Source: Litorivicinus sp. (GTDB taxonomy: Bacteria; Pseudomonadota; Gammaproteobacteria; Pseudomonadales; Litorivicinaceae). From it: a stretch of DNA of 64,000 nucleotides. Both the position numbers and the translations under genes were made by a program. A model generated the notes under the pieces. The model ran no database searches. It saw only the letters and a list, made by a program, of their open reading frames with translations, and had not been told where the DNA came from. Positions 1-64,000 of the stretch are shown piece by piece (within the stretch, counting starts at the first letter, position 1; each line of letters begins with the position of its first letter). The stretch lies in NCBI GenBank assembly GCA_018401755.1, contig JAGYKJ010000006.1, positions 474,184 through 538,183 of the forward strand, read 5' to 3'.

Positions 1-175
1 CGTTAGGGATTGTAATACCGGTCTGTGCTTCGCCTCGCGCGAAGATCGAGGGTGCTCCGATCACCAGTATATTGGCTGCTTCACGGACGCCCGATTGATC
101 CAACAACTTGATCATCAGTTCAGGGCCTATTCCACCTGGATCCCCTTGAACTAAGGCTATGGTTTTATTTGTCAT
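1..175 (-). CDS. PdxA-family 4-phosphate dehydrogenase (partial, N-terminus only)
   Basis: Not in the ORF track because it runs off the left edge; only the first 58 codons are visible. The start ATG is at 175, one base after the stop of the GntR gene, with GGGGAAG upstream inside that gene. The N-terminus carries the PdxA signature GDPGGIGPEL. PdxA proteins are NAD-dependent dehydrogenases of phosphorylated 4-hydroxy acids. True PdxA makes pyridoxal precursor, while PdxA2-type homologues oxidise D-threonate or erythronate 4-phosphate in sugar-acid catabolism. Its position as last visible gene of a sugar-acid operon favours a PdxA2-type catabolic role, which is inference. A DUF1537 kinase just beyond the edge would support this. 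Confidence 0.85.
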   Translation of the reverse strand, partial: MTNKTIALVQGDPGGIGPELMIKLLDQSGVREAANILVIGAPSIFARGEAQTGITIPN

Positions 176-176
176 A

Positions 177-884
177 TCACTTCCCCTTATCGATGATCAA
201 AGCCTGAGTCGCGGCAATGTTAGTGATCGCTGTTTCCAAATGACGTCGCATGTGTTTGCCACACTCTTTGGCATTTCTAGCGACCAGTGCTTCCGTAATA
301 TCTTCGTGTTGTCCGAGGGTACTATCACGGCCAGTACGCATCTTTGATGAAATAAACCGGGCCCTCCAGAGTCTCGCATTTAGTGTTTTATGGATCTCCA
401 GCAGAGGGTCATTTCTCGACGCATGGACAATCGCTTTATGGAAATCCATATCCCATTGGAAAAATTGCAATGGCTCAGTGTCTTCACTGGCTGATTCCAT
501 CAGACGCTCCAGCCGAACTGCTTCATCGATTTCATTGTCAGTGGCATGTTGGCACGCAAGTTCACCGGCCAGCGCCTCCAATGATCCTAAGACAAGCAGG
601 TTCTGCGCCAGCTCTTGTAAGGAAGGATCCGCAACTCGGGGTCGTCGGGTTTTTCCATACACCACGAGTCCTTCGTTTTCCAAAATCCGCAGCGCTTCTT
701 TGAGTGGGGTCCGACTGATGCCAAGTGCATCAGCAAGATCGCGTTCAGACATTGGGAGACCAGGCTCGAGATTACCCAGCAAAATGAACTCGCGAAGTGT
801 ATCAGCGGCCTCATCGGCAAGACTTTTTCGTGGCGAAATTCCACTGAACTCGCGGAGTTCGGTTGCCCAATTCAATTGATTCAA
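177..884 (-). CDS. GntR-family regulator, FCD (FadR) subfamily
   Basis: A transcriptional regulator with an N-terminal winged helix (recognition helix near LADALGISRTPLKEAL) and a C-terminal all-helical FCD ligand domain with candidate metal-binding residues (DMDFH, QHED, HMRRH). The ORF track starts at a TTG at 917, inside the upstream gene. I prefer the in-frame TTG at 884, because it lies one base after the upstream stop and has GGGGG seven bases upstream; this gives 235 residues. It sits inside the sugar-acid operon and is tightly coupled to genes on both sides. It probably senses the imported acid or an intermediate and controls the divergent operon and TRAP promoters. An inverted repeat in the divergent region is a possible operator. 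Confidence 0.88.
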   Translation of the reverse strand: MNQLNWATELREFSGISPRKSLADEAADTLREFILLGNLEPGLPMSERDLADALGISRTPLKEALRILENEGLVVYGKTRRPRVADPSLQELAQNLLVLGSLEALAGELACQHATDNEIDEAVRLERLMESASEDTEPLQFFQWDMDFHKAIVHASRNDPLLEIHKTLNARLWRARFISSKMRTGRDSTLGQHEDITEALVARNAKECGKHMRRHLETAITNIAATQALIIDKGK

Positions 885-885
885 C

Positions 886-1797
886 TTATTTCCCCCATCG
901 CAATGCCACGGGATCAAGTGGCCGGATAAGCTCCATTAATGCCGCGCGCGCTGCCGATCCAAGTGGTTGAATCGGGTGTCGACAAAATGCTGACTGAATG
1001 ACACCGCCTTCAACCATTGTCTCTTTCGCCGCGCGAAACCCGCACTGACGGTTTTCATGGTTAATTGCCGGAAGTACCCGGCCATAGGCGGCAATAGCAG
1101 CATCGCGTTGGCCCTTCGCATGTAACTGAATCACTGGTCTGATCTGATCAGGAATCGTCGCAGACGTCATTGATCCTGTCGCGCCAGCATCAAGATCAGC
1201 AAGGAGAGTAATCCCCTCCTCGCCGTCAAAAGGCCCATCAATATAGGCACTGGCTTCAGTTAATAGAGCCCGGAGTTTGGCAGCGGTTCCGACCGACTCA
1301 ATCTTTAGCAGCTTGAGCATGTCAATCTCTTTTACCATTTTGACCAGCAGAGGGACATCGAGTTCGACCCCAGATAACGGGGCGTCTTGCAGCATGATTG
1401 GAATCCCCACCTCGCCAACACGCGCAAATTGTTCAAATGTTTGTGTCGGGGAGCCTTTCAAGAGCGCGCCATGATAAGGCGCCATCATCATTACGATGTT
1501 GGCACCAAGCTCTTTGGCATGTTGTGCGCGAGCGACCACAATATCGGATGCAAAATGACTGATGGTGACGATGACAGGCACGCGCCCAGCGACATGTTCT
1601 AAGCTGAGTCGCGTGAGGGTCTCACGTTCCGTATCCGATAATAGAAATTGCTCAGAATAGTTCGCAAGAATGCACAGGCCATCGACTCCTTGGTCGACCA
1701 TGCAATCAAGGATGCGGCGGTTCCCTTCGAGGTCCAATGTACCGTCCGGGTGGAATGCAGTGGGTGCTACCGGCCAGATGCCCCGATACTGAGTCAT
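886..1797 (-). CDS. DHDPS-family dehydratase, L-2-keto-3-deoxyarabonate dehydratase-like
   Basis: A 303-residue TIM-barrel protein of the dihydrodipicolinate synthase / N-acetylneuraminate lyase superfamily. The Schiff-base lysine is visible in LLKIES. Segments such as [27 protein letters not shown] and INHENRQ closely match what I remember of L-2-keto-3-deoxyarabonate dehydratase from Azospirillum, which converts the keto-deoxy acid to 2-oxoglutarate semialdehyde. The usual GTTGE motif of DapA is replaced by NYSEQ, which argues against lysine biosynthesis. The start overlaps the upstream dehydratase stop by ATGA, so the two are probably translationally coupled and act in sequence: dehydratase first, then this enzyme. 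The exact sugar acid is not determined by the sequence. Confidence 0.85.
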
Positions 1798-2969
1798 TCG
1801 ATCACCTCAAAATGCTGGATGTGTTTGTCTGATAGCTGAATACCGAGGCCTGGAGTGTGTTCATCGAGATGCAAATATCCATCAATAGGCTCGGGATCAC
1901 CGTCAAAAATGTAATAGAACAATTCGTTGCCCACTTCAACATCGAAGACGGGGAAGTACTCAGCGATCGGGCAGTTCGCGTTTGCCATTGTCAGGTGATA
2001 GTTATGCATTTGCCCAGCATGGGGAATCACAGGGATCTGATAACTTTCTGCGATGGCATTGATTTTCTGAGCAGCCGTAATTCCTCCCACCCGATTGGTG
2101 TCATACTGCAGCACGCTCACGGCTCCTCTGCGGAGCAGGTCTGCGCATCCCATTACTGAGAATTCGTGCTCTCCTCCAGAAATTGGAATGATATTCATCT
2201 GGTTCAGTTCAACATAGCCTTGAATGTCATCAGCGATCACCGGTTCTTCAAGCCATCGAGGTTCAAATCGTGCAAGTAATGGGAGCATCCGTTTGGTGTA
2301 GTCGAGATTCCATCCCATATAGCATTCAAGCATTAAATCGACGTCATACCCGAGTACTTCGCGCATCGCCTCGACGCGCTTAATATTTTCCCGCATGCCA
2401 GCTTTGCCATCGGTTGGGCCATAACCGAATCGGGTTTTATACCCTTGATACCCGAATTGTTTTGCTTGCTCGGCCTCTGCTTGCATGACATCTATCGGAC
2501 CGGCATAGAGCTTCGAATAGTACACGGGGATTTTATCTTTGGTACGGCCACCCAAGAGCTTGAACACTGGTTTACCAACGAGTTTCCCCATCAGGTCCCA
2601 GAGTGCGATATCGATGGCTGAAATTGCCACCATGCCAATCCCTTTTCTGCCCCAAGCGTGACTGCGTCGATACATCTTTTCCCAGAGATATGACACGTCG
2701 AATGGATCCTCTCCGAGGATTAATGGCGCAAACCATTCGTCAATGGCCTTCTTCGTCAGTCCAGGCGCGAGGGCGGCATCTCCGAGTCCGATCGTTCCGT
2801 CAGAGGTCTCGATTTCGCATGTGAGCCATTGATGAAACCGAAAAGACGCCATCGCATCTCCTCGATCGCCAAGGAGGTCGGAGGCATTGGTGCAAAAGTT
2901 ACCGGTCGGCGGGACAGTTGGTCCGGTCCAAGTCCATACTTTGGTACGGATTGAGGCGATCTTAGTCAT
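1794..2969 (-). CDS. Enolase-superfamily sugar-acid dehydratase (RhmD/mandelate racemase group)
   Basis: First gene of the minus operon, 391 residues from the ATG at 2969; the ORF track adds 15 unlikely residues upstream. It has the N-terminal capping domain and C-terminal barrel of mandelate racemase/muconate lactonizing enzymes. Metal-ligand positions are visible in LMLECY, WLEEP and GGEHE, and the catalytic base histidine in PHAGQMH. The layout resembles L-rhamnonate dehydratase, but the first ligand position reads Glu where RhmD has Asp. The enzyme should dehydrate an aldonate to a 2-keto-3-deoxy acid, the substrate type of the next gene. Rhamnonate, arabinonate, fuconate or another acid are all possible. 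Confidence 0.83.
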
Positions 2970-3061
2970 TGAATAAATCCAGCACGTTCCATGAGAAACA
3001 ATCCATATATACATCTCGAAGTTAGCAATTGCAGACCTGGTTGGTCAATGATATTTTGTAT

Positions 3062-3080
3062 TTGGAATGTCAAATTCCAA
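3062..3080. promoter_or_regulatory. Inverted repeat, candidate GntR operator
   Basis: TTGGAAT, a 5-base spacer and ATTCCAA form a perfect 7-bp inverted repeat midway between the divergent dehydratase (start 2969) and dctP (start 3192). The size and place fit a dimeric GntR-type regulator, and the only regulator gene nearby is the FCD protein at 177-884. The sequence does not match a standard FadR site, so the assignment is inference. Confidence 0.45.
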
Positions 3081-3191
3081 TTTGAGGATCTCTCAAAGGT
3101 CTTCAGCAACATAATGATAAAAAGGTTCAATGCTCCCAGACGTTGGGTGATTGCCTTAACCCGCCCACGAAGGGGCACTACGGAGGACAGA

Positions 3192-4175
3192 ATGAAAAAG
3201 TTTTTGAAAGGCTTAGGGGCGATCGCATTGCTCGGAGGACTATTGTCCACGTCAGTTCCAGCGCTTGCTGAGACGATTGTGGTTGCGGTTGGCGCGCCAA
3301 AAAACAGTTTGCAGGGGCGTAGTGCCGAGAAATTTGCAACGGATTTGCAAGCACGTCTTGGCAGTGGTTACAAAGTGGAATTTTATTCCGATGCGCAGCT
3401 GGGCAACGAAAAGGAACTGATGCAGAAGCTTCGCCTGGGTACGGTTCAGTTCACCCTGATTTCATCAATTATGACGACAGTTGCGAACGAATTCGCACTC
3501 TTTGATCTGCCATTTTTGGTGCAAGATCGCGCCCATATGAAGCGGATCGATCAGGAGATCGTGCAAGGTGTACTGCTACCCAAAGCACAGGCAAAGGGTT
3601 TGCATGTCGTCTCGACCTGGGAGAATGGTTTCCGGCAAATCACCAATTCAATCAGGCCCATCACAACTCCAGCGGATCTCGCCGGGATTAAGATTCGGAC
3701 TCCATCATCGGAGTGGCGTGTTGCAATGTTTAAGGAATATGGCGCTAACCCGACTGCCATGGCTTTTTCCGAGCTTTTTGTCGCGCTCCAAACTGGAACC
3801 ATGGACGGCCAAGAGAACCCACTGACCAATATTGTTGGGGCGAACCTGCATGAAGTGCAGAAATATCTCAGTTTAAGTGGTCACGTCTACACGCCGACTT
3901 ATCTTACAACAGGGAGTGATGCCTGGAATAAGATGCCAGCTGATGTCAAAAAGACTGTCAGCGAAGTCGCGAATAATGTTCAGGATTGGGCATTTGCGGA
4001 AGGGGAGAAGGCCGATCGCGAGTTGATTGACAAGGTGGTAGCTGCCGGCGTTGCAGTCAATGAGACAGACAAAGCTGCATTTGTCGCTGCGTCAGCACCT
4101 ATCTATGACCTTTTCAATCAGAAGGTTCCTGGTGCTGGGGAAATGATCCGAAAAGCACGTGCTCTTGCAAAGTAA
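3192..4175 (+). CDS. dctP: TRAP transporter substrate-binding protein, DctP family (system 1)
   Basis: A periplasmic solute receptor of 327 residues. The track ORF begins at 2991, but the ATG at 3192 is preceded by GGAGGA and is followed by a typical signal peptide ending STSVPALA. The mature protein has the DctP hallmarks, including the GIKIRTP segment whose arginine usually binds a substrate carboxylate. It is divergent from the sugar-acid operon and followed by its membrane subunits, so the likely ligand is the sugar acid degraded by that operon. A strong hairpin separates it from dctQ and may let the receptor be made in excess. Confidence 0.92.
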   Translation: MKKFLKGLGAIALLGGLLSTSVPALAETIVVAVGAPKNSLQGRSAEKFATDLQARLGSGYKVEFYSDAQLGNEKELMQKLRLGTVQFTLISSIMTTVANEFALFDLPFLVQDRAHMKRIDQEIVQGVLLPKAQAKGLHVVSTWENGFRQITNSIRPITTPADLAGIKIRTPSSEWRVAMFKEYGANPTAMAFSELFVALQTGTMDGQENPLTNIVGANLHEVQKYLSLSGHVYTPTYLTTGSDAWNKMPADVKKTVSEVANNVQDWAFAEGEKADRELIDKVVAAGVAVNETDKAAFVAASAPIYDLFNQKVPGAGEMIRKARALAK

Positions 4176-4202
4176 AACATCTCTATAAAAACCAGCAATG
4201 AC

Positions 4203-4234
4203 CTCACCCAGTGCCGAAGTCGGCATTGGGTGAG
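4203..4234 (+). promoter_or_regulatory. Intercistronic hairpin between dctP and dctQ
   Basis: A 14-bp stem (CTCACCCAGTGCCG with one G-T wobble) closes a 4-base loop AAGT. No T-run follows, so it is not a standard intrinsic terminator. It more likely protects the dctP 3' end from exonucleases or attenuates read-through into dctQM. Confidence 0.6.
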
Positions 4235-4254
4235 AGTCTGAGGAATGCAGTGCA

Positions 4255-4809
4255 ATGTGGTGGATTCACCGAACCTTGAAGACAGTTGTGGAGTGGATCA
4301 GTTTGGCCATCCTGATTGGTCTGACCGGAGTTGTTGTCTATGCCACGACATTTCGGTACCTCGGTTTATCACCCAGTTGGTATGACGAGGTGGCACAAAT
4401 CCTTCTCGCGTGGCTCACTTACTTTGCTGCGGTTTATGCGATGTTCAATCGCCAACACATGGGTTTTGCGGGTCTGATGTTGAGTCTGCCAACGCCACTC
4501 CGAATCGCTGTCTTGCTTCTTTCCGAGACGTTGATTGTCGCGTTCTTTGGGGTTGCCGCCTGGTATGGCACCATGCTGTTGCCTTTCGCACAATACGATA
4601 CGTTATTGAGTATTTCTTGGATTACGATGGCAATGGTGCAATCTGTCATCCCGATCACGGCTGTTTTGATGATCGCCGCATCATGCCTCACGTTTCCCGA
4701 GATATTTCGCGACACGCTATCGGGCATCGATCGTGAGCATCTTGAGATTGACCAAGCGATCGCTTCCGCAGAGGCTGAGTATGGTGTGGGCGAGGAGGGT
4801 AAGCCATGA
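4255..4809 (+). CDS. dctQ: TRAP transporter small permease, DctQ family (system 1)
   Basis: A 184-residue membrane protein with four predicted hydrophobic helices (around residues 12-32, 45-65, 85-105 and 125-145), the standard DctQ topology. It pairs with the large DctM subunit to form the sodium-driven uptake channel for the acid delivered by DctP. GAGGA lies about ten bases before the ATG. Its last codons overlap the dctM start by ATGA, indicating coupled translation. The C-terminal ~35 residues are hydrophilic and acidic (EHLEIDQAIASAEAEYG), a cytoplasmic tail somewhat longer than in many DctQ proteins. Confidence 0.9.
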   Translation: MWWIHRTLKTVVEWISLAILIGLTGVVVYATTFRYLGLSPSWYDEVAQILLAWLTYFAAVYAMFNRQHMGFAGLMLSLPTPLRIAVLLLSETLIVAFFGVAAWYGTMLLPFAQYDTLLSISWITMAMVQSVIPITAVLMIAASCLTFPEIFRDTLSGIDREHLEIDQAIASAEAEYGVGEEGKP

Positions 4810-6086
4810 TCTTGCTCTGGACCGCCATCATTCTGATTGGACTGATTTTTTTGAATGTGCCCATTGCGGTGGCTGTCGGCGTTGTAGCGATAGGGGGTTT
4901 CCTAATCACCAATGGGCCTGCCCAACTTTATGACGTCGTCATTGTGCTCTACACAGGGGCCACATCCTTCCCCTTGATCGCTATTCCACTATTCATCCTT
5001 GCGGGGAGCCTGATGAATACGTCGGGCATTTCCATTCGACTGATTAACTTTGTCTCTTCATTGATTGGCTTTGTTCGAGGCGGTCTTGGCATGGTCAATG
5101 TTGGTGTCTCGATGTTTTTCGCCGAGATTTCGGGGTCTGCTGTGGCAGATGTCGCTGCGACTGGAACCGTCTTAATTCCAGAAATGAAACGACGAGGCTA
5201 CTCGCGTACCTTTGCCGCTGCGATTACGTCGTCCTCGGCATCTCTTGCCATCATTATCCCACCCTCTATACCCATGATTTTGTACGGAGCTATCGCTGAA
5301 ACCTCTGTCTTGAAATTGTTTCTAGCGGGTGTCGTACCTGGGGTTTTGGGTGGATTTTTACTCATGGTTGTTACCTATATTTTGGCGGTTCGCTACGATC
5401 TTCCTCGCGAAGAAAGCTTTGACCTTCGCCGGGTAGGGAAGGCTTTTCGCGAAGCATTCTGGGCCTTGACTCTTCCCGTGATTATTTTGGGAGGGATTTT
5501 TTCGGGGTTCGTGACTGCCACTGAGGGCGCGGCACTGGCTGTTGTGACGGCTCTGTTCATTGGGACATTTATTTACCGGGATATGAATCTTGAGCGGCTG
5601 CACAAGGCGATGCTCGAGGGGATCTCACAAACTGGTATCGTCATGTTACTGGTTGCGTCCTCAGCAGCGTTGGGACTCTTCCTCACGCAAACCCAAGTTC
5701 CACAGCAACTGGCTCAATCCATCATCGCATTCACTAATAACCCCTGGGTCGTGCTGGCACTGTTAAACGTCTTGTTATTTGTTCTCGGCATGTTTCTGCA
5801 TGGCGCCGCTGCCATCATTTTGGTCGTGCCAATCGTGATGCCACTGGTCACTGCTGTCGGGATTGATCCGATACATTTCGGAATTGTACTGACCTTAAAC
5901 TTGGCAATTGGGCAGCAAACACCGCCAGTTGCGAGTGTTTTGATTACCTCTTGTTCGATTGCAAAAGCTGGGATTTGGGAGACGACACGCACAAACTTAC
6001 CTTTCATCGCGGTGTTGGCTTTTATTTTACTGCTGGTGACTTACGTCCCAGCCGTGAGTCTTGGGCTAGTACATCTGCTTGAGTGA
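4806..6086 (+). CDS. dctM: TRAP transporter large permease, DctM family (system 1)
   Basis: A 426-residue membrane protein of normal length for DctM, with about twelve hydrophobic segments. Family motifs are visible: SGSAVADVAATG, TSSSASLAIIIPPSIPMI and the C-terminal half repeat with NLAIGQQTPPV. It forms the sodium-coupled transport core with DctQ. The ATG lies inside the last codon of dctQ. No clear intrinsic terminator follows it. Substrate identity follows from the operon context only, presumably the aldonate used by the divergent dehydratase operon. Confidence 0.93.
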   Translation: MILLWTAIILIGLIFLNVPIAVAVGVVAIGGFLITNGPAQLYDVVIVLYTGATSFPLIAIPLFILAGSLMNTSGISIRLINFVSSLIGFVRGGLGMVNVGVSMFFAEISGSAVADVAATGTVLIPEMKRRGYSRTFAAAITSSSASLAIIIPPSIPMILYGAIAETSVLKLFLAGVVPGVLGGFLLMVVTYILAVRYDLPREESFDLRRVGKAFREAFWALTLPVIILGGIFSGFVTATEGAALAVVTALFIGTFIYRDMNLERLHKAMLEGISQTGIVMLLVASSAALGLFLTQTQVPQQLAQSIIAFTNNPWVVLALLNVLLFVLGMFLHGAAAIILVVPIVMPLVTAVGIDPIHFGIVLTLNLAIGQQTPPVASVLITSCSIAKAGIWETTRTNLPFIAVLAFILLLVTYVPAVSLGLVHLLE

Positions 6087-6501
6087 TCGCTACGTTACAA
6101 GCGGCGGCTGAGCCCAAGCATGTGGATGCATCTCGACCCCAAATTTTGGTCAATTTGTTGGACTGAAGTCTTGTCCAGACAACCAAGGAAAGGACCTTGA
6201 CGAGCTGACTGCTAGGGGCTGGATTCATGCCGATGTGTCACATCGGAAGTTCGAATGACTGCTTGCTTAGATAGCGGGCTTACCATCGTTGGTTAAATTC
6301 ATTCATCATAAAAATCACACAGACGTTTACTCTCTCGATACGCCCTTCCCATGAGGAAGAGGTATCTTGAGCAATCGAAAGTGGACCCGAATTGTAAGAG
6401 ACGAGAGGTCTTCTTTTTGTGGGCTAGCGCGAGTGAGTCATACAAGTTTGATCGTCTAATCGGGCCCGAACCTCAGACCAGTCCTCCACGATTTCAACGA
6501 T
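6087..6501. other. Non-coding stretch between dctM and the DUF305 gene
   Basis: About 415 bases at the 3' ends of two convergent genes. I see no credible ORF, RNA gene or T-tailed terminator. The only structure I found is the near-perfect palindrome CCGATGTG-T-CACATCGG at 6230-6246, which as RNA could form a 6-bp stem with a 5-base loop. Confidence 0.6.
6230..6246. repeat. 17-bp palindrome CCGATGTG-T-CACATCGG
   Basis: Perfect 8-bp arms around one base. It is not near a start codon, so it is either a protein-binding site of unknown purpose or part of transcription ends for the convergent genes. No poly-T follows. Confidence 0.5.
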
Positions 6502-6903
6502 TTACTGATTCAGTTCTTTGAGTAACTCCTCCATCAAAATGATTTCTTTCTCTTGCTCGCGAATAATCTGCTCGGCCAGTTCTCGTACGCGTGGGTTCTT
6601 GCCGTATTCGAGCAAAATCGCCGCCATGTCAACCGCGCCTCGATGATGGGGGATCATGCCAGCGATGAAATCCTTGTCAGCATCACCGGTAAACTGAATC
6701 ATCATTTCTTGATGCATGCGCTCATTGGCCGTTTCATAAGCCTTGGTCGACGGGGATGTACTATCGGTACTTGGTTGTGGTTGAGCTCCGTGTCCGCCGT
6801 GTCCGCCGTGTCCGCCGTGATTACCGTGACTCATTTGGGCGTTTGCCAAGAGCGGCGATAGAGCGATCATTGTCGCAACGGCCAGTATTTTTTTGCGCAT
6901 CAT
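6502..6903 (-). CDS. DUF305 periplasmic protein with His-Gly repeats (CopM-like)
   Basis: A 133-residue secreted protein. The N-terminal signal peptide ends near LLANA. It is followed by a Gly-His-rich linker (three tandem HGG units) and a DUF305 domain with the motif MIPHHRGAVDMA. DUF305 proteins such as CopM bind copper, and the histidine linker supports metal binding. Two adjacent ATG codons are possible starts; the second (6900) has better spacing from AAGGA. It is monocistronic, downstream of sdaA on the same strand but separated by 375 bases, so it probably has its own promoter. A role in copper handling is inferred from the family. Confidence 0.8.
   Translation of the reverse strand: MMRKKILAVATMIALSPLLANAQMSHGNHGGHGGHGGHGAQPQPSTDSTSPSTKAYETANERMHQEMMIQFTGDADKDFIAGMIPHHRGAVDMAAILLEYGKNPRVRELAEQIIREQEKEIILMEELLKELNQ
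6788..6818 (-). repeat. 9-bp tandem repeat encoding HGG units
   Basis: About three and a half copies of a 9-base unit (ccgtgtccg on the plus strand) lie within the DUF305 gene and encode the Gly-Gly-His linker. Such in-frame repeats can change copy number and so vary the number of metal-binding histidines. Confidence 0.6.
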
Positions 6904-7278
6904 CGGTTCCTTACAAGCATGCGTTTAAATCCCCTAAAATCTTAGGAGACTCACGAGGTTACACCTTGAATATCTGGCTTGTGAAGACTTAGGTGAGCTG
7001 GCCTGCGCTCTGGTTTTTAGGGCGAACTGTCTTAATCCGGGAAACCCTGTAGTTGTCAGTTAAAACAAGATGGACAAGTCGAACGTCACCTTATCGAGTT
7101 TTTTCGTCACCGTAAGAGTTCTTGTGGACCCCAAGAGTCAGCGGAATCAGCGTGACGGCTCAGTTATGACAGGTGTATGCCAATTGCGTCACCTGTAAAA
7201 AACGTCGCCCACACAGAATTGCTTAGAACCATTTCCGTTATCCAATAACCCCTCTCAATCTCAACGTGACTTTATTGT
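6904..7278. other. Non-coding stretch between sdaA and the DUF305 gene
   Basis: About 375 bases that should hold the end of the sdaA transcript and the promoter of the DUF305 gene. The only clear structure is ACAGGTG-N14-CACCTGT at 7169-7196. It is followed by A's on the plus strand and preceded by T's on the minus strand, so it is not a terminator in either useful direction. I could not identify a CueR-type copper operator. Confidence 0.5.
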
Positions 7279-8703
7279 TTAGCAGCTTGTGACATTCACA
7301 GCGAGTCCACCAAGAGATGTTTCTTTGTATTTCGTGCTCATATCAGCACCGATTTGTTTCAGCGATTCTACACACTGGTCGAAGGATACTCGGTGTCTCC
7401 CATCACCATGTAAAGCCAATTTAGCAGCCAGATAGGCCTTGGTTGCACCGAAGGCATTTCGCTCGATACAAGGAATTTGAACGAGACCATGTACCGGATC
7501 ACAGGTCAACCCGAGATGATGCTCGAGGGCAATCTCCGCCGCATTCTCGATCTGTTCGGGCGTTCCACCAAGTACTGCGCATAATCCCGCTGCTGCCATC
7601 GCTGCGGCACCTCCGATTTCAGCTTGGCACCCGGCTTCGGCTCCAGAAATCGATGCATTTCGTTTTAGGATCGAGCCAAAAGCCCCAGCTGTGAAGAAGA
7701 ACTGTTCTCGGCTTTCCGCGCTTTGGTATCCAAGATGATCCATGAGATACATTAAAACTGCCGGAACGACCCCGGCTGCCCCGTTGGTCGGCGCTGTCAC
7801 GACCTGATGTCCTGCCGCGTTTTCCTCATTGACCGCGAGTGCAAACACACTGAGCCAGTCCGATGCTTCGATGCTCTGTGTGTTGTCAGGATCAGACAAT
7901 GTTTTGTATATCGGTGACGCTCGCCGCGAAAGCTTCAGTGATCCTGGCAATAGTTCGGTTGCAGTGAGACCGCGTTTCACACAGTGAGTCATCGCGCTTG
8001 TTAACGTCTCAAGTTGCTGTGAAATGAGATCCAGAGGTCGCAGGCTTTGCTCATTCAGAGCAATAATTTCGGCAATTGTGAATCCATGGTCTTGGGTGAG
8101 TGTCAGCAGCTCAGTTGCGTTACTAAACGGAAAAGGAACCGTTGGACTCAATTGCGCAGCAGTCACTGCATTCAGTTCTCGCTTGGTTTGAATAAATCCC
8201 CCACCAATCGAAAAATAGGTCTCCGTTACCAGGATCCCCTCTTCACCCTGCAATTCGAATTTGAGTCCATTGGGGTGTTCCTCAAGCCATTCATGCTGAT
8301 GAAAAAGGATGTCTCGATGAGGAAAAAATTCGATATGGGGCATTGTCGGGAATGCAATCGGTTCCAACTTGTCGAACAATTTCGTCAGAGGTGTCAATTG
8401 ATGCTGCTCGAGCGTGGATGGATGCAGTCCTGCAAAGCCATAGACAATTGCGCGATCTGTTTGATGCCCTCGACCAGTCAAGGCAAGTGATCCATACAGA
8501 TGCACGACAAGTCGACGACCCAGTGCAGACGTATCCTTTATCAACGTCATGAATTCAATTGCCGCCAACATTGGGCCCATCGTGTGCGACGAAGACGGGC
8601 CGATGCTGAGCTTGAAGATATCGAATGTGGAGATGAACCCGGGTTTGATACGAGCTCCTTGTGACGTGAGGCTCAAGAGCCAACCGACTTGGTGCAAATC
8701 CAA
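7279..8703 (-). CDS. sdaA: L-serine ammonia-lyase, iron-sulfur type (single chain)
   Basis: Deaminates L-serine to pyruvate and ammonia with a [4Fe-4S] cluster. The N-terminal beta domain contains the family signature IGPSSSHTMGPM. The C-terminal alpha domain has the three cluster cysteines in GCQAEIG, TCDPVHG and PCIERN. The chain ends in a cysteine, like the tail-in-mouth C-terminus of the Legionella enzyme. The start is uncertain: the track uses a TTG at 8703 inside the upstream gene. The best ribosome site (AAGGAG) lies further downstream and is followed by an ATC but no ATG, GTG or TTG, and homology begins near FISTFDIF. It ends the minus operon with epoxide hydrolase and aldehyde dehydrogenase, so it may serve that pathway rather than general serine use. 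Confidence 0.9.
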   Translation of the reverse strand: MDLHQVGWLLSLTSQGARIKPGFISTFDIFKLSIGPSSSHTMGPMLAAIEFMTLIKDTSALGRRLVVHLYGSLALTGRGHQTDRAIVYGFAGLHPSTLEQHQLTPLTKLFDKLEPIAFPTMPHIEFFPHRDILFHQHEWLEEHPNGLKFELQGEEGILVTETYFSIGGGFIQTKRELNAVTAAQLSPTVPFPFSNATELLTLTQDHGFTIAEIIALNEQSLRPLDLISQQLETLTSAMTHCVKRGLTATELLPGSLKLSRRASPIYKTLSDPDNTQSIEASDWLSVFALAVNEENAAGHQVVTAPTNGAAGVVPAVLMYLMDHLGYQSAESREQFFFTAGAFGSILKRNASISGAEAGCQAEIGGAAAMAAAGLCAVLGGTPEQIENAAEIALEHHLGLTCDPVHGLVQIPCIERNAFGATKAYLAAKLALHGDGRHRVSFDQCVESLKQIGADMSTKYKETSLGGLAVNVTSC

Positions 8704-10166
8704 ATCGTTTTCGTTTGCAGGTATTGCTCGATCGCCTCTGTCCCATTGTCTCGAGATAATGATCCAGACTGTTTATAGCCACCGAATGGCGTCTTGATAT
8801 CACCTTCTGTAAAGCCATTAATCGAAATTGTGCCGCAAGGTAACTCCCGTGCGACGTGCAGAGCTCGATCAATGTCCTGCGTGAATAGCGTGGCATGGAG
8901 TCCGTAGTCAGTATCCTTGGCAAGGGCGATTGCACTCTCAATGCTGTTCACAGTCATGATCCCTAGAACAGGACCGAAAATTTCGTCTTTCGCGATGGTC
9001 ATCTCCCCGGTGACGTTCGCAAAAATCGTTGGGTTGATGAAATTACCTTGGGCCGGCTGATGTAATTCGGGAAGTTTGATCGCCCCTTCGGCCTTGCCAA
9101 GTTCGATATATTTGTTGACGCGCGCGTGGTGTGTATGACTAATCATGCACCCGATATTTGTCTCTAGATTCAGTGGATCCCCAACTGTGTAACGAGCGAC
9201 CCGATCAGCGATCGCCTGGGTGAATTCTTCGACCAAAGGTTTGGCGACAATTTGACGCATATTTGCGGAGCAATTCTGGCCTGCATTCCAAAATGCTGAA
9301 TTAGCAGCATGTTCGATCAGCTCATCATTGATGCACGCATCATCTAAGACAATAAAGGGACTTTTTCCGCCCATCTCTAGGGCGATCCCCTTGAGGTTGC
9401 TCTCCCCTGAGTATTTCATGAAGAGACGTCCAACTTCAGTGGAGCCTGTGAACGAGATCACATCCACATCAGGGTGTTTGCCGAGCGCTGCTCCTGCCTC
9501 ATGGCCATATCCAGGCACCACGTTAAGCACCCCTGCAGGGACACCTGCTTCTCTTGCCAATTCAGCAAACCTCAGCGTGGTGAGGGGCGCTTCTTCAGCT
9601 GGTTTGACGACCACCGAACATCCGACAGCAAGAGCAGGTGCCACTTTCCACGAAGCCATCACAAGGGGAAAATTCCAAGGTAAGACAAGGCCGGCCACAC
9701 CGACAGGTTCTCGCGTAATCAGCGCCATTGATTGGCGGCCAGTTTGTGGAATCTTGCCAAAATATTTATCTGCAAGCTCTGCGTACCATTGCAGGAAATT
9801 GGGGACATCGGTGCCAATTTCGTGGATACAATCTGAAATGGTTTTACCGGTATCGAGACATTCGAGGACCGCCAGCTCGTCTGCGTGCTGTCGAACCAAG
9901 GCGGCGAGTTTTAGGAGTACTGATTTGCGAAACTCTGGATCTGCTCTAGACCAGATTCCGCTGTTGAACGCAGCCCGCGCAGCCCTCACAGCATGGTTGA
10001 CATCATCTTGGTCACAGCGCGTAACTTCCGCAAGATGTTCTTGGTTTGCGGGATTGATGACACTAAATGTCTGTTTACTATGTGCATCAACATACTCACC
10101 GTTGATAAAAGCCTGATGTCTAATCTGCATCGAGCGGACAATCGCGTGAATCTCGGTCTGCTGCAT
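8673..10166 (-). CDS. NAD(P)-dependent aldehyde dehydrogenase (PuuC-like)
   Basis: A 497-residue member of the ALDH superfamily. The general-base glutamate is in LEMGGKSP and the catalytic cysteine in GQNCSA. The Rossmann segments PWNFPL and FTGSTEVG and the C-terminal PFGGYKQSG are all present. The overall pattern is closest to gamma-glutamyl-aminobutyraldehyde and betaine aldehyde dehydrogenases, but ALDH substrates cannot be read from sequence. It lies 12 bases downstream of the epoxide hydrolase gene and its 3' end overlaps the putative start region of sdaA. In context it would oxidise an aldehyde intermediate of the compound imported by TRAP system 2. Confidence 0.9.
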   Translation of the reverse strand: MQQTEIHAIVRSMQIRHQAFINGEYVDAHSKQTFSVINPANQEHLAEVTRCDQDDVNHAVRAARAAFNSGIWSRADPEFRKSVLLKLAALVRQHADELAVLECLDTGKTISDCIHEIGTDVPNFLQWYAELADKYFGKIPQTGRQSMALITREPVGVAGLVLPWNFPLVMASWKVAPALAVGCSVVVKPAEEAPLTTLRFAELAREAGVPAGVLNVVPGYGHEAGAALGKHPDVDVISFTGSTEVGRLFMKYSGESNLKGIALEMGGKSPFIVLDDACINDELIEHAANSAFWNAGQNCSANMRQIVAKPLVEEFTQAIADRVARYTVGDPLNLETNIGCMISHTHHARVNKYIELGKAEGAIKLPELHQPAQGNFINPTIFANVTGEMTIAKDEIFGPVLGIMTVNSIESAIALAKDTDYGLHATLFTQDIDRALHVARELPCGTISINGFTEGDIKTPFGGYKQSGSLSRDNGTEAIEQYLQTKTIWICTKSVGS

Positions 10167-10178
10167 GGGAGCTGTCTC

Positions 10179-11390
10179 CTAAAATACGGTGGTCTTGAGG
10201 GTCGAATGGAATTTTTGCAAATCTTCTACAAGTAAATCAGGCGCTTCTAAGGCCGCAAAATGACCGCCTCTCGGCATTTCAGTCCACTGAGTGACGTTAT
10301 ACAGTCGGTCGACATACGTTCGCGGTGGCCAAGCAAGCATTTCCGCTGGAAAGACCGAACATGCAGTGGGGACTTCGACTCGTTTATCGTCGATTGAGAG
10401 GATCCGACCGCCTTCTTCCCTTCGTCCGTAATAGATCCAAGACGCAGTATTAAAGGTGCGGGTCAGGATATAGATCATGACGTGAAAAATGAGATCGTCT
10501 TTGGAATACACGCTCTCAATGTCACCGTCCCGAATATCGGACCATGATCTAAACTTTTCGATGAGCCATGCAGCGATACCCACAGGACTGTCATTCATCG
10601 CGTAGCTTAATGTTTGTGGGCGCGTTGCCTGAACGGTGCGGTATCCATCCTCAATTTGTTGGTCACGATCAAATTGTTCTGCCCATCGATGTTCTTCCGG
10701 TGTTTGTGGTCCGAGAGCGTGTCTCATGGTGAGAATATTAATATGGAGCGCCTTACAATATTTCGCGTGATCAAAACCAAGCCACGAGCTGATAGCGCCC
10801 CCCCAATCACCACCCTGTGCCATATAGGATGTGTAACCTAGATGCTCTGTCATGAGCGTATTCAGATGCCGAGCCATTGCCCTCGGACCCATGGGGCGAG
10901 GTGGTCTAGCGGAAAATCCGAACCCAGGAAGGGATGGAGCGATGACGTCAAACGCATCATCAACTGATCCACCAAATCGCTCTGGATGTGCAAGTGGTTC
11001 GATGATTTTTAGAAACTCACAAACACTGCCGGGCCAACCGTGTGAGATGAGCAATGGAGTGGGATTCGGACCACTTCCTTTCTCAAACAGATAGTGTGTA
11101 TCGATCCCATCAACATGGCTCTGAAAATGGTTGAATTGATCAAGCTTCGCTTGATGATCCCACCAATTAAACTCATGGACCCAATACTGACAAAGCTCCT
11201 GAAGGTAGTTGAGGTTCGTGCCATAGTCCCAGCCGCCATCGTCGGGCATTTCATGCCACACGTATTCGGATACGCGCTTAATTACCCGATTGAGATCGTC
11301 TTGTGTTGGCGCAAACCGATACGGTGTCCCCAAGTTCGGATGGGAACCACGCAAGTCAGATACGGAACTCTTGGGCGTGGCATAACTCAT
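10179..11390 (-). CDS. Epoxide hydrolase, EHN-type alpha/beta hydrolase
   Basis: The N-terminal ~110 residues form the EHN domain found in microsomal-type epoxide hydrolases, followed by an alpha/beta-hydrolase fold. Visible elements are the oxyanion-hole HGWPGS, the nucleophile aspartate in GGDWGG and the C-terminal histidine in RGGHFAALE. I chose the ATG at 11390 because GGAG lies six bases upstream, whereas the track's ATG at 11396 abuts that GGAG. The enzyme would open an epoxide or act on a related substrate in the cytoplasm, as no signal peptide is seen. It lies between the MocR regulator and the aldehyde dehydrogenase in one minus-strand operon. Confidence 0.88.
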   Translation of the reverse strand: MSYATPKSSVSDLRGSHPNLGTPYRFAPTQDDLNRVIKRVSEYVWHEMPDDGGWDYGTNLNYLQELCQYWVHEFNWWDHQAKLDQFNHFQSHVDGIDTHYLFEKGSGPNPTPLLISHGWPGSVCEFLKIIEPLAHPERFGGSVDDAFDVIAPSLPGFGFSARPPRPMGPRAMARHLNTLMTEHLGYTSYMAQGGDWGGAISSWLGFDHAKYCKALHINILTMRHALGPQTPEEHRWAEQFDRDQQIEDGYRTVQATRPQTLSYAMNDSPVGIAAWLIEKFRSWSDIRDGDIESVYSKDDLIFHVMIYILTRTFNTASWIYYGRREEGGRILSIDDKRVEVPTACSVFPAEMLAWPPRTYVDRLYNVTQWTEMPRGGHFAALEAPDLLVEDLQKFHSTLKTTVF

Positions 11391-11511
11391 TCGCATCTCC
11401 GTTTGAAAGCAATTGGGTCAGATCCATGACCCTATGTCTGGCGGCATTACAACGCGTACAGGAGTTAATGAGGAGGACAGTTTTTAGGATTTTCTGGGAC
11501 AGACGACTGCT

Positions 11512-12984
11512 TTACCGCAACAGGGAGTCAACTTCTTCACTAATGATTCGAATTCCATCTTCAATTTTATCGATCGGGACAAAGGCAAATCCGAGACGAA
11601 ATCCTGATTGATGATTTCGTGCCAGGTAGTAATTATCACCACTGTCGATTAGGACGCTGCGCGCCCTTAGTCTGGCTTTAAGCTCGATCGCATTAAACGA
11701 TGGAGGTCCCTCGAGCCAGAAGGATGTGCCACCCTGAGTGCTCGAGATTCTTAAAAAACCAAGATACTTTTGGATTGATTGATGTGTCAGAGCCCATCTG
11801 GTCTTGTAGCTCTTTTCTAGGTTTCTGAGGTGTGCTTCGAAATATCCTTTTCGAATAAATAGTGCGATGACCTCTTGCAGGAACAGCGGCGCATGTCTGT
11901 ACATCGCCGCCCGTGCTTGTCGAGCAGCTTGAATAATATTCGGATGGGCGACCATGAAACCAACACGGAGTCCTGGAGAAATGGTTTTGGAGAAACTACC
12001 CAAGTAGATGACTCGTTCGGCGTCGAGTGACCGAAGGGTTGGCACGGAATGTTTGAAAAAATTCATTTCCGCTTCATAGTCATCTTCGATGATAAAGAAG
12101 CTGTTTGTCGCAGCGCGGAGAAGCAGATCTTGTCGACGAGCGAGAGTCATGGTTACCATCGTTGGGAACTGATGTGCGGGTGTTGTAAAGATAAGTTTGG
12201 TGTCATCAGGGATTGCGCTCGGATCTAATCCATCGGCATCGATCGGCACACCCACCATGTCGTTTCCGAAGAGTTGAAACGCATCTCTCGCGCCAAAGTA
12301 TCCTGGATTTTCAATCGCGACCCTTCCGGACTTTTTCGCGAAAATGGCAGCCAAGATTGCCAGCCCACCTTGCGAACCGGTGGTGATCATAATTTCATCT
12401 TCAGAAGCCAGAATTCCGCGGCTGGTCAATAATCGTTTACGTATTTGGGAGATTAAATGACGACTGTCAGTATCTATCGAGTCTCGAATCCAATCTAAGG
12501 TATGTTTTCGACCCAATACTGTGCGCGCACATTCTCTCCAAGAATCTAATGGAAACAACAAAGGATCGATTTGGTTGTACGTAAAGGGGTACGTGTAGTC
12601 TTGCCAATCTACCGGGCTGTCTAGGGTCGATAAATTGACATCAAGCAAATCGATCGAGAAGCCACTGCTGTTGCTCTTGTGATCAGACGGCTCCGCAGTG
12701 GGCGTGGACCTTTTAGATGACAGACTAATGAAATAACCAGAGCGATCTCGGGATTCAATAAGGCCCGCATCGATCAGTTGCATGTACGCGGCATTCACGG
12801 TGTTTCGAGAGACGTTCAATGTTTTTGATAATTCGCGGCAAGAGGGTAATTTTTGATCGGCTTCAATGTCTGCCTCAACAATGACTCGGCTGATCGCTTC
12901 GCACACCATGTCTTGCAAATTCAGCTTCTGCTCGTCTTTCTCAGAAGCGATCTGTTCAAACAAACTCAATAATTGATTTTTCAC
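11512..12984 (-). CDS. MocR/GabR-type regulator (GntR HTH fused to aminotransferase domain)
   Basis: A 490-residue PLP-binding regulator. A GntR winged helix (NVSRNTVNAAYMQLIDAG) is followed by a linker and a fold-type I aminotransferase domain. The PLP lysine is in LGSFSKT, the ring-binding Asp-Tyr in DDYEAE, and an arginine follows in SPGLRVGF. Regulators of this class include GabR, PdxR, TauR (taurine) and EnuR (ectoine), and most sense amino compounds through PLP. It is divergent from TRAP system 2 and upstream of the epoxide hydrolase/ALDH/serine dehydratase genes, so it probably controls both sides. This makes an amino-group-containing substrate likely. No clear repeat operator was found in 12985-13175. 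Confidence 0.92.
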   Translation of the reverse strand: MKNQLLSLFEQIASEKDEQKLNLQDMVCEAISRVIVEADIEADQKLPSCRELSKTLNVSRNTVNAAYMQLIDAGLIESRDRSGYFISLSSKRSTPTAEPSDHKSNSSGFSIDLLDVNLSTLDSPVDWQDYTYPFTYNQIDPLLFPLDSWRECARTVLGRKHTLDWIRDSIDTDSRHLISQIRKRLLTSRGILASEDEIMITTGSQGGLAILAAIFAKKSGRVAIENPGYFGARDAFQLFGNDMVGVPIDADGLDPSAIPDDTKLIFTTPAHQFPTMVTMTLARRQDLLLRAATNSFFIIEDDYEAEMNFFKHSVPTLRSLDAERVIYLGSFSKTISPGLRVGFMVAHPNIIQAARQARAAMYRHAPLFLQEVIALFIRKGYFEAHLRNLEKSYKTRWALTHQSIQKYLGFLRISSTQGGTSFWLEGPPSFNAIELKARLRARSVLIDSGDNYYLARNHQSGFRLGFAFVPIDKIEDGIRIISEEVDSLLR

Positions 12985-13175
12985 GCATTCCAGTCCGAAA
13001 GTGACTTATGCGGCTGTCAAACCGTATTTGCACTAGGATAGCTTGAGTAACCGGCGATGGTCTGTGAAAAAAATGAACCAGAGCTTCTGTCACGCGGAAA
13101 TAGTTGATCTGTCCTTTGGGAATCCAGCGAATCAGGGTGAATCTTCATCCGAACTACTCAGGAAGCGGAGGGACT

Positions 13176-14216
13176 ATGGAACCTTTAAAATCTATAATGA
13201 CAAGTGTTGTACTGGGCGCAGCTTTGGTTGCCTCCCAAGCAGCTATGGCCGAGAAAGTGCTTAAAATAGGAACGACTGGGCAGTTGGGGATGCCCATCGG
13301 TGATGCCATTGATCAAGCACTGATTCCAGCAATGGAAAAGGCATCGGGTGGCAAGATGCGTATTGAACCCCACTATCAGGGGAGCTTGTGCGCCGAGCAA
13401 AAGTGTGGGGAGCAAGCGAATCAGGGGCTCTTATCTCTGTGGACGAGCTCAACCGCGAATTTCGGGAGTTTTGGTACCGAGCTCGCGATTTTTGACCTTC
13501 CTTTTATTTTCAAGTCGTTAGACGATGCAAAGCGGATCTCAGATGGCTGGTTGGCTGAACGGCAGTGCAAGTTAGCACTTGAAAATGCGGGACATATTTG
13601 CTTATCCGTCTATTCAAGTGGCGGATTCAGGCAACTCGGGAATGCGACGAAGTCGGTGAAAGTGCCTGACGATATGAAGGGCTTAAAATGGCGAGTCACA
13701 AAGAGCCCAGTTGAATATATGTTGGTTAAAAATTGGGGAGCTGTGCCAGTTCCTTACGATTGGGGCCAGCTATATCAAGGTCTTCAATCTGGAATTGTCG
13801 AGGGTCAATACGTTGCGACCCCATGGCAACACGTGGCTAAGCTGCACGAAGTCGCGAAGTATTTCACGGAAATTGGTGGCATGTGGTCTGGAAACATCAT
13901 TGCGATGGACTCGGGCCAATATAACGCGCTTTCAGCTGAAGAAAAGAAATGGGTACATGTTGCCGCGGATGCTTATGGGGCTCGCGTGAATGAGCTCGAT
14001 AATCTGTGGGTGAGTAGTGGTGAAAAGGCGATAAAAGCGTCAATCAACGAGTGGTACACACCCACCGAGGCGGAGCTTTCCGAATGGCGTAAAGGCGCGA
14101 TTGGTGCGTGGATTGATGCGAAGGGAACCTTTGAACCAGCGGTGGCTAGACGGGTACTCCTCGAGCAAGGATTGGATGATTTTGTTGCACAGCTCGAAAA
14201 AGCCGGCGCTCTTTAA
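13176..14216 (+). CDS. dctP: TRAP transporter substrate-binding protein, DctP family (system 2)
   Basis: A 346-residue solute receptor. The track starts at 13104, but the ATG at 13176 has GGAGGG upstream and leads into a signal peptide ending SQAAMA. The substrate-binding arginine region reads GLKWRVTKSP. The mature part has two cysteine pairs (CAEQKC and the RQCK...HIC region), so it may be disulfide-bonded. It differs strongly from the system 1 receptor, so the two transporters have different ligands. It is followed by a true terminator hairpin and then dctM and dctQ, the reverse of the order in system 1. Confidence 0.92.
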   Translation: MEPLKSIMTSVVLGAALVASQAAMAEKVLKIGTTGQLGMPIGDAIDQALIPAMEKASGGKMRIEPHYQGSLCAEQKCGEQANQGLLSLWTSSTANFGSFGTELAIFDLPFIFKSLDDAKRISDGWLAERQCKLALENAGHICLSVYSSGGFRQLGNATKSVKVPDDMKGLKWRVTKSPVEYMLVKNWGAVPVPYDWGQLYQGLQSGIVEGQYVATPWQHVAKLHEVAKYFTEIGGMWSGNIIAMDSGQYNALSAEEKKWVHVAADAYGARVNELDNLWVSSGEKAIKASINEWYTPTEAELSEWRKGAIGAWIDAKGTFEPAVARRVLLEQGLDDFVAQLEKAGAL

Positions 14217-14239
14217 TCGTTAACCATTCGCTTAACCGA

Positions 14240-14280
14240 AAGATCATCTAGATTCAGTTTGACTTTAGATGATCTTTTTT
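14240..14280 (+). terminator. Intrinsic terminator/attenuator between dctP and dctM
   Basis: A perfect 11-bp stem AAGATCATCTA / TAGATGATCTT with a 15-base loop is followed by TTTT. It lies 24 bases after the dctP stop and before dctM, so it should end most transcripts after the receptor gene and let a fraction read into the permease genes. Confidence 0.85.
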
Positions 14281-14306
14281 AATTCTGCGACCATAAGTGA
14301 GTGATC

Positions 14307-15587
14307 ATGGAAAGCCTGTTATTACTGAGCATATTGCTGATTTTGATCCTTGCTGGTGCTCCGATTGGCTTTACGCTCATCCTCATTCCATTTTTCTATA
14401 TTTTAGTCACTGATGCTGTCCCGCTGGTTTTGATTCCGAGCCAAATGTTCAATGCGATTGACTCTGTTCCGCTGACCGCAATCGCATTTTTCATGCTGAC
14501 TGGCGAGCTCATGACAAGCGCGACAATTACCGACCGACTGGTGTCATTGAGTCGAGCCTTGATTGGACGAATGCGCGGTGGATTGGCTCAGATTAATGTG
14601 TTGGTCAGTATGTTCTTTGCTGGCATGAACGGTTCCGTGGTCGCCGATACCGCGACGGTCGGTTCACTGGTGATTCCTGCGATGAATAAAGCTGGATATC
14701 CCCCCGCGTTTTCGGCAGCTGTTACCGGGGTGAGCTCGACTATTGGCGGTATTATCCCGCCCAGTATCATGATGATTATTCTTGCAAACTCGACCGAGAT
14801 CTCCATCGCATTGCTCTTCGCAGCTGGAATTATCCCCGGTATTTTGGTTGGCATTGTGATTATGCTGATCAATCATTATTTTGCGGTCAAACTCAACTTC
14901 GAGCGTAGTGAGGAATCTTTTTCTTTCAGAAGGGCAGGTCGAGAACTCTATCGGTCCTCCTTTGCGCTGTTAATTCCAGTTGTACTGGTTGGCTCAGTGA
15001 TGGGGGGGATTGCCTCTGTTGTGGAAGCAGGCGCAATCACTGCCCTGGTCGCATTGTTCTCTGGAGTGTTCGTGTACCGAACGATTCGATGGACTCAATG
15101 CTCTACTGCCTTTCGGCGAGCATTTCGAAACTCCGCCATGGTATTCATCATCATTGCAGCTTCGGGTCCGTTCAGTTGGTTATTAACCTCTCTTGGAGCC
15201 ATCAGTGATCTTGAGGCTTGGCTGCTGGGCATGGCGGACTCTCCAGTGCTATTCATCATATCCCTGATGTTATTCATTTTTTTATTGGGGACTGTGATGG
15301 ACTCTGCGGTCAACATCATCATTGTGGGCCCCGTGTTAGTAAGCGTGATGGCGAAGGCCGGTTTTCCTGAGATACAAGCGGCAATGGTGGTGATTGTTGG
15401 ATTTTTAATCGGGTCGGTAACACCCCCTGTTGGGGTCGCATACTTTACCGCTGCGACGATTGCGCAAGTGCGACTCGAGGAAGTAGCGGTTGCGTTAATA
15501 CCGTACATCGCCGGCTTATTCGTTTTATTACTATGTATCATTTTAATACCTGAATTAACCATGTTTCTTCCAGGAATGATGGGATAG
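14307..15587 (+). CDS. dctM: TRAP transporter large permease, DctM family (system 2)
   Basis: A 426-residue membrane protein with about twelve hydrophobic helices and DctM motifs such as GSVVADTATVGS, STIGGIIPPSIMMI and GSVTPPVGV. The ATG at 14307 is a better start than the GTG at 14301 in the track, though the ribosome site (AAGTGAG) is weak. Weak initiation and the preceding terminator would both lower its level relative to the receptor. It forms the sodium-coupled transport core together with the small permease that follows. Confidence 0.92.
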   Translation: MESLLLLSILLILILAGAPIGFTLILIPFFYILVTDAVPLVLIPSQMFNAIDSVPLTAIAFFMLTGELMTSATITDRLVSLSRALIGRMRGGLAQINVLVSMFFAGMNGSVVADTATVGSLVIPAMNKAGYPPAFSAAVTGVSSTIGGIIPPSIMMIILANSTEISIALLFAAGIIPGILVGIVIMLINHYFAVKLNFERSEESFSFRRAGRELYRSSFALLIPVVLVGSVMGGIASVVEAGAITALVALFSGVFVYRTIRWTQCSTAFRRAFRNSAMVFIIIAASGPFSWLLTSLGAISDLEAWLLGMADSPVLFIISLMLFIFLLGTVMDSAVNIIIVGPVLVSVMAKAGFPEIQAAMVVIVGFLIGSVTPPVGVAYFTAATIAQVRLEEVAVALIPYIAGLFVLLLCIILIPELTMFLPGMMG

Positions 15588-15596
15588 GAGAGGAAT

Positions 15597-16106
15597 ATGA
15601 TCACGCTACTGAACACGATTGATCGGTTGGTGCATCGTTCCTTAGAGCTTGCATGTTCTTTGTTTTTGGCGCTGATGGTTGGATTCACGATCTATACCAT
15701 CGTGATGCGTTATGTATTTGAGAATCCTCCAGTCTGGGGAGATCTCTTGACCGTACTGAGTAATATTTGGCTGATGTTCATTGCGCTTTCACTGACAGCG
15801 CGGGATAACGATCATATTGCGTTAAATTTGATTTACGAAAAACTTCCACCACGTTTTGCACTCTATGTCCGTCAGTTCTGGAAAGCGATGATCTTCTTAG
15901 TGGGGATTGTTTTGATCATTTATGGTCTTGAACTTGTGGACACAATGAGGGGTCGTTACTGGGAGATGTGGTACTTCGAATTCACCTCTCAAGGCTTTGA
16001 ATTCAAGGAAAACTACATGCCGAAAAAGTATGCCGTGGCCATCTTGCCGATGGCTGGCTTTTTGACAGCCAGTGGTGCTGCGATCTGTTTTTTCAAAAAA
16101 GTATAG
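15597..16106 (+). CDS. dctQ: TRAP transporter small permease, DctQ family (system 2)
   Basis: A 169-residue protein with four hydrophobic helices and the DctQ pattern of a conserved tryptophan-rich amphipathic stretch after the second helix (FENPPVWGDLL). GGAGAGG precedes the ATG, nine bases after dctM ends. The loop after helix three (EMWYFEFTSQGFEFKENYMPKK) is longer and more aromatic than usual. It completes TRAP system 2, in the less common order P-M-Q. Confidence 0.9.
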   Translation: MITLLNTIDRLVHRSLELACSLFLALMVGFTIYTIVMRYVFENPPVWGDLLTVLSNIWLMFIALSLTARDNDHIALNLIYEKLPPRFALYVRQFWKAMIFLVGIVLIIYGLELVDTMRGRYWEMWYFEFTSQGFEFKENYMPKKYAVAILPMAGFLTASGAAICFFKKV

Positions 16107-16266
16107 TCAGTGCGTCATCCGCTGAGCGTGAACACCAAATTCGTGCAATGGCGATTCTGCCAAACTTGTTCGACTTTTTTGCTAGCGCATTACGTGTTGG
16201 TTCAGCGAATCCAATCAGGTACTTGCTGTTCTAGCTTGCTTCGCCGCCTCCATTGTTTCGATTCCA
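16107..16266. other. Short non-coding gap before yeiH
   Basis: About 160 bases with no ORF or clear terminator. It probably holds a promoter for the exporter gene, but I cannot place one with confidence. Confidence 0.4.
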
Positions 16267-17271
16267 ATGATTCAGCTTGAGTATCGACGAAGGTTCGAAT
16301 ATGCGACTCGTATCCTGCCAGGCTTATTGCTTGCGGGTTTAGTTGCTGGTGTTGCTCAATTTGTCGGTACGCAATTCACTCTTCCAACGATGTTACTGGC
16401 TCTCGTATTTGGTCTATCTCTTAATCGAGTGTTGAGCATGACGCGCGCGCAACCTGGAATTGTGTTTTCTTCGAAAGCATTGCTCCGATTTTCCGTGGGT
16501 TTATTGGGGGTGCGTGTGAGTTATGACTTAATTCTTCAGGTCGGAACGCACTACTTACTTGTCGCCTTTGCCGGGGTTGTCTGCACGATTGTTGTTGGAT
16601 TACTACTCAGTAAAGTCATGGGATTAGATCGTTCAATTGGCATTTTAACAGGCGGCAGTGTTGCCATCTGCGGGGCTTCAGCCGCTGTCGCCATTTCTGC
16701 AGTGTTACCCAGTCGGAAGACGACCGAGCAAGAGCTTGCTGCAGCGGTATTTGGAGTCACGATTCTCAGTACCATTGCGATGATTGTTTATCCGCTGATC
16801 GCATCTCAGTTGGCGTTTTCGGATATCGAAGCAGGCGTTTTCTTTGGTGCAGCGATCCATGATGTTGCACAGGTTGTCGGTGCGGGGTTAATGGTCTCGG
16901 ATGAGGCTGGGACAGTGGCGACGCTTGTGAAGCTATTCCGGGTATCGTTACTTGCGCCTGTGGTGCTCTGTATTTCTCTTTTTCTGTTACGGTTTGGTCA
17001 TCAATTTGTCGCAACCGATCAAAAGAGCCGCCTGGTTCCTGGTTTTATCCTTATCTTTCTGTGTCTCGCTGGATTGAATACCTTACAGTTCATTCCACCG
17101 ATTCTTAAAGATGTGTTGACCAGCCTCTCGAGCTGGGGACTGTTGATCGCCATTACTGCAGTAGGAATGAAAACGTCTTTTCAGGGCTTATGGTCCAGAG
17201 GCTCTGGTGTTCTTGCGTTAATCTTGGTTGAAACGATTTTTATTGCGCTATTCGTTGTGTTTCTCATGTGA
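16267..17271 (+). CDS. YeiH/UPF0324 family membrane protein, putative sulfate/anion exporter
   Basis: A 334-residue integral membrane protein with about ten hydrophobic segments and UPF0324 motifs (LLGVRVS, GGSVAICGASAAVAISAV and AAIHDVAQVVGAG). Members of this family are annotated as putative sulfate exporters because they often lie in sulfonate-degradation loci; experimental proof is thin. Here the gene lies between a TRAP transporter and a sulfite dehydrogenase, which agrees with export of sulfite or sulfate released from an imported organosulfur compound. No ribosome site is obvious before the ATG. Confidence 0.82.
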   Translation: MIQLEYRRRFEYATRILPGLLLAGLVAGVAQFVGTQFTLPTMLLALVFGLSLNRVLSMTRAQPGIVFSSKALLRFSVGLLGVRVSYDLILQVGTHYLLVAFAGVVCTIVVGLLLSKVMGLDRSIGILTGGSVAICGASAAVAISAVLPSRKTTEQELAAAVFGVTILSTIAMIVYPLIASQLAFSDIEAGVFFGAAIHDVAQVVGAGLMVSDEAGTVATLVKLFRVSLLAPVVLCISLFLLRFGHQFVATDQKSRLVPGFILIFLCLAGLNTLQFIPPILKDVLTSLSSWGLLIAITAVGMKTSFQGLWSRGSGVLALILVETIFIALFVVFLM

Positions 17272-17637
17272 TTGATCTTGATCTACGGGCTTTCCCGTGG
17301 TCGTCTGATGCGAGGTTTTGGTGGGAAACTTCAGATACTTTCCATGTGTCGACGTGGTGAATAAGCACATCTCAAATCGTCTTGTTCACGCCAATTGGAA
17401 ATTGACCCTCCATTTCTTCGGCTTTGCTTCGCCCCGTCTTCGACTGCGCGAGCTGGCTCCGATCAGTGCCATCGAGTAGGTCTGATAGAGACGGATAGGC
17501 ATGGTTTATATGCTTTTTTCATCTAAGGTTATTCATTAAAAGTTGACATTGGGCCAGTTCTCTAGTGTATTACATTAGCGCACAGCCTCGATGATCGACG
17601 CTGCAACTAACAAAAAACAGAATTAGAGGTATACCTG
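17272..17637. other. Non-coding stretch with sorA promoter region
   Basis: About 366 bases between yeiH and sorA, with no credible ORF. A weak 5-bp hairpin follows yeiH. The right part holds a good sigma-70 promoter candidate (17543-17571) and then an A-rich leader into the sorA ribosome site. Confidence 0.6.
17543..17571 (+). promoter_or_regulatory. Candidate sigma-70 promoter of sorA
   Basis: A consensus -35 box TTGACA and a -10-like TGTATT with 17-base spacing lie about 65 bases before the sorA start. The -10 box is weak, which leaves room for an activator. Confidence 0.5.
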
Positions 17638-18852
17638 ATGTCAATGGATATGATTCCTGAACCACAGAGTACGTTGGACAATCCAGCACGTCGTGTGATG
17701 TTGAAGGGTGGGGCGGGCGCTGTGGCCGCCTTGGGCTTGATGCAAATGTCACCGGCAGCTCTCGCATCGTCGCATTCAAAAGTGCCTGAATTTGCTCAGT
17801 GGAAGCGTATTGAAGATCTAATCGTTCACAGCGCCAACACGATGGAAACTGTCCGCGGTGCGATTCGTAGCGGTGTGATTACCCCATCACCAACATTGTT
17901 CGTGCGGAACAATCTTCCTGCACCAAGCGCGAGCATCACCGAGAATATGGATAATTGGGAAGTAAGTTTTGAAGGGGTGAAGAATCCGCGCTCCCTCAAG
18001 GTTTCCGATTTGAAGAAAATGGGTGCAACCACCGTGGCATCCGTCCTGCAATGTTCCGGTAATGGCCGCGCCTTCTTCCCACACGGTGCTGGTGGTACAC
18101 AGTGGTCTGTGGGTGCAGCTGGCTGCGTCATGTGGACGGGTGTTCCTCTCAAAGACGTCATCGAGAGCATGGGCGGATCCGTCGGTGGGATGCGATACAT
18201 CACTGGTACCGGTGGGGAAGAGATTCCTGCAGGCATCGATCCGAAGACAATCATGGTCGAGCGTTCTGTCCCGATGGCTGCCCTTGAGAATGCGATGCTG
18301 GCATGGCAGATGAACGACGAGCCATTGGATCTTGCACACGGTGGACCATTACGACTGGTATTCCCTGGGTACTACGGCGTTAACAACGTGAAGTATGTAA
18401 AGCGCGTCGCAATGACAGAAAACCAAACTGAAGCAAAAATTCAGTCTTCGGGTTATCGCATTCGCGATATTGGTGTGAAAGGCTCTGCTGAACAGCCATC
18501 CATGTGGGAAATGAATGTCAAATCATGGATCACTGGACCACTTGAAACCGCAAATACTGGTGTAAATTTGATTTACGGTGTGGCATTTGGTGGAAGCAAA
18601 TCTGTCCAAAAAATCGAAGTGTCACTTGATAATGGTCAGAATTGGCAGGCTGCTCAGTTTGTTGGACCGGATCTTGGCCCATTTGCATGGCGCCCATTCG
18701 TATTTAAAACGAACCTGAAAGCTGGTGAGTATCGTGTCGTATCTCGGGCAACTGACGTCGATGGGACAGCACAGCCTCGTGAACGCTTTGAAAACGAGCG
18801 CGGCTACCTGCACAACGGCTGGGAAGATCACGGCGTGACAATTAAAGTTTAA
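17638..18852 (+). CDS. sorA: Periplasmic sulfite dehydrogenase, molybdenum subunit (SorA/SorT-like)
   Basis: A 404-residue sulfite oxidase-family molybdoenzyme. The N-terminus has a Tat-type twin arginine (ARRVMLKGG) and a hydrophobic stretch to ALAS, so it is probably exported folded. The molybdenum-ligand cysteine is in VLQCSGNGR. The SUOX-fold domain covers roughly residues 100-270, and the C-terminal Mo-co dimerisation domain follows (DNGQNW, GPFAWRPFVF). It should oxidise sulfite to sulfate and pass electrons to the cytochrome encoded next. An alternative is a SoxC-like protein, but no sox genes are nearby. With the YeiH-type exporter it forms a sulfite-detoxification or energy-gaining unit. 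Confidence 0.9.
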   Translation: MSMDMIPEPQSTLDNPARRVMLKGGAGAVAALGLMQMSPAALASSHSKVPEFAQWKRIEDLIVHSANTMETVRGAIRSGVITPSPTLFVRNNLPAPSASITENMDNWEVSFEGVKNPRSLKVSDLKKMGATTVASVLQCSGNGRAFFPHGAGGTQWSVGAAGCVMWTGVPLKDVIESMGGSVGGMRYITGTGGEEIPAGIDPKTIMVERSVPMAALENAMLAWQMNDEPLDLAHGGPLRLVFPGYYGVNNVKYVKRVAMTENQTEAKIQSSGYRIRDIGVKGSAEQPSMWEMNVKSWITGPLETANTGVNLIYGVAFGGSKSVQKIEVSLDNGQNWQAAQFVGPDLGPFAWRPFVFKTNLKAGEYRVVSRATDVDGTAQPRERFENERGYLHNGWEDHGVTIKV

Positions 18853-18868
18853 TCACGTAAACGGTTTG

Positions 18869-18892
18869 ACGGCCCTCTCGGGGGCCGTTTTT
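18869..18892 (+). terminator. Intrinsic terminator/attenuator between sorA and sorB
   Basis: ACGGCCC-TCTCGG-GGGCCGT followed by TTTTT forms a compact GC-rich terminator in the 58-base gap between the two subunit genes. It probably reduces transcription of the cytochrome relative to the enzyme. Confidence 0.8.
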
Positions 18893-18910
18893 AATACATA
18901 GGATCGAGTT

Positions 18911-19222
18911 ATGAATCTGAGAACAGTGCTCGCGACAGTCGTTGGGGTCTCATTTTTTTCACCTGTACTGGTACAGGCCAATAGCGATGAGAAAGCAAAG
19001 TCTTTATTTGTGCAGGGAGCTGCTCCACCATGCGCCATTTGTCACACTTACTCAGCTGCTGGCAGCAATGGAATGGTTGGACCGAATCTTGATGATTTAC
19101 AACCAACGGCACAAGCAGTTCGTCTTGCGGTCACAAATGGGGTCGGCGTCATGCCTGCCTATGGTGAGACCCTCTCTGCTGAGGAGATCGAAGCCATCGT
19201 TCAATTTGTTTCTAAAAAGTGA
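18911..19222 (+). CDS. sorB: Monohaem cytochrome c, SorB-like electron acceptor
   Basis: A 103-residue c-type cytochrome. A signal peptide ends at VLVQA, one CAICH haem-binding motif is present, and a candidate axial methionine is in GVMPAYGE. The size and place directly after sorA match the SorB subunit of SorAB sulfite dehydrogenases or a soluble partner such as SorU. It would take electrons from the molybdenum site to the respiratory chain. The gene lies behind a terminator hairpin, so its expression may depend on read-through. Confidence 0.87.
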   Translation: MNLRTVLATVVGVSFFSPVLVQANSDEKAKSLFVQGAAPPCAICHTYSAAGSNGMVGPNLDDLQPTAQAVRLAVTNGVGVMPAYGETLSAEEIEAIVQFVSKK

Positions 19223-19507
19223 GCAGCACGCAGTCAGCCGCGCATTGAAGAGTCTCGATCGTTAACTGTTCAGATCAGAAAAGTCACTTGGCTCTTCTCT
19301 ATTGTTCGGATCTGTTCCGACTCTGACCATGCAACTCCTATGGGTCAAAATGGGAGTGCACATCTTCGCATAATGTCTCAATTCCAAGGTGTCAAACCTA
19401 CGCTACGATGGTAAGCGTTGGCGGCATAATAATTGTGACGGGATCCATATCGGCTTGTGCTTGTCGTCTGTGCGATCAGCGTGGGAATGGCCAAATGCCT
19501 CCTTAGC

Positions 19508-19684
19508 TTAACACCCGCCCAGCTCACACAGCGCGAGAGTGAACCAACGTCGATGTCCTGCGATCTGAGTGCGAATTTCTCGTATGTATTTTTTCGCCTG
19601 CTGTGCGCCCCAAGTGCAGGCGGTGTAATCCGTAATATCTTCTAAGTCAGCGTTGGCTCGCCGAGCATAGTTAATTGACTTCAC
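19508..19684 (-). pseudogene. Truncated ParE-type toxin remnant
   Basis: Too short for the ORF track. A GTG at 19684 overlaps the parD stop by GTGA, the usual toxin coupling. The first ~40 codons read as a ParE N-terminus (INYARRANADLEDITDYT, then a QQAKKYIREI helix). After IRTQI the family pattern is lost and the frame stops at 58 residues, where about 95 are expected. I could not find the missing C-terminal half in another frame downstream. The toxin is therefore probably dead, or its end has been replaced. Confidence 0.65.
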
Positions 19685-19929
19685 TCACCAGTCGCCGCTT
19701 GATCCGCCCGTCGGTCCAGCGCATCCCAATCAATCTCATCGACGAAGCCGCTCACGTAGCCTTCTTCGATTGCATCGTTCAGCCTCTTGATCGCTGTTTG
19801 CTGCTGCTCAAACATCCGCAGCGCATCGCGCACAACCTCGCTTGCTGTGCCGTAGCGCCCAGTTTGAACCTGCTGAGCAATCAGTTCATCAAAGTGCTCG
19901 CCCAGTATGATTGATGTGGCTCTGCCCAT
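19681..19929 (-). CDS. parD: ParD-family antitoxin
   Basis: An 82-residue ribbon-helix-helix antitoxin (SIILGEHFDELIAQQVQTG, ASEVVRDALRMFE). The ATG at 19929 is chosen over the track start at 19941 because GGAGGT lies directly upstream, within the extra codons. The acidic C-terminus (FVDEIDWDALDRRAD) is the usual toxin-binding tail. It would repress its own promoter and neutralise a ParE toxin. Only a truncated parE follows, so it may now be an orphan antitoxin able to protect against related toxins elsewhere. Confidence 0.85.
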   Translation of the reverse strand: MGRATSIILGEHFDELIAQQVQTGRYGTASEVVRDALRMFEQQQTAIKRLNDAIEEGYVSGFVDEIDWDALDRRADQAATGE

Positions 19930-20194
19930 TACAACCTCCATTGATTACCTAATAATATTTTTGTTACCCCCTTTCAGGTCAAGCCATGTGAAGTGGTTCA
20001 CTAAATCTGGATAGGCCGTTCACGGATTTTTGGACTAAAGGATTCCCCTGATTTGATGACTCCATCTTCTTAAGAAATAAAGGCTCCTGAAAACTTGGCG
20101 CGATTCAATTATTAGACTCGTTCAAAAATGGGGAGATTACGCACGTCTATCGGACCGCTAAAGTGGCTAACCCAGTTTGTCGGCTGACATCATT

Positions 20195-20650
20195 TTATGT
20201 ATTCCAGTTGGCTTTTGAACAGGCGAGCAATGCATCCCAATCATCAGGAGGGTGCCCAGATTTGAGCATTTTTTGAAAGACCATGTAAGGGTCGGTTTTG
20301 GCGCCGGATGAGCGCAAGGTGTTCTCGTCATTGACCCAAGCAAAGATGATGATCCGAGTCTTGGAATCAAAGCGAAAAAACAATCGAAAACGTCGACCGA
20401 TCTTGGCTCGACGCCAATGGCGAAACGTAGGTCCCATGGTGGTGCCTTGGCGGTATTCATCGCGATTAGGGTTGCGAGGGACCACTTCGAGAATCAGTGT
20501 CGCAAGCGTATTAAACAGTTTGACGTTGGCATTGGATTCGAAGGCCCTTGGATCTTGAGCCCTTGCACGCTGTACTGCTGCCGTCAATTTCTGTAGCTGC
20601 TCGATCAGGCAATCATGGAAAAGCAGAGTCCACCCGTTACGTTGAATCAA
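20195..20650 (-). CDS. yhaV: YhaV-family toxin
   Basis: A 151-residue RelE-superfamily mRNA interferase. YhaV features are present: the N-terminus MIQRNGWTLLFHDC, the central TFRHWRRAKIGRRFRLFFR and the segment IIIFAWVNDE. In E. coli YhaV is a ribosome-associated RNase neutralised by PrlF. The start overlaps the prlF stop by ATGA. Length and motifs look complete, so this pair is probably functional. Confidence 0.9.
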   Translation of the reverse strand: MIQRNGWTLLFHDCLIEQLQKLTAAVQRARAQDPRAFESNANVKLFNTLATLILEVVPRNPNRDEYRQGTTMGPTFRHWRRAKIGRRFRLFFRFDSKTRIIIFAWVNDENTLRSSGAKTDPYMVFQKMLKSGHPPDDWDALLACSKANWNT

Positions 20651-20967
20651 AGCACGACGTCGCCATCAATATCCGCGCTGAGCTCTACGCGCTTTCCAAG
20701 CGCTGCGAGCATGGAGCGTGCTAAGTCATCGGGCAGTGTGGTGATGTGTTGGCCGGCGCCAATATCTTTTTCCAGCAGAGCCAGAAAGCCTGTAATGGCC
20801 GGATCTTCGTGGTATTCCTCGTTTACGCGGGTGACGATGATGCTATCCCCTGTGAAATCAAAGGCGAGCTTTCCACCAGCATCCACGCCCAAAGCTTGAC
20901 GGATGGATTTGGGTATCGTGATCTGCCCCTTCGATGTCAGGGTCGCTATTTCGTGAATGGTGTGCAT
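20647..20967 (-). CDS. prlF: PrlF-family antitoxin
   Basis: A 106-residue antitoxin with an N-terminal AbrB/SpoVT swapped-hairpin DNA-binding domain (ATLTSKGQITIPKSIRQALGV) and a C-terminal region that contacts YhaV. It precedes and overlaps the toxin gene, the normal prlF-yhaV order. An inverted repeat 34 bases upstream (21001-21018) is a likely autoregulatory operator. Confidence 0.9.
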   Translation of the reverse strand: MHTIHEIATLTSKGQITIPKSIRQALGVDAGGKLAFDFTGDSIIVTRVNEEYHEDPAITGFLALLEKDIGAGQHITTLPDDLARSMLAALGKRVELSADIDGDVVL

Positions 20968-21000
20968 GACGGCTTCCTTAAAATTTAGGTCGAATGAAAT

Positions 21001-21018
21001 GTAAGGAATAATCCTTAC
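21001..21018. promoter_or_regulatory. Inverted repeat upstream of prlF, candidate operator
   Basis: GTAAGGA-ATAA-TCCTTAC, with perfect 7-bp arms, lies 34 bases before the prlF start. This is where an AbrB-type antitoxin would bind to repress its own operon. Confidence 0.6.
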
Positions 21019-21050
21019 TACGTCAAGACGCAGTTACAATGGTACCTATG

Positions 21051-21509
21051 TAGTGGTCAATAAAAACTGGACACCATTTTGAGTTGTTGTTCAGCTCATG
21101 CAGGAGCTAAACCCTATTGGCCTGATGCGGTCGCGTTCAATGGTAGTGCCCCAAAAGATAGCGACCGAGATCTTCCCGAGCTACCAGAACGCTCTCGTGA
21201 TCGAGTGATAGCTACGTTCTGGGCTGGCTCGCCCAAGCTTTCTCATCAGAAATCGATCGCTCATCCGGTCGAGAGGCAATCACACATCCTAACAATTTGT
21301 CGTCTCCTGATGTCTGGAGCCCGCTCGTTAAGGGGCAAAACGGCCACTAATTTTTGGGAATTGGTTTTACCAACAATTTTGCCCAAAACTTGCACGACTG
21401 GAATTTTTAAAATATTGATAAGATTGACATAAATGGCGCGCCCGAGAGAGTTCGAACCTCTGACCTTTGCCTCCGAAGGGTAACGCTCTACCGGGTTGGC
21501 GTACGGGGT
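21051..21509. repeat. Direct repeat copy A (decayed tRNA-Arg plus flank)
   Basis: About 460 bases clearly related to 24607-25080 in the same orientation. Shared blocks include TAGTGGTCAA at one end, CAATGGTAGTG, GCCACTAATTTTTGGGAATT and GCCCAAAACTTGC, ending in the tRNA 3' half. The outer end, read on the minus strand, resembles the end of an IS3-type transposase (HYH...RPHQANR...HELNN), interrupted by stops and followed by a terminal-repeat-like GGTGTCCAG...GACCACTA. The two copies bracket the HigBA-like and hipBA genes. Confidence 0.75.
21434..21509 (-). pseudogene. Decayed tRNA-Arg copy
   Basis: The 3' half (T-arm, variable loop, encoded CCA) matches the intact tRNA-Arg at 25004-25080. 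The anticodon stem has a mismatch, the D-arm is scrambled and the 5' acceptor strand reads ACCCCGT, which no longer pairs with the 3' strand. It is not expected to make a working tRNA. Confidence 0.8.
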
Positions 21510-21589
21510 GATTAATCATCGCATGAGGTCCGTTAAAACGGGGTTACGCTCATGGAGCCACACATTTGTGAGGTTCTTGTAAAACACGC

Positions 21590-21904
21590 TCACTGAGGGG
21601 CGACTTCGTGCTTCACTGCTTTGAGGTCGATGTTAAGCGCACGTAAAACGCGTAGGATCGTGTCAAAGCGCGGTTTGGATCCGGCTGATAACGCTTTGTA
21701 TAGGCTCTCTCGGCCAAGCCCGGAATCGTTAGCAATCTGAGTCATGCCGCGCGCCTTTGCAACATGCCCAATCGCGCGGATCAGTTCGTCACTGTCACCG
21801 TCTTCTAAAACCATTGATAAATATCCAGCGATATCGGCTTCGTCGCGCAGCTGGGACGCGATGTCGAACTCAGACAGGGTGGCGACATTGATTGGTTTAC
21901 TCAT
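21590..21904 (-). CDS. HigA-like antitoxin (addiction module antidote family)
   Basis: A 104-residue XRE-fold protein. The N-terminal FDIASQLRDEADIAGYLS region and the helix-turn-helix MTQIANDSGLGRESLYKAL identify the putative addiction-module antidote family that pairs with HigB-like killers. It follows its toxin gene by three bases, the reversed toxin-first order typical of higBA. It would neutralise the toxin and repress the operon. Confidence 0.85.
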   Translation of the reverse strand: MSKPINVATLSEFDIASQLRDEADIAGYLSMVLEDGDSDELIRAIGHVAKARGMTQIANDSGLGRESLYKALSAGSKPRFDTILRVLRALNIDLKAVKHEVAPQ

Positions 21905-21907
21905 TCT

Positions 21908-22204
21908 CTATTTCTCCAGCAGCTTTGCGAGGCGTTTGGCTTTTTGAATGTCTTTAGCTTGGGTGGATTTATCTCCGCCGCCGAGCATGACAATCAGCGT
22001 GTCACCCTGCATTGTGTAATACATGCGCCAACCTGGCCCAAAGAATTCCCGCATTTCATTCACGTTTTCGCCAACAGGCGTTACATCTCCCAGATTGCCT
22101 CGGCTCGCCTTCTCGATTCGTCGAGCCAAGCGGATTCGTGTTGGACTGTCTTTTAACCCATTCAGCCAGTCATCGAATTCTTGCAGGGTTTTTACAACAA
22201 TCAT
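21908..22204 (-). CDS. HigB-like RelE/ParE-superfamily toxin
   Basis: A 98-residue addiction-module killer protein with the pattern EFDDWLNGLKDSPTRIRLARRI, NVNEMREFFGPGWRMYYT and LIVMLGGGDKSTQAKDI. The GGGDKSTQ segment is typical of this subfamily. It is probably an mRNA interferase acting on ribosomes. It lies first in the operon, with a small palindrome just before the start codon, and appears intact. Confidence 0.87.
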   Translation of the reverse strand: MIVVKTLQEFDDWLNGLKDSPTRIRLARRIEKASRGNLGDVTPVGENVNEMREFFGPGWRMYYTMQGDTLIVMLGGGDKSTQAKDIQKAKRLAKLLEK

Positions 22205-22213
22205 TGTTGAACT

Positions 22214-22229
22214 GTATCCTTATGGATAC
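22214..22229. promoter_or_regulatory. Palindrome upstream of the HigB-like toxin
   Basis: GTATCC-TTAT-GGATAC lies ten bases before the toxin start. It is the probable antitoxin operator and would overlap the promoter or leader. Confidence 0.6.
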
Positions 22230-22556
22230 GTACTGGCAACTTGAAATCACTAAATCCCGAATTTCTAGCGTCACCCTCAACGTTTGCAGAGGTTTAGAGA
22301 TGAGGCTTGCGATAAGACGCAGTCTGAGCACCATGAAGGTGGCAATCGATTCAGGGGAGCTGTATCAATTTGGAAGTATCAAGGAGTGAATCGCCCCCGG
22401 TTTTCAGGAGGCTTCATTACTCGAGAAGATGGAGTTATGGAAACAGGAAACCCTTTACTTCGGAGATCCGTAAATGGTTAGCGGACGCGGATCCTCATGT
22501 CCGGAGCCCGCTCTATCTGGACGACCTCCGCTGTATAAGTCCGGAGACTGGTTTCC
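22230..22556. other. Non-coding stretch between hipA and the HigBA-like operon
   Basis: About 330 bases with no convincing ORF. It includes GC-rich pieces (TCGCCCCCGGTTTTCAGGAG) reminiscent of insertion-sequence ends, but I cannot assign them. It also has two short related segments, TCCGGAGCCCG and GTCCGGAGAC. Confidence 0.4.
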
Positions 22557-23790
22557 TTATAGCTCGTTGACGATTGGAAGCGTCTTTAGATGTGCGTCGA
22601 TAGTTTCAACAACATCTGAATGTATCGGCAGATGCGCCTTCTCCTCGTTCCACCGCTCCATGAAGATGGAAACGGTCTCCTGAGCCGTGCTCGAGACAAG
22701 CTTCGGTGGCAGAGCGGCCTTGGCAGCAAGGTGGTCAAGCTCGTCTTTATTCAACTCGTCAAAGCGCTTTGTGCGGCTGAAATTCAGGGCCGCCTGATCT
22801 CCGATGATGTAAGGGATTGTCGACACAAAATCGTAGGCAGGAGAGAGCCGGGGATGTCGTCCATCCGGATAGATCAGCGACCAATTTTTGAGGTGCATAT
22901 CACCGTTGCCGATCATCGTGTTGAAAATCAGGCGACGGATAAATTCTGCAACGTCCCTTGATTCCGTCTCAGAGGCAATGACTTGCGCAATGTTTGCTGA
23001 GCTTGCATTTTTATACTTCCGATCAGCAAAGACGCCATAGACCTGTGCAAAGTCTTCGATATGGATACGTTCTGCATCTTGCGCCCGGTCGAAGCGTTCA
23101 ATGACGAAGGCCTTGGCGCCTAGCCGATCAACACCAGGGGGGAGATTCCGGATGGAGGTCACATCAACGAGATCGATGGCAGGCACAGAAATTCCGACCA
23201 TGCGCGCCAGCGTCATCATCGAGAACTCGTTTTCGGGGACACCGCGATACTCATTAGACGGGAGCTTTACGATCCAGTCGCCTCCGACTCCGCGTACCGG
23301 AATGGTGAGGCCACCGCTTGTATCGGTGATGGCAGAAAATTTCATCTGTACGCCAGCGAGAGAAAAGCGCATGGCGTTTTCGTGAACGTCCGGGCTCTCG
23401 CCATCGTCCAGGTCGGTATCATCGAGGAGTGGCCAGGCTTCTCCATCGGCCGGTTCGACCGTTACTGCCCCTGGCAGATCGCGCCCCAAGACCCACATGA
23501 TGAAAAACTCTCTATCAGCGTGAACTTTGGCCTTCTCCGCGAGGTATTTCCGCAAATATCCCTCCGGCAGGAGGTTGGAGAAGAAGGGCATCAGCTTCAT
23601 CTGATACGCCCTGTGGTCCGTGATCAGGTCACCATGGATGTCTTTGAAGCTAAGGCTCAGGGTGCTCCGGTTGAGGATCGTTGACATAGCCGTCGGTAAA
23701 AGCAAAGACGGTCCTCTCGCCACCCAAGTAAGTCACCGTTCCAATCAATTGGCCGTGCAGTTTCACGTTGAGGGTGGAAACGTCAGGCAT
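22557..23790 (-). pseudogene. hipA: HipA-type serine/threonine kinase toxin, frameshifted near 23670
   Basis: The track ORF lacks the normal HipA N-terminus. The expected start is an ATG at 23790, which overlaps the hipB stop and reads MPDVSTLNVKLHGQLIG before stopping shortly after VNDPQ. Removing one C near 23670 joins it to STLSLSF and gives a normal 410-residue HipA. Kinase motifs are intact: the GVQMKFS loop, catalytic NGDMHLKN and SPAYDF. HipA kinases phosphorylate aminoacyl-tRNA synthetases and cause persistence. Either the toxin is inactivated by this frameshift or the base is a sequencing error; the many similar lesions further right favour error. Confidence 0.8.
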
Positions 23791-24379
23791 CGTCGTCCTC
23801 ATCGAGTGAATAGGCCGGTCTCACGCGTTCGTCACTATGTGCAAGCTCCGTGCTTTGGGCGAGCTCCTTACTTAGATTTCGCATGAGGTCTTGGCTGCGG
23901 CTGAGTGCCTCCGGTTGCGTTAGTGGCTCTTTAATTTTTTCCAACGCCTGACGGAGCCGCTTTAAAGATTCCGGCGCTGCAAACTGCACCTGGAAGCGCT
24001 GAAGATCGGCGAAGCTCTTCTGCAGCCTCTTTACGGCGTCGAGAGCGGGTGACTCCATCTGCAGAATTCGTAAGCGTTCTGAAATGCGGTTCCATTCTTT
24101 AACGGCTTGCCCCAAAGCCTTCGAATCTTGGCCGCTCGTCTGCTTTGAGATCATTCGCACCGCAGGCAAAGCCTTGCGCGGTACAAGCGCAAGTTCCATC
24201 TCAAGTGCATGCGCAAGGGCGAGGAGACTGGTCGCGCGCGGATCGACAGAGCTCGCCTCGATACGCGAGATTTGGGCCTGCGGCACGCCAGAGAGATCGC
24301 TCAACTCGCGTTGGCTGATGCCTTTGGCAAGCCTTGCCTTCCTCAGATTCGCGGCTATTTCCTGGGCGCGATAGCTCAT
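23783..24379 (-). CDS. hipB: HipB-like XRE antitoxin with long C-terminal extension
   Basis: A 198-residue protein. Residues ~8-65 are an XRE helix-turn-helix (LAKGISQRELSDLSGVPQ). The remaining ~130 residues are a charged helical extension likely to form a coiled coil, much longer than E. coli HipB (88 residues). It precedes and overlaps hipA by eight bases. It should bind upstream DNA and hold the kinase inactive. The extension could mediate oligomerisation or kinase binding, which is inference. Confidence 0.82.
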   Translation of the reverse strand: MSYRAQEIAANLRKARLAKGISQRELSDLSGVPQAQISRIEASSVDPRATSLLALAHALEMELALVPRKALPAVRMISKQTSGQDSKALGQAVKEWNRISERLRILQMESPALDAVKRLQKSFADLQRFQVQFAAPESLKRLRQALEKIKEPLTQPEALSRSQDLMRNLSKELAQSTELAHSDERVRPAYSLDEDDDA

Positions 24380-24403
24380 ATCAATGTCTTTTTCTGCATC
24401 AAA

Positions 24404-24418
24404 ACATTATTTTAATGT
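24404..24418. promoter_or_regulatory. AT-rich inverted repeat upstream of hipB
   Basis: ACATT-ATTTT-AATGT lies 25 bases before the hipB start in an AT-rich promoter-like region. It is a possible HipB operator; the E. coli TATCC-N8-GGATA site is not present. Confidence 0.4.
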
Positions 24419-24606
24419 ATTTTAAGATATCAATTTCTAAGAATTTTTCAATATTGATGTCGTTTGCGCCATCTTAATTAGCACGTGATGCAGTAATCAA
24501 CATCGACATGTAGATCTCCATCATACCATCGAGTCTGATAATCGCATTTGCTGTGGCGAATGAGAGTTTCCCCAATTCCCAAAGGAGTGGGGGGTCTCAG
24601 CGTCTA

Positions 24607-25080
<474 letters not shown>

Positions 25081-25299
25081 GTGGGACCCGGAATTTTACA
25101 CGCTTTAAGTCCCAGACAAAGCGGTTTCCGTTGATTTGCCCGGAATTTGTGCAGCAAGTGGTGGATGAGGATCTCCATACCCGAGCGCCAGCCCCGGTCT
25201 GGTTCCTGTTCGCTGCTTGGTTCTTGATCTGCCGTTCCGTGCAGAGCGTGATTCCCTGTAAGCTATTGATCTCAGTCATTGATACGAAGGAAGACGACC

Positions 25300-25590
25300 A
25301 TGTCGAAGGCCTATTGGGTAAGTAGTTATCGCGCCATTCATGATCCGGAAAAGCTGGCGGCCTACGCTGCATTGGCAGGTCCCGCGATTCAGGCGAAGGG
25401 TGGCGAGTTTTTAGCCCGTGGGACTGCCCATTACGCATCGGGCATTGGGCTTATCGAGCGCACTGTGATTGTTCAGTGGCCAGATTTGGCAGCTGCCGAA
25501 GGTGCCTATCACTCACCAGAATACCAGACTGCCTTGGCTGCCTTGGCAGACGGTGTGGAACGGGATTTTCGCATCATCGAAGGCGTGTAA
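25300..25590 (+). CDS. DUF1330 family protein
   Basis: A 96-residue protein of the dimeric alpha-beta barrel DUF1330 family (AYWVSSYRAIHDPEKLAAYA, GGEFLARG, RTVIVQWPD, AYHSPEYQTA). The ATG at 25300, with GAAGGAAG upstream, is preferred over the track start at 25279. Function is unknown; related folds include small monooxygenases and stress proteins. It is a single gene between the tRNA and a cytochrome gene. Confidence 0.88.
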   Translation: MSKAYWVSSYRAIHDPEKLAAYAALAGPAIQAKGGEFLARGTAHYASGIGLIERTVIVQWPDLAAAEGAYHSPEYQTALAALADGVERDFRIIEGV

Positions 25591-25675
25591 TGCACGTCTA
25601 TGCGAAGGGCTGGAGTCCACTCCGTGCGCCGCGTATACTCCCGACTCACATTTTTGAACGGCAATGAGGCGATCT

Positions 25676-26086
25676 ATGAACCGTGTACTCGTGTTTTTCT
25701 CGGCATTCGCCATGGCAACCCTGGGATGGGCAGCTGTATCTTCGCAGGACGCGGTCTTTGAGCGACTCAAGTCCCCTGCATCTGTGTGTGTGAAGGGTGA
25801 TCCCTGTGCGGATGCAGTTGGCCAAGCCGGCCCTGTGGTTGCTGCGGCACGCTCTGGTGAGCAGGTCTATAACGGCGCCTGTGCTGCTTGCCATAATAGT
25901 GGTGCGGCCGGCGCTCCAAAGCTTGGGGATACTGCTGGCTGGGCCGATCGGCTGCCTAAAGGCAATGAAACCCTCGTGCGTCATGTGGTCGAAGGCTACA
26001 ACGCGATGCCTGCCAAAGGACTCTGCATGGATTGCAGCGATGCTGAACTGGCCGATGCTGTGGCCTATATGATTCAGGGGCTGTAA
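25676..26086 (+). CDS. Cytochrome c5-type monohaem cytochrome
   Basis: A 136-residue periplasmic cytochrome. The ATG at 25676 (GAGG upstream) leads into a signal peptide ending near GWAA. The C-terminal domain has one CAACH haem site and a candidate axial methionine in YNAMPAKG. The CMDC pair matches the disulfide characteristic of cytochrome c5. An additional CVKGDPC pair lies before the haem domain. It is probably a soluble electron carrier to terminal oxidases. It is convergent with nagZ. Confidence 0.9.
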   Translation: MNRVLVFFSAFAMATLGWAAVSSQDAVFERLKSPASVCVKGDPCADAVGQAGPVVAAARSGEQVYNGACAACHNSGAAGAPKLGDTAGWADRLPKGNETLVRHVVEGYNAMPAKGLCMDCSDAELADAVAYMIQGL

Positions 26087-26095
26087 GTCACACTC

Positions 26096-27119
26096 TTAGG
26101 GCTGGTCCCGCGTGGGATCAGCCTGTAATTCCCTCGAAAGACACGCCTCGAGTAACCCAAGACGATCTGCGATCTGCGCCTCCGGCAGTGGAGTCAAGGT
26201 TCGCGCAGGGATCCCGTGCCACGCGCGGCTCGCCTGCAGCAAGCACGGCACGTTCGCGCGCACTGTCACTTCCATTGGAATACAGGGCAAGATCACAGCC
26301 GGCATCCAGTGCTGCGATCACGCGCGCTTCAATCGATCCCTCCAATGCGCCCATGGTGAGGCAATCTGAAATCAAGAGACTGTCTGGACAGATCGACCGG
26401 ATGCGTGCAATCGCTTTGTCATTGACCGTCACAGGCTGCGGGCCGAGTTCAGGCAAGGTGACATGCGCGGTCATCGCAAACCGACTCTGGATCACCTGAA
26501 AGGGGAGCCAATCCTCAGCGTCGAGAATCGCCAGGGGGGTTTCAATCACCGGGCAGGTCAGGTGACTATCGGCAGTCACTCGCCCCATTCCTGGTAAATG
26601 TTTCATCACGCCGGATACCCCTGTGGTCTGCAGGCCGTCCAGAAATGCCAGCGCCAGTGGGATGACCTCCGCCGGGGTTGTGCCAAAGGCGCGATCACCA
26701 ATCACTGGATCTGCCCCATCGATTGCCAGATCCAAACAGGGTGCGCAGGTATGAGTAATCCCGAGACTTGCCAACTGATGCCCGATCACTTGACCCAATG
26801 CGTGCGCTAAGGTCAGGCCCTCAAACGCATTGCGGCGCCAGCGTTGTCCAATGGTCAAAGGGCTGGGTAAGGCCGGCCAATGGGGTGGCCCAAGGCGTTG
26901 TACCCGTCCACCTTCTTGATCAATGAAGATCGGACAGTCGCGTCCTGCAAGCTGTACAAGAGTATCAGTCAGGGCAGAGACTTGGTCGGGTGAGGTGATA
27001 TTGCGTCGAAATACAATGAATCCATAGGGCTGAAGCCGCTCGATCCAGTCGCATTCTGACGCGGAGAGTGTGGGTCCAGAGAGCCCGATAATGATGGGTC
27101 GATAGACGCTGTGACTCAT
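26096..27119 (-). CDS. nagZ: Beta-N-acetylhexosaminidase NagZ, frameshifted near its C-terminus (~26250)
   Basis: A glycoside hydrolase family 3 enzyme that removes N-acetylglucosamine from muropeptides in cell-wall recycling. Motifs are visible in IDQEGGRVQRL, KHLPGMGRV and LLISDCLTMGAL. The start is the ATG at 27119, overlapping the rep stop by ATGA; the track start is inside rep. The last ~50 residues of the track ORF look unnatural (EPRVARDPCANLDST). An alternate frame reads LLQASRAWHGIPARTLTPL and stops at 26096, so a single inserted base near 26250 is likely. It is cotranscribed with rep and probably with imuAB. Confidence 0.88.
26100..26123. terminator. Hairpin between cytochrome c5 and nagZ ends
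   Basis: GGCTGGTCCC-GCGT-GGGATCAGCC forms a 10-bp stem with one wobble pair, between the convergent 3' ends. There is no clear T-run, so it may be only a weak bidirectional terminator. Confidence 0.45.
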
Positions 27120-29155
27120 GCCGCAGATCCTTTTAACAGTGCGCGTAACGAATCTAGAGTGGCTTGTCCTCGGGCTTTGACCTCGTCTGGGTCTTGGGCA
27201 TCCCGCCCATGCCATTGAATGTGTTCGCTCGGTAACTCGTCTAAGAATCGGCTGGGCGTGGTTTCGAAGGTGTCTCCATATTGCTTTCGACGTTTGGCAT
27301 AGGTGATGTGTAAATGTTGCTGAGCTCGGGTAATCCCGACATACATCAGGCGACGTTCTTCTTCGATGGTCTCAGCCTCAATGGAGTTTCGGTGTGGGAG
27401 GATGTCTTCTTCGACGCCCATTAAAAAAACCTCTGGGAATTCCAAGCCCTTCGCAGCATGCAAGGTGGCTAACTGCACACGATCGGATTGATCTTCTTCC
27501 TCTTCGCGATCCAATAAGTCACGCAGCACCAATTTGCGAATAGCGGCTTCGACCGCTGTCTCATCGGCAAGCTCATCTGAATCCTCAGGATTGGTGAGAT
27601 CTTTCTGCAGGGCTGCAATGAGTTGTTCGACATTGGCCCAACGCCGCTCTGCCATGGCTTCCGTCGCGCTGGTGGTCGAGAGCCAGCCTCGGTAATCAAT
27701 GGTCTCAATCAATTCCCGGATCGCGGCAATGCCATCACCCTCGACGAGGGCGCGCCGGCACCCATCGATCATTGTATGAAACTGCATCAGCCGGCGCACC
27801 ACATCGGGTTCCAGATCCGCATGTAAGCCAATCTCAGCCATCGCCAGAAACATCGGACAACCACGGCGCTGTGCGTGACTGCCTAGGGCTTCCAAGGTGG
27901 CAGGCCCCAAGCGACGTTTGGGGACATTTAAAATCCGTAACAGTGCATTGTCGTCATCGGGATTGATGAGAAGACGCAAATACGCCATCAGATCGCGGAT
28001 CTCTGAGCGTGCAAAAAAACTGGTCCCACCACTCATCTTGTAGGGAATCCGAAACTGTTGAAGTTTGAACTCCAGGACACGCGATTGATGGTTACTGCGA
28101 TAGAGCACAGCGAACTCAGCAAAGCGTCTGCCACCGTTGAGCTTACGCTCTAAGATCCGGCTCGCAATCCGTTCTGCTTCATCGTCGTCAGACAGGCACG
28201 GCAGGATCTCAATCCGCTCTCCATAGCCCTTGTCGCTCCAGAGTTGTTTCTCAAATAGGTGCGGGTTATGGCTGATGAGGTGGTTAGCGCTCTCCAAAAT
28301 GACACGTGTTGAGCGATAGTTTTGCTCGAGTTTGATGACCTTCAGGGTCGCGTAATCCTGATGTAATTCGGCGAGATTCTCTGGCCGAGCACCGCGCCAT
28401 GCATAAATTGATTGATCGTCATCGCCGACAATGGTGAGTGCTCCGGAGAGCGCTGTGAGTTGTTTCACGAGGGCATACTGGATTCGGTTGGTATCCTGAT
28501 ATTCATCGACCAATAGATACCGAATCCGGCCACGCCAACGATCTAAGGTCTCGGGATGTGCCTGAAACAGTTGCACAGGTAGACCAATCAGATCATCAAA
28601 GTCCACCGCGTTACAGGCGCGCAAGTAGCGGGTGTATTCACGATATGCCGAGGCTGCGAGCACATCCTCGGCAGTGTCTGCGAGCTGTGCGGCCTGCTCC
28701 GGTGTGATGCCTTCGTTTTTGTAGTCGGATATTCGCCCTTGTATCCGTTGCACCACATCACGGTCATCCACATGCTCACGACTTAACAGTTCCGCCAAGG
28801 CTTGGCGGGCATCCTCGGGATCCAAAATGGAGAACCCGGACTTTAATCCCAGTTGACTGGCTTCACGCCGGATCACATTGAGACCGAAGGTGTGGAAGGT
28901 TGAGACGGTTAGCCCGCGTAAGCGATCGGCTGGCGCCACCTGACTGATGCGTTCGCGCATTTCTCGGGCGGCTTTATTGGTAAAGGTGACCGCCGTGATC
29001 TGACGCGCCGGAATCCCAGCCTCTGCAATTAGCCAGGCAATTTTATGCGTGATGACACTGGTTTTGCCGCTGCCAGCGCCGGCAAGCACCAGTAAGGGGG
29101 ACCCCAAATGTGTGATGGCATCGCGTTGACGTGGATTGAAACGGGTTAGGTCCAA
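27116..29155 (-). CDS. rep: ATP-dependent DNA helicase Rep (UvrD superfamily 1)
   Basis: A 679-residue superfamily 1A helicase, close to the E. coli Rep length. Walker A is LAGAGSGKT. Motif II region is VDEYQDTNR, motif III GDDDQSIYAWRGA, motif IV QNYRST and motif VI RRLMYVGITRA. It removes proteins from DNA and restarts replication forks. The start is a TTG at 29155 with AAGGAG five bases upstream; no better ATG exists. It lies 47 bases after imuB on the same strand, so it may be partly under LexA control, an unusual neighbour for imuAB, which are more often followed by dnaE2. Confidence 0.93.
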   Translation of the reverse strand: MDLTRFNPRQRDAITHLGSPLLVLAGAGSGKTSVITHKIAWLIAEAGIPARQITAVTFTNKAAREMRERISQVAPADRLRGLTVSTFHTFGLNVIRREASQLGLKSGFSILDPEDARQALAELLSREHVDDRDVVQRIQGRISDYKNEGITPEQAAQLADTAEDVLAASAYREYTRYLRACNAVDFDDLIGLPVQLFQAHPETLDRWRGRIRYLLVDEYQDTNRIQYALVKQLTALSGALTIVGDDDQSIYAWRGARPENLAELHQDYATLKVIKLEQNYRSTRVILESANHLISHNPHLFEKQLWSDKGYGERIEILPCLSDDDEAERIASRILERKLNGGRRFAEFAVLYRSNHQSRVLEFKLQQFRIPYKMSGGTSFFARSEIRDLMAYLRLLINPDDDNALLRILNVPKRRLGPATLEALGSHAQRRGCPMFLAMAEIGLHADLEPDVVRRLMQFHTMIDGCRRALVEGDGIAAIRELIETIDYRGWLSTTSATEAMAERRWANVEQLIAALQKDLTNPEDSDELADETAVEAAIRKLVLRDLLDREEEEDQSDRVQLATLHAAKGLEFPEVFLMGVEEDILPHRNSIEAETIEEERRLMYVGITRAQQHLHITYAKRRKQYGDTFETTPSRFLDELPSEHIQWHGRDAQDPDEVKARGQATLDSLRALLKGSAA

Positions 29156-29202
29156 GAGGGCTCCTTCAGTACCCTAAAAGTGTATCAGGTTCTGTGGACT
29201 GG

Positions 29203-30591
29203 TCAGTTGAACCAGCCGCTCAACCACCACTGTCGATCGATGGCATCTTGATAAACCCAAGCATGACGATGATCCTCAGTCCGCGTGATCCAATATTGTC
29301 GTCGTGCCGGTTGTCCATCCCACCAGCCGGTTTCTAAACGTTCTGGTCCGCAGAGGAGTTGATGACCCTGTGGTGTTGCACCGCTCCCCAGGCGTTCCGG
29401 GGGGTGTACGATCCATAGGGGACGCTCAGGTAGCCTCTGGGGTAGGGCCGTCTCGGAAGGGCTGAGCCCATATCGATTGGCGTGTTCCGGTCTGGGATCC
29501 TGCACCCGAGTGGGCCACTGGATGCAGTCTGGCCCCAATCGCGCCATCAAGCGATGCCGCCAGGCTTGGCTTGGCCGCGCCTGAAACAAATCTAAGGCAT
29601 CTGGGGTGTGACGGCTGAGGCGGTCGATGTGCAAACACATTGCATAGACTGCAGACGGTAAGCGCCAGCGCTCCAACGTCAGCCAGGTGGGATCCGTCAA
29701 GGTCTCCAGGCCACTCTCTGGTTGATTCAATTGCACCAGGAGTGTGTGGGTATGCCGTGATGCATCAGTGATCCGCCAGCACAGTTGATCCGTGGCGGAT
29801 TGACGCAGACGCAACCATTGGCAGGCCTCTTGAAGCAGCCGACGCATTGGAAAGCGCATCATTTCTTGGGTCACTAAACCGGGATCAAAGGCCAGCGTAC
29901 GTTGGAAGACTGGTGGCGGCTTGAACCAGTTGAGTGGCCGCAGCTGTTGCCCTGTCAGCGCGTGAAGCAGGGTGTCGAGCTCCTTCGGAAACCGACGGAG
30001 ACGATCCCGTTGCGGGAGTGCGAGGAGATCTCCGATGGTGACCAAACCCATGCGTTGCATGCGGGTGTGTTGTGCGGCCTCAATGGGTAGCGCCCGCACT
30101 GGACAGGCCTGCAGTGTTTGCCAATAGTCATTTGGATCCGGACACAGGTCCTCGGCCAAAAACAGAGCAGCCATCTCTGGGGAGAGCCCGCTGGCAATGC
30201 GGATCGGCCGCTGTACCTGACGATGTGTTGCCTTGAGTTGTTCTAAAATTCTTGAGACCTCTCCGAAGAGACGCTGACTGGCAGCAATTTCCAAGCACAG
30301 CCCACCGTGTTGAATCGCCACCTGATCGCTGTAGCGATAGGCCCAGTGCGCCCAGTGATGCAACCATTGCCGCTCCAAATCAGGACGCTGCACCTGAGTG
30401 TGTACGCTGGGGCAGAGGCTATGCGCCAGTGACAGCGTCATGCCTGGGTAGAGTCCATTTGCAAGCGCTTGGGTGTTTGCTGCGACGACTCGCTGGCCGG
30501 CATAGACCACGGTGGCTACCCCGTCCTGTGGGATTTCCAACACCTCCAAGGCGAGTGCTGGGAAGACCAATTTGGCAAACACGGCTGTCAT
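29203..30591 (-). CDS. imuB: ImuB-like inactive Y-family polymerase subunit
   Basis: A 462-residue protein with the Y-family polymerase layout but without the catalytic acids. The usual D-x-D segment at the N-terminus reads FPALALEVLE and no SIDE-type motif is seen. This is the hallmark of ImuB, which binds the beta clamp and recruits ImuA and DnaE2 for damage-induced mutagenesis. The start is the ATG at 30591, overlapping the imuA stop by ATGA; the track start is far upstream inside imuA. No dnaE2 follows in the window, so a partner polymerase must be elsewhere or absent. Confidence 0.88.
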   Translation of the reverse strand: MTAVFAKLVFPALALEVLEIPQDGVATVVYAGQRVVAANTQALANGLYPGMTLSLAHSLCPSVHTQVQRPDLERQWLHHWAHWAYRYSDQVAIQHGGLCLEIAASQRLFGEVSRILEQLKATHRQVQRPIRIASGLSPEMAALFLAEDLCPDPNDYWQTLQACPVRALPIEAAQHTRMQRMGLVTIGDLLALPQRDRLRRFPKELDTLLHALTGQQLRPLNWFKPPPVFQRTLAFDPGLVTQEMMRFPMRRLLQEACQWLRLRQSATDQLCWRITDASRHTHTLLVQLNQPESGLETLTDPTWLTLERWRLPSAVYAMCLHIDRLSRHTPDALDLFQARPSQAWRHRLMARLGPDCIQWPTRVQDPRPEHANRYGLSPSETALPQRLPERPLWIVHPPERLGSGATPQGHQLLCGPERLETGWWDGQPARRQYWITRTEDHRHAWVYQDAIDRQWWLSGWFN

Positions 30592-31268
30592 TGCAGCGTC
30601 TTGGTATCGAGTAGAGCCACCCGCCGCCTTGCCGGTGGGCAGGCCAGGGGTCGATTTGGCGATGTTGGGACGCATAAGGTGACAGGTGGGCGTCCGGCTT
30701 GTTTTGAGACGTGAAGATGCAGTCCATCCGAATCGCGGGTGAGACTCCAACGTGTGGGGGCGGGAGAAGGCAGATTTCCAGCCGCGCTGTGACGGATGAT
30801 GACCAATTGACAGCCCACATCTTGGGCGGCCAGATGCAGTCGACGCAATTGCTTGGTTTGGTAGGGTGCCTCTGCACAGCACAGAATGCTGGCAAGAGTG
30901 CCGGAGCGCACCAGTTGTTCCAGCGTCCAGGCCTGTTCATCGCGGGCACAGCGCACCACATGAACGACCTGTGGCGAAATGGCCTGTTGTTGTAACCCTT
31001 CAGCACTCAACTGATAGGATGGATTCAGGAGTCCAAGCCCTTGGCCAAGGCTACTGATCTGTTGCCACACAGGCAGCCATAGACCGAAGAGAGCGGTCGA
31101 CGGAAGCTCGGTGAGGCATTCCAAGAGCCCGTGTGCTGGCCAGCCACCACCGACGAGCTGCCGATCCAGGGCTGGATGTCCACTGGACCAGACGGCTGTC
31201 GTGCGACTGCTTTGGCCTTGCCACAGGCGCCCAGCATCAAATAGAGGTTGTAACAGTTTTGAGTTCAT
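30588..31268 (-). CDS. imuA: ImuA-like RecA-related mutasome protein
   Basis: A 226-residue RecA-like protein with LGPxxDL-type landmarks SSGHPALDRQLVGGGWP and GLLECLTELPSTALF in place of a canonical Walker A loop. It works with ImuB in translesion synthesis. I take the ATG at 31268 as the start. The track ORF extends 60 codons upstream, through the LexA box and into the dsbD 5' region, which is implausible. The start lies only two bases from the LexA box, so the mRNA is probably leaderless. Confidence 0.85.
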   Translation of the reverse strand: MNSKLLQPLFDAGRLWQGQSSRTTAVWSSGHPALDRQLVGGGWPAHGLLECLTELPSTALFGLWLPVWQQISSLGQGLGLLNPSYQLSAEGLQQQAISPQVVHVVRCARDEQAWTLEQLVRSGTLASILCCAEAPYQTKQLRRLHLAAQDVGCQLVIIRHSAAGNLPSPAPTRWSLTRDSDGLHLHVSKQAGRPPVTLCVPTSPNRPLACPPARRRVALLDTKTLQ

Positions 31269-31270
31269 TG

Positions 31271-31286
31271 CTGTATAAAAATACAG
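31271..31286. promoter_or_regulatory. LexA (SOS) box
   Basis: CTGTATAAAAATACAG is a perfect CTGT-N8-ACAG palindrome of the gammaproteobacterial/E. coli type. On the minus strand it overlaps a promoter with -35 TTGACT and a -10 such as TTTTAT, so LexA would block imuA-imuB and perhaps rep-nagZ. It is also 35 bases upstream of the divergent dsbD start. Confidence 0.93.
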
Positions 31287-31321
31287 TTTTTTGCTGGAGT
31301 CAATCCGATAGTCTGCTGGCC

Positions 31322-33352
31322 ATGAATCAATTGCGTGCCTGTGCACTGTTTCTGCTGTGTCTCTCTCATCTGGTCTTTGGTCAACAGCCTGAGAATCAGG
31401 TGCGTGCGCAACTCCTGTCGCCGGTCGAGGCGGTGGTGCCTGGGTCAACCGTGTGGTTTGGTTTGGCGCTCACCATTGCCCCTGGCTGGAACACCTATTG
31501 GTCCAACCCTGGCGTCACTGGTCTGCCACCGTCGGTCACCTTCGGCGAAGGTGACAACAGCATCACCCCTGAACTGTTCTTCCCAGTGGCTGCGACCAAG
31601 GCCTTTGGCGGTGACGATACATTACTGACCTATGGCTACAGTGATCAGGTGATCCATCCCTTCGCCATGACTGTGCCAGCCTCGACCACGGGGTCGTATG
31701 TGCTGGAGGGTGAGGCGCGCTGGTTGGTCTGTCGCGAATTGTGTATCCCTGAGTCGCAGCCTGTTCGCCTCGCACTTCCTGTTGTGACAGCGACACAGAG
31801 GCCAGCGCCCCATCCGGATGCGGCGCGCATTGATGCCGCCCGAGGTGCCGTGCCTGCTGACTTCCCGGGCGCCTTTACAGTGAGTGCGGATCGCCTGCAG
31901 ATTTGGCTCAGTGGCTTTCAGGATGTGACGGTGCTCGACCTCATGCCTGAGGCGACCGGCTTGGTGGCGGGTCGGATTGTGACGCAAACTCCGACGGATC
32001 AGGGGCGTTGGCTCAGTTTGGATCGGCCGTTACCGATCGATGACGGGGTCCTCGATCAACCACTGGTGGTGGTCTCCGCACAGGGCGGTAGTCGACTGCA
32101 TTTTGATGCCACCTTGGCGTCGCCAGAATTCCCCAGTGGCGCGGCCTTGGCGTTGCCATTGGCCCTGCTGATGGCACTTGTCGGGGGGTTGTTACTGAAT
32201 TTGATGCCTTGCGTCTTCCCAGTGCTCTCGATCAAGGCTCTGGCCATTGCCAAAAAAGCACAGGCCGCACCGGCAGAGGTCGCAGCCAGTGTTGGACTCT
32301 ACGGCTTGGGAATTTGGGTCAGCATGCTGTTGCTCGCAGGCTTGATGGTGGCCTTACAGATTGCCGGACACAGCATCGGTTGGGGGTTCCAGTTGCAGTC
32401 GGCCTGGTTTGTTGGGCTCTTGGTGTTCGTCTTTGTGCTGCTTGGATACAACCTGCTGGGATGGTTTGAGTTCGGTGGTCAGGCGGCGGATTTAGGCCAA
32501 TCCTTGACCGAAGGAGGCAGCTATCGTTCGGCATTCTTTACCGGCGTCTTGGCGGTGGTGGTGGCGACACCCTGTACCGCGCCCTTCATGGGTGTTGCCA
32601 TGGGCTACACCCTGACCCAACCTTGGTGGATCACGCTGTTGGTGTTCTCTGCACTGGGACTTGGTTTGGCGGCTCCGATGTTGGCCTTGGTGGTCTTCCC
32701 AGGGATCAGTCAACGGCTCCCACGTCCGGGCGCTTGGATGGTGACGTTAAAGCAGACCTTGGCCTTCCCAGTCTTTGCGACGGCGATTTGGCTGATCTGG
32801 GTGATGACGCGTCAGACCTCAGCAGATGCCATGGCACTGTTATTGGCCGGACTGCTCTGGACCAGTTTTGGCTTGTGGCTTCGACAGGCGTGGTCCAAGC
32901 GTCCTCTGGTTGGGGTGGCGATCGCCCTGTCTGGGATGTTGGTGATTCCGCTGATTGCCACCTCGGCCTCGGTCGATGACACGACAGCCTCGTCACAGCG
33001 AGCTGCGTCTGTGGAGTCGGTCCCCTACTCAGAGGCGGATTTAGCGACGGCGTTGGCGGCCGGTCAAACGGTCTTTCTGAACATGACGGCGGATTGGTGC
33101 ATTACCTGTAAAGTGACCGAGCAACGTCTTTTGCACACAGAGCGGGTCTCGGCGCTCTTTGCCGAGCACCAGGTACTGCGCATGACGGGCGATTGGACAC
33201 GTTATGACGCATCCATTACTGCCTACCTGAATCGCTTTCATCGGGTTGGTGTGCCCTTGTATGTGATCGAGTCCCCGGCCCATCCCCCACGGGTCTTGTC
33301 GCAATTCCCGTCCTTTGACGAGTTGGCCGAGGCGGTCGCCAGTCAGCCCTGA
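31322..33352 (+). CDS. DsbD/ScsB-family thiol-disulfide interchange protein
   Basis: A 676-residue membrane reductase with three parts. The periplasmic N-terminal domain has a cysteine pair in VCRELCIP. The membrane domain of about eight helices has redox cysteines in LMPCVFPV and TPCTAPFM. The C-terminal thioredoxin domain has DWCITCK. It moves electrons from cytoplasmic thioredoxin to periplasmic substrates. The ATG at 31322 starts a signal peptide; the track start lies within imuA and is rejected. The large N-terminal domain is more like ScsB than classical DsbD. Its 3' end overlaps the convergent thioredoxin gene by ten bases. Confidence 0.9.
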   Translation: MNQLRACALFLLCLSHLVFGQQPENQVRAQLLSPVEAVVPGSTVWFGLALTIAPGWNTYWSNPGVTGLPPSVTFGEGDNSITPELFFPVAATKAFGGDDTLLTYGYSDQVIHPFAMTVPASTTGSYVLEGEARWLVCRELCIPESQPVRLALPVVTATQRPAPHPDAARIDAARGAVPADFPGAFTVSADRLQIWLSGFQDVTVLDLMPEATGLVAGRIVTQTPTDQGRWLSLDRPLPIDDGVLDQPLVVVSAQGGSRLHFDATLASPEFPSGAALALPLALLMALVGGLLLNLMPCVFPVLSIKALAIAKKAQAAPAEVAASVGLYGLGIWVSMLLLAGLMVALQIAGHSIGWGFQLQSAWFVGLLVFVFVLLGYNLLGWFEFGGQAADLGQSLTEGGSYRSAFFTGVLAVVVATPCTAPFMGVAMGYTLTQPWWITLLVFSALGLGLAAPMLALVVFPGISQRLPRPGAWMVTLKQTLAFPVFATAIWLIWVMTRQTSADAMALLLAGLLWTSFGLWLRQAWSKRPLVGVAIALSGMLVIPLIATSASVDDTTASSQRAASVESVPYSEADLATALAAGQTVFLNMTADWCITCKVTEQRLLHTERVSALFAEHQVLRMTGDWTRYDASITAYLNRFHRVGVPLYVIESPAHPPRVLSQFPSFDELAEAVASQP

Positions 33353-33822
33353 TTAGAGCCCGATTTTCCCCGAATCTCCTGAATCGTCTCGGGCTCACCC
33401 CAGGGTTTGAGGCCCTGAATGGCCTCGATGACTGTGCCATCGCGATGGATCAGCACTGTGGTGGGGACACCACGCAGCCCATAGATTTTGAGCCCACTCA
33501 TGGTGGCATCTAAGACATCCACGGTGTGGGGCCCAAACAGCTCCGGACGCTTGGCTTGGAAGGCAGCCACCACTTGTGCGGATTCGCCAAAGTTCACCAA
33601 GTAGACGGTCGCCTTTCCATCCAGCGCCTTGGCAAGTTGGGCCAAATCCGGGAGTTCTTTAATACAGGGTGCACACCAGGTGGCCCAAAAGTTCACCACC
33701 GCCGGGGCCTTGATTGTGGTGGGTTCGCCAGCAGGCGTGGTGAAGCCTGCGGCCAGTGCAGAGGGTCCGATTCCGGCGCCGACAAGCGCGCTCCACAATA
33801 AGATTGTCCTACGATTTAACAT
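33343..33822 (-). CDS. TlpA/ResA-like periplasmic thioredoxin
   Basis: A 159-residue protein with an N-terminal signal sequence (possible Tat-like NRRTILLWSALVG), a thioredoxin fold with the active site WCAPC and the cis-proline segment GVPTTVL. It probably reduces disulfides in exported proteins, such as apocytochromes or copper chaperones, receiving electrons from the DsbD-like protein encoded convergently next to it. The 3' ends of the two genes overlap by ten bases. Confidence 0.87.
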   Translation of the reverse strand: MLNRRTILLWSALVGAGIGPSALAAGFTTPAGEPTTIKAPAVVNFWATWCAPCIKELPDLAQLAKALDGKATVYLVNFGESAQVVAAFQAKRPELFGPHTVDVLDATMSGLKIYGLRGVPTTVLIHRDGTVIEAIQGLKPWGEPETIQEIRGKSGSNQG

Positions 33823-33857
33823 TGGTTATGCTCCTGACAAGGATCGCATGACACCGT

Positions 33858-33874
33858 ATTGCGATACGCGCAAT
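33858..33874. promoter_or_regulatory. Inverted repeat in the tlpA-hexR divergent region
   Basis: ATTGCG-ATACG-CGCAAT, with perfect 6-bp arms, lies between the two divergent start codons. It does not match the TGTAAT...ATTACA consensus I associate with HexR, so the binder is unknown. Confidence 0.35.
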
Positions 33875-33924
33875 GGGGTGCCAAATGAGGCGACATACAA
33901 CACAACAACACTGGAGTCGTCACG

Positions 33925-34755
33925 ATGCTTGATCAAATGAGAGCATCATTAACCAACCTCAGCAAGTCCGAACGTAGCGTCGGTGAGGCAATCTTATCGG
34001 ATCCAGAGCGGGCGGTGCACATGAGTATTGCGCGCTTGGCGGTGGCATCAGGGGTGTCTGAGCCCACCGTGAATCGGTTTTGCCGATCGCTCGGTTGTAA
34101 AGGCTTTCCGGACTTTAAGCTGAAGTTGGCGCAGTCCTTAGCGAATCCAGCCTCCTTTCAAGTGCGGGGATTAAATGACAATGACACCGCACCCTTGTTG
34201 GCGGATAAGTTGTTTGAGACTGCACTGTCGCGCTTGACCCGCGCCCGTGCCCGCTTACCTGAGCAAGATCTGGCTGGGGTGATTGGTGAGATTTTGGACT
34301 GCCGGCGATTACTGATTTACGGTCTGGGCCCGACCACCGGTCTTGCTCGTGGTTCACAAGAACTGTTTATCGGCACACCAGTCACTGTGATCGTCCACAC
34401 CGATGCGGTGATTCAGGAACTCACTGCCAGCTCTGCCATGGAAAGTGATCTGTTTTTGTTTCTCTGCACCAATGGAGAAACCGCTCCCATGGTGGCGTCA
34501 GCCACGGTGGCAGACGAGCGAGGCGCCCGCCTGATCGCCATTGCGCCGACAGGCAGCCCTCTGGCACGTGCCTGTCATCGCACCATCGATCTGGTACTGG
34601 ACACCCAAGCGGCCACCCAGGCACGGTTCACCAATCGCTTGGTCTGTCAGTTGGTGTTGGATGTGTTGGCCGAAGCGGTCCAGCAAGCCACCCGCGCAAA
34701 TAAGCGGTATCAACGCGCGACATCAAAAAACACCATGGATCAGGCCGCGCGCTAG
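33925..34755 (+). CDS. hexR: HexR-like RpiR-family regulator
   Basis: A 276-residue regulator. The N-terminal HTH_6 domain has NLSKSERSVGEAIL and SEPTVNRFCRSLGCKGFPDFK, very close to HexR, and a SIS sugar-phosphate domain covers roughly residues 120-255. HexR controls central carbon genes (Entner-Doudoroff, gluconeogenesis) in response to 2-keto-3-deoxy-6-phosphogluconate. The gene stands alone, upstream of radA, not next to zwf or edd here. The function is assigned from similarity of the DNA-binding half. Confidence 0.85.
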   Translation: MLDQMRASLTNLSKSERSVGEAILSDPERAVHMSIARLAVASGVSEPTVNRFCRSLGCKGFPDFKLKLAQSLANPASFQVRGLNDNDTAPLLADKLFETALSRLTRARARLPEQDLAGVIGEILDCRRLLIYGLGPTTGLARGSQELFIGTPVTVIVHTDAVIQELTASSAMESDLFLFLCTNGETAPMVASATVADERGARLIAIAPTGSPLARACHRTIDLVLDTQAATQARFTNRLVCQLVLDVLAEAVQQATRANKRYQRATSKNTMDQAAR

Positions 34756-34793
34756 TCATTTTGGTCTATGCTTTTGGTCACGAAGGAGTCTGA

Positions 34794-36155
34794 GTGGCCA
34801 AAACGCGAACCGAATATCAATGTCAGGACTGTGGTGCTGCCAGTCGTCAGTGGGCGGGGCAATGCGTCACCTGTGGTGCCTGGAATACCCTGGTCGAAGC
34901 AGTCATCGCCGATGTCAAACCGGCGGCTGGACGTGGCTATGCCGGGCAGTTACCCACGCGCGCCAAGCTGGGTGAGATCTCCGCGACTGCGCTGCATCGT
35001 CTGCCCTCGGGCATGGGTGAGCTGGATCGTGTCTTGGGCGGCGGCTTTGTCCCAGGCTCGGTGGTGCTCTTAGGTGGCGCACCTGGGGCCGGCAAAAGCA
35101 CCCTGTTGTTGCAAGTCGCGACCCATCTGAGCGGTCAGACGCCTTGTCTGTACGTGACTGGCGAAGAGTCGTTGGAACAAATCGCCCTGCGTGCGCAGCG
35201 CTTGGGGCTGTCTGGGGCGCAACTGGACTGTGTTTCCGAGACTCGGGTGGAAGCCATCGAGGCTTTGATTACGTCCCTGCGACCCGCCTTTGTGGTGGTG
35301 GATTCGATTCAGGTGATGCAGGTCGAGACCCTCTCGGGCGCCCCCGGTAGCGTGGGCCAAGTACGAGAGTCCGCTGCCTATCTCACCCGTGTGGCCAAAC
35401 GAACCGGTGCGGTGTTGTTATTGGTTGGGCACGTCACCAAGGATGGCACATTGGCGGGACCCAAGGTGCTGGAACACATCATTGATGCCTCGATGATGCT
35501 TGATGGCGACACCGGTGGCCGCTATCGGACCCTGCGCGGCATCAAGAACCGCTTTGGCTCGGTGGGGGAGTTGGGTGTGTTTGCGATGACTGAGACCGGC
35601 CTGAAGGAGGTGAAAAACCCCTCTGCCTTGTTTTTGCAGCGCCCTGAGCGTCCAGCCCCGGGGTCTGCCGTGATCTGCACCTGGGAGGGCACGCGCCCAC
35701 TGTTGGTGGAGGTGCAGGCCTTGGTGGATCATTCCTTGGGCGGTCATCCACGGCGGGTGACGGTGGGCTTAGATGGCCAGCGGTTGGCGATGTTATTGGC
35801 GATTTTGCATCGCCATGGACAGCTGCAGTTGGGGGATCAGGATGTGTTTTTGAACGTCGTCGGTGGGGTGCGGGTGTCTGAGACGGGTGCGGATTTGGGG
35901 GTGATCTTGGCCTCGGTCTCGAGTTTTCGGGAGCGGGTGATCCCTCCTCATTGGGTGATGTTTGGTGAGGTTGGGCTGTCCGGTGAGGTCCGTCCCGTGG
36001 CGTCCGGCCAAGAGCGGATTCGGGAAGCGGCGAAGCACGGATTTACCCGCGCTCTGGTGCCTCGCGCCAACGCCCCAAAACAACCCATCGTAGGCATGGA
36101 GATCGTGCCTTTGGATCGGTTAAGTGATGCCTTGGAGGTGTTTTATGCAACGTGA
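34794..36155 (+). CDS. radA: DNA repair protein RadA
   Basis: A 453-residue RecA-like branch-migration helicase of standard length. A four-cysteine zinc finger (CQDC, CVTC) is followed by Walker A GGAPGAGKST, the RadA motif KNRFG and a C-terminal Lon-like domain (VGGVRVSETGADLGVILA). It processes recombination intermediates. The start is GTG at 34794 with AAGGAG five bases before. Its end overlaps the pdxH start. Confidence 0.96.
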   Translation: MAKTRTEYQCQDCGAASRQWAGQCVTCGAWNTLVEAVIADVKPAAGRGYAGQLPTRAKLGEISATALHRLPSGMGELDRVLGGGFVPGSVVLLGGAPGAGKSTLLLQVATHLSGQTPCLYVTGEESLEQIALRAQRLGLSGAQLDCVSETRVEAIEALITSLRPAFVVVDSIQVMQVETLSGAPGSVGQVRESAAYLTRVAKRTGAVLLLVGHVTKDGTLAGPKVLEHIIDASMMLDGDTGGRYRTLRGIKNRFGSVGELGVFAMTETGLKEVKNPSALFLQRPERPAPGSAVICTWEGTRPLLVEVQALVDHSLGGHPRRVTVGLDGQRLAMLLAILHRHGQLQLGDQDVFLNVVGGVRVSETGADLGVILASVSSFRERVIPPHWVMFGEVGLSGEVRPVASGQERIREAAKHGFTRALVPRANAPKQPIVGMEIVPLDRLSDALEVFYAT

Positions 36156-36782
36156 TTTAGCAGCCATGCGTCGGGATTATCGGCAGGGGACGCTGACCGA
36201 AGAGATGGCCGGTGTCGATCCTTTAACCCTCTTTGATCAGTGGATTGTGGCAGCACGTGATGCGGGTCAGATTGAAGCCAATGCGATGACCTTGGCGACT
36301 GTCGATGCGATGGGACATCCCCACGCGCGGATTGTGCTGTTAAAAGAACAGGTGGCTCGCGACTTTGTGTTTTTTACCAATTATCAAAGTGCCAAAGGCC
36401 AACAATTGGCTGCCTCACCCTGCGCAGCCTTGGTGTTTTGGTGGGACGTGTTGGAGCGTCAAGTGCGCATCGAAGGCCCAGTGCGACGGATTGATCCCAA
36501 GGACAGTGATGCCTATTTTGCCAGCCGACCGCTGAGCTCTCGGCTCGGCGCCTGGGCGTCTGAGCAATCCAAGCCGATTACCGACCATGCGGTGCTTGAG
36601 ACGCGTTATGCCGAACACGCCGCGCACTATGGCGAGGCGGTGCCGCGTCCCCGCATTGGGGCGGTTATGCGGTGGCGGCAGAGCAGATCGAGTTTTGGCA
36701 AGGCCGATCGTCCCGGCTTCACGACCGATTGCAGTATGCGTGGGACGGTCATACTTGGAATCGGCTCCGGCTCGCCCCATAA
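36145..36782 (+). CDS. pdxH: Pyridoxamine 5'-phosphate oxidase, frameshifted at ~36652
   Basis: An FMN enzyme that makes pyridoxal phosphate. The ATG at 36145 lies inside the radA end. Family segments are clear ([49 protein letters not shown]). The track ORF loses homology after VPRP. Adding one C to the CCCC run at 36649-36652 restores HWGGYAV, IEFWQGR and a stop at 36782, giving 212 residues, the normal size. A sequencing deletion in a homopolymer is the likely cause. Confidence 0.9.
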
Positions 36783-36827
36783 CCGACTCCATACGATGTG
36801 TTATGGTGCGATGCACCATATGAGGGA

Positions 36828-37821
36828 ATGCGCGTGAGACGGAGAATAGGGTTGAGCCTTTGGGCGTGTGCGTCCTTGGCCTGGGCGAGCACTGTCTCGG
36901 TGACGACGGTGTCGCTCGAGTCCACCGCCATTGCAGTCACACAGCGTTATCCCGCCACCGTGGAGGCCATGCAGCGAACTGCGCTGTCCGCCGGGATTGC
37001 TGGTGCGCTGACCGAAGTCCGGGTTCAAGTCGGGGATGCTGTGAAAGGCAGGCCAAGTGATCGCGGAATTGGACTGTCGTGATGCCCGACTGGCACGTGA
37101 TCGCGCCAGCGCCGCGGTTGAAGCTGCCGAGATCAATCTGGCATTTGCCCAGCGTCAGGCGGACCGGATCCGCCAGCTGGCGGCCACCAATATTGCCAGC
37201 GAAGAATTAAAAGACACCCGAGTCACCGATGTGGCGCGCCTTGATGTGGCGCTTGAGACGGCGCGTACGGCGCTTGCCGAGACGGGATTAGCGGTCGAGC
37301 GGTGTCGCGTGATCGCTCCCTTTGCCGCCTATGTGACCGCCAAGCGTGCGGATCAGGGGACGCGCGTGCAGATTGGAACCCCCATTGTCGAGCTGACCTC
37401 ACAAGCAATCGAGGTACAGGCGCGCGTTCCACTCGGTGCCATCTGGCCTGATGCGGCCAATCTCACCTTCCAGTCGGCCATGGGCGTTGCACCCTTGGGG
37501 GCGGTCTTGGTGGCGTCGACCGTGGATTCTGGGACAGGCAGCCGGTTGCTGCGATTTGCCAGTCCAGAACGGCTGTTGCCCGGGACTCCCGGACAGTTGG
37601 TGGTGGCGGATGTGGCCCGCGCACTTCCGGGGGACTATTTGGTTGAACGGGACGGGGTTTTGGGGATTTTTGTGGCCGAGGATCAGCGTGCACGCTTTAT
37701 TCCACGGCCCGAGGCGCAGCTTGGTCAACCCGTGGCGGTGAATGACCTGCCGATGACCACCCGTTTGATTGATGCTGGGCGCTTCCGTGTGCGTGACGGC
37801 GACAGTCTCGAGATCAATTGA
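36828..37821 (+). CDS. RND efflux periplasmic adaptor (HlyD/AcrA family), frameshifted at ~37047
   Basis: A membrane-fusion protein linking an inner-membrane RND pump to an outer-membrane channel. The first frame has a signal-peptide-like start and the first half of the lipoyl/barrel-sandwich domain (ALTEVRVQVGDAVK). The second, starting GQVIAELD, carries the coiled-coil hairpin (AAEINLAFAQRQADRI), the second lipoyl half and the beta-barrel. One extra G near 37047 separates them; without it the product is 330 residues. It overlaps the pump gene by one base (TGATG). Confidence 0.85.
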
Positions 37822-40800
37822 TGCGTGGACTTGCCCGGTTATTGATCACCAATCCGGTGCTCACCAATCTGACCTTTGTGTTGGTGTTGGCGATGGGGAC
37901 GCTGAGCTATCTGAGTCTGCCGCGTCAGCAGGATCCGACCATCAATTTTAACTGGATTGTCATTGTTACCTCATGGCCCGGTGCGTCCGCCTCGGACATC
38001 GAGACTCAACTCACCGATCCCATGGAAGAAGCGATCCAGCGCGTCGATGATTTAGATTTTGTCTCCAGTTATTCACGCGAAGGACTCTCTTCGATTTTGG
38101 TGCGATTTGAGGATATCTCGGAAGACGTCTTTGAGCGGCGTCTTGCAGATCTACGTCGGGAAGTGGGTACGGCCGAGGATGTGTTTCCGGGTGAGGCCTC
38201 GGATCCCCTGTTTATCGAGATCACCTCATCGAATGCCTTCCCAGCCACCACCTTGGCGCTGGTCGGTGCAGGCGATGATGAGAGTCTTCGAAAGCAAGCC
38301 GAGTTGATTGAAAACGAACTGGAACGGCGCCCGCGGATCGATCGGGTTGATTTATTGGCCTTTGCCGAGCCCGAACTGAAAGTGCAATTTGATCCACAGG
38401 TGCTGGCCAGCCGTGGATTGTCGCCACTCGATCTGGCGAATACTGTGCAATTGTTCTTCCGTGATTTAGCGGCGGGCGAGTTGGATGTGGGCGGGACCAG
38501 TTGGCTGGTTCGGCTGCGCGGAAAATCCAATGCCCCGGAAGATGTGCTGCAGTTTCCGATGGTTGGTCGTGATGGCTCGGTGCGGGTGGGTGATGTCGCG
38601 ACAGTGATTCGGACCCAGGCGGAGCGTTCCGAACTGGTTCGATTCAATGGGCAGCCTGCGGTGATGATGGCGGTGATGAAAGCCGAGGGCGCCAATACCT
38701 TGGAGCTGGTCGACGAGGTTCGCGACTATGTGGCGGCACGGAACGCCCTGGCAGATGTCACTGGGACTCGGTTAGAGCTGATTGATGATCAGACCATTCC
38801 CACCCGAAAAGCACTCTCGATCATGGAAAACAACGCGCTGATTGGATTGGCGCTGGTGCTGCTGGTTGCCTGGGTATTCTTAGGCCTACGAATCGCGATT
38901 CTCACCGCGATTGGCATCCCATTCATTTTGGCAGCCACCTTCTGGGTCTTGGGTGGTTTGAACCAAACCTTAAACGTCACGGTGTTGCTGGGGGTGGTGA
39001 TTGCCCTTGGGATGTTGGTGGATGATGCGGTGGTGGTGGTCGAAGCCATTTATTACCGCATGGAGCGCGGTGTCCGCGGACTCAACGCGGTCATGGATGC
39101 ATTGGCAGAAACTGCGGCTCCTGTGACCGCCGCGGTCTTGACCACCGTCGCCGCCTTTATGCCTTTAATGCTACTGCCTGGGATTTTAGGCAAGTTCATG
39201 ATGGTGATTCCGCTGGTGGTCTCGGTGGCCTTATTGATCAGCTTGATCGAGGCGTTTTGGATGTTGCCTGCACACGTCTTATCGGCATCCTCAGATGGAC
39301 CGTCGACTGGTTGGATGCAGCGTTTGCGGACCCGAATGACTCGTTGGATCCGGCGGGTGTATACCCGTGCCTTGGTCAAGGCGATCCGCTATCCGTGGGT
39401 GGCCATTGCCGTGGTCATCACTGTCTTAGCCGGTGCAGGTGGACTGTTGGCGACCGGTAAGATCCGAGCCGACTTTTTTGCCTCGGATCCGATCCGGGTG
39501 TTCTACGTCAATGTCGACTCTGAGCCCGGGACACGCCTTGAAAGCACGCTGGAGATGGTCTTAGCGGTCGAGTCTGTGGTGAAGGCAGGCCTTGAGGATA
39601 ATGAAGCGCGGGGGGTCATTGCCTACGCAGGGCAACAGTTTACCGAAACCGAACCCTTGCGCGGCTCCCATCGTGGCCAGATTTTAGTGGGTCTCAATCC
39701 CGAAGGTCGGGAGGTCAGTGACATTGTTGATGGTCTTCGAGACGCCGTGGATTCTGTTCCTGGTCCGTCTCGCGTCACCTTCTTACAGCTCGCCGGCGGG
39801 CCGCCGGCTGCCAAGCCGATTTCCATCAAGGTACGCGGGTCTGAGTATGGGGAACTGCGCGCGGCAGCCGATCAGGTGAAGATGATCTTGGCTGCCACAC
39901 CCGGCGTCAAAGACATCACTGACGATGCCCAAGAGGGCCGCATGGCCTTGGAGATGGCCTTCAACGCGGATCAAATGTCACGCTCGGGACTATCGCCCGA
40001 CGTGGTGGCGCGGAACCTCCGGATGTTGGTCGATGGCGAGATCGTCGCCTCGGTGCAGGATGCGGGAGAGACCGTCAATGTGCGTGTGGTTGCTAATCAA
40101 TCACAGATGGACTCGCCGGAGCGACTGCTACAGACCCAGTTGGCGACCCCCAGTGGTGGTCTGGTGAGTCTTGACGATCTCATGGATGTGACCCGCACCC
40201 CTACCTTGGGGACGATTCGGCATTACAACTTCCGTCGTGCCATTACCGTCGAAGCCGAGATCGATGCGGAGATCACCGATACAGTCACTGCCAACACCCA
40301 GGTGATGACGGCTTGGGCGCCCATGCAAAGCCAGTACCCAGATATTGATTTGGATTTCTCAGGTGAGCTTGATGACATTCAAGAGAGCTTGGACTCGATT
40401 GGGGTGTTGTTCCTGTTTGGGCTTGGGGTGATGTATCTGATTTTGGGAACCCAGTTTAAGAGCTACGGCCAACCCGTATTGATTCTGGTGACGGTGCCTC
40501 TGGCCTTTACCGGTGTGATCTTGGGACTGTTCGTGACGGGAAATCCTTTATCGCTGTATACCCTCTATGGGGTGGTTGCACTCTCTGGAATTGCAGTGAA
40601 CTCGGCGATTGTCTTAATCAGCGCGGCCAATGACCGGCTTCGGTTGGGGATGAGCTTAAAACACGCCACCCTCTATGCGGCGCGCCGTCGTGTGGTCCCC
40701 ATTGTCATTACCGTGTTGACCACCATCGCCGGGTTGTTCTCCTGGCCGCCGGCCTGGGCGGGCAGTCCTTAATTTGGGGACCGGTCGCCACGGCCATTGT

Positions 40801-40921
40801 GTGGGGGTTGGGCTTTAGCTCGATCCTGACCTTGTTCGTGGTGCCGGTGTTGTATTACCTCACCGGTCAACGACGGGCGCGACGGCTTGCACCGACCGAG
40901 TTGAGGACCCTTGAAAATTAA
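37821..40921 (+). CDS. RND-family efflux permease, frameshifted at ~40742
   Basis: An inner-membrane resistance-nodulation-division pump of ~1033 residues once corrected. N-terminal helix 1, large periplasmic loops, the TM4 acidic pair in GMLVDDAVVVVEA and the C-terminal helices with ALSGIAVNSAIVL are present. The track ORF ends SWPPAWAGSP; adding one C near 40742 gives the family ending SLAAGLGG and runs to a stop at 40921. It exports toxic compounds using proton force. No outer-membrane factor is encoded next to it. Confidence 0.92.
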
Positions 40922-40936
40922 ATCGACTGCTCATAA
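40910..40936 (+). promoter_or_regulatory. Candidate sigma-32 promoter of the hsp20 gene
   Basis: A full -35 element CTTGAAA is followed after 12 bases by GCTCATAA, a partial match to the heat-shock -10 consensus CCCCATNT. It overlaps the pump gene stop and is ~90 bases from the hsp20 start. Confidence 0.4.
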
Positions 40937-41023
40937 TTAGGGAATAAGGCGCCATCTTGGGCCTTCACGAAACCGACCTCGTCTTCGGAGAGGTCACCCA
41001 CAATTGCTCATTGGAGGATTGTT

Positions 41024-41461
41024 ATGAGTATTGATTTATCACCCCTGTATCGCACTGCCATTGGCTTTGATCGTTTGGCAACCATGTTGGAAAACGCCAA
41101 CCGAGTCGAAAGTGCGGGCTACCCCCCTTACAACATCGAAGTCATTGGTGAGGACCAGTACCGCATTACCATGGCGGTGGCCGGATTTGCGGATGACGAA
41201 CTCAGCATTGAGTCGAAGCAAAACGAATTGACCGTGGTTGGAAAGAAAACAGAGCCTGAGGACGCAGGTGAGCGGAAGTTCTTACACCGCGGCATTGCCA
41301 ATCGTGGTTTTGAGCGGAAGTTCCAATTGGCCGATCACGTCTACGTGAAAGGCGCGCAGTTGGAGCATGGGCTGTTGCACATCGCGCTCTATCGTGAGCT
41401 CCCTGAGGCGCTCAAGCCACGGACCATTGCCATTGAGCGTGGTCAGGTGATCGACGCCTAA
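41024..41461 (+). CDS. Small heat-shock protein Hsp20 (IbpA-like)
   Basis: A 145-residue alpha-crystallin-type holdase. The N-terminus (LYRTAIGFDRLATML) and the alpha-crystallin domain (YNIEVIGEDQYRITMAVAGF, FLHRGIANRGFERKFQLADHV) match IbpA/B. It binds unfolding proteins during heat stress. GGAGGA precedes the ATG. A heat-shock promoter candidate lies upstream and a strong hairpin follows. Confidence 0.94.
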   Translation: MSIDLSPLYRTAIGFDRLATMLENANRVESAGYPPYNIEVIGEDQYRITMAVAGFADDELSIESKQNELTVVGKKTEPEDAGERKFLHRGIANRGFERKFQLADHVYVKGAQLEHGLLHIALYRELPEALKPRTIAIERGQVIDA

Positions 41462-41468
41462 GTGGCTC

Positions 41469-41494
41469 AGTCAGGCCCCGTCAGGGGCCTGACT
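41469..41494. terminator. Bidirectional hairpin terminator between hsp20 and isomerase
   Basis: AGTCAGGCCCC-GTCA-GGGGCCTGACT is a perfect 11-bp GC-rich stem between two convergent genes. It has no long T-run, but its symmetry suits termination from both sides. In the raw frame it falls inside the isomerase gene; after frameshift correction it lies almost wholly beyond the stop. Confidence 0.65.
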
Positions 41495-42087
41495 ATTTGG
41501 ACAGCTGTTGGAGATGCGTCTTCAAATCGGTCCAGCCGATCTTGACCCCAAAAGCATGCGTCGCCCACCACATAAAAGGGCGAGCCAAAGACGCCACGCT
41601 GCATTGCTTCGTCGGTCTCTGCTGCAAAGGTTGCGCGAGCCTCGTCGCGGGTGTTTAACAGTGATCGCGGCAGCTGCACGCTGTCTAACAGCTGACCTAA
41701 GACCGCGACGTCCGCCAGATTGAGATCACGTGCCCAGACGGCCTCGAGACAGGCGCGCGCCAACTGATCCACCGGATATCCTTGATCCCGCGCTTGAACG
41801 AGAGTGAGGCAGGCGGCGGTGCCGTCGACTGGAAAGTGGGCAGGGTGCAACTGAAACGGCAATCCAGTTTTGACCTGAATCCGTTTGAGTTCTTGCAGCC
41901 GATAGGCTTGGCGTTGTGGGCTGCGTTGACCCACAGGAACGCCGCCGGTGGCACCAAAGACCGCGCCGATATCAAAGGGAATATACCGAATCCGTGCACC
42001 CACCTCCGTAGCCAATTGCTCTAGCCGGTCACCGGCCAGATAGGTAAAGGGCGAGACAGGTGAGAAGAAATAATCGATTTGTGTCAT
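41493..42087 (-). CDS. DsbA-fold 2-hydroxychromene-2-carboxylate isomerase family, frameshifted at ~41530
   Basis: A kappa-class GST / HCCA isomerase-family protein of 197 residues after correction. The N-terminal FSPVSPFTYLAGDRL carries the catalytic serine of the fold, and the C-terminal GVFGSPFYVVGDACFWGQDRL is characteristic. The raw ORF runs into RPLTGPD through the terminator hairpin. Removing one base near 41530 gives the natural end DDLKTHLQQLSK and a stop at 41493. The ATG at 42087 is used. Substrate is unknown; members act in naphthalene degradation or glutathione-dependent chemistry. Confidence 0.82.
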
Positions 42088-42184
42088 GGTCCTGTTCCAG
42101 ATCAAGTTGGGGAGTGGGTTGTCATCATTTTGACCTTTCGTTCTTGTGCAATGCAAAATCCAGGCGATACATGAGGGACCGATC

Positions 42185-43579
42185 GTGACACCAGAGACAC
42201 AACTCACCAACACCACCTACGATGAATTAGCCATTGGCATGTCGGCGTCGCTGTCTAAGCGCCTGACGATGCAGGATATCCAATTGTTTGCGGTAATGTC
42301 TGGGGATTACAACCCGGCGCATTTAGACGGTGATTACGCCAAATCCAGCCGCTTTCATGAAATCATCGCCCACGGCATGTGGGGTGGCGCACTGATCTCG
42401 ACTGTGTTGGGGACCGTCTTGCCTGGGATTGGGACGATTTATGTCAGCCAAACTTTGGAGTTTTGCCGTCCCGTGCACATCGGGGACACCCTGGTGGTGA
42501 CGGTCACGGTGCTGGAAAAACATCCCAAGAATCGCGTCACCTTTGACTGCTCCGCACTGAATCAGGCCGGTGAGGTGGTCTTGATAGGCCAGGCCACGGT
42601 GTTGGCCCCGTCTGAGAAAATCAGCCGTGAGGTGGTGGCGCTGCCGAGTGTGTTGCTCACCGAGCGCACCCAGCTCTCAAAACTTTTGAGTCTGGCAAAG
42701 AGTCTGCCAGCCCTGCGGGTGGCTGTGGTGCATCCCTGTGATCAGGTCTCACTCGAAGGCGCACTGACGGCGCGGACCCACAATCTCATCGATCCGATTT
42801 TGGTGGGTCCGGAAGCGAAGATTCGGGCGGTGGCAGCGGCCCATGACTTGGATCTGACTGGCGTGTCGATTGATCCTGTCCCACATTCCCATGCGGCGGC
42901 TCTGCGGGCGGTGGAGCTGGTTCGAGAGGGCCAAGTGGATGCGGTGATGAAGGGGAGTCTGCACACCGATGAGTTGATGGAGGCCTTGATTGCCACTACC
43001 GCTGGATTACGGACCGGTCGTCGTGTCAGTCATGTGTTTGTCTTTGATGTCCCCACCTATCCGCGGCCTTTGTTGATTACCGATGCCGCGATCAACATCA
43101 ATCCCTCGCTGACGGCCAAGCGGGATATTGTGCAAAACGCCATTGAGCTGGCGCATGCGCTTGGCGTGGCCGAGCCGAAGGTCGCGATTCTATCGGCGGT
43201 GGAGACGGTCAATCCGGCGATTCCGTCGACCTTGGATGCGGCCGCGCTGTGCAAAATGGCGGATCGCGGACAGATTACCGGGGCACTGTTAGACGGCCCG
43301 CTGGCCTTTGATAATGCGGTGAGTGCCGTGGCCGCCCAGATTAAAGGGATCCGGTCTGCGGTGGCGGGGGCGGCTGACATTTTGGTGACCCCGGATATGG
43401 AGGCCGGCAACATGCTGGCCAAACAACTGGAATACCTTGCCAACGCCGAGGGGGCGGGGATTGTGCTTGGGCTCCGTATCCCGGTGATCTTGACCAGTCG
43501 TGCCGATGACACGATGTCGCGGATGGCATCCTGTGCCTTGGCATCCGTGATGCGCGCCCATCAATTAAAGCGAGTCTGA
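42185..43579 (+). CDS. MaoC hydratase-phosphate acetyltransferase fusion
   Basis: A two-domain protein of 464 residues from the GTG at 42185 (GAGGG upstream). Residues ~10-145 are a MaoC-like hot-dog (R)-enoyl-CoA hydratase domain with DYNPAHLD and HGMWGGAL. Residues ~160-460 are a phosphate acetyl/butyryltransferase domain (GPEAKIRAVA, DAVMKGSLHT, ITDAAININP, PDMEAGNMLAKQL). The acetate/acyl kinase gene follows by one base, so the pair should convert an acyl-CoA to acyl-phosphate and then to the acid with ATP gain. A hydratase fused in suggests acyl chains longer than acetyl. Confidence 0.92.
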   Translation: MTPETQLTNTTYDELAIGMSASLSKRLTMQDIQLFAVMSGDYNPAHLDGDYAKSSRFHEIIAHGMWGGALISTVLGTVLPGIGTIYVSQTLEFCRPVHIGDTLVVTVTVLEKHPKNRVTFDCSALNQAGEVVLIGQATVLAPSEKISREVVALPSVLLTERTQLSKLLSLAKSLPALRVAVVHPCDQVSLEGALTARTHNLIDPILVGPEAKIRAVAAAHDLDLTGVSIDPVPHSHAAALRAVELVREGQVDAVMKGSLHTDELMEALIATTAGLRTGRRVSHVFVFDVPTYPRPLLITDAAININPSLTAKRDIVQNAIELAHALGVAEPKVAILSAVETVNPAIPSTLDAAALCKMADRGQITGALLDGPLAFDNAVSAVAAQIKGIRSAVAGAADILVTPDMEAGNMLAKQLEYLANAEGAGIVLGLRIPVILTSRADDTMSRMASCALASVMRAHQLKRV

Positions 43580-43580
43580 G

Positions 43581-44748
43581 ATGGACCTGGTCGTCAATGT
43601 GGGCTCGTCGAGCGTCAAGTTCACCGGGTTTGAGGCCTCCGGTGTGCGCCGCTTTGAGGGTGAGGCCGCGCTGCACGGAGAGGCTCTTCAGCTGCAAGTG
43701 ACCGATGCCGAGGGTGGCATGCTTGCCGACGCAGTCTTACCTGTGGCGGCCGATCCAGGCCAGGGGGTGGCTGCGCTCGTGGAGGCGGTTGCCGATTGGT
43801 TGACCACCCAAGCATTATCACCCCGGTGTGTGTTGCATCGGGTGGTTCATGGGGGATCTCAGTTTGTCGCGCCCGTCATAATTGATGCGGAGGTGTGTGC
43901 AGCACTCGAGGCACTGACGGTGCTGGCGCCACTGCATCAACCGCTGAACCTTGCCGGCATCGCCCTGATGGGGCGGCAGTATCCGGGTATTCCTCAGATT
44001 GCCTGCTTTGATACCGCCTTCCATGCCCAGCAAAGTCCTTTTGAACAACACTTTGCCCTGCCCGAGTCGCTGTTTGCAGAGGGGATACGGCGCTATGGAT
44101 TTCATGGATTGTCCTATGCCTACCTGACACGCCAGTTGCCACGAATGGGCATGGAGGCTGATGCGCGCGTGGTGCTGTGTCATTTGGGCAGTGGTGCCAG
44201 TCTCTGTGCGGTGCGAGGCGGCGTGTCTGTGGCGTCCACCATGGGATTGACCGCCTTGGATGGTCTGCCAATGGGCACCCGCACCGGGCGACTGGATGCG
44301 GGCGTGGTGCTGCATTTATTGGTCGATGGGTTGGGAGACTGAGGCGATCACGCACCTGTTATACCGGGAGTCTGGATTGCTTGGTTTGTCTGGACTGTCT
44401 GCCGATGTCCGGACACTGGAAGCCAGTCCAGATCCAAAGGCGCAGTTTGCCTTGGATTATTTTGCCTATCGGATCAATGCGGAGATCGGAAGCCTCGTCG
44501 CCATCTTAGGGGGCTTGGATGGCCTGGTGTTCTCAGGCGGCATTGGCACGCACTCCGCCTCGGTCCGAGCGCGGGTCCTGCACCGACTGGCGTCGTGGTT
44601 ACCCCTGTCCTGGTCCGAGCAGGCCAATGCGTCCCAAGCTGATTGGCTGTCCACGCCGGACAGTCCGGTGACGGTGCTTCGCATGGCCACTGATGAGGCG
44701 GCAGAGATCTGGCGGACAGGGATTGGCTGCCTGGATGGGATGCGCTAG
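43581..44748 (+). CDS. ackA: Acetate/acyl kinase, frameshifted at ~44331
   Basis: A 388-residue ASKHA kinase after correction. Motifs are NVGSSSVKF, HRVVHGG, YGFHGLSY, LCHLGSGASL, GTRTGRLDAG and FSGGIGTHS. The first frame ends at VDGLGD; deleting one T in GGGTTGG continues as WETEAITHLLY. It forms acyl phosphate/ATP and is paired with the upstream phosphotransacylase domain protein. Such MaoC-PTA plus kinase pairs are usually labelled acetate kinase, but propionate or butyrate could be the real substrate. Confidence 0.9.
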
Positions 44749-44823
44749 TCCGTTTGCATCGCGGGTGGGATCCAAAACTGTCGCAATCTCTGGTATAACG
44801 ACGCGACGAGACAGGAGGTTCCA

Positions 44824-44922
44824 ATGATCGGTAAAGTACTCAAAGAACTCACGACAGGGGATACAGGGTTTGCCCTGATGCTGGTGGTGATGTCCCTGAC
44901 GATTCTCGCGCTCGCGTTCTAA
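44824..44922 (+). CDS. 32-residue single-helix membrane protein
   Basis: Below the track cut-off. The ATG at 44824 has ACAGGAGGTT just upstream, one of the best ribosome sites in the window. The product starts MIGKVLKELTTGDTGF and continues as one hydrophobic helix (ALMLVVMSLTILALAF). Its stop TAA directly abuts the GTG of the next membrane protein gene. It might be a small regulator or stabiliser of a membrane complex. No homologue is recognised. Confidence 0.65.
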   Translation: MIGKVLKELTTGDTGFALMLVVMSLTILALAF

Positions 44923-45267
44923 GTGCATCCCTCGACGCTGGCAATTGGTGCCACAGTGCCGGTGTTTCTGGCGCTGACCTGGCACCATTTTGCACCGTCC
45001 TCAACGGCCTATGCGGCAATTGGCCTCACGACTGGGATTGCGCTGGTGGTGTTCGCGATGCGACAGCTCTGGCGGGCGATTCGGCTGGATGTGGTCACCG
45101 CCATGGTGGTTCTGACAACTGCCTTGGCCTCGATTGTGTTGCCAGTCTTGCAATGGGTGGCGGTACTTCCCTCTGTGTTTATCTCATCGGCAGTTTTTGG
45201 TGGGTTGGTGGTGGGCGTCTTCCGACATCGGATTCCGGATTGGGCTGATGTTCGGCGTGATCACTGA
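44923..45267 (+). CDS. 114-residue integral membrane protein, unknown
   Basis: Starts with GTG immediately after the stop of the small ORF. It has about four hydrophobic helices (residues ~5-22, 28-46, 57-80 and 83-102) and a basic C-terminus FRHRIPDWADVRRDH. I do not recognise the family. The last 20 bases overlap the glycerate kinase start, so it is probably translated as part of the acyl kinase-glycerate kinase operon. Confidence 0.6.
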   Translation: MHPSTLAIGATVPVFLALTWHHFAPSSTAYAAIGLTTGIALVVFAMRQLWRAIRLDVVTAMVVLTTALASIVLPVLQWVAVLPSVFISSAVFGGLVVGVFRHRIPDWADVRRDH

Positions 45268-46520
45268 CCCGCCCGCACTGTTACGCGCGGCCTTCGATGC
45301 CGCCGTGGCCTCGGCGCAAGCCGAGCAGTTAATCCCACATTTACAGGCATTACCGGATTGTCCGGGCGAGACGGTCATCTTGGCTGTCGGGAAGGCTGCG
45401 GCACCCATGGCGCGGGTCGCGTCCCAGATATTCCCAGCGGCGCGAGGGATGGTGGTGGCGCCGCACGGACACGCGCTGGAGACCCATTTAACCCCCTATT
45501 TTGCGAGCCATCCGGTGCCAGATGACGGGAGCCTCGCGGCTTCCGATGCGGCGATGCAACTTGCACAGTCGTTGCGGCCACAGGACCGGCTGTTGTGTCT
45601 GATCTCTGGCGGTGGGTCTGCGTTACTCTCCGCGCCCTTGCCTGGCATGGACCCTGCCCTGAAACGGCAGATCCATCAGGAACTCTTGGCCAGTGGTGCC
45701 ACCATTGCCGAGCTCAATACCGTCCGAAAGCAACTGTCGTTGGTCAAAGGCGGACGTCTGGCCAAGGCCTGCGCAGGTACTGTGTTAAATTTTTGATTTC
45801 CGACGTGCCAGGCGATGCGCCTGAGTTTATCGCATCAGGCCCGACGGTCGCTGCACACACCACCCAAGCGGATGCATGGGCGGTGGTGACCCGCTATGGG
45901 CTGCCCTCTGCGGATGCGATTCGGCCTTGGCTGACGGATCCCCAATGGGCCACCCCGGATGCAGGAGATCCCTGTTTTTCGAGCGTGCAGACCACGCTGA
46001 TTGCAACCCACAGCAGGCGCTTGAGGCGGCCGCGAGGGTGTTTGAGCAGGCAGGGGTGATGCCTTGGATACTCAGTGATCGCTTGGAAGGTGAGTCAGCG
46101 GCGGTTGCTCCAGTATTCGCGGCGGTGGCGCAGTCATTGCAGGCGGATACAACGCCACTGTCGCCACCGGTGTGCGTGCTGTCAGGTGGTGAGACGACGG
46201 TTCGGGTCACCGGCACGGGTGTTGGTGGTCCGAATGTGCAGTTTTTGTTGGCCTTGCTCGTCGCACTCGAGGGGACGCCTGGGATTTGGGCGATGGCCTG
46301 TGATACCGACGGTGTGGATGGTGCGAAGGGCAATGCGGGGGCGTGGATTGGGCCTGAGTCTCTTGCCAAAGCGCAGGCGCTTGGCTTGGATCCGAAGCGC
46401 GCGCTGTCTGACCAAGATGCGCACCATTTTTTTGAGGCTCTGGGGCAGGCGGTGATCACCGGCCCGACCGGCACGAATGTGAATGATTTTCGGGCGATCT
46501 TGGTACTGCCGCGAGTCTGA
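45248..46520 (+). CDS. Glycerate 2-kinase (MOFRL family), two frameshifts (~45792, ~46005)
   Basis: Three frames together make one 424-residue protein. The first part has the N-terminal domain with AVGKAAAPMA and LISGGGSALL. The second (FLISDVPGDAPEFIASGPTV) lies after a missing T near 45792. The third (PQQALEAAARVFEQAG, CVLSGGETTVRVTGTGVGGPN, CDTDGVDG) lies after a missing A near 46005 and carries the MOFRL domain. The enzyme phosphorylates D-glycerate to 2-phosphoglycerate, linking glyoxylate/serine metabolism to glycolysis. Confidence 0.88.
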
Positions 46521-46598
46521 GTCACCCTCTGGTCGTGAGTGGATTGTTACGATCTGCACAGCGGCTCTGCGCGATCTCTCCGTCATCGGTGCGCATCC

Positions 46599-47497
46599 CT
46601 AGGGACCGGGATCACCCATATCAAACGGATGGTTGGATGGGGTGCCATGCAGTAATTCCGATGCGATCGCGTGTACCTCCCCTTGGAGATACGCCCAGTA
46701 TTCAGGGTGATCGAGGGTATTCTCTTTGAGTTTTGAGGGATAAAGCGGCTCATCTCCATCTGGAAATCACGGCGTACCTCGCTGTTGGACATCAACTGAC
46801 CCAGCTGTACAGACAGTGCTTGATGAAAGTCATCCATGTGCTTTTGTCTGGCGTCGAGCTTATTGGTCAGGAGGGCTCGCGATAATGCAACACCGCGCTG
46901 CTTGATCCAAACGATATCCCACAGATCTCGGGGCTTGATACGCCTTGCCCGATAGGCAAACGCGATGAGTTTATCGACGAACAACTCCTGTAATGATTGC
47001 ACCGGAACCAGGATCCCTTCGGTTGGGACCACCGCGTTGTAGTGATTCAGAAGAGGGCGTTTCTCGATCTCAAAGGATGGAATCGCGCATACGTCGATAT
47101 GCACTTTTTGTCTTGGTAAGTCTGGTCGATTCGCGTCTTTGACGATGGAGATGTTCCAAGACACGGTATCCCCTTGCCGAGTACTCGATGGTGCCGTCAC
47201 GGAGACCTCGGTCTCATATTTGTTCTGAAGATAGGTTTTGATTTCAGTGTCTAACCCTTCGCATGACGCGGGTTTGAAGTGATGGCCGCCGTTAAAATCA
47301 AGATCTTCGGACAGCCGACTGCTGTTGTAGCACATCCGTAACGCAGTGCCTCCCACAAAGGTGAGACGGTGCATCACCCCATGTTGGATCAGGACCGCCA
47401 TCACGTCGTGATGCAAGATCTCCTTCTCAATGACGGGGGTCAGTGCGGCGTAGCCCGGGTTAGCCTGGACGATGTTGTGAAGGAGTTGCTTAAGCAT
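46599..47497 (-). CDS. abiEii: AbiEii-type nucleotidyltransferase toxin, frameshifted at ~46731
   Basis: The toxin of a type IV (AbiE) toxin-antitoxin and phage-abortive-infection system, 299 residues after correction. The nucleotidyltransferase motifs are GGTALRMCY, SEDLDFNGG and QELFVDKLIAF, followed by PRDLWDIVW. After MSRFIPQ the raw frame becomes unnatural. Adding one A near 46731 gives LKENTLDHPEYWAYLQGEV and a stop at 46599. AbiEii-type enzymes add nucleotides to targets such as tRNA and cause growth arrest. It follows abiEi by three bases. Confidence 0.87.
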
Positions 47498-47500
47498 CCG

Positions 47501-48025
47501 TTAGGTCTCCAGCAGATGTTGGTTACGCTGACAGTGTTTCAGGTCAGTGATTGCAAGTGCTTTGTCGGCCCGGTACATCCGAATCTCCGGGTCGTAGTAT
47601 AGGTGCTGGGCGATCTGTTCGACTGGCTGCTTTGTATGGGTGAGCTCAATGACGCCATAGGGTGTGACAAAACAACCGCTTCGACCCTTTGTCATGACGG
47701 TGACCCGTCCCATCAGCACCTGGGAAATCTCACCGATGTGGCTGAGCTGACTTTCGAGGCTGATGTAGCTGAGGACATGACTGCGCAGTTTTGTGATGAG
47801 TTGATAAATCGCTGTCTCGGGTGTTGGTGGTGTGACCACGCTTTCATAGAATCCTCGCACTAAACGTCTGAGACGGCCCTGACGCACGCAATCTTTCAGA
47901 AAATTCCGAAATGTCGGATCACAAGGCACGCCGAGCATACATGCCAGCTCCGCTGTGCTGTGAATCCCACCGCCCGCCGTGACTGCGTTCGCGAGGGCTT
48001 TGAGTAGAGCATCTGATTTGGTCAT
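47501..48025 (-). CDS. abiEi: AbiEi-type antitoxin/transcriptional repressor
   Basis: A 174-residue protein with an N-terminal winged-helix region (STAELACMLGVPCDPTFRNFL, RLRRLVRGFYES) and a C-terminal AbiEi domain (YISLESQLSHIGEISQ, VIELTHTKQPVEQI). AbiEi proteins repress their own promoter by binding inverted repeats and counteract AbiEii without direct contact. A perfect 13-bp inverted repeat overlaps and precedes its start codon, which fits that model well. Confidence 0.85.
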   Translation of the reverse strand: MTKSDALLKALANAVTAGGGIHSTAELACMLGVPCDPTFRNFLKDCVRQGRLRRLVRGFYESVVTPPTPETAIYQLITKLRSHVLSYISLESQLSHIGEISQVLMGRVTVMTKGRSGCFVTPYGVIELTHTKQPVEQIAQHLYYDPEIRMYRADKALAITDLKHCQRNQHLLET

Positions 48026-48071
48026 CGGTATACACTGAAGTAATTTAAATGATTATTGAGTGTATACCGAT
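48024..48071. promoter_or_regulatory. 13-bp inverted repeat at the abiE promoter
   Basis: ATCGGTATACACT (48024-48036) and AGTGTATACCGAT (48059-48071) are perfect inverted copies 22 bases apart, with the left arm overlapping the abiEi start codon. The AT-rich middle would hold the -10 region. This is the expected arrangement for AbiEi autorepression. Confidence 0.85.
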
Positions 48072-48164
48072 AAGGAGAGATGTCACGCGGCTGGTGTCGC
48101 ATGATGGGATTTTCGTCGCTCTGGCAGTGTGAAAGACGCGTGGTCACGCTGTGTGCGTCGCGTG

Positions 48165-49106
48165 CTAGGACAGACCTGCGAGCAGCGCAATGACCACCGA
48201 GAGCGTGCCAATCCCTGAGACAGTCGAGACAAAAATACAGGTCGTCGCAACAGGCGGTGCCACCTGATAGCGGGTTGCAAACTGATACATGGTCATGCCG
48301 GTCGGCATCGCTGCCAACAAGATGGCAACCGCCAACCAGTCACGCTCGAGGCCGATCCAGGACCCAACGAGCCAGACAAGTGCAGGGTGCAGCAGGTTTT
48401 TAATCGACGTCACCAAGATCGCGGGGACGACCGATCCACTGATGGTATAGGTCGCCAGTGAGCTTCCCAGAACAAAGAGTGCACAGGGCACGACACTGGT
48501 CGCCACGAGGTCAAACATCTCTGCGACCAGCGGATGGAGTCCAAGACCGGTCGCCTTCCACAGAAACCCAGCCCCTAACCCCTGAATCAGGGGGTTGCTG
48601 ATCAACCCTTTGGCCACTTGCTTGGGAAAGGTGCTGAGCTGGGCGCCCTGACCTTTGGCTACCTCCATGAGGACGGTGACCACTGCGAATACCGAGATAC
48701 CGTGTACGCTGATCAACAAAAATAGTGGCAGTAATGCGTCAGGACCTAGTGCCCGTGACACAAGCGGGATACCCAGTAACACGCTATTGGAGTAACACGC
48801 GCCGAGTCCAATCACAATCGCTTCGACGGTGGTGCGTTTTAATAGCCAACGTGCGGCGATGGCCCCGACAAGAAAGACCGCAGACAGTGGGAGGTAGTAG
48901 GTGACAAACAGTGCGCCTGTCGAGGCGGACGGAGTATCCAGCTTGACCACCGCGTGGAATAACAGGACCGGAACCGCATAATCGAACACATATTTTTCGA
49001 GCCCTTCGCGGTGCGCTGCCCGGAAGTGCCCCACCTTGGTGGCCGCAAAGCCAAACACCCCAAGTAATAGGACCGGGGCGATGACATTGAGGATACTGCC
49101 AAGCAC
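48165..49106 (-). CDS. AEC-family transporter (auxin efflux carrier superfamily)
   Basis: A 313-residue membrane protein with about ten helices in two halves and a central hydrophilic loop. Family cues are NVIAPVLLLGVFGF at the start, GACYSNSVLLGIPLV and the C-terminal AILLAAMPTGMTMYQFA. AEC proteins export small organic acids or other metabolites. It starts at a GTG directly after the stop of the binding-protein gene, so the two are cotranscribed. Its substrate is not evident, and pairing with a THI5-type binding protein is unusual. Confidence 0.85.
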   Translation of the reverse strand: MLGSILNVIAPVLLLGVFGFAATKVGHFRAAHREGLEKYVFDYAVPVLLFHAVVKLDTPSASTGALFVTYYLPLSAVFLVGAIAARWLLKRTTVEAIVIGLGACYSNSVLLGIPLVSRALGPDALLPLFLLISVHGISVFAVVTVLMEVAKGQGAQLSTFPKQVAKGLISNPLIQGLGAGFLWKATGLGLHPLVAEMFDLVATSVVPCALFVLGSSLATYTISGSVVPAILVTSIKNLLHPALVWLVGSWIGLERDWLAVAILLAAMPTGMTMYQFATRYQVAPPVATTCIFVSTVSGIGTLSVVIALLAGLS

Positions 49107-50048
49107 TTAGGGGGGGCTCAACAAATAGTCAGTGGTGTTTGGAATCTCGGTGATGAGTCCAGCATCGCGCATAAACTCGGCAAAACGCGTCCAAGACGCC
49201 ACATCTGTTGAGCGCGTCTCGGTGGCGAGTTTGGGGAGCGTATCGCGCCAGGCACGTGCATTGAGCTCGGTGTCTAATTCCATGGGCTTGTAGCTGACAA
49301 ACACCCGATAGGTGTCCTCAGGATCCGCCAGAATGGCTGCCGTGGCGACATCCAGTGCATCCAAGAAGGCGCTGAAGTCAGCGCGCATCGCCTGATCCGG
49401 GCGTGTCACTAAAATCAGCTCTTCATAGTGGGGTACGCCGTGGTTTTCGGGCAAAAATGCGCGACCAGGCTTTCCGTCAATGTCCATTTGGTTGAGTTCA
49501 AAGTTCCGAAACGCGCCAATCACGGCATCCACTTGGCCGGTATACAGTGACGGTGACAGGGCAAAATTCACGTTGACCAACCGAATGTCGCGATTGCTGA
49601 GTCCGGCTGTTTTCAGCATGGCACCCAAGATGGCATCTTCAAAGCCACCCACTGAATACCCGACGGTTTTGCCTTTGAGATCGGCAATGGATTGGATGGG
49701 CCCGTCTTCAAGCACCACCAAGGAGTTCAGCGGTGTGTCGACCAAGGCGCCGATCCGCGCCAGCGGCAGCCCGTTGGCGAGATCCATCATCAACGAGGGC
49801 TGGTAGCTGACCGCAATGTCTGCTCGTCCTGCTGCAACTAGTTTGGGCGGAAGGCTTGGATCGGCCGGCTCGATGAGCGTGACGTCAAGACCGCGTTTGG
49901 CGAACTCACCGGTCTGTAAGGCGACAATCAAGGGCGCATGGTCAGGATTGACGAACCAGTCCAGCAAGACCGTGATCGGCTTAGCCTGACTGGGAAGGAC
50001 CCAAAGGGCGGTCGCGAATAGGAAACCGATCTGAACCAGGGCGCGCAT
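49107..50048 (-). CDS. NMT1/THI5-like periplasmic binding protein (ThiY-like)
   Basis: A 313-residue solute-binding protein. The ATG at 50048, with AAAGGA upstream, leads into a signal peptide ending LPSQA. The mature N-terminus TVLLDWFVNPDHAPLIVALQ and the segment LKGKTVGYSVGGFEDAILG are typical of ThiY, which binds formylamino-HMP, a thiamin precursor, for an ABC importer. No ABC permease or ATPase is adjacent; the partner here is an AEC carrier. The upstream leader is GC-rich and structured, but I could not confirm a TPP riboswitch. Confidence 0.83.
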   Translation of the reverse strand: MRALVQIGFLFATALWVLPSQAKPITVLLDWFVNPDHAPLIVALQTGEFAKRGLDVTLIEPADPSLPPKLVAAGRADIAVSYQPSLMMDLANGLPLARIGALVDTPLNSLVVLEDGPIQSIADLKGKTVGYSVGGFEDAILGAMLKTAGLSNRDIRLVNVNFALSPSLYTGQVDAVIGAFRNFELNQMDIDGKPGRAFLPENHGVPHYEELILVTRPDQAMRADFSAFLDALDVATAAILADPEDTYRVFVSYKPMELDTELNARAWRDTLPKLATETRSTDVASWTRFAEFMRDAGLITEIPNTTDYLLSPP

Positions 50049-50266
50049 GGGCATTCCTTTTGTGGGTGGTGTATGCGGGGGCTCATGATCCCCAAGTTCG
50101 ACCAAGGGGTAAAGAAACATCTCCCTCTGCGGGCGAACCCCTGATGATCTCGGATGTGCTTGGAGTCATCGGTTCCCTCCCGCCCGGGTCGGTCAGTGAG
50201 CCCATCCTCTGTCGACAGGGTCGACGCGACAGAGAATGGGGTACGTTCGATAGACGCAGTCGACGA

Positions 50267-50846
50267 TTAGGCCACCAACGCCTGAATCTGTGCCTCGGCA
50301 CGGAGCCAAGGCATCGGCCGTGGTCAGCTGCTGATCGGCTGCAATCACCTGCACGTCCTGAATGCCAATAAAGTGCAGGACTTGCGTCAGGTGCGGTGTT
50401 GCAAAATCCACGGCGCTGTTGACCGGCACACCACCAGAGGTCACCACAAGGATGGCGCGCTTGCCGTTGAGAAGCCCGACTGGACCCTGTTCTGTATAAC
50501 GGAACGTGATGCCCGCGCGACAAATTTGGTCCACCCAGGCTTTGAGCGCGCTGGAGATGCCGAAGTTATAAATCGGGCAGGTGATCACCACAGTGTCCGC
50601 GGCCTGCAGTTCGGCAATCAGCTGATCGGAGAGGGCCAGCGCGTCACGATCGGCCTCGGTCCGTGCCTCATCTGCTGTAAAGTTCGCGCGGAACCAGGCT
50701 TGATCAACCACCGGCAAGCCCTGCGAGAGATCGCGGGTCACCAACGTATGGGCTGGAAGTTGTTGCAGCACCTGCTGCGCGAGTTTGTAACTGCTGGCAT
50801 CCGTGCCTTGTGCACTGGTGGCAACGCATAAAACGGTGTGGGTCAT
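50267..50846 (-). CDS. azoR: FMN-dependent NADH-azoreductase, frameshifted at ~50307
   Basis: A flavodoxin-like quinone/azo reductase of 192 residues after correction. Cues are SSYKLAQQVLQQL, ITCPIYNFGISSALKAWVDQI and RAGITFRYTEQGPVGLLNGK. The raw frame ends in an unnatural tail. Removing one base near 50307 gives LRAEAQIQALVA and a stop at 50267, like the AzoR C-terminal helix. The start is the ATG at 50846. It probably reduces quinones or electrophiles for detoxification. Confidence 0.88.
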
Positions 50847-51044
50847 GTCGAGTCTCCTATGAAAACATGACACGAATCATGCGGGCGAACGTGTTGGATG
50901 ACATGCCAAGAACTGTGTTGAGAGTCAGTCCAATTTGGATTGAATCTGAGCCTCGACTCGGTACGAGTCGGTGTGCGAGTGGTGCAAATCCCCGACGACT
51001 GCGCCGAGCACCGGCCAGCGTGTTTCTGCCGGCGCTCGGGGTTC

Positions 51045-53210
51045 TTAGGCCTGCGCTTTGAGCTCGAGGCGGCGGCGATGCAAGACCGGTTCGGTGTAGC
51101 CGTTTGGCTGCTCGGTCCCTTGTAACACCAACTCAAGGGCGGCTTGATAGGCCACCGATTGGGCAAAATTGGGCGCCATTGGACGATAGGCAGGATCGTG
51201 CGCATTCTGCTGGTCGACCACTGCGGCCATGCGCTGCATGGTTTCCACGATCTGCGCAACCGTCACAATCCCGTGGCATAACCAGTTCGCCATGTGCTGG
51301 GAGCTGATGCGCAAGGTGGCGCGATCTTCCATGAGTCCAATGTTGTTGATGTCCGGCACTTTCGAGCAACCCACGCCCTGATCAATCCAGCGAACCACAT
51401 AGCCCAAGATCCCTTGCGCATTGTTGTCGAGCTCGGCCTGGATCTCGGCGGCTGACCAATTGGGGTCGGTGGCGACGGGAATGGTGAGAATGTCATCGAC
51501 GGTATTGCGACGTGTTCCTTTGAGTGCATTTTGGCGCGCAAAGACATCCACTTGATGGTAGTGCAGGGCGTGCAAGGTGGCGGCTGTTGGGGAGGGGACC
51601 CAAGCGGTATTCGCCCCTGACATGGGGTGTGCGATCTTTTGCTCGAGCATTGCCGCCATTAAGTCCGGCATGGCCCACATGCCTTTGCCAATTTGTGCAT
51701 GGCCTTGCAGACCGCACTCCAGTCCCACGTCGACGTTCCAGTTCTCATAGGCGGTGATCCAGGTGGATTGCTTCATCTCTCCTTTCCGAATCATGGGGCC
51801 TGCCTGCATGGAGGTGTGCATCTCATCACCGGTCCGGTCGAGGAATCCGGTGTTGATAAACACCACACGCTCTGTCGCCTGACCGATGCAGGATTTCAGG
51901 TTCACTGTGGTGCGGCGCTCTTCGTCCATGATGCCCATTTTGAGGGTGTTGCGTGGGAGGCCTAAGAGTTGTTCGATCTCGCCGAATAGGCGGTTGGCAA
52001 AGGCCACCTCATCCGGGCCGTGCATCTTCGGTTTGACGATATAGACACTGCCATGACGGCTGTTGGTATTGGTGCTGCGTTTCAAATCATGGATCGCCAT
52101 CAATGCAGTGAAGACACCATCGAGAATGCCTTCAGGAACTTCCTGTCCGTCGCCGTCCAAGATGGCTGGGTTGGTCATCAAGTGACCGACGTTGCGGACA
52201 AACATCAATGCGCGGCCTGGCAGCGTGATGCGCTCGCCATGGAGTCCTTGGTAGGTCCGATCTGGGTTGAGCGTGCGTGTAAAACGCTGATCACCCTTGG
52301 TGACAACTTCACTGAGAGTGCCTTTCATCAGGCCCAACCAATTTTGATAGACGAGGACCTTGTCTTCGGCATCCACGGCAGCCACAGAATCCTCACAGTC
52401 CATGATGGTGGTCAGTGCGGATTCCATGAGGATGTCTTCAATGCCTGCAGGATCTGCGGCACCAATCGCAGATGTGTGATTGATTTGCAGTTCAAAATGC
52501 AATCCGTGATGCTTGAATACGACGTGCGTGGGTGCATCGGCCGGTCCATTGAATCCGAGACATTGACTTGGATCACGCAGTTCCGTCGTGCCGGTGGCGG
52601 TGGTGACAACCAGTTTGTTTGAGGCGATCTGGTAGTGGGTCGCGTCTTGATGGCTGCCCTCTGCCAGTGGGATCGCTTGATCGAGAAAGGCTTTGGCGAA
52701 CGCAATCACCTTGGCGCCACGGATTGGATTGTAGACCGTCCCAGCCTCAGCACCCCCGTCCCCTGAAATCGCATCCGTCCCATAGAGTGCGTTATACAGA
52801 CTGCCCCAGCGCGCATTCGCAGCGTTGAGTGCGTAGCGCGCATTCATCACTGGAACAACCAGCTGCGGTCCTGCGGTCTGAGCGACTTCCGGATCCACCT
52901 GTTGGGTGGTGACCTGCACAACAGGGGGTTCCGGTACTAAGTATCCGATGTCTTGCAAAAATGCTTTGTAGGACGCCATGTCGAGCGGCTGGCCTCGCCG
53001 GGCCGCATGGTAGTCATCAATCTTGGCTTGTAACTGGTCGCGTGTGGCCAACAGTGCGCGGTTCACAGGGGCCAGTCGATGAATCAGGGCATCGAGTGCT
53101 TGCCAAAAGTGATCTGACTCGATGTCAGTGCCCGGAAGGGCGTCTGTTTCCACAAAATCATACAGAGATTGGGCGATCTGTAATCGGCCACGAGTCACGC
53201 GCGCTGTCAT
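51045..53210 (-). CDS. glcB: Malate synthase G
   Basis: A 721-residue enzyme of the normal GlcB length, condensing glyoxylate and acetyl-CoA to malate. The start is the ATG at 53210 with GGAGG upstream; the track adds 47 upstream codons that cross a terminator. Motifs include [47 protein letters not shown] and [16 protein letters not shown]. The gene is complete with no frameshift. It stands alone, without glcDEF, so it likely serves glyoxylate from the glyoxylate shunt or from glycolate made elsewhere. Confidence 0.97.
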
Positions 53211-53302
53211 TGGGAATCCTCCATTGTTGAGATGAAAATTACCACAAAATGAAATGAGTTTCCAAAAGTGAAAAGTGGGCGCGTGACATGGGTCGAGGTC
53301 CA

Positions 53303-53340
53303 ATAAAAAACCCCCTGTGTGCAACGCACGCAGGGGGTTA
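53303..53340 (-). terminator. Intrinsic terminator after the 50-residue ORF
   Basis: On the minus strand AACCCCCTG and CAGGGGGTT pair through a GTGC/GCAC inner stem around GTT and are followed by TTTTTT. This is a strong rho-independent terminator pointing left, 35 bases beyond the stop of the small ORF at 53375-53527. It isolates that ORF from glcB. Confidence 0.88.
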
Positions 53341-53374
53341 ACGCCGCGCACTCAGCGCGACTGGCTCGAACGCC

Positions 53375-53527
53375 TCAGTGCGGAAAGGTGCGCACGAAGT
53401 GCATCGCTTTCTGCATCCAGCGGTGCAGACCGCGATAGGGGGTGAGTCCGGCCTTATTCAGGCGAATCTCGTTACGTGCCACGGCATCGTGGCTTGAAAG
53501 CATGGCTTGACCCAATAGTGGAGACAT
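53375..53527 (-). CDS. 50-residue basic small protein, unknown
   Basis: Below the track cut-off. It has an excellent ribosome site (AGGAGGT, seven bases before the ATG) and its own downstream terminator, and a palindrome lies upstream, so it looks like a complete small transcription unit. The product begins MSPLLGQAMLSSHDAVARNE and ends HRWMQKAMHFVRTFPH. It is rich in His, Arg and Met and has no transmembrane segment. I do not recognise it. The regulatory setting suggests a real gene. Confidence 0.65.
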   Translation of the reverse strand: MSPLLGQAMLSSHDAVARNEIRLNKAGLTPYRGLHRWMQKAMHFVRTFPH

Positions 53528-53552
53528 CTGTGACCTCCTGTGTGTCAGTTCA

Positions 53553-53575
53553 GATTGCGCACAATGTACGCAATC
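53553..53575. promoter_or_regulatory. Inverted repeat upstream of the 50-residue ORF
   Basis: GATTGCG-CACAATGTA-CGCAATC, with perfect 7-bp arms, lies 26 bases before the start codon of the small ORF. It is a probable regulator site overlapping its promoter. The ATTGCG/CGCAAT half-sites also occur upstream of hexR with different spacing. Confidence 0.5.
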
Positions 53576-53854
53576 TATTTGGGAATTGCAAGCGATGCGC
53601 TCTGGTCATCGATCATGCTGTCGCGCTAAGTGGTTTTACGGACCTCGATTTTTCGGGGACGATGAGGGAGTGATCCGTGGGGTCGTCGTGATCGGGATCC
53701 CACGGATCCTGCACCGCCCCGCAACGGGGGCTAGCACGCCACGGTGTGGAGGTATGGACTTCCATAGTTCGTTTTTAACTATGTAATTTAAATATACGAT
53801 TGTTAATGAATATGATTCTGCGCGATGCTGGTCCTCGTCAAACAAGGAGGCGTT

Positions 53855-53974
53855 ATGCACCCGTTCAAACATGCTGTACCCCAGTGGTTTGCGCGACTCC
53901 CGAGTGGGGTCATGTGGCCACAAGCCAGCCTCCCGGTGTCCATACGTCATGTGATTCAGTGGCATCACCCTTGA
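53855..53974 (+). CDS. 39-residue small ORF, unknown
   Basis: Starts with ATG five bases after AAGGAGG, a consensus ribosome site, and encodes MHPFKHAVPQWFARLPSG followed by a Trp/His-rich tail ending IQWHHP. No family is recognised. It lies ~100 bases before dps on the same strand and could be a leader peptide or a real small protein. The AT-rich segment before it (TATGTAATTTAAATATACG) looks promoter-like. Confidence 0.4.
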   Translation: MHPFKHAVPQWFARLPSGVMWPQASLPVSIRHVIQWHHP

Positions 53975-54072
53975 CGGGGCTAACGGATCGCTGAAAGCAG
54001 ACCCTTGGACGCCTATACTCAGACCATTGCTGACCAGCCATGGAGGCATGGTCGTCATCAGGAGGACATCCA

Positions 54073-54556
54073 ATGCGTACATGGACAACCCATCAATATC
54101 GGCATTTCTGAAGCAGACCGTCAAACCATTGTGGACGGGTTATCACGGTTGCTGGCGGATAGCTATACCTTGTATTTGCAGACGCATAATTTCCACTGGA
54201 ACGTCACGGGACCGATGTTTAACACCCTCCATACCATGTTTATGACGCAATACACCGAGCAGTGGGGTGCGCTGGATTTGATCGCCGAACGGATCCGGGC
54301 ACTGGGATTTCCGGCACCAGGTACCTATGCCGAGTATGCCCGGCTCTCGAGCGTCAAGGAGGTCACCGGGGTACCGAAAGCAATGGAGATGGTGCGTATT
54401 CTGGTCGATGCCCAAGAGGCAACGGCGCGCACGGCCCGCTCGCTGTTCCCTGTGGTCGAGGCTGCCAACGATCAGCCCACAGCCGATTTGATCACTCAAC
54501 GGCTCGACGTCCATGAAAAGACGGCCTGGATGCTGCGCTCGTTGCTTGAGGAGTAA
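54073..54556 (+). CDS. dps: Dps-family ferritin-like DNA-protection protein, frameshift near its start
   Basis: A mini-ferritin of ~160 residues. The ferroxidase and interface motifs THNFHWNVTGP, MFMTQYTEQW and DLIAERIRALGFPAPG are intact. The ATG at 54073 has GGAGGA upstream, but its frame stops after twelve codons, while the conserved frame (INIGISEADRQ) has no good start. Deleting one C of the CCC run near 54091 joins them. Dps stores iron with peroxide and protects DNA under oxidative stress. Confidence 0.88.
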
Positions 54557-54629
54557 TCGCGATCCCGACAACTGACGGGTTGGGTATTTTCCGATAGACT
54601 GCCGCTCCAACAATGATGTTGGAGCGGGC

Positions 54630-55596
54630 ATGTCCGGAAGTCCTTTACTAGATCCCAGTGTGCTGTTTTTTGTGCTCGGCGTATGTGCCGGCCTGATACG
54701 GTCGAACCTTGAAATCCCCGCCGCCATCGCCCGATTCTTATCGCTCTATTTGTTGATGGCCTTGGGTCTCAAGGGCGGCTTTGCACTCTCAGTCAGCGGC
54801 ATCGATGGCGCCATTTTGCGAGACCTGGGCTTGGCCGTGTTGCTTGCCATCTTGGTGCCCTTGGCGGGTTTTGCGCTCTTAAAGCGATTTGTGCCTCCCT
54901 TGGATGCGCTTGGCGATCGCAGCGACCTATGGATCTGTCTCTGCGGTGACCTTCATTACCGCCACACAATTCTTGGAGACAGCGTCCGTTGAGTACGGCG
55001 GGCATATGTCAGCTGCCATGGCGCTGATGGAATCGCCAGCCATCATCTTTGCAGTGTTGATGGCCAACGTGTATCGAAGTCGTGCCGGTCAAGCCAGTGC
55101 GGTCCCAGTCTCCGCGGTGATGCGTGAGTCCTTTACCGAAGGCGCACAGATTCTGTTACTGGGTAGCATGGTGATTGGGGTGCTGACCGGCAAGGCCGGC
55201 CAGGTCATCATGGACCCGTTTACAGGCACTATTTTTAAGGGAATGTTGGCATTTTTCCTGTTGGATATGGGCATTGCGACAGCGCAACGGCTGGCCGATT
55301 TGAAAGCAGTCCCGAAGCGTTTGGCGTTTTATGGGGTCATTGGTCCCTTGGTGCATGCGTCGATCGCGCTCGGCTTGTCTTGGCTGTTTGGATTAAGCGT
55401 CGGCAACGCGACCCTACTCATGGTGCTGGCAGCCAGTGCGTCTTACATCGCTGTCCCAGCCGTCCTGAAACACGCACTCCCTGAATCATCGCCCACGCTC
55501 TATCTCGGTTTGTCGCTGGGGTTGACCTTTCCGTTTAATATTCTGGTCGGGATTCCCTTGTATTACGGGATTGCTCGGGTGGTGCTGGGTAGTTAA
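54630..55596 (+). CDS. SbtA-like sodium-dependent bicarbonate transporter, frameshifted at ~54910
   Basis: A membrane protein of 321 residues after correction, with about ten helices. The first frame covers DPSVLFFVLGVCAGLIRSNL and LMALGLKGGFAL. The second covers AATYGSVSAVTFITATQFLE, MALMESPAIIFAVLMAN and ASASYIAVPAVLKHALPE, all typical of SbtA. One extra T near 54910 breaks the frame. In cyanobacteria SbtA imports bicarbonate; in heterotrophs it may feed anaplerotic carboxylation. No SbtB-type PII gene follows. Confidence 0.88.
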
Positions 55597-55616
55597 TCCC
55601 AGTTTAGGTCCGCTGG

Positions 55617-56378
55617 CTAGCGCGGCGGATCCACACGACTGGCCGTCGAGGTATTGACCCGGAACCATCCTGCGATCGAATACCGATCCCGTTTTGCCGG
55701 CAACACCTCGTGCGGAAATTCTTCGCTTAAAAAGCAGACAAGGGTGCCAAATGACGGCGTGACTTTGATGGGCTCGTGGATCTCACCGTCACGAGGATAG
55801 AGCACAAGTTCACCGCCATCATCGGGCTGCCAGCCAGGGTTTAAGTACAGGACCACCGAGACAAGACGGTTGGCTTCGCCCCGAAAAGCATCCAAGTGTC
55901 GCTTGTAAAAGTCGCCAGGCCGGTAGTGCGCGTAATGACTCTCAAAGGAAAATAATCCCATGAAGAGTTCGCGATTGAGGGTTTGACGGAGGGATTCTGT
56001 CCAGGCAAGCCAGGCGATACAGGGTGCGCTGGTCCCGTGAATCCAACAAATCGAGTCAGTTCGCGTAAAGCGATTGTGTTGCTCCAGCCGTTGTCGTCCA
56101 ATCTTTGCCGCCTGAAACTGCGCGTCATCCAGCTCAGTCACCTCGCGCCAGAGTGCCATACCCAACTCACTGGGAATGGCATTGGGCACAATCGACACTC
56201 CGCGATCCGCCAGCTGTGTGGCAATCATCGAGTGGGGTTGAGTGAGGTGTCTGGAATCGATTTGAGGTTGCATAAGCGCTCCGAGTGCATCGAAGCTACT
56301 GAATTCCGAATAATTGGCAAGCGATTTAAGTGGTCTTGATGCGTGATTGATGGCTTGATCGTCAGGCAGAGCTGACAT
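55617..56378 (-). CDS. 2OG-Fe(II) dioxygenase (SM-20/prolyl hydroxylase-like)
   Basis: A 253-residue protein with the double-stranded beta-helix core. Iron ligands are visible as HLD and FPHEV, and the 2-oxoglutarate arginine is in RDRYSIAGWF. The segment YRPGDFYKRHLDAFRGE and LNPGWQPDDGGELVLY are typical. The track ATG at 56378 has no clear ribosome site; ATG 56273 with GGAG upstream is an alternative that still leaves the whole domain. It may hydroxylate a prolyl residue, perhaps of EF-Tu or a ribosomal protein, which is inference. Confidence 0.85.
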   Translation of the reverse strand: MSALPDDQAINHASRPLKSLANYSEFSSFDALGALMQPQIDSRHLTQPHSMIATQLADRGVSIVPNAIPSELGMALWREVTELDDAQFQAAKIGRQRLEQHNRFTRTDSICWIHGTSAPCIAWLAWTESLRQTLNRELFMGLFSFESHYAHYRPGDFYKRHLDAFRGEANRLVSVVLYLNPGWQPDDGGELVLYPRDGEIHEPIKVTPSFGTLVCFLSEEFPHEVLPAKRDRYSIAGWFRVNTSTASRVDPPR

Positions 56379-56419
56379 GGGTATACTCGAGCCTTATTAA
56401 ATAACCATGTGCGCTAAGG

Positions 56420-57646
56420 ATGACCGTGATTGGTGCGTTTCGCCAACAACTCCACCCAGATCGAGGAATTGCCATTGCGCAAGGGCTCATCTTATTAAAC
56501 CTCGTTGCAATGACTCGGGCCTTTGCGCTCGTCAATGTGATTGAGCTGACACTCTGGCTTCTGTTTTTGTTTAACAAGACATTGCGTCAACGGTTTGTTG
56601 AATCCGTGAAAGACCCTCGCATTGGTTTGGTGATGGTGTTCTGGGCCTGGATCGCGCTCAGTATGCTGTGGAGTCCGGCACCTTGGCCTGAACGCTTTGA
56701 TGATTGGTTGTCTTGGAGAAAGTTACTGCTATTCCCGATGGCGTTTTCGGTGTTTCGGGAAGACAGCGCAAAACGGTTGGTCTGGTGGGTACTGATCGGA
56801 GTGGCGGCTGGGTACATGGTGATGTCTTGGCTTGGGTTCTGGGGTGTGGTGATACTTAATCGGCTCCTGAAAATGATTGAGAACTACGCGACACAGGGCG
56901 TTGTATTTTCTGCAGCTGCTTTTCTTTGTTTACTCATCACGATTGATCGTACCGTGAATCGGTTACCAAGGGTCTTGTGTGGCATGCTCGTTCTTGGGTT
57001 TATTTCGAGCATATTACTCGTGTCATCCGGACGAAGCGGTTACTTATTTCTGCTTGTCGTTGCTGCAGGGTTTGGATTTTGGGCTTTCCCGAAGACGCGT
57101 CTCTTGGCGTCGGCCGGCTTGGTTGTAACTCTCTGCTTCAGTTTAATCGTCTCAGAGTCAACCCGAACGCGCATTGCCCAGGGGTTCAATGAGATCGAGA
57201 CAGCGTATAGCTCAGAAAGCTTCACCAGTTTGGGAATACGTACTGTGATGTGGGCAAATAGTATGCGAATGATCAGTGAAGCCCCCTTACTTGGATCGGG
57301 TTCTGGTGGGTATTCGATCGAATATGAAAAATGGGCCTCGCAACTTGATGGTTGGCGCGCCTTGATTTCTGACGATCCCCATCAACAATATCTTCACATT
57401 GCGGCTGAGTACGGCTTAATAGGTTTGGCCATCTTTTTGGCTGCATTGTTCCTTTGTGCACTCACCCCTGTTCATAGCGTGACCATTTTCTCTGGTTTGA
57501 TCATTTTAGCTGCCACCGCGGCGAATGGATTCGCCAATGGACATTTTAGCGCATTCGTAGAGGGGCGTTTGCTTTGGATTTTGCTGGGTGCAATGCTTGC
57601 TGCCACCGTGCCGTATTCCTATCAGCGTGGGGTTGTGGCGCGGTGA
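56420..57646 (+). CDS. O-antigen ligase/polymerase family membrane protein
   Basis: A 408-residue protein with about ten to twelve hydrophobic helices and the Wzy_C domain with its large periplasmic loop. The signature DDPHQQYLHIAAEYGLIGL is the conserved histidine-containing motif of WaaL-type ligases. It would join O-polysaccharide to lipid A-core in the periplasm. It overlaps the following glycosyltransferase by GTGA, so they form an operon that opens the polysaccharide region. Confidence 0.88.
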   Translation: MTVIGAFRQQLHPDRGIAIAQGLILLNLVAMTRAFALVNVIELTLWLLFLFNKTLRQRFVESVKDPRIGLVMVFWAWIALSMLWSPAPWPERFDDWLSWRKLLLFPMAFSVFREDSAKRLVWWVLIGVAAGYMVMSWLGFWGVVILNRLLKMIENYATQGVVFSAAAFLCLLITIDRTVNRLPRVLCGMLVLGFISSILLVSSGRSGYLFLLVVAAGFGFWAFPKTRLLASAGLVVTLCFSLIVSESTRTRIAQGFNEIETAYSSESFTSLGIRTVMWANSMRMISEAPLLGSGSGGYSIEYEKWASQLDGWRALISDDPHQQYLHIAAEYGLIGLAIFLAALFLCALTPVHSVTIFSGLIILAATAANGFANGHFSAFVEGRLLWILLGAMLAATVPYSYQRGVVAR

Positions 57647-58396
57647 GTCAACTCGATAATGTCCTCGATCTTCCTATTTATTTGGTGACTGTGAAGTCCT
57701 TTACTGATCGCCACGCGCACATGAAAGAACAAGCGCAGCGTTTTGGCTTATCGATTGAATTTTTGGAAGCATTTGACGCGGTAGAGCTTACGTCCGTTGA
57801 TTACTCTCGAGTCGTATCGGGTTGCATGGAGCCTCCCGGCGTATCGACTGTCTTGAAACACGTTTTGGCCAATGAACATGTTGTCTCGCGGAATCAAAAA
57901 GTTGCCCTGGTCTTGGAGGATGACGCCATTTTATTCGATGGATTTCGAGAAAAGCTTGATCAGGTTTTGAGGTTAACCAACGATCTTGAGCCTGGTTGGC
58001 TCATATTCCTTAGGGGCGCAGATAATAAATTAGACTCTCGGTTTTTTTGAATCGAGGTGGAGACTAATCGAGAAGCCAATTTCAACAACGGAAGCCTACC
58101 TGATGGATTATGAGGGATGTGCCCGAAGACTCGCGTGGTTGCGTGATCACTTGATTGATAAACCTGCTGATCATTTCTTGCAGTCAGTGGATCCGATGCT
58201 CAATGTTAAACACTATTGGCCATCGGTTGCATTGGCCACTCAGGGCTCCATTACCGGGCAGTTCAAGACAGCGCTGGACGGCTCTCGAGCAAAGCATAGC
58301 CGCAACTATTTATTGATTCGATATCATTATAACCGTCTGAGGAAGCAAGTACTTCCAAGATTGTTTAGCCGATTTTTCGGATGGCTTAGTGGGTAA
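57643..58396 (+). CDS. Glycosyltransferase family 25 (LPS biosynthesis), frameshifted at ~58045
   Basis: A GT25 enzyme of 250 residues after correction. The N-terminus LPIYLVTVKSFTDRHAHM and the VLEDDA acidic motif are characteristic. The first frame stops at SRFF in a run of seven T's. With six T's the frame continues as ESRWRLIEKPISTTEAYL and a basic C-terminus. It probably transfers a sugar to the lipopolysaccharide core. It starts at GTG inside the ligase stop codon. Confidence 0.86.
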
Positions 58397-59357
58397 GTTA
58401 GCGTGCTTCTTGCGTTTTAAAGTTAGGTGGACTCTCTGGGGGCACTAGTCTTGGAGCTCTTCTTGGTTTTTGGCTCTAATCATCGCTTCGATGGACACCT
58501 TGCTTCTGGCTTGGTTAGCCAAAAATGTTGTTTCAAGATTGCTCCTTAATTAGGTGTCGTTTAAGGTGATTGGGCATATAGAGTGAATCAAAGTGATCTC
58601 GCTCCTGCGGTAGCCTGCCTTTCGCAGAATCACTCAGAGAGAGGTTTCTAAAATGTGATGCGACTGGTACTTCGATTGATGCCTTCCACTGATTTTGATT
58701 GGCTTCCAGGGCAGAAAGAGTGAAGTTATTGGACTAGGGTGGTAATCTGACGCAGTTATTCACTGGCTGACTCTTAGTGTGGAAAGTGCTGAAGCTTGTG
58801 ATGCATGTCCGTGAGTTTGAGTACTGTAAATTGAGTCGGGATTTTGGTTCTAGGGGGTCATATTAATTACTTGATGCGGATCAGAGGCCACCTTAGACAC
58901 ATTTGTGCTTCGTGGATATAGAGATCCAAATATCTGGTATTTTGGTTACAGATACTGGAGTTACCCCAATCATTTCAGTGCTCCAATTAATCTTCGATGT
59001 TCCAGAGGCGAAGTAACCCTCGAACCACTTCTCTTTAATGGGGGATGCGGTGGTTGATTGATTTCTATCTTGACGTGGGGGATATATCAAGAGAGCTAAA
59101 TTGATGCAGGAACTTTCAAGACATTCCCAGTTCTTTTTCAACCAGACTCGAGTGGGAATGGGGCAAATGGCTGCGGTCAGGATTACCCTCTGACGCTGAA
59201 GGCGGAGACTGACCAGACAGGTAGTTTATGTGTTTGGGTCGCCAGCCATGATTTCTGATACGACAACACTCCTCCGTAATAATGGGTCGCCACCGAATGT
59301 CTTGTTCGGATATTTTTGTCTGTTCTTCAACTCCATAGGTAGCAGGATGATGAAAAT
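58397..59357. other. ~960-base apparently non-coding stretch inside the polysaccharide region
   Basis: No convincing ORF, RNA gene or terminator. The only sizeable frame (58893-59141, minus) has no ribosome site or family resemblance. Two GGGTCGCCA motifs (around 59230 and 59285) lie near the right end. The stretch may be decayed coding DNA left from exchange of the adjacent CDP-sugar cluster. The coding style also changes across it: the genes to the right use more GC-rich third positions than the ligase and GT25 genes. Confidence 0.5.
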
Positions 59358-60131
59358 ATGAAGGCCATAATTCTTGCAGGGGGATTGGGGACTCGCTTGG
59401 CTGAAGAGACCTCTACCCGTCCCAAGCCCATGATCGAAATCGGTGGTCGGCCGATCCTTTGGCACATCATGAAGCTCTATTCCGCGCATGGCGTGAATGA
59501 CTTCATCATCTGCTGCGGCTACAAGGGGTATGTCATCAAGGAGTACTTCGCCAACTACTTCCTGCACATGTCCGATGTGACCTTCGACATGACCAACAAC
59601 ACCATGGCGGTGCACCAGCAAAATGCCGAACCCTGGAAGGTCACCTTGGTGGATACCGGCGATGACACGCTCACCGGCGGCCGTCTGAAGCGCGTGGCGG
59701 ATTACATCAAAGACGAAGAGGCATTCTGCTTCACCTACGGCGACGGCGTCAGTGATGTGGATATCGGTGCCACCATCCGCTTTCATCAGCAACACGGCAA
59801 GTTGGCCACCGTCACTGCCGTTCAGCCGCCTGGGCGTTACGGCGCGCTGGAGCGCTCCGGTGATCAAGTGACTGGCTTTGTCGAAAAGCCCCGCGGCGAT
59901 GGTGGACTGATCAACGGCGGCTTTTTTGTTTTGTCACCCAAGTGTCTGGACTTGATTGATGGCGACCAAAGCAGTTGGGAAAGCGCGCCGCTGACGCAAT
60001 TGGCCAAGACGAATCAGATGATGGCGTTTGAACATCGCGGTTTTTGGCAGCCGATGGATACCTTGCGCGACAAGAACCTGCTCGAAGAGTTGTGGGATTC
60101 TGGCAAGGCACCCTGGAAGATCTGGCAATGA
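59358..60131 (+). CDS. rfbF: Glucose-1-phosphate cytidylyltransferase
   Basis: A 257-residue nucleotidyltransferase that makes CDP-glucose. The N-terminal [20 protein letters not shown] is the substrate-binding motif, and [10 protein letters not shown] and [10 protein letters not shown] are typical of RfbF/DdhA. It is the first committed step of CDP-deoxyhexose synthesis. It overlaps rfbG by ATGA. This gene is intact. Confidence 0.95.
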
Positions 60132-61163
60132 GCCCGGACTTTTGGCGAAATCGATCGGTTTTTCTTACCGGCCACACGGGCTTTAAAGGTGGCTGGATTG
60201 CGCTTTGGCTGAGTCAGTTAGGCGCCAAGGTTCACGGCTATTCGCTTGCACCGCCTACCACGCCGAACTTTTTCACCGAAACCCAACTGCAAGACCGTCT
60301 TCAAAGCTCGACCATCGCCGACATCAGGGACCTGTCAAAACTGGCGCGGCGTGTGCAAGCCGCGCAGCCTTCCATCGTCATCCACATGGCCGCACAACCT
60401 TTGGTGCGCGAGTCCTACAACACGCCGGTCGACACTTTCGCCACCAATGTGATTGGTACGGTCAATGTGCTGGAAGCTGCGCGTCAATCGGAAACCGTGC
60501 AGGCCATCGTCAACATCACCACCGACAAGTGTTACGAAAATCAGGAATGGCTCTGGCCCTATCGTGAGAATGATCGCTTGGGTGGGCACGACCCGTATTC
60601 CAGCAGCAAGGCCTGCGCGGAAATCGCCGCCGCTGCGTATCGCAACTCGTTCCTTGCCCAATCTGGAATCCAGCTGGCCAGTGTGCGTGCGGGTAATGTG
60701 ATTGGCGGGGGTGATTGGGCAACCGATCGGCTGATCCCTGACTTTCCTGCGAGCGATGGATGCTGGTGAAATCTTACGTATCCGTTCGCCCAACGCTGTG
60801 CGCCCGTGGCAGCATGTGTTGGAGCCGCTCTCTGGCTACCTGATGCTGGCCGAGCGCTTGGTAACCGATGGTGCGACATTCGCCGAGGCTTGGAACTTCG
60901 GACCAGAAGAATTCGATGCCAAGCCCGTATCTTGGATTGTGGAGCGTCTTTGCCAAGTGTTCCCGCATGCGCGCTGGGAACTGGAAGGAGATCCACAACC
61001 GCACGAAGCCGGTTTATTGAAACTCGATAGCGCAAAAGCCAAAACCAGACTCGGTTGGGCACCACGCTGGTCGCTGGAAACCGCGCTCGATCAAACAGTC
61101 GAATGGTACCAGGCATGGAGAGAAGGCCAGTCGATGGCGGAACGCATCCATCCAGCAAATTGA
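60128..61163 (+). CDS. rfbG: CDP-glucose 4,6-dehydratase, frameshifted at ~60745
   Basis: A short-chain dehydrogenase-family enzyme of 344 residues after correction. The NAD motif is [10 protein letters not shown], and the active-site [11 protein letters not shown] carries the Tyr-x3-Lys. The first frame ends soon after DRLIPDF. Removing one base in CTTTCCTG continues as [15 protein letters not shown] and [13 protein letters not shown]. It makes CDP-4-keto-6-deoxyglucose, the branch point to CDP-linked deoxysugars. Confidence 0.93.
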
Positions 61164-61178
61164 GACGTATCAAGCCGC

Positions 61179-61671
61179 ATGAGTCGCTTTGTTTTACGTC
61201 CAACGCCGATCCATGGTCTGCAAGTCATCGAGCGCCAGCCCATCGGCGATTCGCGCGGATTCCTTGAGCGGCTTTTTTGCCAAGAAACACTCAACTTGCT
61301 TCTGCAAGGTAAAACCATACGTCAGATCAATCGCACGCTTACACAAAACAAGGGAACGGTGCGCGGTCTGCACTTTCAGTATCTACCCCATGCAGAAACC
61401 AAAATCGTGACCTGCATAAAAGGCCAAGTCTGGGATGTGGCGGTTGATCTGTCGCCGAGGTTCATCGACTTTCTTGCAGCATCACGCTGTTCTGCTCAGC
61501 GAAGATAGCCACCAGAGTTATCTGATCCCGGAAGGTTTTGCGCATGGCTTTCAGACGCTCAGCCCCGATTGTGAAATGCTGTATTTCCACACTGCCGACT
61601 ACAACGCCGACGCCGAAGGCGCCCTGAATGCGTGTGACCCACGACTCGCAATCAACTGGCCAGCAGCCTGA
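61179..61671 (+). CDS. dTDP-4-dehydrorhamnose 3,5-epimerase-like sugar epimerase, frameshifted at ~61450
   Basis: An RmlC-type cupin of 163 residues after correction. Catalytic and structural cues are GDSRGFLERLF, GTVRGLHFQ and LIPEGFAHGFQTLS. One extra T near 61450 splits the frames; without it the middle reads RRGSSTFLQHHAVLLSED. In this operon it would epimerise the CDP-4-keto-6-deoxyhexose at C3 and/or C5 rather than a dTDP sugar. Confidence 0.87.
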
Positions 61672-61739
61672 TCGCAGATCGCTCCGAGCGCGATAAGAAC
61701 CACTGCCATGTTGACAGATGACTTTCACGGAATCGATTT

Positions 61740-62968
61740 ATGAACTGCCGCCACTGCGGAACGCCGCTGCAACATACTTTTTTCGATCTGGGTTTTGCGC
61801 CGCCCTCGAATGCGTACCTCAGCAAAGAGGCGCTCACGCGCCCCGAGCTGTATTTCCCGCTCAAGATACAAGTCTGTGACCACTGCTGGTTGGTACAAAC
61901 CGAAGACTACGCCGAAGCCGATGCGCTGTTTACCCCAGATTATGCCTACTTTTCCAGCACCTCTAGCAGCTGGCTGGCACACGCCAAACGCTATGCTGAA
62001 AAGATGATTGCAGAACTGGGCTTGACCAGCTACCAGCCATGTGATCGAAGTGGCTTCGAACGACGGTTATTTGCTCAAAAACTTTGTTGCAGCCGGGATT
62101 CCTTGCCTGGGCATCGAGCCAACCGACAGCACCGCCGATGCAGCCGAAAAACTGGGCATTCCGGTGTTGCGCCAATTCTTTGGTGAAGCCCTCGGCAAAC
62201 AACTGGCCAATGATGGCAAACAAGCCGACCTGATCGCCGGCAACAATGTGTACGCCCATGTGCCGGACATCAACGATTTCACCAAAGGCTTAAAGGCGGC
62301 GTTAAAGCCGGGCGGCACCATCACGCTGGAGTTTCCGCATCTGATGCGCCTGATCGAGCAGGCGCAGTTCGATACGGTTTATCACGAGCATTTTTCCTAT
62401 CTGTCGCTGTACTACGGTGAGCCGAATTTTCGCGGCGGCAGGGCTGCGCATCTGGAATGTGGAAGAACTGCCCACCCACGGTGGAAGTTTGCGTGTGTAC
62501 GGTTGTCATGCAGACGACCCGCGCGACACGCAGCAGTCGGTCGATGCTTTGCTGCAAGAAGAAGCCGATCGCGGACTGCAACAACTGCAAACTTATCTGG
62601 AGTTCCAGCCGCGTGCCGACAAAATCAAAAATGACCTGCTCGCTTTCCTGATTGAACAAAAACGCCAAGGCAAAACCGTGGCAGCCTATGGTGCGGCTGC
62701 GAAGGCAATACACTTGCTTAACTACGCGGGCGTAAAGCCTGACCTGCTTGCCGTTCGTGTGCGATGCCGCGAAAGGCCAAGCAGGGGCAATTCATGCCCG
62801 GGAGCCACATCCCCATTCTGCCTCCGGAACGAACTCGCAGAAGTGAAACCAGACTTTGTTCTGATTCTTCCTTGGAACATCGCTGAGGAAGTAAAGATGC
62901 AGAATGCTGAAGTGGTTAAAAGCGGAACCAGATTTGTGACTGCCGTTCCTGAGCTGAGTATTCAATGA
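61740..62968 (+). CDS. Sugar C-methyltransferase (zinc-finger type), several frameshifts
   Basis: A three-domain methyltransferase of ~409 residues when frames are joined. The N-terminal zinc-binding domain has CRHC and CDHC. The SAM domain has VIEVASNDGYLLKNF, with VYHEHFSYLSLYY further along. The C-terminal domain has GGSLRVYGCH, KTVAAYGAAAKA and FVLILPWNI. These match 3-C-methyltransferases acting on nucleotide 4-ketosugars. Frames change near 62030, 62435, 62755 and 62830. It suggests a branched-chain methylated deoxysugar. Whether it is a pseudogene or mis-sequenced cannot be decided here. Confidence 0.82.
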
Positions 62969-64000
62969 AAACTCGAATCTATTACACAAAGCCTTCCATT
63001 ACTGATCTGGAAGTTCGCTACGCCACCGACGCGGCAGCCAACGGTTGGGGCGATCAGTGCTATGCCTACATCAATCGTTTTGAAGAGCTCTTCAAACAAC
63101 ACCTAGGTGTGCAATACGCCATTGCCACCTCAAGCTGCACGGGCGCGCTGCATATGGGCATGGCCGCACTTGGCATTGGCCCTGGTGATGAAGTGATCAT
63201 GGCCGATACCAATTGGATTGCAACCGCATCACCCATTGTTCATCTTGGTGCAAAGCCGGTTTTTGTCGACATCCTTCCGGATTCGTGGTGTATCGATCCA
63301 GACAAAGCCGAAGCAGCAATTACGCCGCGAACCAAAGCGATTGTTGCCGTGCATCTTTACGGTAACTTATGCGATATGGATCGCTTGCTGGCGATCGGCG
63401 AAAAGTACGGCATTCCAGTTATCGAAGATGCTGCCGAAGCCATTGGTTCCGTTTGGCATGGCAAGCGCGCCGGTTCGATGGGCGCATTTGGCGCGTTCTC
63501 TTTTCATGGTACGAAAACGCTCACCACCGGCGAAGGTGGCATGTTCGTCACCAACGATGCCGACTTATTTGAGCGTGTACTCACGCTGAGTAATCACGGC
63601 AGAGCGCGAGGACAGACCAAGCAGTTCTGGCCAGACATGGTTGGGTTCAAATACAAGATGTCGAATATTCAGGCTGCGATTGGGTGTGCGCAGATGGAGC
63701 GGATTGATGAGCTAATTCAGCGGGAAGAGAGAGATTTTTTCGGTATACCAGAATCGTCTCAAGAAACTTCTGAACGGCGTTAGCATGAATCCTGAATTGC
63801 CAAACACAATAAACGGTGTATGGATGCCTACGATAGTTTTCTTCTCCAAAGAAACACGTGTCACCCGTGAGCAGCTTCAAGACGCCTTTGCTAAAGCTAT
63901 TGATGCCAGAGTCTTTTTTTGGCCTTTATCTGGGTTGCCAAGCTTTGAATCAGTAGAAACAAATATTTGGAGTTGGGATCTCCATCAAGAGCAATAAATC
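62965..64000 (+). CDS. DegT/DnrJ/EryC1 aminotransferase, two frameshifts, runs off the right edge
   Basis: A PLP-dependent sugar aminotransferase. The N-terminus TKPSITDLEVRYATDAAANG, TSSCTGALHMGMAALGIGPG and the PLP lysine in FHGTKTLTTGEGG are clear. One extra G near 63722 separates it from IFSVYQNRLKKLLNG, which continues as TINGVWMPTIVF and FFWPLSGLPSFE. A missing base near 63980 hides the continuation DLPSRAIN, so the stop at 63997 is probably not the true end. It would aminate the CDP-4-keto sugar. It overlaps the methyltransferase by ATGA. Confidence 0.87.

Follow-up and report, generated by a model that had tools for sequence, protein, structure and literature searches.

A putative repressor-controlled gene for a 50-residue basic orphan protein upstream of glcB in Litorivicinus sp.

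Introduction

Does a compact set of expression signals in an intergenic region of Litorivicinus sp. mark a gene for a small protein, a small RNA, or an accident of sequence? The set lies upstream of glcB in the 64,000-nucleotide stretch of DNA that was analysed here (the window), and comprises an inverted repeat, a Shine-Dalgarno sequence (SD), a short open reading frame (ORF) and a terminator. A preliminary description had argued from this packaging for a genuine small protein of no recognised family. In this work, the anatomy of the unit, its expectation by chance, its coding signal, its relatives and its predicted product were analysed.

Results

Anatomy of the unit

Rereading of the sequence confirmed the coordinates of the preliminary description: the SD, ORF, terminator and palindrome were all in place, and the directed elements shared the minus-strand orientation (Table 1). 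On this strand the order was promoter, palindrome, SD, ATG, 50 codons, TGA, terminator and glcB. The charge and pI of the 50-residue product were computed to be about +4 and 11.5, respectively. The palindrome could be written as AGATTGCGTACA-T-TGTGCGCAATCT. It had been called a perfect inverted repeat, which was true of the outer arms but not of the longer ones, whose single mismatch corresponds to a G.U pair in RNA. The score of the predicted promoter was below the 9/12 threshold of the promoter scan. The terminator (–23.2 kcal/mol), which started 35 nt past the stop codon, was missed by a standard scan tool and was detected by a custom scan.

Table 1. Positions of the elements of the unit and of the neighbouring glcB in the window
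Feature	Position	Strand	Basis
Small ORF, 50 aa, MSPLLGQAMLSSHDAVARNEIRLNKAGLTPYRGLHRWMQKAMHFVRTFPH	53375–53527 (stop included)	–	Sequence and coding score
Shine-Dalgarno AGGAGGT, 5-nt spacer (CACAG) to ATG at 53527	53533–53539	–	Sequence
Palindrome AGATTGCGTACATTGTGCGCAATCT, proposed operator	53552–53576		8-bp outer arms perfect; 11/12 over 12-bp arms
Weak sigma70-like promoter (predicted), TTGCAA (53591–53586), 17-nt spacer, TACATT (53568–53563)	53563–53591	–	8/12 consensus matches
Intrinsic terminator, 14-bp stem with one C.A mismatch, 3-nt loop, tail TTTTTTA	53305–53339	–	Sequence, folding, custom scan
glcB, malate synthase G, neighbour of the unit	51045–53210	–	Pfam MS_TIM-barrel, 3e-67

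The glcB gene began 93 nt beyond the terminator, had its own upstream promoter region and lay outside the unit. A role of the unit as a leader or attenuator of glcB was judged unlikely, because the terminator precedes the gene by this distance and relatives without the unit keep a promoter-like element. Directly upstream of glcB, a AAAATGAAAATTGCTTCCATTTTTTGGAAG-like element was conserved in eight relatives, i.e. much of the genus, and a weaker copy was observed at 53230–53290 of the window. This element looks like a glcB promoter/operator.

Expectation by chance

The 865-nt intergenic stretch was simulated in 4000 Markov-generated copies. An ORF preceded by a 7-nt SD was present in 0.3% of them; 0.5% contained a terminator as well as an ORF with an SD of at least 5 nt, and a single copy (0.025%) united all of SD, ORF, terminator and palindrome. 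The combination of elements in the unit exceeds chance. Only one other case of a 7-nt SD before an intergenic ATG ORF was found in 464 kb of the genome. Intergenic ORFs with an SD of at least 6 nt were enriched, with 8 in 464 kb versus 2.2 ± 1.4 expected from simulated sequence; among the others of this group, a ParD-like (82 aa) and a UbiK/BMFP-like (88 aa) ORF appeared gene-like by eye. Palindromes of equal tightness (arms of 12 bp with no more than one mismatch, loop of up to 2 nt) occurred about once per 65 kb, so that one less than 50 nt from a start codon is unlikely, but alone not extraordinary.

A second small ORF of 39 aa, with AAGGAGG shortly before its ATG, was observed on the opposite strand of the same intergenic region (53855–53974, +), and a search of the genome gave no paralogue. 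Its codon score was –0.14, i.e. non-coding, which indicated that pairs of SD and ORF arise without a coding signal. Together with the confinement of the unit to one species among those searched, this would fit a unit without functional product that came together by chance, or that is decaying, in an accessory stretch between genes; a 1-in-4000 event is moreover expected about 0.1 times over the several hundred intergenic regions of the genome. Nevertheless, the joint simulated frequency was as low as 0.00025 per stretch and the codon-position signal described below is independent of it, and we regard such an origin as distinctly unlikely.

Coding signal and folding of the transcript

The codon log-odds score of the 50-codon ORF was 0.087 bit/codon, the highest among the six frames. 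This value corresponded to the 20th percentile among 49-codon windows from real genes, was exceeded by 2% of off-frame windows, and was reached by 8% of SD-less intergenic control ORFs. The GC contents at the three codon positions were 62/44/66%, as compared with 62/44/55% for the genes of the genome, and thus resembled those of real genes at positions 1 and 2. With a 7-nt SD, a spacing of 5 nt and codon usage in the range of the host, the translation signals were those of a protein-coding gene. The coding signal is modest, and it is supportive of a gene but not decisive. The SD could pair with codons 2–3 in a small hairpin (–8.6 kcal/mol), and shuffled sequences formed equally strong ones (z +0.4).

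Folding bears on another explanation, namely that the unit yields a regulatory small RNA of ∼250 nt, or one with a dual function, in which the ORF is incidental or secondary. The full transcript folded better than dinucleotide shuffles (z –5.4), as did the ORF stretch alone (z –2.2), the unit is equipped with a strong terminator and a putative promoter of its own, and conservation of the protein was not found in the genomes searched. The excess of folding, however, resided mainly in the palindrome and the terminator, whereas the part that starts at the SD and covers most of the ORF was near background (z –1.4). The best Rfam match scored 20.7 bits versus a gathering score of 49.5, which did not place the transcript among known small RNAs. 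A small RNA also has no need of a perfect, well-spaced 7-nt SD or of gene-like GC by codon position. This explanation was considered rather unlikely.

Relatives of the unit

The preliminary description had proposed a homology search with the 50-residue product. No homologue was found in 21 members of the genus, about 390 genomes of the order or about 370 genomes of the class; there were only chance-level matches, several of which contained internal stops or fell within unrelated long ORFs. Searches of Pfam, NCBIfam, PHROGs and PDB sequences were likewise empty, so its statement that no family is recognised holds. Scans with peptide seeds gave nothing in GTDB contigs, IMG/VR, phages or plasmids; the GTDB scan requires an exact 8-residue match and therefore reaches close relatives only. 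A match to the PFL_4669 ICE protein (TIGR03761; 12.3 bits, E 0.087, versus a curated cut-off of 110.7 bits) was taken as chance.

At the DNA level, the entire intergenic region had no match in 22 relatives, and neither the frame nor the hairpin was seen in the 21 genus members or the rest of the order. The unit was absent upstream of glcB from all relatives with readable upstream DNA. The GlcB protein itself was only 70–77% identical to those of genus relatives. Among 21 other genomes of the genus, the neighbouring dps turned up in a single one, implying that the region of the unit is accessory.

The gene sbtA, for a Na+-dependent bicarbonate transporter (Sbt_1, PF05982), was split into two overlapping plus-strand frames (54630–54992 and 54889–55596) that covered profile positions 1–79 and 88–307, reflecting either a frameshift mutation or an assembly indel. 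In the Dps/ferritin-like gene, AGGAGG and an ATG (54074) at 54060–54110 (+) were out of frame with the gene body; one relative reads MREMTVNIGISE in frame at this start, which suggested an indel at 54060–54110. From these two genes, assembly indels are possible nearby, and the 50-codon frame itself could be affected by them. Farther away, an ORF at 44824–44922 (+) with a perfect 7-nt SD encoded a hydrophobic product of 32 residues (MIGKVLKELTTGDTGFALMLVVMSLTILALAF) in strongly gene-like codons (0.36). This product is a small membrane protein, or else the ORF is the start of the following hydrophobic frame, cut off from it by a frameshift.

Palindrome and putative regulation

The –10 element of the predicted promoter sits in the centre of the palindrome, as is expected for a repressor operator. 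From this position, the palindrome is a putative operator, and the arrangement suggests repression by a dimer. The core ATTGCG-N9-CGCAAT occurred only once in the genome, and searches of 294 further genomes of the order and 24 of the family did not recover the fuller motif. Within the genome, sites with up to three mismatches were no commoner than those of a reversed control, and a regulon was rejected. A search of IMG/VR with the operator motif gave four matches, none beside a recognisable relative and at least two within long ORFs, which were uninformative. The lack of further sites in the genome suggests a local or dedicated repressor, for which the 50-residue protein itself is a candidate of low probability.

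Predicted structure of the product

The single-sequence AlphaFold2 model of the product showed two helices at residues 3–26 and 32–47, with a mean pLDDT of 76 and a pTM of 0.41. The second helix (RGLHRWMQKAMHFVRT) was basic and strongly amphipathic, with a hydrophobic moment of 0.76 (shuffle p 0.001). A PDB fold search with the model returned no match at E ≤ 0.001, the best E being 2. As modelled, the product is probably a two-helix protein whose C-terminal helix is basic and amphipathic. Such features make binding to another protein, to nucleic acid or to a membrane surface its most likely role, rather than that of an enzyme.

CopG (45 aa) and Arc (53 aa) of the ribbon-helix-helix (RHH) family are small autoregulated repressors. 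The unit resembles them in combining a tiny basic protein with a palindrome that covers the predicted promoter of its own gene, but its protein has no sequence or RHH profile match. The RHH fold consists of an N-terminal beta strand and two helices, whereas the model contains two helices and no N-terminal strand. Membership of the RHH family is thus not supported by the profile searches and the helices-only single-sequence model. In another reading, which we consider very unlikely, the protein would be a minimal repressor of a new type, basic and dimerising with two helices, and its target would be the palindrome at the promoter of its own gene. The palindrome is unique in the genome and, as for the protein, this species was the only one in which it was seen; if the reading is true, the unit would be a one-gene autoregulated module. 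DUF1127/YjiS proteins are also basic and helical with about 50 residues, like the product of the unit, for which a Pfam search up to E 10 gave no family.

Discussion

Taken together, the unit is probably a genuine monocistronic, lineage-restricted and repressor-controlled gene for a basic orphan protein. In the proposed mechanism, transcription would begin at the weak sigma70 promoter, the –10 of which lies within the 25-bp palindrome, and a dimeric repressor on the palindrome may block this promoter. When the repressor leaves, a transcript of ∼250 nt would be made and translated from the strong SD, and transcription would stop at the intrinsic terminator ahead of glcB. The analysis shows the anatomy of the unit and how improbable it is statistically, from which its expression, its repression and the role of its product are inferred. 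The genuine small protein claimed in the preliminary description is still the likeliest reading, in view of the rare SD, the gene-like GC content at codon positions 1 and 2 and a terminator placed to suit the ORF end, but neither the frame nor the hairpin had a homologue in the genomes searched. Besides the absent homologues, the modest coding score, the 8/12 promoter, the SD hairpin and possible nearby indels speak against a gene.

The SD and terminator of the unit seem stronger than usual for the class of orphan small genes. With its short intergenic ORF under annotation size limits and its unrecognised family, the unit, which is predicted here from sequence, resembles this class. Genes of the class, encoding small proteins in intergenic regions, have been detected by Ribo-seq, for example in E. 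coli O157:H7 Sakai (PMC5597208).

At present, the unit is one further orphan small ORF in a large known class, and a finding of an ordinary kind. It makes a clean candidate for a small protein confined to one species, of a sort that annotation based on size and homology would overlook. Were it expressed, it would offer a tractable example of a small gene that arose recently or was acquired horizontally and that carries its own switch.
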